Shown here: positions 1-22,300 of the stretch, piece after piece
Position numbering within the stretch: position 1 is the stretch's first letter
Layout of the letters: every line of letters begins with the position of its first letter
Virus record (IMG/VR): IMGVR_UViG_3300006789_000199
Span: 1-22,300 of that record
DNA from: a virus
Strand: one strand, 5' to 3'
Length of the DNA: 22,300 bases
The notes under the pieces: model-generated
What the model was told of the DNA's origin: nothing
The model's input: only the letters and a program-made list of their open reading frames with translations
Database searches by the model: none
Made by a program: the position numbers and the translations under genes

Positions 1-63
1 CTGAGGATAGTATCTTTCTAAACCCCCATCAGTTCTAATTTCTATTCTATATTCTTCACTCAT
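1..63 (-). CDS. Partial hypothetical protein (N-terminus only)
   Basis: An open frame starts with ATG at 63-61 and runs off the left edge, giving 21 residues that begin MSEEYRIEIR. The start overlaps the stop codon of the preceding gene in the ATG-A-GTGA arrangement, the same tight coupling seen between other gene pairs here, which is the main support for it being real. The visible segment alternates polar and hydrophobic residues like an opening beta-strand. Too little is present to suggest a function. Confidence 0.5.
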   Translation of the reverse strand, partial: MSEEYRIEIRTDGGLERYYPQ

Positions 64-283
64 CTTCTTTGTTTTGGTTTAATATCTTCAAGGTTCCATC
101 AGCCTTCACGATGTACATACAGTTCGGGTCTTCAATTATTTTAACGATTATGCTCGCCATATTCTCAGGCATACTACCCTGGCTTACAAGTCTTTTAAAA
201 AACTTCTTATGCTTATTACCCTTTGGTGGGTAAATCTCAAAGCATCGTTTAAGTACTGTCTCTACGTGTTGTTGTGAAGTCAT
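56..283 (-). CDS. Small hypothetical protein (75 aa)
   Basis: This 75-residue protein is not recognised. It is basic in its first half (KRCFEIYPPKGNKHKKFFKR), a mix of Lys and aromatic residues that could contact nucleic acid. The middle is predicted helical (residues about 38-50, ENMASIIVKIIEDP), followed by a short beta-like stretch, YIVKADGTLKIL, and an acidic tail. There is no signal peptide, membrane segment or cysteine motif. Its ATG overlaps the stop of the SET-domain gene by four bases (ATGA), so the two are probably translated in a coupled way. Function unknown. Confidence 0.7.
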   Translation of the reverse strand: MTSQQHVETVLKRCFEIYPPKGNKHKKFFKRLVSQGSMPENMASIIVKIIEDPNCMYIVKADGTLKILNQNKEDE

Positions 284-678
284 TGTTGTTCTTTAAATTC
301 ATAAAGATTATACAATAATGTAAGCTCATCACCAGATTCTATATCTTTTACAGTCTTTATATATCTGTAGTCACCATCAATAATGGCCTCAAGGTTAGGA
401 TCCTTAGAGTGATTTATAAAACCACCTAGAGGAGTTCTAATAAATTGATCTTTGAATCTTTCATCATACACATGAGATAGTCCAAGAGTTTCTCCTACTT
501 CTATATCTACAACTGCAAATAAGCCAAGACCTTCTATGTTAGAAGGTTTGATTGTTAGCCTGGAGTCCAGGGGTTTGTAATACTTACTTTCCATATTATA
601 AAGTTTATTTGATATTATTACTAATACTACCAGAATGATTGCTATAAAAGCTCTATATATTCTGATTTCATTTTTCAT
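280..678 (-). CDS. SET-domain protein (putative protein-lysine methyltransferase) with N-terminal membrane anchor
   Basis: SET domains transfer a methyl group from S-adenosylmethionine to lysine side chains of proteins. Visible hallmarks are GLGLFA (residues 50-55) after a basic entry strand, FINHS (88-92 region, with N89-H90-S91 followed by P94-N95), and GDELTLLY ending in Y123, the usual catalytic tyrosine position. At 132 aa it is a minimal SET domain like small viral ones, with no pre-SET or post-SET cysteines. Residues about 9-24 are a strongly hydrophobic helix (FIAIILVVLVII) preceded by Lys/Arg, predicting an N-in/C-out or tail-less signal anchor. Starting at the internal M29 would remove this helix. 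The ATG at 678 overlaps the zincin gene by 11 bases. The SET call is confident; membrane location depends on the start; the substrate is unknown. Confidence 0.8.
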   Translation of the reverse strand: MKNEIRIYRAFIAIILVVLVIISNKLYNMESKYYKPLDSRLTIKPSNIEGLGLFAVVDIEVGETLGLSHVYDERFKDQFIRTPLGGFINHSKDPNLEAIIDGDYRYIKTVKDIESGDELTLLYNLYEFKEQQ

Positions 679-964
679 TAGCTAAGTTTTCAGCAGACTC
701 AGCTATCCAACGCTCATAGTCTTCGTAGGTCTCGTCATCATTAGGTGTAGGAAATACGATGTGAAGGAGTTCATGTACAATAGATTCCTCATCTATATCA
801 ACATCATGATATATGACAGCAGTCTTCTTCCCAAAATCTCTGGCAATGCCAATAAAATAAGACTCACCATCATACTCTACCTGTTCTGGATCTATTCTTT
901 CAAGGGATACATCCCAATCCTTAATGCGGAGTATTCTCATCCACTCCTTCAACATCTTTTCCAT
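668..964 (-). CDS. Small HExxH zincin-like metallopeptidase
   Basis: A 98-residue protein with a zincin signature VHELLH (H64, E65, H68). In this fold two histidines bind zinc and the glutamate activates water; a downstream acidic residue in the helix WIAESAENLA (about 86-95) could be the third ligand. The N-terminal part, with LRIKDWDVSLE, looks like the short beta-sheet that precedes the active-site helix in SprT/ImmA-like minimal phage zincins. No signal peptide is seen, so it should act in the cytoplasm. It sits between ribonucleotide reductase, one base upstream, and the SET gene, which it overlaps. The substrate is unknown, and it may be a processing or host-takeover protease. Fold is fairly sure; activity is inferred. 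Confidence 0.72.
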   Translation of the reverse strand: MEKMLKEWMRILRIKDWDVSLERIDPEQVEYDGESYFIGIARDFGKKTAVIYHDVDIDEESIVHELLHIVFPTPNDDETYEDYERWIAESAENLANEK

Positions 965-965
965 A

Positions 966-2825
966 CTACAAATTTACAACTTCACACGAACCTCCACTAC
1001 ATGCAAGCTCATTTGATAGATCAGTATTATCATCTATCTCAATAACCTTGGTTAGATCTACTTCAGAAAGTGATGTGTATCTTTTATTGAACTGTTTCTT
1101 GGTAATCTCCTCAAACGGTGCCTGTATATAAGTACCGCCATCATAAGGAAGAACTGAAAGACCGTTAAAAGTATCCTTGTTTTGCCACATCCACTCTACT
1201 ACGTCTTTCCACTCATCAGGCTTAACTGATACAGTAGCAGATACATTATGAGTATTTCTACCATCGATGTGTCCTTGACGTACCCACTTCATATTCCAAC
1301 GCTGCACACGTTCTAACATTTGAAGAGCTGTCTCTTCTTCTCGCAAAGTTGCAGAGTCTGGAGCCCTTTGAGGAATCTCAATAACAGCAGAGTTAGGAAT
1401 AAGTTTCATGTCATCTACAAGTTCTGGATGATTGATTGCAAGATACTGATATAATGCTTCATCCTTGTTACACTGCATACGTCTAATATAATACTTAGAA
1501 TGCCATGCATGTATGCCAGATGATGTACCTACTACGCAAGAAGTAGTACCACTTGGTTTTACTGTAGTAATTCTAGCAGCAGGATTAATTCCAATAGTCT
1601 CTGCAGTGTCATAGTTCTCTTGAATAGCTATTCCGGCAGCTTCTTCTAGATCTAATTCATATACAGCTCCATTACAGATACCTGTCATACCTACACCTAC
1701 AAGAGCATCCTTTTCAGTAGTCTCTCTCCAGATAGGCCTTAGGTAATGAAAGTTAGTAAACCCTGCTTGAAGAGTCCCAAAGAAAGATGCAGCTTGAGCA
1801 CGTTCATTAAGATCAAGCTGATCAATAACATTCCCCGCATTTACTTCTGTAAGATTACAAAATTGAAACGGACGTAGTGCTATCTCACAACAAGGATTAG
1901 TTCCCCAGTCTTTATCATTACTAAGATATGTACCAGGTTCTCCGCTACCACTCTCTTCAATCTTCTTCCAAAGATTTACAAAGAACTTCTTAGTAATTCT
2001 ATGACGTAATAAAACAGCACTGTTGTTAGCACGTCCACGTTGAGGATTCTTTTCCCACCATGCACCACTCTTAGCTGCTATCATCTCATCATCATCTGCA
2101 GAGAATAACGAAATAAGAGCAGCTCTTCTAATGCCTCCTGCAAGTACAGCATCTGCAATATGACAAACCATATCATGTACTTCAATAGGTGTGAGCTTTT
2201 CTCCATCTTTTTTACGATCAAGCATAAGCTCAAGATTGAATAAACATTTCTTAAGTGGCTCAGGCCCAGGGGCTTTGCCTCCTGCTGTAACAAGTCTTGC
2301 TCCTTTAGGTCTAATATCTGAGAAGTCAAATACAGGTTTTGTTTTTCGCATACCAAAGTAAGAAGACATAAGATGGCGTACTGCATCTGCCCATCCTTCT
2401 ATTGAATCACTTACCAAATACTTCTGATGTTTCTTAGGCTTGATTATATCAGGTAACTGATTTACGTGATCACGTTGAACGGAATATCCAACACCTGTAC
2501 CACCAAGTAATAAGAACATTGTTTCACTGAATGCCCGGTAATCATCAATAGGTAAGTATGCACAGTTGTATACCCTAGATTCTGACTTTTCAATGGCGGC
2601 TCCAGAAAACTGTGCAGCTCTCATAGACATCAAAATCTTTTTATCGTATATATGCTTAGAAGTACTATCTATCTTGTCTTTTAGCTCAGGGTATTTCTTC
2701 TTCATCATGTCAACATACCTGTCAACTATTTCTTCCCACGTCTCTCTTCTCTCTTCGGACGATACATATTTAGCGTACTTATTGAAGACAACTATGTCAC
2801 TTAGGATTTGATTGTTTTTATCCAT
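966..2825 (-). CDS. rtpR: Adenosylcobalamin-dependent (class II) ribonucleoside-triphosphate reductase
   Basis: Class II reductase converts ribonucleotides to deoxyribonucleotides with a cobalamin-generated cysteine radical, without oxygen or a separate small subunit. The key residues of the Lactobacillus leichmannii-type monomeric enzyme are all placed: C88 (YNCAYL, equivalent to C119), N310/C312/E314 in NPCCEI (N406, C408, E410), C323 in FCNL eleven residues later (C419), and the C-terminal redox pair C609/C614 in CSGGSC (C731/C736). At 619 aa it is about 120 residues shorter than the 739-aa model enzyme, with most of the loss between the first cysteine and the radical site, where the effector-binding insertion lies. 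The start follows an A/T-rich leader just after a terminator hairpin. A host supply of B12 is implied. TAG is the stop. Confidence 0.93.
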   Translation of the reverse strand: MDKNNQILSDIVVFNKYAKYVSSEERRETWEEIVDRYVDMMKKKYPELKDKIDSTSKHIYDKKILMSMRAAQFSGAAIEKSESRVYNCAYLPIDDYRAFSETMFLLLGGTGVGYSVQRDHVNQLPDIIKPKKHQKYLVSDSIEGWADAVRHLMSSYFGMRKTKPVFDFSDIRPKGARLVTAGGKAPGPEPLKKCLFNLELMLDRKKDGEKLTPIEVHDMVCHIADAVLAGGIRRAALISLFSADDDEMIAAKSGAWWEKNPQRGRANNSAVLLRHRITKKFFVNLWKKIEESGSGEPGTYLSNDKDWGTNPCCEIALRPFQFCNLTEVNAGNVIDQLDLNERAQAASFFGTLQAGFTNFHYLRPIWRETTEKDALVGVGMTGICNGAVYELDLEEAAGIAIQENYDTAETIGINPAARITTVKPSGTTSCVVGTSSGIHAWHSKYYIRRMQCNKDEALYQYLAINHPELVDDMKLIPNSAVIEIPQRAPDSATLREEETALQMLERVQRWNMKWVRQGHIDGRNTHNVSATVSVKPDEWKDVVEWMWQNKDTFNGLSVLPYDGGTYIQAPFEEITKKQFNKRYTSLSEVDLTKVIEIDDNTDLSNELACSGGSCEVVNL

Positions 2826-2845
2826 TTGAATTGTTTAGAGCCAGA

Positions 2846-2870
2846 AAAGACGAGGGGTTACCTCGTCTTT
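2846..2870 (-). terminator. Rho-independent terminator after the MazG-like gene
   Basis: A perfect 10-bp inverted repeat (AAAGACGAGG / CCTCGTCTTT) encloses a 5-base loop. Read on the minus strand, the second arm runs into a short T-tract (CTTTTC). It lies 21 bases past the stop of the MazG-like gene and 20 bases before the ribonucleotide reductase start, so it should separate or attenuate these two genes. The stem ends in A/T pairs on both sides, so it could also work on plus-strand transcripts. Confidence 0.75.
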
Positions 2871-2891
2871 AAACTGGTAATATTATTATAA

Positions 2892-3431
2892 TTACTGGGT
2901 TACCTCTTCTTCTCCTAAGAGCTCATCGAAGTTAGGTTCGATGTAGTTGATGGACTTCATTACCTTATGATCAGACTCTCGTTTAATCACATAATAACGT
3001 CCGTTATCCATCTCTTGGAAATAACATTTGATCTTCTTCCCTTGTTTATTAGGGTGCTCTCCGTTCATATACGCAGTGACTGTCTCTTCTGCTTCCTCCT
3101 TAGAGTCACAAAACTTTGACATGTTACTGTCATATATCTTAGTCATCACATAGTTGATGTCTAAACCATGTACCATGGTCATACGTAAAACTACCCACAC
3201 AAGATCTCCAAGTGCGTCAGCTATCTCTACAATATCCTGACTATCCCTATTAATTGCTGTACGAAGCTCTTCAAGTTCTTCTACTATTTGTTCATAGTGA
3301 GAGCCCTGTATCATTGATTCAGGAAATCCAGGCTGATTTATTTTAGGGAGTCCGCCTATTCGACTCCAGTTTGCAACTCTATTGATAAGAGTTGGTCTTT
3401 TGACCACATATTTGGGTCCACCTCTATTCAT
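2892..3431 (-). CDS. MazG-like NTP pyrophosphohydrolase (all-alpha NTPase)
   Basis: MazG-type enzymes hydrolyse NTPs or dNTPs to the monophosphate and pyrophosphate. In phages they may clear damaged nucleotides or lower (p)ppGpp. The helical metal-binding pattern EExxE...ExxD is present: E51, E52, E55, then E69 and D72 in EIADALGDLVWV, with D76 following. SNMSKF (102-107) is the sequence commonly seen near the end of the core in this family. Residues beyond about 108 form an added domain with a GKKIKCYF...GRYYVIKR beta-like segment; the enzyme core alone is about 100 aa, so the 179-aa length reflects this extension. A promoter-like box lies 39 bases before the ATG and a terminator follows the stop, so it may be a single-gene unit. 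Adjacent ribonucleotide reductase and Ung fit a dNTP-pool role. Confidence 0.8.
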   Translation of the reverse strand: MNRGGPKYVVKRPTLINRVANWSRIGGLPKINQPGFPESMIQGSHYEQIVEELEELRTAINRDSQDIVEIADALGDLVWVVLRMTMVHGLDINYVMTKIYDSNMSKFCDSKEEAEETVTAYMNGEHPNKQGKKIKCYFQEMDNGRYYVIKRESDHKVMKSINYIEPNFDELLGEEEVTQ

Positions 3432-3469
3432 TTTAGATAAATTAAAAAATTAAAAATATACTGGGATAA

Positions 3470-3477
3470 CAAATATA
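3470..3477 (-). promoter_or_regulatory. Candidate Bacteroidota-type promoter -7 box
   Basis: On the minus strand this reads TATATTTG, an exact match to the TAnnTTTG -7 element known for Bacteroidota primary sigma factors. It lies in the only sizeable non-overlapping gap upstream of the MazG-like gene, 39 bases before its ATG and followed by a very A/T-rich leader. I do not see a good TTTG -33 element at the expected spacing, so the assignment is tentative. An 8-base box with two free positions also occurs by chance elsewhere in the window. Confidence 0.35.
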
Positions 3478-3482
3478 ATGTT

Positions 3483-3644
3483 TTAGACAACATCATACAC
3501 CTCCCCTGCTGGAGAAAACCAAGTATAATCCGGAAACTGCATAGCAATTTGCAGTTTTAATCCGTCAGTATCTGTTGCAAGTATTACAACTATTTTTCTC
3601 TCCAGTGTTTTTGGATGATCTAATATTACTTTATACGCTTTCAT
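3483..3644 (-). CDS. Small hypothetical protein (53 aa) downstream of uracil-DNA glycosylase
   Basis: A short ORF fills most of the gap between the glycosylase and the MazG-like gene. ATG is at 3644-3642 and TAA at 3485-3483. The product begins MKAYKVILDH and ends GEVYDVV. It has an alternating pattern (KIVVILATDTDGLKLQIA) followed by FPDYTWFSP, which looks like a small alpha/beta fold rather than random translation. The start overlaps the end of the glycosylase gene by 14 bases, matching the overlapping style of this genome. No family is recognised. It would be missed by any annotation with a 60-residue cutoff. Confidence 0.6.
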   Translation of the reverse strand: MKAYKVILDHPKTLERKIVVILATDTDGLKLQIAMQFPDYTWFSPAGEVYDVV

Positions 3645-4341
3645 GTAGGTTCCATTTTATGGGCTCTTCCCCCTGTTCTTCTAATACTATATTACATTTA
3701 TTAAACACATTACTTTTAAGAAATCCTCCTTTCCTTCCATAAGCTTCTGCTGCAGGATGAGATGCTTTTAAAACAGGATTACCGTTTAAACATTTCTCAA
3801 ATGCAGCAGCCTTTGCTCCTAAGAATATAACAGGCACTTCAGGATACTCAGCAGTAATGTCTGTTAGAAGTCTTTCCGTGAAGGGCTTCCACATCTCAGT
3901 GTGTGATCCTATCCTACCTGCCTCGAGTGTAAATGCAGTGTTCAACATAAGAATGCCTTGCTCACACCAAGACTCAAGAGAATAATCTGGAGTAAGCTGC
4001 AGAACACCAGTAGTATTCTCAACCTCTTCAAGTATTATTCTCAACGAGAATGGTATAGTCTTAGACTTTTCCTCATCAACACCAAATGCAACACCTGTAG
4101 GCTGTCCATACTTAGGATATGGATCCTGTCCTACAAGTATTACCTTGAGCCTATCCGGGGGAGTCAACTCAAATGCACGAAAGGTATCTTTCTTTGAAGG
4201 TATAACTAAGGTGGTTGCTCTAAGCTTGGCTACCTTAATACCTATATCTACCATGTCTTTCATGATAGGCTTCATTATCTTATCCCATTGCCTGAGATCT
4301 GAAGACTCTGTATCGATTTTTATATGTTTCCCTATCTTCAT
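3631..4341 (-). CDS. ung: Family 1 uracil-DNA glycosylase (Ung/UDG)
   Basis: UDG removes uracil from DNA by flipping the base out and cleaving the glycosidic bond. Family 1 motifs are present in order: VILVGQDPYP (residues 67-76, with catalytic D73; the usual sequence is GQDPYH), GVAFGV, WCEQGILMLNTAFT (125-138), SHTEMWKPFT, VIFLGAKAAAF and ASHPAAEAYG (H195 in the leucine-loop motif, usually HPSPLS). The 236-aa length is normal. The ATG at 4341 is preferred over internal Met codons because W19 then aligns with the conserved N-terminal Trp of bacterial Ung; it overlaps the upstream gene by 62 bases. Retained activity is likely but the Tyr-His to Tyr-Pro change and altered loop are unusual. With ribonucleotide reductase and MazG nearby, it probably keeps uracil out of phage DNA or degrades uracil-containing DNA. 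Confidence 0.92.
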   Translation of the reverse strand: MKIGKHIKIDTESSDLRQWDKIMKPIMKDMVDIGIKVAKLRATTLVIPSKKDTFRAFELTPPDRLKVILVGQDPYPKYGQPTGVAFGVDEEKSKTIPFSLRIILEEVENTTGVLQLTPDYSLESWCEQGILMLNTAFTLEAGRIGSHTEMWKPFTERLLTDITAEYPEVPVIFLGAKAAAFEKCLNGNPVLKASHPAAEAYGRKGGFLKSNVFNKCNIVLEEQGEEPIKWNLHESV

Positions 4342-5023
4342 CTATTATATGATATAACTCGGCAGACTCAGGAAGATCCTGCCCTATTCGTTTTTCTACT
4401 TTGGCTTTTCTTCTCTCTGTCCTATGAATTATCCCATATACCTCATGAGTTTTCTTCATAGAATGAAAGTCAAGAATTTTTACCTTATACTCTTCTGACA
4501 TTTCAGAGTACTTGCCCTTTACATACTTAAGAAAGTCTTCCTCATATATCATAGGTACATTAAATACATACATGATTGAGAAGTCATCTACTTCTAACCT
4601 ATCTACAAAGTCTTCATGATTCTTCATATTACGGTCAAGTGCCTCAAAAGATTCACTGTAACCTTTACGTAAAAGAACATGAAGTCTCATGGTAGGAGAA
4701 TCTTCTATCCATAGAAATACATTCATAAAATATGTATCCCACATTATACTAGCTCTTGTCTTAAATAACATAGGAGCTATAAATATAGAAGAATCAGACG
4801 TCTCCATTGAGTATAGATGGTAAATGTGGTTACCCTTCTTCTGTATATTCTCAATACGGAAGAGTCCGTCCTGGACAGGAATTATCCTGCCAGGAGCGTA
4901 ACTCATACCTGAATGACGTATCTCATGAATAACATCATCGTCCATCCTTATCTCTGCACTAGCATCAACTCTGATACTAACGCAAGTAGGATCCTTTATT
5001 GTAAGTGCAGTTGCTGTTTCCAT
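4280..5023 (-). CDS. Hypothetical protein (247 aa)
   Basis: Not recognised. The N-terminal two thirds look beta-rich and mixed (GRIIPVQDGLFRIENIQKKG, then HIYHLYSMETSDSSIFIAP), with MWDTYFMNVFLWIED near residues 94-108. The last third is charged and helical (TERRKAKVEKRIGQDLPES). There is no signal peptide or clear membrane span and no recognisable catalytic motif. The gene overlaps the RecE-like nuclease gene by 28 bases at its start and the uracil-DNA glycosylase by 62 bases at its end, so the three are probably co-transcribed. The position between two DNA-processing enzymes suggests a DNA-metabolism role, but this is association only. Confidence 0.72.
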   Translation of the reverse strand: METATALTIKDPTCVSIRVDASAEIRMDDDVIHEIRHSGMSYAPGRIIPVQDGLFRIENIQKKGNHIYHLYSMETSDSSIFIAPMLFKTRASIMWDTYFMNVFLWIEDSPTMRLHVLLRKGYSESFEALDRNMKNHEDFVDRLEVDDFSIMYVFNVPMIYEEDFLKYVKGKYSEMSEEYKVKILDFHSMKKTHEVYGIIHRTERRKAKVEKRIGQDLPESAELYHIIDEDRETYKNRYRVFRSQAMG

Positions 5024-6027
5024 GGTGATGTACAGTTTAAAGGCATGTCATTTTGATGAGCGTATACATTTCTAGGATGTTTCCAAAGATCGTTCTCGTA
5101 ATGCCATCCGAGATCTTCAAGAAGAGTTATCCATCCTCTATGATAATTACCATAAAGATCTGTATAACCGTGGTCTCCTGCTTTCATATCTTCATCAGAT
5201 ACAGTATAAGTGATAACATCATTACGTCCAGTAGTACCTACTACAATAAACTTAAAGTTCTCTACTGTGTATCCTTCAGAGATTTCATTTACAAATAAAT
5301 CTTCTATCGCTGCAGTATACATAGATGACTGCAAATAGTATTTGTATTTAATAAATGAAGATGAAAAGTAGTACACACTGCTTGAAGTTGTCTTCAAATC
5401 AACAGGATATATCTTTTTCTCCTCATGATCTATTAAAACAATATCAAGAAGAGCTTTACATGTTACACCTCCCTGCTGCCAGAATACTGGTACTTGGAAC
5501 TTAAGCTCAACGTCTGGATGTAAATCTTGTACAAAGAATCTTTTAGCTGATGTATCTGCAAGACAGTTCATCTTCATCCTAGACATCATCTCATACTCTT
5601 CTTGAGATATACATACCTTACCATCATTCTCACATCTCTCATAGATGTAATCTTTGAATCCCTCAAACTGCTTAGTAGCTGTCTTCTTATAAGAACTCTT
5701 ATACTCAGAGGCTTCAAATGCTTGTTCAGCAAGTTCCTCATCATTAATATTCCCAAAAGGATCCGTAAGACGGATAGTTATTGCAGCATTAACCATACCC
5801 TCCATCATACCTGTAGGAGGAATTGTAGTTGCTACATAGTATCTATTATTCCACTCATCTGCTGACTGGAACATTAAAGCGTCAAACGCACTCCCAATAC
5901 GGAATGCATTTGACTCTACTCTTTCCCGGGGATCTTTTACATTCATCGGGTGGTCATCAAAGTCACTTAGTAGTGACCTTGATATACCTTCTGCTGATCT
6001 ATATTCTTGTTCATTCATAGCATTCAT
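4996..6027 (-). CDS. PD-(D/E)XK exonuclease of RecE/YqaJ type
   Basis: RecE/lambda-exonuclease-like enzymes resect DNA ends to make single strands for annealing. The C-terminal nuclease core shows ALLDIVLID (D195), then IYPVDLKTTSS with D210-L-K212 as the D-(D/E)xK pair, and FIKYKYYLQSSMYTAAI with a tyrosine-rich helix containing Q233, the usual motif IV helix. The N-terminal ISRSLLSDFDDHP and FRIGSAFDALMFQ match the opening helices of RecE-type (DUF3799-like) nucleases, where the second motif normally reads G.alH; the histidine is Phe here. Length of 343 aa suits the family. The start may be M1 or M4. The gene overlaps the 254-aa gene by 17 bases. A Sak4-like ATPase in the same cluster could be its annealing partner. 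Confidence 0.8.
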   Translation of the reverse strand: MNAMNEQEYRSAEGISRSLLSDFDDHPMNVKDPRERVESNAFRIGSAFDALMFQSADEWNNRYYVATTIPPTGMMEGMVNAAITIRLTDPFGNINDEELAEQAFEASEYKSSYKKTATKQFEGFKDYIYERCENDGKVCISQEEYEMMSRMKMNCLADTSAKRFFVQDLHPDVELKFQVPVFWQQGGVTCKALLDIVLIDHEEKKIYPVDLKTTSSSVYYFSSSFIKYKYYLQSSMYTAAIEDLFVNEISEGYTVENFKFIVVGTTGRNDVITYTVSDEDMKAGDHGYTDLYGNYHRGWITLLEDLGWHYENDLWKHPRNVYAHQNDMPLNCTSPWKQQLHLQ

Positions 6028-6775
6028 TTATTACTTCTTTTAAGTGTGTATTTATTTTATTATTAAACTGCTCAAACTCTGCAAACCCTTTAGGCGCTTT
6101 AATTTTTGCATCAAACATGTCTTCAAAGATATCCATATCTCCTGTAGTTTCAAGAAAGCTGTACTTTTTTCTCATCTTTCTTGCATATATACCGAAGAGT
6201 TTCTCGTCAGAAGCTGTATGCCCCTCTATCTTTGTAAGACAGTCTGGATGTATATAAAGAATAGAATCTAAAGGTATGTCATAGACACAGCTACCTATTG
6301 CTTTATTAATAGCACTGTCTTTCTTCAAAGATACTCTTGTAGTTACATTATTCTTTACAAACAACCCTATTAAAGGAACAAGTTTACTATCAATTTCACG
6401 ATATACTACGTTATCTATAAGAAAATAAGCAGACTTAGTAGTTTTAAACCCTAAAACATCATTTGCATTAGAGTATCTTGATATACAATCTTTAAAATCT
6501 TTTAAAGCATAAGAGTATTTTGTTCTATAATTAGATGAGAAAGAATACTTTCTTTCAAAGGAATAGGCACCGTTAGCATGAATTATGGCCTCAAAGGGCA
6601 AGTATTTAGCCTTAGAGTTGTAATTAAGTCTAAAATTTATAGGCGTAGACTGACTAAATCCATACCAATCTGAGACAAAAGTTCTTTGCAAAACATAATC
6701 TCCCCTAGGAATCTGAGTACTAGGTCGCCTGAAGCCAGCTGTCCATTTTAATTTACTGTTATATATTACTTTCAT
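6011..6775 (-). CDS. Hypothetical protein at the end of the ubiquitin-like cassette (254 aa)
   Basis: Not recognised. The protein is rich in Tyr, Ser, Lys and Phe, especially residues 60-95 (KAKYLPFEAIIHANGAYSFE, then a Tyr/Ser-rich stretch). A central beta-like region contains SAYFLIDNVVYREIDSKLVP and IGLFVKNNVTTRVS, and a C-terminal helical region contains EDMFDAKIKAPKGFAEFEQF. There is no obvious catalytic triad, zinc site or membrane segment. Its ATG overlaps the stop of the E1-like gene by four bases (ATGA), the same coupling that links other members of the cassette, so it may be a component such as a target, adaptor or E3-like factor. That role is inference from position only. Confidence 0.72.
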   Translation of the reverse strand: MKVIYNSKLKWTAGFRRPSTQIPRGDYVLQRTFVSDWYGFSQSTPINFRLNYNSKAKYLPFEAIIHANGAYSFERKYSFSSNYRTKYSYALKDFKDCISRYSNANDVLGFKTTKSAYFLIDNVVYREIDSKLVPLIGLFVKNNVTTRVSLKKDSAINKAIGSCVYDIPLDSILYIHPDCLTKIEGHTASDEKLFGIYARKMRKKYSFLETTGDMDIFEDMFDAKIKAPKGFAEFEQFNNKINTHLKEVINECYE

Positions 6776-7449
6776 AATTCTACTGTTTCCATCATTAGTG
6801 AGAGATCATACTTAATAAAGAATGGTACCTCCCTTGTAGGATCTGTACCATACTCTAAACATATCCAATTATTAAGGACAGCTACCATCTTACCTGCAAG
6901 CATAGCTGCAGTATGTGAGGTTGCTTTAAAACTGCAAGGAAGATCAGGAACTTTTGCATCATCATATAGATGATCGTCATACCTGTCAGCAGTCTTTGGT
7001 GTTACAGCAAACAACTGAAATGCTTCAGCATTCATCCTACCATCTATAAAGAGTTTAGGATTATCCTGCTGTTCCCAGTTTCTAAACATATCTTCCCTGG
7101 CTTGCATGTTATCAAAACATGAGACCATAATAGGAGTTGTAGCAGAATCTGGAAGATATCTGTCTGTACTGTAATATAGACTAGGCTTCTTACCGCACAT
7201 GATATCAACATGATCACTTACTGCTTCTACCTTAGTCTTACCTACATCTGATTCTGTATAGAATTGACCAGCAAGATTGCTGTCTTCTACAATATCAGGA
7301 TCCATCAGCATTACCTGATGTTCGCCAGTTCTCATCAAAAGGATCATGAACCATGAACCGATACCCCCTGCACCTCCTACAGTAATAGGAGGGAGGGTTT
7401 GATCGAACCATGGACTATCCTTGAATCTACCATATCGAGTATCATTCAT
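6772..7449 (-). CDS. ThiF/E1-like ubiquitin-activating enzyme homologue
   Basis: E1/ThiF proteins adenylate the C-terminus of a ubiquitin-like protein and may then carry it as a thioester. A nucleotide-binding Rossmann motif VGGAGGIGSW (residues 24-33) is followed by VMLMDPDIVEDSNLAGQF, where D50 is the acidic ribose-binding residue and SNLAGQ replaces the usual SNLNRQ (the Arg is lost). CFDNMQAR (111-118) matches the D..DN...R adenylation motif. C172 in LPCSFKATSHTAAMLAG lies where E1 enzymes have the catalytic Cys, ahead of the crossover-loop helix. There is no CxxC zinc pair, and at 225 aa it is a minimal, single-domain E1 with no ubiquitin-fold domain. The start overlaps the 64-aa gene by 8 bases. 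E1-like identity is strong; thioester chemistry is inferred. Confidence 0.87.
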   Translation of the reverse strand: MNDTRYGRFKDSPWFDQTLPPITVGGAGGIGSWFMILLMRTGEHQVMLMDPDIVEDSNLAGQFYTESDVGKTKVEAVSDHVDIMCGKKPSLYYSTDRYLPDSATTPIMVSCFDNMQAREDMFRNWEQQDNPKLFIDGRMNAEAFQLFAVTPKTADRYDDHLYDDAKVPDLPCSFKATSHTAAMLAGKMVAVLNNWICLEYGTDPTREVPFFIKYDLSLMMETVEL

Positions 7450-7636
7450 TTTTTCTTCTAGGTATTAAAATAAGTTCATATTTACATCCACTGTCTGTGT
7501 TTTGATTAAGTACAGATACAAGCTTAGAAGCTTCTACTTCATTATTTGTATCATAGATTTCATCTCCATACGTAAGAAGATGTCTTGCTTTGCCTATATT
7601 CTTAATAATAGCAAAGCTGTGCATTTCTTTACTCAT
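7442..7636 (-). CDS. Small hypothetical protein inside the ubiquitin-like cassette (64 aa)
   Basis: This 64-residue protein lies between the JAMM peptidase and the E1-like gene, overlapping both (4 and 8 bases). It reads as a compact beta-alpha-beta fold: SFAIIKNIGKARHLLTYGDE, EVEASKLVSVLNQ, then a final strand CKYELILIPRRKNE. The final strand ending in basic residues and the overall size would suit a small ferredoxin-like or beta-hairpin adaptor. It is not recognised and has no Gly-Gly type tail, so it is not an obvious second ubiquitin-like protein. The tight coupling on both sides suggests it belongs functionally to the cassette. Confidence 0.7.
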   Translation of the reverse strand: MSKEMHSFAIIKNIGKARHLLTYGDEIYDTNNEVEASKLVSVLNQNTDSGCKYELILIPRRKNE

Positions 7637-8742
7637 CCTTCTGTAGCTGTATAGTTTATAGTTATTACAGCAAGCTCTTCGAAAATAGTATGAACCAACT
7701 GACTTACAAACGGATAATCCTTAAGACCATCTTCGCCTGGTAGAAACTCTCCAGCAAGATTGTACATCTCATCAGCAGCATCAGCATGACGTCCATCATC
7801 ATCAGGACCATATTCTTCTTTAATAACCCTCTGTATATGTTCTTCCACTTGAGTGTCAAGAATAATATCTTTATACTCTTGGTTTAAATTTTCCATAGGT
7901 TTAAGAGCTTCTATTATATTCTCAGAAGTAAACTGCTTATCTATTGCAAGTCCTGTCAATTTACGCATTGCAGAGAATGCATTAGTACTAAACATCTTAT
8001 CTTCATTTAGCTCAAACTCACCATCATAGTAGCCATTTAACTTCTCCTGATAATGATTGGTGCCATTAGAATCAAATCCTGCTGAATCTACTCCAGGCAC
8101 ATCAAAGATATTCATCTGGTTAGGAGAGATATGCTCTTCAAACGGAGTATCTCTGTACAATTGATTAGTAGAACCATACCCACTAACTACAACCTTTGAC
8201 AATCTTACCTGTCTTGCTGCAAGCATTGTAGGAATATCAAACTCTACTGTACCATCGAATGTAAGAATAGGAGGATTGTCTACTTGTAGTGTAGTTCCTG
8301 TTACTCCTATCTCAGCTTCCATACCTATCTTAGTGCAGAATACTGTAGCATGATTAACTATCAAAGACAAGTAATAATCATAGTACTTAGTATTATCATA
8401 CAGCTCTGACATATCAGTACCTGAGAAGTATGCTTTCATACCATGATGAGTGTGAATAAATCCACGCTTCATGTCTTCAGCCTCTGGCACCTCTTCAAAG
8501 AAATCAAGCATCTCCAAGTCAACAGATCCTGCAGTATAAGCAGATGTTCCTATATCAAGAAGATAAATATGCTTTGCACGTAGTACAAGGTCTGAATTAA
8601 ATAGGGATCCTGAGACCTCCTCATAGAATAGCATACCGCACCATTCTTTATTATCGTTTTTAGAATGTAGATAAGCTATCTCATTCATCAGCTCTGGGCT
8701 GATCATCAGGGTGTATCCCTGTTCCATTTCAAAATGTTTCAT
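7633..8742 (-). CDS. JAB/JAMM metallopeptidase (deubiquitinase-like)
   Basis: JAMM peptidases are zinc enzymes that cleave ubiquitin-like proteins from targets or trim their precursors. The full motif is present: E33 in KEWCGMLF, then HTHHGMKAYFSGTD giving H97-x-H99-x7-S107-x2-D110, which is exactly HxHx7SxxD. Residues 1-150 are the JAB core. The remaining ~220 residues are an extra region with no recognised fold, including an acidic stretch GPDDDGRHADAADEM near 315-330, and helical segments. This makes it roughly twice the usual core length, so the tail may bind the conjugate or the E2/E1 partners. The gene overlaps the E2-like gene and the 64-aa gene by 4 bases each. Catalytic assignment is confident; the substrate is presumed to be the Ubl at 9709-9927. 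Confidence 0.9.
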   Translation of the reverse strand: MKHFEMEQGYTLMISPELMNEIAYLHSKNDNKEWCGMLFYEEVSGSLFNSDLVLRAKHIYLLDIGTSAYTAGSVDLEMLDFFEEVPEAEDMKRGFIHTHHGMKAYFSGTDMSELYDNTKYYDYYLSLIVNHATVFCTKIGMEAEIGVTGTTLQVDNPPILTFDGTVEFDIPTMLAARQVRLSKVVVSGYGSTNQLYRDTPFEEHISPNQMNIFDVPGVDSAGFDSNGTNHYQEKLNGYYDGEFELNEDKMFSTNAFSAMRKLTGLAIDKQFTSENIIEALKPMENLNQEYKDIILDTQVEEHIQRVIKEEYGPDDDGRHADAADEMYNLAGEFLPGEDGLKDYPFVSQLVHTIFEELAVITINYTATEG

Positions 8743-9641
8743 AAGTTTAAATATTTATTGATAAATGTTTCTATGTCTCTACGCATTTCTTCCTTTTGAA
8801 GATTACCGGCTTGACCAGTTTCAGAAAAGTTATTAAACTCTTCTTGTGTAGGAATTATTAACATGCTTTCAAAAGTAAGGTCTCCGTAACCTATAGGATC
8901 TTCAAAATCTAATAAGTAATTACCTCCAGTGTCTTGTATTACTTCTGGTCTTTTCTTCCTCAGTAAGTCTAACATTGACATTTCAGATAAATCTGTACCT
9001 ATATTACTTTCTACTATAAGTCTAGTAAGTACCTCATCGTCTATAGATTTTATACTTACCTGGGGTAGAATGCCTCTTTTTACGTATTGATATGTAATAG
9101 CTTCCTCTTCGAGTAACCCTCTAGTTACCTTTAAAACATGATAAGTCTTTACAGGATTACCTTGCAAGACGTTAGATACTACTCTATTAAAATCTATTAC
9201 AGTATCCATCTTTATATGAGGAACTCCTGATACAGACTCATTACGTACATAGGCATTTAATGTAGCAAACACTATGTCCATGTCATTAAACTCTGGTTTC
9301 AATACATTTACCATAGGAGTATTACTGCCTAAACAAAACGCACTAAAAGCAATAGTACTTCTAGGAAGATGTGAATGATAATAAGAGCCCAAGAACTGAG
9401 TGGCATTTATCTGTGTCCGCATCCCTTGAAGATTATCAAAGTAAACATTGCCTTCCTCATCTGTATGATAATTAAGTTTAACCAATAAACCTTCTATGTC
9501 TATACTTAAGTCTAGTTCGTTAGTAATCGTAAGCTCCGGGAAATGTATGTAGACTTCAGTACTACTTACTTCTACATGATCGAAAAACTGTTCTGCACAT
9601 ACCTTTATAGTATCGGATGATACTTGTTGTGTTATCACCAT
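8739..9641 (-). CDS. Prokaryotic E2-like ubiquitin-conjugating protein
   Basis: E2 proteins take a ubiquitin-like protein from E1 onto a cysteine and pass it to targets. The N-terminal half resembles bacterial E2-fold (Prok-E2) proteins: VYIHFPELTITNE (30-42), then a strand region with QGMRTQ, then YYHSHLP (H89, H91) followed by FSAFCLGS with C103. The H.LP...CLG arrangement mirrors the HPN...CL core of eukaryotic E2s, with 12 residues from H91 to C103 rather than 10. Residues about 140-300 form an added region without recognised motifs, longer than a bare ~150-aa E2 domain. The leader TTAATAAAAATG lacks a Shine-Dalgarno. It follows the Ubl gene after a terminator and overlaps the JAMM gene by 4 bases. 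C103 as the active cysteine is inferred. Confidence 0.75.
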   Translation of the reverse strand: MVITQQVSSDTIKVCAEQFFDHVEVSSTEVYIHFPELTITNELDLSIDIEGLLVKLNYHTDEEGNVYFDNLQGMRTQINATQFLGSYYHSHLPRSTIAFSAFCLGSNTPMVNVLKPEFNDMDIVFATLNAYVRNESVSGVPHIKMDTVIDFNRVVSNVLQGNPVKTYHVLKVTRGLLEEEAITYQYVKRGILPQVSIKSIDDEVLTRLIVESNIGTDLSEMSMLDLLRKKRPEVIQDTGGNYLLDFEDPIGYGDLTFESMLIIPTQEEFNNFSETGQAGNLQKEEMRRDIETFINKYLNL

Positions 9642-9659
9642 TTTTATTAATTTATAGTT

Positions 9660-9697
9660 AGTGAAATAAGAAAAGAAAGAGAGGCTTTCACCTCTCT
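9660..9697 (-). terminator. Rho-independent terminator between the Ubl and E2-like genes
   Basis: On the minus strand a 7-bp stem, AGAGAGG / CCTCTCT (9697-9691 and 9684-9678), has a 6-base loop and is followed by the T-rich tract TTCTTTTCTTATTTC. It starts 12 bases past the Ubl stop codon and is the largest non-coding gap in the ubiquitin-like cassette. It should end or attenuate transcripts carrying the Ubl and let fewer polymerases reach the E2-JAB-E1 genes. Confidence 0.7.
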
Positions 9698-9708
9698 CTC
9701 AATTCATC

Positions 9709-9927
9709 TTAGGCGCCTGCCTTCATACGAGCAGGACTTGAAACGAGGGTAATGTTCCCTGAAGGTAGCGGAGTAGACATGTCGTCTAGCATTAATCTCG
9801 CTTCCTTTGCAATAACCGATTGGTCTGAAAAGTCAGTACCTGTTTCTACAGATAATTCTGCAAGGCTTGTTGCATTAGACTGATAGCTCTGTGAGCCGCT
9901 TCCTGTTTTTACTGTTATAGTTCTCAT
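9709..9927 (-). CDS. Ubiquitin-like beta-grasp protein (Ubl)
   Basis: A 72-residue protein with the size and layout of a ubiquitin/MoaD-type modifier. The first strand is RTITVKT, the second is near QSYQSN, a helix follows at SLAELSVETG, and the sheet closes with ARLMLDD and then STPLPSGNITLVSSPARMKA. The phrase LPSGNITLV followed by a flexible basic tail matches bacterial and phage ubiquitin-like proteins, where LPxGDxxxL precedes the tail. The chain ends MKAGA, so the reactive Gly may be G71 after removal of the last Ala by the JAMM peptidase; a Gly-Gly end is absent. The ATG is the only practical start and lies inside the upstream 94-aa gene (53-base overlap). E2, JAMM and E1 genes follow directly, which is the strongest support. 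Confidence 0.75.
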   Translation of the reverse strand: MRTITVKTGSGSQSYQSNATSLAELSVETGTDFSDQSVIAKEARLMLDDMSTPLPSGNITLVSSPARMKAGA

Positions 9928-10159
9928 TTTCTTTTTCTATGAGTTGTGAATAATATATACTTATTGTATTATGCTCTTTAATCAACTGTATAACCTTCTC
10001 ATCTGGTTCAGGTATCATAATGTTAAGAGAAAACTCTAACATCACGTCTTCCAGATAGTTACGGGCTACAGTAAAAGATGCATTCTTCCCGAGTCTTGAC
10101 TCAAGATATTCCAAGACATCCTTATCAAGACCGAGGTTTGCTATTTTCAATGTATCCAT
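9875..10159 (-). CDS. Hypothetical protein (94 aa) overlapping the Ubl gene
   Basis: Not recognised. The sequence is mainly helical: LGLDKDVLEYLESRLGKNAS, then FTVARNYLEDVMLEFSLNIM, a PEPDE turn, EKVIQLIKEHNTISIYYSQL and a basic C-terminal tail. No cysteine, zinc or catalytic motif appears. Its start lies inside the Hjc-like nuclease gene (35-base overlap) and its last 17 codons share DNA with the start of the Ubl gene in another frame. Its position makes translational coupling to the Ubl plausible. It may belong to either the replication block or the ubiquitin-like cassette. Confidence 0.65.
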   Translation of the reverse strand: MDTLKIANLGLDKDVLEYLESRLGKNASFTVARNYLEDVMLEFSLNIMIPEPDEKVIQLIKEHNTISIYYSQLIEKENENYNSKNRKRLTELSV

Positions 10160-10484
10160 TTAGAATATTGATAAAATCTGACATATCAAGCATTACGAAT
10201 CTGCCCTTCTCGTAGAAGCGCTTACCTTTTTTCTCTGTCAACTTACTAAGTATGACATTGATCCTCCCCTCATCTGGCATCTCTGCCAATATCTCTTCGT
10301 AATTAGCTCTCTTTGATAGATTCTTACATTGGAAATTAAACTCACCTGTATAACATATGTCAACCTTGGCAGCATCTCTCGCTCTACTCTCAGCTCTTGA
10401 GCTGACAGCTTCAGGAAAGATTTCTTTCAAGGCTGCTATGCAATCCAGTTCCCATTTATTACCTCTACTTCTATTGTTGTTCAT
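10125..10484 (-). CDS. Hjc-like PD-(D/E)XK nuclease (putative Holliday junction resolvase)
   Basis: A 119-residue protein resembling archaeal-type and phage Holliday junction resolvases of the PD-(D/E)XK fold. It opens with the typical RSRGNKWELDCIAALKEIFP, where E12 is the first acidic metal ligand. SSRAESRARDAAKVDICY supplies the basic loop and D42, and FNFQCKN gives Q52-x-K54, completing D...(E/Q)xK. These enzymes cut four-way junctions as dimers; this one could instead process recombination or packaging intermediates. The length is usual for Hjc. It overlaps the primase gene by 14 bases upstream and the 94-aa gene downstream. Nuclease fold is well supported; junction specificity is inferred. 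Confidence 0.75.
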   Translation of the reverse strand: MNNNRSRGNKWELDCIAALKEIFPEAVSSRAESRARDAAKVDICYTGEFNFQCKNLSKRANYEEILAEMPDEGRINVILSKLTEKKGKRFYEKGRFVMLDMSDFINILNGYIENSKPRS

Positions 10485-11397
10485 CTAACAATTCTTTTAA
10501 CGTATTTTTAGTATACTCCTTGCCGTGCAAAAATACATGATCTGAAAGATCTTTTGCTTCTGTAAGAAATATTTTTTCTAAATCATACTGCTCTGATAAG
10601 ATTGTTGCAGCTTTAATGCCTGCTTCATCATTATCATATAGTACAACTATCCGCTTAAATCTTTGCTTGATGTCCTCCATTATATCAGAAGGTACTGGAC
10701 ATGTTTCACTCTGAGGTGCCATTGCAGGATAACCAAACTCGTAGCACAGCATCACGTCTTTGTAAGATTTCTGAATGATCAGAATGTCGTGTGTCTGCGG
10801 TAATAAGTCAATTCCCTGTATTTTAACACCACCTGCTATAAACCTATAGTCTTCCTTAGTAGGTCTGTACACCTTGTACTCTCCACCTAGGTCATAGGCA
10901 TATGCCGGTCCTTCACATGTAAAACGTGTGTCGTTTATCCAGTAATATGAAATGGGGCTGACTCTGAATAACTTCAAAGTCTTTTCTGTGATACCATACT
11001 GATTCCAAAATGTTAAATCTCCTTTAGTATATTCCCTGCGCTTTATCTTTAAATCCTTCTTAATAGGATTCTTCTTCACGTATGTGACGTCAGGTACTTC
11101 ACCGGTATTAAGATCTTTTGTTATCTGTAGCAGTAATTCATCACGGTCCAGTTCAGGATATACATTAGAGACGAAGGACATTACATCCCCCGTCTCTCCT
11201 AATGCATAATCATGATAATAGGTGTGGTCATCCTTCACTCTTATAACGAATGATGGACTTTTATCCTCTCTAAATGGAGAGGAGGTTACCTCACCGATAG
11301 GGATGTTAGGAAAGTAGTGTCTGTAAATCTGCAGCTCACTGTACTCATCAAGGATGTCTTTCCTTAATGGTATATCCTTATCCCTTACCTGGAACAT
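10471..11397 (-). CDS. DnaG-like Toprim DNA primase
   Basis: Primases make the RNA primers for DNA synthesis. The N-terminal ~80 residues (YFPNIPIGEVTSSPFREDKS, then DYALGETGDVMSFV) match the CHC2 zinc-binding domain in shape (SPF..D..PSF, D...G..GD...FV), but the zinc-binding Cys/His are missing. The Toprim domain spans about 204-290: DILIIQKSYKDVMLCYEFG, then RIVVLYDNDEAGIKAA with D255-x-D257, and AKDLSDH (D283, D286). In the first Toprim motif the usual Glu is Gln209 or Lys210, as in other phage primases with a KSxKDVM motif. No separate helicase-binding domain is seen at 308 aa. The gene is one base from the SSB-like gene and two genes below the DnaB-like helicase, its likely partner. Confidence 0.87.
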   Translation of the reverse strand: MFQVRDKDIPLRKDILDEYSELQIYRHYFPNIPIGEVTSSPFREDKSPSFVIRVKDDHTYYHDYALGETGDVMSFVSNVYPELDRDELLLQITKDLNTGEVPDVTYVKKNPIKKDLKIKRREYTKGDLTFWNQYGITEKTLKLFRVSPISYYWINDTRFTCEGPAYAYDLGGEYKVYRPTKEDYRFIAGGVKIQGIDLLPQTHDILIIQKSYKDVMLCYEFGYPAMAPQSETCPVPSDIMEDIKQRFKRIVVLYDNDEAGIKAATILSEQYDLEKIFLTEAKDLSDHVFLHGKEYTKNTLKELLDEQQ

Positions 11398-11398
11398 T

Positions 11399-12196
11399 TT
11401 ACCAAGGCGCTTCTACTTCAGGCTCTGCTGCTGTAGCAGAATCTGGAGTATCATTAGTTACCATTGGCTTTGCAACATACTCTTTAAACTCAAGAGAGTT
11501 TTGGTAGTCACCTTTACATTGAGTGTAATCATTAGCAAGCGCATTTGTCCAAGCCTTTGTAGACTTAGATGCTGCTCTATCATAGTGATGTTGATATACA
11601 TCTTGATAGGTCTTACCCTCATCTGTAGTAATCACATTAAGGAGAACCTTAATCTCATTAACATCTTTAATCTGATCAAAGATGTCACGGATCTCACTTA
11701 GGTCATTAGTAAACAACTTAGTAACATCTTCAAAGTAGCAAAGACCTCTGTTACCTGCTGCATCTGCATAAGGATTTACATTAGCCCAAGCCGCAATAAA
11801 ACGAATAAGCTGACCCTCACCTACTTTAGCAGGATGAGCACTGTTCTTATCAATCCAAGACTGAAGACTATCCTCATTCTCTGCAAAGGAAGTTTGACCA
11901 TAATTATCAATATACTCTTTCTTGTCACCAGCTCTGGTGTCTCGATCACGATTCTCTAACCAGAATCTTCTCTTAGCAATCATACCTGTCTCCTCATGCT
12001 TGAGGAAAAAGTCAATTACTACTTTAGCATTACCTTCAGGAGTTACTGAGATGTACTCAGGTTCCTGTTGTGGGTTATACCCAAGCTCAGTAAGCTCGTT
12101 CATTGTAGGATTTACTCCTACTACCTTCATTGTAGTAAGGCCGGTGTACAATTTTCTTGAACCACCTTCTTCGTTTGATCTGTTATCGATCTTCAT
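11399..12196 (-). CDS. Putative single-stranded DNA-binding protein
   Basis: A 265-residue protein with features of phage SSB-like proteins rather than a clear bacterial SSB match. The N-terminal half is beta-rich (TGLTTMKVVGVNPTMNELTE, then AKVVIDFFLKHEETG and RRFWLENRD), consistent with an OB-like fold. The region GEGQLIRFIAAWANVNPYAD is followed by a helical segment. The chain ends in an acidic, Ala/Pro-rich tail finishing EPEVEAPW, like the acidic tails ending in an aromatic residue that SSBs use to recruit partners. It sits between the primase and the Sak4-like ATPase, a usual SSB position. The assignment rests on tail and context, so it is moderate; an annealing or recombination mediator is the alternative. 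Confidence 0.62.
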   Translation of the reverse strand: MKIDNRSNEEGGSRKLYTGLTTMKVVGVNPTMNELTELGYNPQQEPEYISVTPEGNAKVVIDFFLKHEETGMIAKRRFWLENRDRDTRAGDKKEYIDNYGQTSFAENEDSLQSWIDKNSAHPAKVGEGQLIRFIAAWANVNPYADAAGNRGLCYFEDVTKLFTNDLSEIRDIFDQIKDVNEIKVLLNVITTDEGKTYQDVYQHHYDRAASKSTKAWTNALANDYTQCKGDYQNSLEFKEYVAKPMVTNDTPDSATAAEPEVEAPW

Positions 12197-12208
12197 TTTC
12201 TATCAGTT

Positions 12209-12943
12209 TTACTGATTATCTAAATATACTTCATCCCAATGGGATACTAGGTTGCCATCAACCTCCTCACCAAGAGTAATACTCCTACCTTTAAGGTGTG
12301 CAGATCGAGATCCGCAGAGTACTTCCTCAGACGATGAGAAGTTTAAAATGGTCTTATTCTTATCTCGGTATAGATATCCGATGGCATCTGCATCAGCACA
12401 AACAATATTCTTGTTTTGTCCTGTAAGGTTAATATCCTTTGCATTTACCTCCTTGCCTTCTTTACCAAGCATCTTCTCTTTCAAGTGACCAACCAAGATA
12501 ATACCCTTAGATGCACTCTTTGCTATCCTTGCGATTACCTTTGAAAAGGCTTCACGTAAATAAAGATAACCTGCACCGTTAGGTAGTTTTCTCACATCAT
12601 CACCCTTAAAGTTTTTACCCATAGGAGTGTTCTTGTACAACTTGAGAGCAAGTGGTAGCACCATCTCCTCAAGCTTAGTCACCGTATCTATAGCTATATA
12701 GTCATATGGCTTCCCAGCTTCATCTATCTTGTCCATGATCTCTTTGATATCTTCTACGCTAAATGCTTTTAACTTTATAGCATCAACGAAGTCAGAACCA
12801 TTTTCTAGATCAAGTACTAGACAGTTGTCAAGCATCGATACGAGTGTGGTCTTTCCCATTTTAGGAGGTGCATAGAGCACAAGCCGTCTAGGATTAACCT
12901 GGGTGGCCTTTACCTTCTCCTTTGGCAGAATAATTTCACTCAT
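12209..12943 (-). CDS. Sak4-like RecA-fold ATPase (putative recombination mediator)
   Basis: This 244-residue P-loop protein resembles phage Sak4/AAA_24 proteins, RecA-core ATPases that assist single-strand annealing. The Walker A motif is LYAPPKMGKTTLVSML (K31, T32), reached within the first 25 residues. It is followed by CLVLDLENGSDFVDA, where the second strand carries the ENG typical of this group. The Walker B strand is YDYIAIDTVTKLEEM (D86). LYLREAFSKVIARI and KGIILVGHLKEKM fit the remaining RecA strands. It has no oligomerisation N-terminus, as expected for a single RecA core. Overlapped by 8 bases by the DnaB-like gene upstream and followed by the SSB-like gene. It could pair with the RecE-like nuclease of this window. 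Confidence 0.8.
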   Translation of the reverse strand: MSEIILPKEKVKATQVNPRRLVLYAPPKMGKTTLVSMLDNCLVLDLENGSDFVDAIKLKAFSVEDIKEIMDKIDEAGKPYDYIAIDTVTKLEEMVLPLALKLYKNTPMGKNFKGDDVRKLPNGAGYLYLREAFSKVIARIAKSASKGIILVGHLKEKMLGKEGKEVNAKDINLTGQNKNIVCADADAIGYLYRDKNKTILNFSSSEEVLCGSRSAHLKGRSITLGEEVDGNLVSHWDEVYLDNQ

Positions 12944-14027
12944 TAATTGTTTCTATTAAATTATAAACTCTACTCATCTGTACTTCATCTGATACATTGG
13001 GTAATTCAACGAAGTCGCTTACGCAACCATCAAAGAATGTCCCTACTCTCAGATTAGAAGCTCCATACCTATTCTTAAGAATGGATATTGATCGATAGAA
13101 GTCTTGCATCTTACGGATATTGTAACCTCTGTGTTGAGGTATCTCATATCTGTTAGGTGCAAACAAACCTATTACCATATCTGCATCCCTCTGTGTTAAC
13201 TTATTATCTGCAAGACCATCTAATGATGGCTCCAGTTTAGATTCCACAGAAGAACCTGATGAGGTATAGACCTGCTTCTCCTTATCAGAGGATTGCTGTT
13301 GAACAACGACAGGGGACATTCCGTAAGTATTTCGAAGATCGACAAGAAAGTTTGAAGAGAATCTGTTTACTGCTGCATGCAATGACTCTCCCTTACTGGG
13401 TTGAAGAAGTGATATGTGATCAAAGATCGGTACTATCAACTCTTCAGGGTCATTGGGAACATAAACATCATTCTCCCATTTACCATTTGTCTCAGCGTAA
13501 TTTTTTAATGCATGATATATCTTCTCAGGTGTTTTCAACCTATCATAGATAACCAAGCAATTACGCTCCATTTCATCAAAATACTCCTTGAGTTCCCTTA
13601 TCTGTTCAACAGTTTCCTCATCTAACACATTCTCAGGCTGCATGGAGTTCAATACCTTGATATCCACCCTCTTACCGTACAGGCTATAAAGACGATGGAT
13701 GATAAGTGACTGCATAAATATCTCTCTATACTCCTCAAGGCAGAAGTAAAAGATCTTCAGTTTGATTCCACAATCCGGATTCTCTCTGATATATTCATAC
13801 GCCCTTATCACGTACAACAGCTTAGCAAGCTTTGACTTTCCTACACCACTTGACGCTGTGAGTATGGTATAGGTTCTTGGTTCAAGTCCTGGTACGAATT
13901 TTTGGAGTCTCGGTAGTTTGAAAGGTATACAATTTACCTTTCCTGACAGTACCCTGTCACGGTTTCCAATTATTCGTTTGTATGCAGCATCATACGTCCT
14001 TTCCCCAGTCGTCATCGCTTCTGCCAT
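12936..14027 (-). CDS. DnaB-like replicative DNA helicase
   Basis: A 363-residue helicase of the DnaB/RecA class that unwinds the fork 5' to 3'. The Walker A motif is LTASSGVGKSKLAKLL (K64, S65). The next strand KIFYFCLEEY carries E98/E99 at the catalytic glutamate position. IVPIFDHISLLQPS has D203-H204 in Walker B, and SPVVVQQQSSDKE (Q243-Q245) is the H3 polynucleotide-sensing motif. Late motifs include MVIGLFAPNRYEI and RVGTFFDGCVSDFVE, which resemble the C-terminal beta-hairpin of DnaB. The N-terminal collar domain of bacterial DnaB is missing: the ATPase core begins near residue 45. The gene overlaps the downstream Sak4-like gene by 8 bases and the upstream 197-aa gene by 38. Confidence 0.87.
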   Translation of the reverse strand: MAEAMTTGERTYDAAYKRIIGNRDRVLSGKVNCIPFKLPRLQKFVPGLEPRTYTILTASSGVGKSKLAKLLYVIRAYEYIRENPDCGIKLKIFYFCLEEYREIFMQSLIIHRLYSLYGKRVDIKVLNSMQPENVLDEETVEQIRELKEYFDEMERNCLVIYDRLKTPEKIYHALKNYAETNGKWENDVYVPNDPEELIVPIFDHISLLQPSKGESLHAAVNRFSSNFLVDLRNTYGMSPVVVQQQSSDKEKQVYTSSGSSVESKLEPSLDGLADNKLTQRDADMVIGLFAPNRYEIPQHRGYNIRKMQDFYRSISILKNRYGASNLRVGTFFDGCVSDFVELPNVSDEVQMSRVYNLIETINE

Positions 14028-14583
14028 CTGTACCCTCTGATATTAATTCTTCGCATTCTGAAGCAAGCATTGATATTCCATCTTTTTCAATGAAGTACGG
14101 TGCAAGCTTCATATGCATATAACTCTCTCTAGCCTTTCTATCAACATATCTTCTAGTGGCTTCAAGAATTATAGCTTCATCATAATCAGAGTACTTTCTT
14201 AAAAAGGCTTTAAGCTTTTTCTCACAAGACTCAGAGGTTGATCTTACTAAGTAACCTCCGCTTCTTACTCCTACAGGAAATAGGTTTCTGTACTTCTTAG
14301 ATAGATCTTTAATGTTAGAGCTACTTGTAAGCTCTACAAGATCTACTTTAGGAGTAATAAAACCTTCCCTAGGCATCTTAAAAAGATCTCTTGCTTTATC
14401 AGTAAGATAGGCTTGCCCATCCTCTATTTCAATAAAACCCATTTTTATCATCTTTTTGCCGTCTACCCTCAACAATACTTTAGTTAAAAGCTCGTTGTCT
14501 GCTAAAAGCTTAGAAAGATAAACATACTCATCAGGTCTGATAGTATACTTATCAAGCATTTCTGTATCAATTGTAATAATCAT
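13990..14583 (-). CDS. Putative winged-helix replication protein (possible helicase loader)
   Basis: A 197-residue protein directly before the DnaB-like gene, overlapping it by 38 bases. The N-terminal ~70 residues look like a small winged-helix: helices around RPDEYVYLSKLLADNELL, then KMIKMGFIEIEDGQAYLTDK, where a strand-turn-strand wing precedes a helix. A middle linker leads to a helical C-terminal half (SESCEKKLKAFLRKYSDYDE and ILEATRRYVDRK, then YMHMKLAPYFIEKDG), a pattern reminiscent of DnaD/replisome-organiser and helicase-loader proteins that end with an acidic Asp/Trp stretch (here DGRSDDDWGKDV). This is a functional guess from fold pattern and position. No ATPase motif is present. 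Confidence 0.55.
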   Translation of the reverse strand: MIITIDTEMLDKYTIRPDEYVYLSKLLADNELLTKVLLRVDGKKMIKMGFIEIEDGQAYLTDKARDLFKMPREGFITPKVDLVELTSSSNIKDLSKKYRNLFPVGVRSGGYLVRSTSESCEKKLKAFLRKYSDYDEAIILEATRRYVDRKARESYMHMKLAPYFIEKDGISMLASECEELISEGTDGRSDDDWGKDV

Positions 14584-14602
14584 TCTACTACTTTTACAAG
14601 GA

Positions 14603-14875
14603 TCATATATATACTGTCCTTGTATCCTCGTCCATTATATACGGTCTACCATATAGAATGTCCTGTATTTGCTCATAACTGAGCCCCATACCGAACCTTT
14701 TCTTTAACAGTAGTGGTAGCTGATCGTCTTCTATATTACCCATCTCCTCCCGTAGAATATCAATGAATGCTTTTATAAGATCAACATTTTCTATTTCAAT
14801 CTGGATACAAGATCTTTCACGTTTAGGCAGGGGGTCATCCTTATATTCACCCCTTCCGTCATTTTTTTGAACCAT
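14603..14875 (-). CDS. Small hypothetical protein (90 aa)
   Basis: Not recognised. The first ~28 residues are basic and polar and share DNA with the end of the SF2 helicase gene (85-base overlap, the longest in the window). The rest is helical: IEIENVDLIKAFIDILREEM, QLPLLLKKRFGMGLSYEQIQ, then DILYGRPYIMDEDTRTVYI. The YEQIQDILYG segment looks like a small DNA-binding or adaptor helix-turn-helix tip. A start at an internal Met (M45) would remove the overlap but also most of the first helix. Position between the helicase and the possible helicase loader suggests a replication role. Confidence 0.6.
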   Translation of the reverse strand: MVQKNDGRGEYKDDPLPKRERSCIQIEIENVDLIKAFIDILREEMGNIEDDQLPLLLKKRFGMGLSYEQIQDILYGRPYIMDEDTRTVYI

Positions 14876-15987
14876 TTTTCTTCTTGTGTACCTACAGTTA
14901 TCGGAATGATAACAGTACCGATGCGATTGCCATCCTTTCTTAGCCGTCCTACACGTTGAAGAAGATCTCTCTCCTTACTGTAGTACGACATTAGAATAAC
15001 ATTATCAATGCCTTTTAGATTGGCACCTTGTTTAAGCATCTTAAATGATGCTATCACATCTATAGTCCCGTTGTCAAACTTCTGCCTGATACTAGAGTTT
15101 TCTAACTCTCGATCTTTAGCAGATTCACCCTTCTTTGCCGATCTTACAACATTTGGAGTTACTTGCTCCAGTGCTTTCAGATCATTGCCAAAGATAATGG
15201 TTTTACCTTTAAGTTCTGCAAGTATTTGGTTTATAGATTCTACTTTTGAAGGAAGAGAATAAAGAAGGTCTGCTCTACGTCTGCTGCTTATCCTAAACTC
15301 CACCTCTTTTTGAGATGGATTTCTATAGAACATAGATCTTTTAAATCGTTTGTCCCAATATTCATAAGTCTTTGATTCAGTCGTCATGAACGGCTTCTTC
15401 TTACTACCTCCAGGTATTATCTTCTTTGTACCATCCAACTTATGGTGTAGTACATAGATATCAAGTGGTCTGGAAGTACCATCTTCTTGTCCCTCATCTA
15501 ACGTGTATGAGAAGCATATAGGTGCTATACTATTCAATAGATCAAGCTTAGTAGTTTCTTCTCCATCAATCTCTACCTCATCATTGTCTATCGTAGCAGA
15601 TAACCCCATTATATTGGAATAAGTATTATTACGATAGTACTTTGAATAAGCATTAGTTAGAGAATCATGTATCTCATCAGCAATAACAAGTGTATGCTTC
15701 ATACCTGATCTACGATATGCAGATTGGTAACACATAAACTCGATATCTTTCTTACTAAGATCTACTTTGAAGATCTCTTTGTACTTCACTATCTGTTCTT
15801 TCAGATCTTTTTCACGTTGACGAGTCTCTGCAAGAAACAATACCTTACCTTTCGTCTTAGCTATAGCATGAAGTGCAATGAACGTCTTACCTATGCCTGT
15901 AATGGCCTGTATCGTCCCCTGACTGCCATTGTCTTCCCAAGCTTTAAACGCTTCTTTCTGTATTTTATCACGGGGATCTTTCATCAT
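14791..15987 (-). CDS. SF2 DEAH/DEIH-type DNA helicase (UvsW/XPB-like)
   Basis: A 398-residue superfamily 2 helicase, probably used for fork regression, recombination or R-loop removal like T4 UvsW. Motifs in order are QAITGIGKTFIALHA (Walker A, K34, T35), LFLAETRQRE (motif Ia), LVIADEIHD (Walker B DEIH, D104-H107), MGLSATI (motif III, S130-T132), KTIIFGNDL (motif IV), VIASFKMLKQGANLKGIDNV (motif V) and LLQRVGRLRK (motif VI, Q344, R348). A central insert of about 100 residues lies between motifs III and IV. No N-terminal accessory domain is present. The gene sits between DNA polymerase, 10 bases upstream, and the 90-aa gene it overlaps. The ATG may be the first or second of the MM pair. Confidence 0.87.
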   Translation of the reverse strand: MMKDPRDKIQKEAFKAWEDNGSQGTIQAITGIGKTFIALHAIAKTKGKVLFLAETRQREKDLKEQIVKYKEIFKVDLSKKDIEFMCYQSAYRRSGMKHTLVIADEIHDSLTNAYSKYYRNNTYSNIMGLSATIDNDEVEIDGEETTKLDLLNSIAPICFSYTLDEGQEDGTSRPLDIYVLHHKLDGTKKIIPGGSKKKPFMTTESKTYEYWDKRFKRSMFYRNPSQKEVEFRISSRRRADLLYSLPSKVESINQILAELKGKTIIFGNDLKALEQVTPNVVRSAKKGESAKDRELENSSIRQKFDNGTIDVIASFKMLKQGANLKGIDNVILMSYYSKERDLLQRVGRLRKDGNRIGTVIIPITVGTQEEKWFKKMTEGVNIRMTPCLNVKDLVSRLK

Positions 15988-15997
15988 TTATAGTTTT

Positions 15998-17896
15998 TCA
16001 TTTTTGCCAATACTCTGTAATATTAGGAACAGCAGGTATCTCAACATGATTGCAAAAAGCTCTAGCAGATGATTCCATGGCATCTTGTACCATATTAGCC
16101 ATTTCTGAGGCCAGTTCTGTAGGGCATTCTAAACATATTTCGTCATGAATGAATGAGACTATCTTAACCTTACCTTGGAGGTCATTGTCCATAATATAGT
16201 TAAACACTTTTACTCCTGCTAGTTTCATCATACTAGCGGAGACTGATTGGATCGGATAATTAAGAGCATTACGTTCATACTTACCTTTCATGGTATAATA
16301 TTCTCGTGTCATTGCTCTATCCGGTATTGATCCATTATCATAGATATCTTTTATCGTATTTCTTAGTTCAGAAAAACGCTCAAAGCCTTCCATGAATATC
16401 TTTCTTTTGGATACTCTGTCAGTAGTCACATAGCCATACGCAATAACCTCTCTCTTTCTCTTCTCAAAGTATTTCTTGAGATCTGGGAAAGAATCGAGAT
16501 AAGCATCTATAAACTTCTGTGCTTCCTTCTCAGTGATTCCAAAAGAATCTTTAACGGACCAGGCTGATGCACCATAGGCAATCTGGAATGACAAGATCTT
16601 ACCAATCTGTCTCTTATCAGAGTTCTCTGTCTTGCTAACCTTTACAGGTTTGCCTTCTATCTCAGAAAACATTCTAGATGCTACCATTGAATGTGAGTCA
16701 CCGTCACCGTTCTTAAAAAACTCTATATAGTTGCGCTCATTTGCCATATCAGCAAGCACTCTGGTTTCTTGAGCTGAATAATCAGCTACTACCAGTGTGT
16801 TACCTTCTTCAGCAATAAAACACTTTCTTATATTCTCATCTGAAGGGATGTTCTGAAGATTAGGATCAGATGATGATATCCTACCTGTATTCAGTATCTG
16901 CCAGAAATTACTATGTAATCTACCGGTACCCTTGTTGACATGCTTCAAGAATGATTCTCCATATGTCGTTACTAACTTCCTCTTTTCCATGTACTTAAGA
17001 TATATTGGGATAAGAGGAAACTCATTCTTGAATTTCTTTAGATGCTTAGATTCTATAGAATCCTTTGGTTTACCTCTAAACATAACAGTAGTATCAACAC
17101 CTAGGGTCTTGAATATCTCTGTCATATCCTTTGTGGAGGTTATCATAGGAGTTATAGTTCTATCTTCAGAAAAGAGATCTAATTGAGCTTCACGGCACTG
17201 AGGCATGTTATCAAATATCCAATTAACAACTTCTTGTTCTGCCTCTTTCTCCTGTCTTTGATGGTCAGCATCATTTTTTAACCATCTTTCAGTATCTAAC
17301 TTAAATCCACAATACTCTGTGTATGCAAGAGCAGACGCATATTGTGATTCTAAGGATATAGTACGTTCAAGGGAATGTTTTTCTATTAACTCCATTTGGG
17401 AGTCATAAATACCCTTAAGAAACTTAACATCATCTGCAGCATATCTAATCACTCTGGGACTTAACCCTTCACGATGTATGTTACCTCTAATATCTTTCGT
17501 CATTACAGCGTCACAGTACTTAAATGCTACTGCATCAAGACCAAGTGCTCTCTGAGATAATCCTGTAGTAAGGACACACTCATTTAAGAATGTGTCCATT
17601 ACTTCTCTGGGAAATATCCCATTATGATACAGGAATCTAAGGTCAAACTTAGCATTGTGATAGATAGAGGGGACAGTCTCTAGTATCTCTTTAATAAGAG
17701 GTACTTTAGAGATGTCCACCTCTCTAGCATCTATTACATACTGACATTCACCGTCAGCAGTACCAAGCTGTAATGATAGAAGTTCACAAGTATGTGGATC
17801 GAAACCTGTAGTTTCTGTATCCACCTGAACACATTCCTCTTCAAGCAAATGCTTAAAAAGGCTGGTCGTCTTCTGGTTCTGGATGAGTTCTATCAT
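15998..17896 (-). CDS. Family A DNA polymerase with 3'-5' exonuclease
   Basis: The replicative polymerase, related to E. coli Pol I. It lacks the 5' nuclease domain. Exonuclease motifs: VDTETTGF (D26, E28), YHNAKFDLRFL (D85) and YAADDVKFL (D155/D156). Polymerase motifs: A, VVADYSAQETRVLA (D372); B, RQIGKILSFQIAYG (R429, K433, F437, Y441, which match R754, K758, F762, Y766); and C, SFIHDEICLE (H584, D585, E586). LNTGRISSSDPNLQNIP (336-351) is the family's template-binding segment. F437 at the 762-equivalent position implies normal dideoxynucleotide discrimination. Length of 632 aa suits a phage PolA with proofreading. The ATG overlaps the 141-aa gene by 44 bases, implying coupled translation. 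Confidence 0.95.
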   Translation of the reverse strand: MIELIQNQKTTSLFKHLLEEECVQVDTETTGFDPHTCELLSLQLGTADGECQYVIDAREVDISKVPLIKEILETVPSIYHNAKFDLRFLYHNGIFPREVMDTFLNECVLTTGLSQRALGLDAVAFKYCDAVMTKDIRGNIHREGLSPRVIRYAADDVKFLKGIYDSQMELIEKHSLERTISLESQYASALAYTEYCGFKLDTERWLKNDADHQRQEKEAEQEVVNWIFDNMPQCREAQLDLFSEDRTITPMITSTKDMTEIFKTLGVDTTVMFRGKPKDSIESKHLKKFKNEFPLIPIYLKYMEKRKLVTTYGESFLKHVNKGTGRLHSNFWQILNTGRISSSDPNLQNIPSDENIRKCFIAEEGNTLVVADYSAQETRVLADMANERNYIEFFKNGDGDSHSMVASRMFSEIEGKPVKVSKTENSDKRQIGKILSFQIAYGASAWSVKDSFGITEKEAQKFIDAYLDSFPDLKKYFEKRKREVIAYGYVTTDRVSKRKIFMEGFERFSELRNTIKDIYDNGSIPDRAMTREYYTMKGKYERNALNYPIQSVSASMMKLAGVKVFNYIMDNDLQGKVKIVSFIHDEICLECPTELASEMANMVQDAMESSARAFCNHVEIPAVPNITEYWQK

Positions 17897-18278
17897 ATTC
17901 TTCTACTAAGGGTCTTAAACTTATTACAGCTTGCCCAGAACTGAGTAGGCTTCTACCATATACTGGTGAATCATATCCCATCCTAGCAAGCCAGATCGAC
18001 AAAGATACAGGCATTTTCTGAGATAAGTCATATCTGAAAAGACCTATCTGTGCCTTTATATCTTCTACCGTCATGTCACAATCAAAAGCAAAGTCCTCTA
18101 ATCGATCTTCTGCCATAAGAAGAGGGTCTCCTAGACAAAATATGCAATGATCGTTTACACCGTTAACATGCTCACTTATGTACTTAGTAAAACCTCCTTT
18201 CTTGTTAAAGAAAGTTACGTTATTGGCGCCTACAAATGCCCTTATTTTATAGGCTATTATGGTTTGTTTATTAGCCAT
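17853..18278 (-). CDS. Hypothetical protein with acidic DDQPF C-terminus (141 aa)
   Basis: Not recognised as a family. The N-terminus is basic (TIIAYKIRAFVGANNVTFFN, then KKGGFTKYI). Residues 44-50 hold a single CxxC (HCIFCLG), too few cysteines for a full zinc ribbon. The helical middle contains EDFAFDCDMTVEDIKAQIGL. The chain ends EPEDDQPF, a short acidic tail closing in Pro-Phe, like the SSB tail DDDIPF that docks replication enzymes. The gene follows a terminator with an A/T leader and overlaps the polymerase start by 44 bases, so it is probably a co-translated replication factor. A DNA-binding or polymerase-recruiting role is inference. Confidence 0.6.
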   Translation of the reverse strand: MANKQTIIAYKIRAFVGANNVTFFNKKGGFTKYISEHVNGVNDHCIFCLGDPLLMAEDRLEDFAFDCDMTVEDIKAQIGLFRYDLSQKMPVSLSIWLARMGYDSPVYGRSLLSSGQAVISLRPLVEEYDRTHPEPEDDQPF

Positions 18279-18295
18279 GGTTAAATTATAAGATT

Positions 18296-18329
18296 ATATT
18301 AAAAGAGGAGAGGGATTTTCCCCCTCCTC
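18296..18329 (-). terminator. Rho-independent terminator after the 162-aa gene
   Basis: Read on the minus strand, GAGGAG-G-GGG and CCC-T-CTCCTC form a 10-position stem with one mismatch and a 5-base loop, followed by TTTTAATAT. It starts 10 bases past the stop of the 162-aa gene and ends about 20 bases before the next ATG at 18278, so it separates the AAA/VWA-like block from the replisome genes. Confidence 0.8.
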
Positions 18330-18338
18330 CAAAGAATG

Positions 18339-18827
18339 TTATATGGACAACATACTGTCCATAAGCTCAGCAATAATCTGAACTTTTTCTGTCCTATCAA
18401 TATCAGGATCATCTACCTTATTCAAGATAGCCCCTATCATCTCCTTACGGATATCAACAAAGTCTGTAGGATTTACGAGACCTAAAGCATCCATCTTATT
18501 CTTCAGAAACTCAAGCTTCTTCTGCTCCTTGTCAAGACTTTTAATAGTAGCCTCAACTACTGATCTCTGTGCTCCGATGATTTGGAATTGATTTCTATCA
18601 ACATTATTAGTAAGTCTATCTTGAGTATCAGTATTAGTAGCCGTCATCTCGTAACGATTACTATACGCCTCTTTAATACTATCTACTATGTAAGGTACTC
18701 CAGTACTAAACCCAATACCATCACCATTAGTAAATACTACTAAACAGCCCTTACTCAAGAGCATTTTTACACTATTAATCTTTGACCTGAAAGTGTAATC
18801 AGGTATGTCTTTTAGTATTTCATCCAT
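18339..18827 (-). CDS. Hypothetical protein with coiled-coil-like region (162 aa)
   Basis: Not recognised. The N-terminal half has a beta-rich KGCLVVFTNGDGIGFSTGVP, then YIVDSIKEAYSNRYEMTATN, which could be a small SH3-like or beta-barrel fold. Residues about 88-112 (SVVEATIKSLDKEQKKLEFL) form a charged amphipathic helix likely to be a coiled coil, so the protein probably oligomerises. The C-terminus is also helical (KVQIIAELMDSML). The gene overlaps the 112-aa gene by 8 bases and its A-rich leader ATAAAAATG lacks a Shine-Dalgarno. It closes a transcription unit at the terminator just downstream. Confidence 0.68.
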   Translation of the reverse strand: MDEILKDIPDYTFRSKINSVKMLLSKGCLVVFTNGDGIGFSTGVPYIVDSIKEAYSNRYEMTATNTDTQDRLTNNVDRNQFQIIGAQRSVVEATIKSLDKEQKKLEFLKNKMDALGLVNPTDFVDIRKEMIGAILNKVDDPDIDRTEKVQIIAELMDSMLSI

Positions 18828-19158
18828 TTTTATCGAACTTTTTATGATGTTTTAAATCTGATAATCTAGCATATCGAAACTTTCTTCCCGGATGTATATG
18901 GTGTAATTGATATCTCTTTGGCGTTCTCTGTCCGTTCTGGAACTTTAGCCACTGTTTACCATTAACATCGTCAAATACATTTTCGACAGTCAAGATTGGT
19001 ACAAACATTTTACTGCTTGTCTCTTTTTGCTCATTGATAGACCTTTCACTGATAAGTGTATCAGTATGGTCTACCACTTTCTTACCCATGTTCACATACA
19101 TCGGCATATGAATTACCGATGTCTGTGTACATATAAGTTTATCTCCTGCTTTAAACAT
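18820..19158 (-). CDS. Hypothetical protein (112 aa)
   Basis: Not recognised. It is basic and beta-rich, starting FKAGDKLICTQTSVIHM, which resembles the first strands of a small SH3/KOW-like barrel, and continuing FVPILTVENVFDDVNGKQWL. The C-terminal third is strongly basic and histidine-rich (YQLHHIHPGRKFRYARLSD, then LKHHKKFDKNG), which could bind nucleic acid or metal. There is no membrane segment. It overlaps its neighbours by 8 bases on both sides, so it belongs to the AAA/VWA-like transcription unit. Confidence 0.66.
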   Translation of the reverse strand: MFKAGDKLICTQTSVIHMPMYVNMGKKVVDHTDTLISERSINEQKETSSKMFVPILTVENVFDDVNGKQWLKFQNGQRTPKRYQLHHIHPGRKFRYARLSDLKHHKKFDKNG

Positions 19159-20032
19159 CTTCTTCTTCTTGAATTTTAAGTGTTTCTTCTAGCTTTACTT
19201 TAAGATCGTCCACTGTATACTCCTTTAAAGTAATACCTAATGAATAGGGTATGCAAACATTGTAGATATTATCCATGATAATATTATCCTTAACTCCCCT
19301 TTCTTCATTGGTTCTTCTCATCTGCTGTCTAACTTTATTGATAACAGATATGAAGTATCCTCCCATCATTATCTCTTTGTAAGACAAACCAAGTGCTAGC
19401 ACATCTTCTGCTACTTTATCAGACTTATCAGTGTCACAAAAGCTATTCACAACTGTACGAATCACTTTGGTTCTATACTCAGGATCATCTAGAAGATTAT
19501 CAATAAGACTATCCTTGTCATATATCTTAGACCTAAAGTCAGCCTCTGTAATTAGAGGTTGCTCAGTCACTAGCTCAAGATAATGCTCGATAATCCTTGT
19601 TCTCATCTCGAGAGGGATTTTTGCAGGATCATCTACTGAAAGTATCTCATCCAATTGTTCCATCATCATAGCATCCTGATCGCTGATATCCTCTTCCCTT
19701 GATACTCTCTTAGAAGAAACTCTACGACCAACAGGTCTACCTATTATGATGTTATCAGGATAATTAAGCTTAAGATCAATGATCTTTTTGCATAGCTCTG
19801 CAGCTTCTGCATAAAATTCAACCTTATCTAGTTTATCAAACAGATGCCATAGCTTACCATTGATGTAAGCTCTTCTGATTCTACTACCAGCACCTACAGC
19901 AATTGACATGGTATCATCACTATTAATTAGCCCGTGATCTTTTAAGGCTTTAAAGGCAACAGTATTAGTGCCTAATGTTGATGTCACTGCCGCATTAGGC
20001 AGCAGTAACGACTTGAGAAATCTCTTTATCAT
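19151..20032 (-). CDS. Hypothetical protein downstream of the VWA-like gene (293 aa)
   Basis: Not recognised. The N-terminus is basic (MIKRFLKSLLLPNAAVT), then a VGAGSRIRRAYINGKLWHLF segment. A charged linker (GRPVGRRVSSKRVSREEDIS) splits it from a largely helical C-terminal half (SLIDNLLDDPEYRTKVIRTV, then GGYFISVINKVRQQMRRTNE). The start overlaps the VWA-like gene by 38 bases but has the strong A-rich leader TTAATAAAAATG seen before other genes here, which supports it. Its constant company with the AAA+ and VWA-like genes suggests a third member of that complex, by association only. Confidence 0.68.
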   Translation of the reverse strand: MIKRFLKSLLLPNAAVTSTLGTNTVAFKALKDHGLINSDDTMSIAVGAGSRIRRAYINGKLWHLFDKLDKVEFYAEAAELCKKIIDLKLNYPDNIIIGRPVGRRVSSKRVSREEDISDQDAMMMEQLDEILSVDDPAKIPLEMRTRIIEHYLELVTEQPLITEADFRSKIYDKDSLIDNLLDDPEYRTKVIRTVVNSFCDTDKSDKVAEDVLALGLSYKEIMMGGYFISVINKVRQQMRRTNEERGVKDNIIMDNIYNVCIPYSLGITLKEYTVDDLKVKLEETLKIQEEEDV

Positions 20033-20933
20033 TTTTATTAAAGATTAACTTTGTTAGAAAATTAAACGCCTGTTCAGGCGAGTTGTCCTTAAACTCGGAA
20101 CCGAGCATAATATCAAGTCCAAGGAACTGGGCATCCTCTTCATACTTAACATTGCAATCGTAACCCAGACCGCTATCTATTTCTCCTGATAGAAAGTAAC
20201 TCCATCCAAGAAAGACATGATGTCTAAACATACCAACATTACCCATTAGAGCCATACGATTAATATTCATACGCTCTGAAGCTGATTTTGCTGTTATGAG
20301 TACGCCTTGTCTATCATAATCTGGTGTAACATCTTTGCCATCAAACAGAATATACAACTCAACAGGTATACCTGCAGCTTCTATCATCATGATAGCTACT
20401 GTAAGATTAGTAATAAGCTTTACAAAGCTCTTATCACTGTTACCTGCATTGAGACCAAGCTTGACGCCTATCTTAAATCCATTGGAGGCTTTCTTCTTCC
20501 TTGATACAAACATATCAGCGTTACCGCTAAGTGCTCTAGGAATATCAAACCTACCTCTGTCATCTCGAAATTCACGTCTCTTACGCTTAGCTATCATCCG
20601 ACTGAATAGATGCTGTAGACCGTCAGAGTTCATGGCTTCTTTAAATGATGCTTTTATCTTATCTACAATATCCTGACGAGGATCAAGCTCCTCCAATCTT
20701 CTATTGTAAGTATCAAAAAACTCATCTTCACCATATCTCCAAAAATCAGAACCTGATCCTGTAGTACATTCATCAATAACACGAAGTCTGTCCGTATTAT
20801 CTCCTACATTTTCAACATCCTCATGAACGCCATCTTGTTTATTAACAGCCTCTATAAACTCAAATAGAGATTTAAACTTGATGTATTCAGTACATTCTTC
20901 CTCACACCGTAATCTCCTGTTCTTTAAATCCAT
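19995..20933 (-). CDS. VWA/CobT-like phage protein, partner of the AAA+ ATPase
   Basis: AAA+ ATPases of the MoxR/CobS type work with VWA-domain partners, which this 312-residue protein probably is. Large phages often carry this pair. The motif FDIPRALSGNADMFVS (129-144) recalls the VPRALSG/PDxM motif of phage proteins found next to CobS-like ATPases. Residues 155-195 (IGVKLGLNAGNSDKSFVKLI, then AIMMIEAAGIPVELYILFDG) have the strand-helix-strand layout of the start of a VWA domain. The metal-binding DxSxS is not intact (NAGNS), so metal coordination is doubtful. A 60-residue N-terminal part is acidic. The gene overlaps the ATPase gene by 32 bases. The fold is a moderate call, the partnership a better one. 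Confidence 0.6.
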   Translation of the reverse strand: MDLKNRRLRCEEECTEYIKFKSLFEFIEAVNKQDGVHEDVENVGDNTDRLRVIDECTTGSGSDFWRYGEDEFFDTYNRRLEELDPRQDIVDKIKASFKEAMNSDGLQHLFSRMIAKRKRREFRDDRGRFDIPRALSGNADMFVSRKKKASNGFKIGVKLGLNAGNSDKSFVKLITNLTVAIMMIEAAGIPVELYILFDGKDVTPDYDRQGVLITAKSASERMNINRMALMGNVGMFRHHVFLGWSYFLSGEIDSGLGYDCNVKYEEDAQFLGLDIMLGSEFKDNSPEQAFNFLTKLIFNKNDKEISQVVTAA

Positions 20934-21921
20934 TTTCGTAGGTTTTACAAGGTGATTTTATATTTTTAAGGAATACTTCTTGCTCCTTAGTTTCCCAATG
21001 AGCTGTAAGAGTCTTCATGATCTTATAAGTATTAAGACCATTGTGAAACAGAGTATAGCAGTCGACAACAGTACGAGTTGATATAACTTCATTCATGCCC
21101 ATAACTTGGATCTGCTTTCTAACAGCAGTCATCATATCCATCCATGCTGCATCAGTCAAAGACTTCTCCAACTCATAATCATAGCCAATATGAACTCTAC
21201 ACATCTTAAATCTGTCTAAGAATGCAGTATCCTGAATGTCACGACCAGAGTAATCCATACTTGCATTACCCCAAGTATTACCTGCAAGGATACAGTAGAA
21301 GTCATCATGCTTCTTTGCTGTAGTATTACCCTTACGAGTAGGAACAGATAACATACCACTACGATCAAATGCAGCATTCAATACGATAGCCATGCCAGGA
21401 GACATAGCATCATACTCATCAATGAGCATAACACCGCCATTCTCATAGAAATCAAGGAATGTAGGATAGTTATAGCCAGCAAGGTCATTAAAACCTATAA
21501 GCTCTGTCTTACTAGCCTCCTCATTACAAGAGAATGTAGCATATCTAAGCTCCATAATATCTGCAACCTGCCCAGCAAGAGTAGATTTACCACTACCAGT
21601 AGGTCCTACAATCATTGATTGCTTAAATAACTGCAGATACATTAACACTTCAGTAGTTCTTTCATGAGTTTTAGTAGGATCTACCTCAAACTCTATGTCT
21701 TTAAGAACTATCTTTTTAATAGCTGTCCTATCTTGAATAGATTTGACTGCTTCATCAAGATCAGTTTTAATATTATTCTCTACACCCTCTACGAATGTTT
21801 GAATGCGAGAATCAATACGGGTATCACTAATCTCATCTTTAATAGCTGATCTTACTAGATTTCTCATCTCCCCGGACATCAGCAAAAGCCCGAGTTTTCT
21901 TTCAATATCTCTATCTTCCAT
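20902..21921 (-). CDS. MoxR/CobS-like AAA+ ATPase
   Basis: AAA+ remodelling ATPases of this class use ATP to rearrange partner proteins or complexes. Walker A is MIVGPTGSGKSTLAGQV (residues 103-119, K112, S113), Walker B is VMLIDEYDAM (D168, E169), sensor 1 is ILAGNTWGNA (211-220), and DTAFLDRFKM (231-240) supplies the arginine finger. The first ~95 residues are helical with no recognised domain. Naming it a cobalt chelatase subunit would be misleading since no cobalamin genes are nearby. It is probably encoded with the VWA-like gene, overlapping by 32 bases. Roles in virion assembly or host takeover have been proposed for similar phage pairs but are not shown. Confidence 0.88.
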   Translation of the reverse strand: MEDRDIERKLGLLLMSGEMRNLVRSAIKDEISDTRIDSRIQTFVEGVENNIKTDLDEAVKSIQDRTAIKKIVLKDIEFEVDPTKTHERTTEVLMYLQLFKQSMIVGPTGSGKSTLAGQVADIMELRYATFSCNEEASKTELIGFNDLAGYNYPTFLDFYENGGVMLIDEYDAMSPGMAIVLNAAFDRSGMLSVPTRKGNTTAKKHDDFYCILAGNTWGNASMDYSGRDIQDTAFLDRFKMCRVHIGYDYELEKSLTDAAWMDMMTAVRKQIQVMGMNEVISTRTVVDCYTLFHNGLNTYKIMKTLTAHWETKEQEVFLKNIKSPCKTYENGFKEQEITV

Positions 21922-21975
21922 TATAGTTTTTGTTGGAAATAGATTACAGGTCGTTGTAGGTGACCATTATACCTT

Positions 21976-22300
21976 TTACTTTAATAACTCTTGTACGTCA
22001 GACATTCTGAAATATCTGATATTATTATCGTCCATACGAACACGATAACCTCTTACATCTCGATACTCCTCTGTCTTATGTACCATCTCGAGAGTAGGAA
22101 TATAAACATCTATGACGCCATCACCATCTGGAGTACTAACACCAGTTCCTATAGGAAGAGGAATCATATCTTCAGGTGTGAGGCCAGATGGTTTCTTACC
22201 AGGTTTACGTTCACCAAGATCCTTAGCATCAAGGTCTTCACCTTCTGCTGAGGATGGAACCTCATCATCAAAGTCCTCCTTTGCTTGTTGCATCACTTCA
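21976..22300 (-). CDS. Partial protein with acidic linker and small beta-barrel-like C-terminus
   Basis: The frame is open to the right edge. A GTG at 22296 followed by ATG at 22293 could be the start, but the first ~45 residues (EDFDDEVPSSAEGEDLDAKD, then a Lys/Pro-rich stretch) read as a disordered linker, so the real start is probably beyond the window. The last 60 residues look like an SH3/KOW-like barrel: PIGTGVSTPDGDGVIDVYIP, a short helix, then YRVRMDDNNIRYFRMSDVQE. There are no cysteine or catalytic motifs. It is 54 bases upstream of the AAA+ gene. Function unknown. Confidence 0.6.
   Translation of the reverse strand, partial: EVMQQAKEDFDDEVPSSAEGEDLDAKDLGERKPGKKPSGLTPEDMIPLPIGTGVSTPDGDGVIDVYIPTLEMVHKTEEYRDVRGYRVRMDDNNIRYFRMSDVQELLK

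Follow-up and report, generated by a model that had tools for sequence, protein, structure and literature searches.

Does a phage whose genome holds genes for a ubiquitin-like protein (Ubl), an E2-like protein, a JAMM peptidase and an E1 side by side possess a conjugation system of its own, and if so, which proteins would it modify? In the window, by which we mean the whole 22,300-nucleotide stretch of viral DNA analyzed here, the four corresponding minus-strand ORFs were found where the first-pass annotation had placed them: a 72-aa beta-grasp modifier (Ubl, 9709-9927), a provisional E2-like transfer protein of 300 aa (8739-9641), a 369-aa JAMM/MPN+ metallopeptidase with a variable C-terminal half (7633-8742), and a 225-aa E1, a ThiF-fold adenylating enzyme (6772-7449). 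The terminator that had been noted after the Ubl gene was recovered as a minus-strand hairpin in the Ubl/E2 gap (9700-9675) with an 11-pair stem and a T-run, and the motifs GAGGIGS, C172, HTHx7SxxD and HSH...FCLG were present as claimed. The proposed run of 4- to 8-base overlaps also held (E2/JAMM, 4 nt; JAMM/64-aa ORF, 4 nt; 64-aa ORF/E1, 8 nt; E1/protein X, 4 nt), protein X being a fast-evolving 254-aa protein encoded on the same strand directly downstream of E1 (6011-6775). However, the description of this run had left out the 64-aa minus-strand ORF between JAMM and E1 (7442-7636), which lies within the overlaps, finds no counterpart even among close relatives, is not conserved, and stands outside the core module.

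The source phage is related to the crAss-like gut phages, and the block is not unique to it, being common in Steigviridae crAss-like phages, where most of the records sampled contain it, and in FpV4-like Flavobacterium phages; carriers include phiCrAss001 (gp79-gp76), DAC15 and Flavobacterium FpV4. All four genes were present in 84 of 95 homologous loci (several of these being one phage recorded twice) and stood in the same order in 83, so that their association goes far beyond chance. The block was near-absent from 84,980 cellular genomes. In nearly all loci a primase lies upstream, represented in the window by a minus-strand DNA primase gene (10471-11397; Zn_ribbon_DnaG and Toprim, dnaG TIGR01391), and a uracil-DNA glycosylase (UDG) is a further conserved neighbor (3631-4341, minus strand, PF03167). 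Database labels for the genes of the block read 'thiamine biosynthesis' or 'hypothetical', and no description of the phage four-gene system was found in the literature searched.

The beta-grasp fold suggested earlier for the 72-aa protein was borne out by an AF2 model (pLDDT 82) with a strand-strand-helix-strands arrangement, whose Foldseek neighbors included ISG15, NEDD8, ubiquitin and TtuB as well as beta-grasp ferredoxins, at a probability of about 1 and a TMq of about 0.6, none with an E value below 1e-3. Since the protein contains no Cys, a ferredoxin was rejected. Its C-terminus, ARMKAGA, places Gly71 (codon 9717-9715) in the penultimate position, one residue before the stop, and this glycine was invariant in an alignment of 13 diverse phages and at least 90% conserved in one of 64. 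The tail, which had been called flexible and basic, is more aptly characterized by the conserved pattern K-x-[IV/M]-[KRA]-[SA]-G, which is followed by a single Ala here and by 100-200 aa in many relatives; a reading of this extension as a SAP/HeH-like DNA-binding domain found no support in Pfam. Single-protein scans of the Ubl and the E2-like protein against Pfam, NCBIfam and PHROG gave nothing useful, Pfam scans of Ubl members (64) and E2 members (60) returned scattered chance matches only, and tblastn with the 72-aa Ubl gave no matches among phages, its homologues requiring profiles for detection. Judged from its model, the protein looks like a ubiquitin-like modifier candidate, and its covalent attachment to targets is predicted. 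The metal center of the JAMM protein is intact (E33, H97xH99, S107, D110) and invariant in the alignment, although the match to PF14464 fell below the cut-off (E=2.8e-4). JAMM homologs were found in 74 phage records, and the E...HxHx7SxxD pattern is preserved in 82 of 91 loci, seven of the nine exceptions being interrupted genes; in related loci group I introns sit in the JAMM active-site region.

Which proteins the module may act on is suggested by the pattern of loss and divergence. In the crAss-like phage cr116_1 the E1, E2 and JAMM genes and the Ubl domain were lost together and rIIA/rIIB occupy the cassette slot, while the C-terminal extension of the Ubl is retained as an 82-aa ORF; an apparent orphan Ubl in this phage turned out to be that extension alone. 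If the beta-grasp works with these three enzymes and no others, the Ubl domain should disappear along with them, as it has here. Between relatives, identity was 34-55% for E2, for the C-terminus of JAMM and for protein X, 76-91% for E1, Ubl and the JAMM catalytic domain, and 89-96% for the main proteins of replication, namely helicase, AAA ATPase and primase. Protein X, detected in 51 loci at the same position beside E1, was 40-48% identical in phages with about 90% primase identity, and is a candidate target or specificity factor. Since dS was also high or saturated, the divergence of E2 and X may in part reflect recombination; in the very close pair phiCrAss001/Bcn2, E2 is not divergent. Alternatively, the same conjugation chemistry could be directed at replication or recombination proteins encoded by the phage itself and might, for instance, time replication or protect the replisome. 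In nearly all loci the module is embedded in a primase-UDG-resolvase-PD(D/E)XK-RNR cluster, a position that would fit such a role and counts against a host target. However, the proteins on the transfer side diverge strongly while replication proteins barely change, and the crAss-like phages cr108_1 and cr116_1 keep their replication genes with E1 nowhere in the genome, so that we consider this alternative unlikely. For the same divergence, and because rIIA/rIIB take the slot in cr116_1, the replication or virion proteins named as possible targets in the first-pass annotation are not favored, and a host or defense protein appears the better candidate.

The sequence of E1 identifies it with certainty as a ThiF-family enzyme (PF00899, 2.2e-16; PHROG_15670, 7e-49), with the motifs GAGGIGS, D50, D52 and K73 and a candidate catalytic Cys172 (codon 6936-6934) that is the sole invariant Cys in the alignment. 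Its profile matched UBA5, MccB, E1, ThiF, Cap2 and BubCD, with UBA5 the best match in the PDB; two Moraxella records also appeared among the E1 matches. The E2-like protein contains the motifs H89-S-H91...C103-L-G and E135-S..G..P, and thus a candidate catalytic Cys (C103, codon 9335-9333) with nearby His residues; H91, C103, G105 and E135 were invariant across 60 sequences. In a Xanthomonas jumbo phage, too, an HPH...CLG motif lies next to a related E1, and a search seeded with that E1 returned no matches. The RWD/E2 fold expected for this 300-aa protein did not materialize: its AF2 model is confident (pLDDT 93), but there was no E2 or RWD structure in the best 50 PDB matches listed by Foldseek and none with E<=0.001. 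The earlier proposal of a conjugation module amid replication genes stands for Ubl, JAMM and E1 but not for the E2 fold and, because the confident model matches no E2/RWD structure, the E2 role is a functional guess from the invariant Cys, the HxH motif and the operon position. The block may include an E2-type protein whose fold has so far gone unrecognized.

A sulfur relay would account for the missing E2 fold differently, with the Ubl as a ThiS/MoaD-like carrier served by the ThiF-like E1 for thiolation or cofactor synthesis and the 300-aa protein as an acceptor enzyme. While the ThiF type of the E1, the presence of TtuB among the Ubl neighbors and the 'thiamine biosynthesis' label agree with this view, the 225-aa E1 has neither a rhodanese domain nor a CxxC zinc pair, the annotated neighborhoods examined contain no sulfur donor, thiazole or molybdopterin gene, the E2-like protein, whose Cys is invariant, is nearly always adjacent, and the best PDB match of the E1 profile is UBA5, all of which makes a relay decidedly improbable. 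That the 300-aa protein merely binds metal through His89, His91, Cys103 and Glu135, E1 alone loading the Ubl as in MccB (among its best PDB matches) or archaeal UbaA, is very improbable, even though there is no E2 match and these residues could make up a metal site, given that an H-S-[H/P]...C-x-G motif occupies the same operon position in PRTRC-B and that the jumbo-phage motif likewise lies beside a related E1.

We return to conjugation to a host or defense protein. From gene content and order, catalytic residues, the beta-grasp model, the terminator, conservation, coordinated loss and divergence, we infer a series of biochemical steps, including the E2 role and the target. A hairpin in the Ubl/E2 gap was found in 60 of 68 loci at z<-2, other intergenic gaps of the same phages being mostly without one, and is predicted to act as a terminator that cuts transcription between the Ubl and its enzymes, so that more Ubl than enzymes would be made; no promoter is claimed, because promoter-like matches lay within about two s.d. 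of shuffles. JAMM would trim the Ubl wherever residues follow the terminal Gly, E1 would adenylate this Gly and then hold the Ubl as a thioester on Cys172, and the E2-like protein would receive the Ubl on Cys103 and attach it to target lysines, perhaps with the help of protein X; JAMM could take it off again. The target would most likely be a host or defense protein that differs between hosts, which would place the module in host takeover or counter-defense. We assign a probability of roughly 55% to the block being a phage-encoded reversible Ubl-conjugation system of this kind. More tentatively, phages, including cultured crAss-like ones from the human gut such as phiCrAss001, might possess a complete Ubl pathway with a new-fold E2; it would form a takeover module that can be swapped for rIIA/rIIB and whose parts facing the target evolve together with the host. 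Bacterial Ubl systems have chiefly been known as antiphage defenses (Bil, Bub, CBASS) or as genes of plasmids with no assigned role (PRTRC). A complete phage-borne set would reverse the usual direction, the virus tagging proteins, and would provide a testable function for four adjoining genes in gut phages that can be cultured (phiCrAss001, DAC15) and in Flavobacterium phages.

Among known systems, the ThiS/MoaD pathways differ in their marks, a rhodanese or sulfur donor and CxxC zinc pairs in the E1. CBASS Cap2/Cap3 shares a related E1 adenylation domain and a JAB, but Cap2 is an E2-E1 fusion conjugating a CD-NTase, and the phage block contains neither fusion nor CD-NTase. The TAPI-TAPK genes of Lambda/T1 likewise encode a phage Ubl with a terminal Gly and a JAB, in tail clusters (PMC1779556); these are tail-assembly genes without E1 or E2, whereas the present block lies among replication genes. 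The PRTRC operon (PRTRC-C Ubl, PRTRC-B E2, PRTRC-A JAB, ThiF), equated here with type 6d of Iyer et al. 2006 (PMC1779556), has genes for these four roles, arranged alike (Ubl...E2-JAB-E1), and shares HSH...FFSxTD in the JAMM and H-S-[HP]...C-x-G in the E2. The hhalign profile match between its ThiF and the phage E1 reached 98.6%, spanned about 200 columns and brought the catalytic Cys residues into alignment, and TIGR03736 (PRTRC ThiF) scored 41.6 bits on the phage E1 against a cut-off of 144.75, which suggests one superfamily but not equivalogs. In contrast, the Ubl gave no hhalign alignment with PRTRC-C (four sequences, low power) and no NCBIfam or Pfam match to that type, the E2 profiles align at the CxG motif only (4-5 PRTRC sequences, low power), and none of 60 E2-like members matched PRTRC-B (Prok-E2_D) in Pfam. 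The PRTRC companions ParB and PRTRC-E are absent from the phage loci, where primase or other replication genes lie upstream, the extra region of the JAMM is C-terminal in phages and N-terminal in PRTRC, and the PRTRC operon is found on plasmids, the phage block in replication clusters. BilABCD and BubABCD similarly combine Ubl, E2, JAMM and E1 in one operon, and JAMM-dependent maturation of the Ubl is plausible, as for BilA/BilC (PMC11354881). In PADLOC the match of the phage block to BilD reached no more than E=0.004, and there was no BilA/B match; the tandem beta-grasps, as in BilA, and the pseudodimeric E1, as in BilD, of those systems are replaced here by a single beta-grasp and a 225-aa single-domain E1. 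Whereas BilABCD and BubABCD are carried by the host, the block described here is carried by the phage.

In the window, a viral record of 22.3 kb from IMG/VR, the four genes of the module lie on the minus strand within a single run, in which the primase, a RusA-like resolvase, a 94-aa ORF and the 72-aa Ubl (9709-9927) are followed, beyond an intrinsic terminator between Ubl and E2 (9700-9675), by the E2-like gene (8739-9641), JAMM (7633-8742), a 64-aa ORF (7442-7636), E1 (6772-7449) and the 254-aa protein X (6011-6775), with successive overlaps of 4-8 nt. A 343-aa ORF lies 3' of X, where relatives have an annotated PD-(D/E)XK exonuclease, and precedes a 247-aa ORF and UDG. In 60 of 68 loci the Ubl-E2 gap folds more stably than its shuffled versions (z<-2); for the majority of the other gaps compared in these phages no such excess was seen, and E2, JAMM and E1 mostly overlap. 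This layout, a terminator followed by overlapping enzyme genes, is as expected if Ubl were consumed stoichiometrically and the enzymes acted catalytically. The window PolA is about 33-35% identical, over almost its entire length, to that of crAss-like phages of the Steigviridae, which points to a relationship with this group. Elsewhere, the window encodes on its minus strand a 132-aa protein (280-678) with a hydrophobic N-terminus before a SET domain (PF00856, 2.3e-8), a lysine methyltransferase-type fold and thus a second possible protein-modifying enzyme of this phage, as well as an AAA_5 ATPase with a DUF7192 protein immediately after it (19995-21921), possibly a chaperone-like pair.

The first-pass annotation had proposed a Ubl-E2-JAMM-E1 conjugation cassette, and its reading of the 72-aa protein as a Ubl held up at the level of the fold. 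The AlphaFold2 model, built with 64 relatives, has the order strand-strand-helix-strand-strand-strand (pLDDT 82), and its top Foldseek neighbours in the PDB are mostly beta-grasp or ubiquitin-like proteins (plant-type ferredoxins, ISG15, NEDD8, E1-bound ubiquitin, TtuB), with no E-value passing 1e-3. Since Ubl contains no cysteine, its identity as a ferredoxin was excluded. Gly71 is conserved, and the tail reads K-x-[IV/M]-[KRA]-[SA]-G across phages; in some of them the glycine is the last residue or has only a few residues after it (Ala in the window), and in others it precedes an extension of 100-200 aa. Proteins of the extended class require cleavage by a peptidase, a part that JAMM could play. 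Directly 3' of the tail in cr106_1, an HNH endonuclease gene splits Ubl from its extension. The extensions of many crAss Ubl proteins (5226-5606 in locus L007 and other long ones) share a conserved end tip, e.g. SDxEIDxMFxF, and many long forms carry a Met just past SG(A), so that separate internal translation of the extension is possible.

The window E1 matches ThiF in Pfam (2.2e-16), and a profile built from 13 relatives finds UBA5, MccB, ThiF, ubiquitin E1s, Cap2 and BubCD in the PDB; GxGGIGS, D50, D52, K73 and C172 are conserved, the last being the sole invariant cysteine. The Pfam match of JAMM is weak (2.8e-4, under the cut-off), and its metal and catalytic set (E33, H97, H99, S107, D110) is invariant. 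The JAMM gene is broken in seven loci, between or beside HSH and FFSGTD; four of these (L042, L066, L077, L082) carry group I introns (Rfam RF00028) at this catalytic segment, and in the other three (L054, L069, L083) the interruption at this site has no Rfam match. In the close relative L002 (IMGVR_UViG_3300030376_004413), a gene for a radical-SAM protein resembling spore photoproduct lyase (7136-7990; PF20903, 2.2e-27) fills the JAMM-E1 gap, at the position of the window's 64-aa ORF.

The assignment of the 300-aa protein as an E2 was not borne out by its fold: the model is confident (pLDDT 93, pTM 0.86), and Foldseek, which may miss a distant E2, found no E2 or RWD match in the PDB, its confident viral matches being crAss-type relatives only. 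H91, C103, G105 and E135 do not vary across 60 relatives, and the modelled order of helix, beta-meander, HxH, Cys and helix is reminiscent of an E2. Locus L080 (IMGVR_UViG_3300028534_000004, 4708-10016) holds two E2-like and two E1 genes, its second E2-like protein having HPH...CLG in place of HSH...CLG. In the Xanthomonas jumbo phage PhiXhv-12 (L105, 3232-6606), an E1 related to the window clade (1.5e-30) lies near topoisomerase genes and is directly preceded by an 892-aa protein that carries the E2-like motif HPHMAVPSSQESHGSLCLG.

Searches of GenBank with tblastn gave 77 records for E1, 74 for JAMM and 70 for E2, recovering the same phages, mainly FpV4-like Flavobacterium phages and Steigviridae (phiCrAss001, PhiCrAssBcn, DAC15/17, 'tikkala', 'frurule', cr85/106/111/112/126/128), in which the genes are labelled 'thiamine biosynthesis', 'metalloprotease' or 'hypothetical'. 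In phiCrAss001 the module comprises gp79 (Ubl), gp78 (E2-like), gp77 (JAMM) and gp76 (E1), flanked by primase gp80 on one side and gp75/UDG gp74 on the other. Of the 91 loci from a scan of IMG/VR, 80 were retained. All four genes are present in 84 of the 95 loci examined, some of which represent one phage held twice, and the order Ubl-E2-JAMM-E1 is found in 83. Nearly all loci have primase upstream. Loci without the full set mostly stem from short or truncated contigs; those on full contigs have a different ORF at the missing place. A near relative of the window E1 is encoded by no more than two contigs in 84,980 prokaryote genomes, both from metagenome-assembled genomes, so this family is essentially viral.

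Two Steigviridae lack the module. In cr116_1 its parts were lost together: E1 is absent genome-wide and the slot after primase (L104, 8529-13581) lacks E2, JAMM and a beta-grasp domain; it contains rIIA and rIIB (PHROGs 7.6e-17 and 5.6e-35), and the Ubl extension survives there as an ORF of 82 aa, which matches the extension profile (E=1.2e-15) and not the Ubl profile. E1 is likewise absent from cr108_1, where genes for a RimK-like ATP-grasp, a COOH-NH2 ligase and an amidotransferase follow primase (L103, 8277-13863). The post-primase slot is possibly one at which genes for host takeover or protein modification are exchanged.

Compared with three relatives, the window shows 89-96% identity in DnaB, AAA ATPase and primase and 84-91% in E1, 76-88% in Ubl and 87-91% in the catalytic part of JAMM, whereas E2 (46-50%), the C-terminal half of JAMM (34-55%) and X (40-48%) diverge rapidly. 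X is again lowest (37%) between two Kolpueviruses, in which the whole cassette lags primase (81%), AAA ATPase (92%) and UDG (87%); between the very similar phiCrAss001 and Bcn2, the lowest values are those of E1 (86%) and X (91%), and E2 reaches 98%. Since dS of E2 and X is also high or saturated, recombinational exchange may contribute to their divergence. The families of E1, JAMM and Ubl argue strongly, and that of the E2-like protein weakly, for a conjugation chemistry in which JAMM would uncover the terminal Gly of Ubl where needed, E1 would adenylate it and form a thioester on C172, and Ubl would be handed on to C103 of the E2-like protein and from there to lysines of a target, a step that JAMM could reverse. 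The target we infer from evolution only: activation parts are conserved and delivery parts vary, rIIA/rIIB replace the module in one phage, and two Steigviridae dispense with it, all of which points to targets that would be host-facing.

Our literature search, limited largely to openly accessible journal articles, found no description of a crAss ThiF/ubiquitin system, and the module goes unmentioned in the main texts of Yutin 2021 (PMC7886860) and Shkoporov 2018 (PMC6235969). The module is real and widespread, and apparently undescribed. Closest to it in gene order and E1 are the PRTRC plasmid operons, which we take to be operon type 6d of Iyer and colleagues; however, the phage Ubl and E2 fall outside PRTRC membership. 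Type 6d was predicted to be a ubiquitin-type system, and the phage cases in the same study are TAPI/TAPK tail genes without E1 or E2 (PMC1779556). Bil differs from the phage module in its Ubl and E1 architecture (PMC11354881). Since the superfamilies of E1, JAMM and Ubl and the operon plan of the gene order are already known, the module does not represent a new category.
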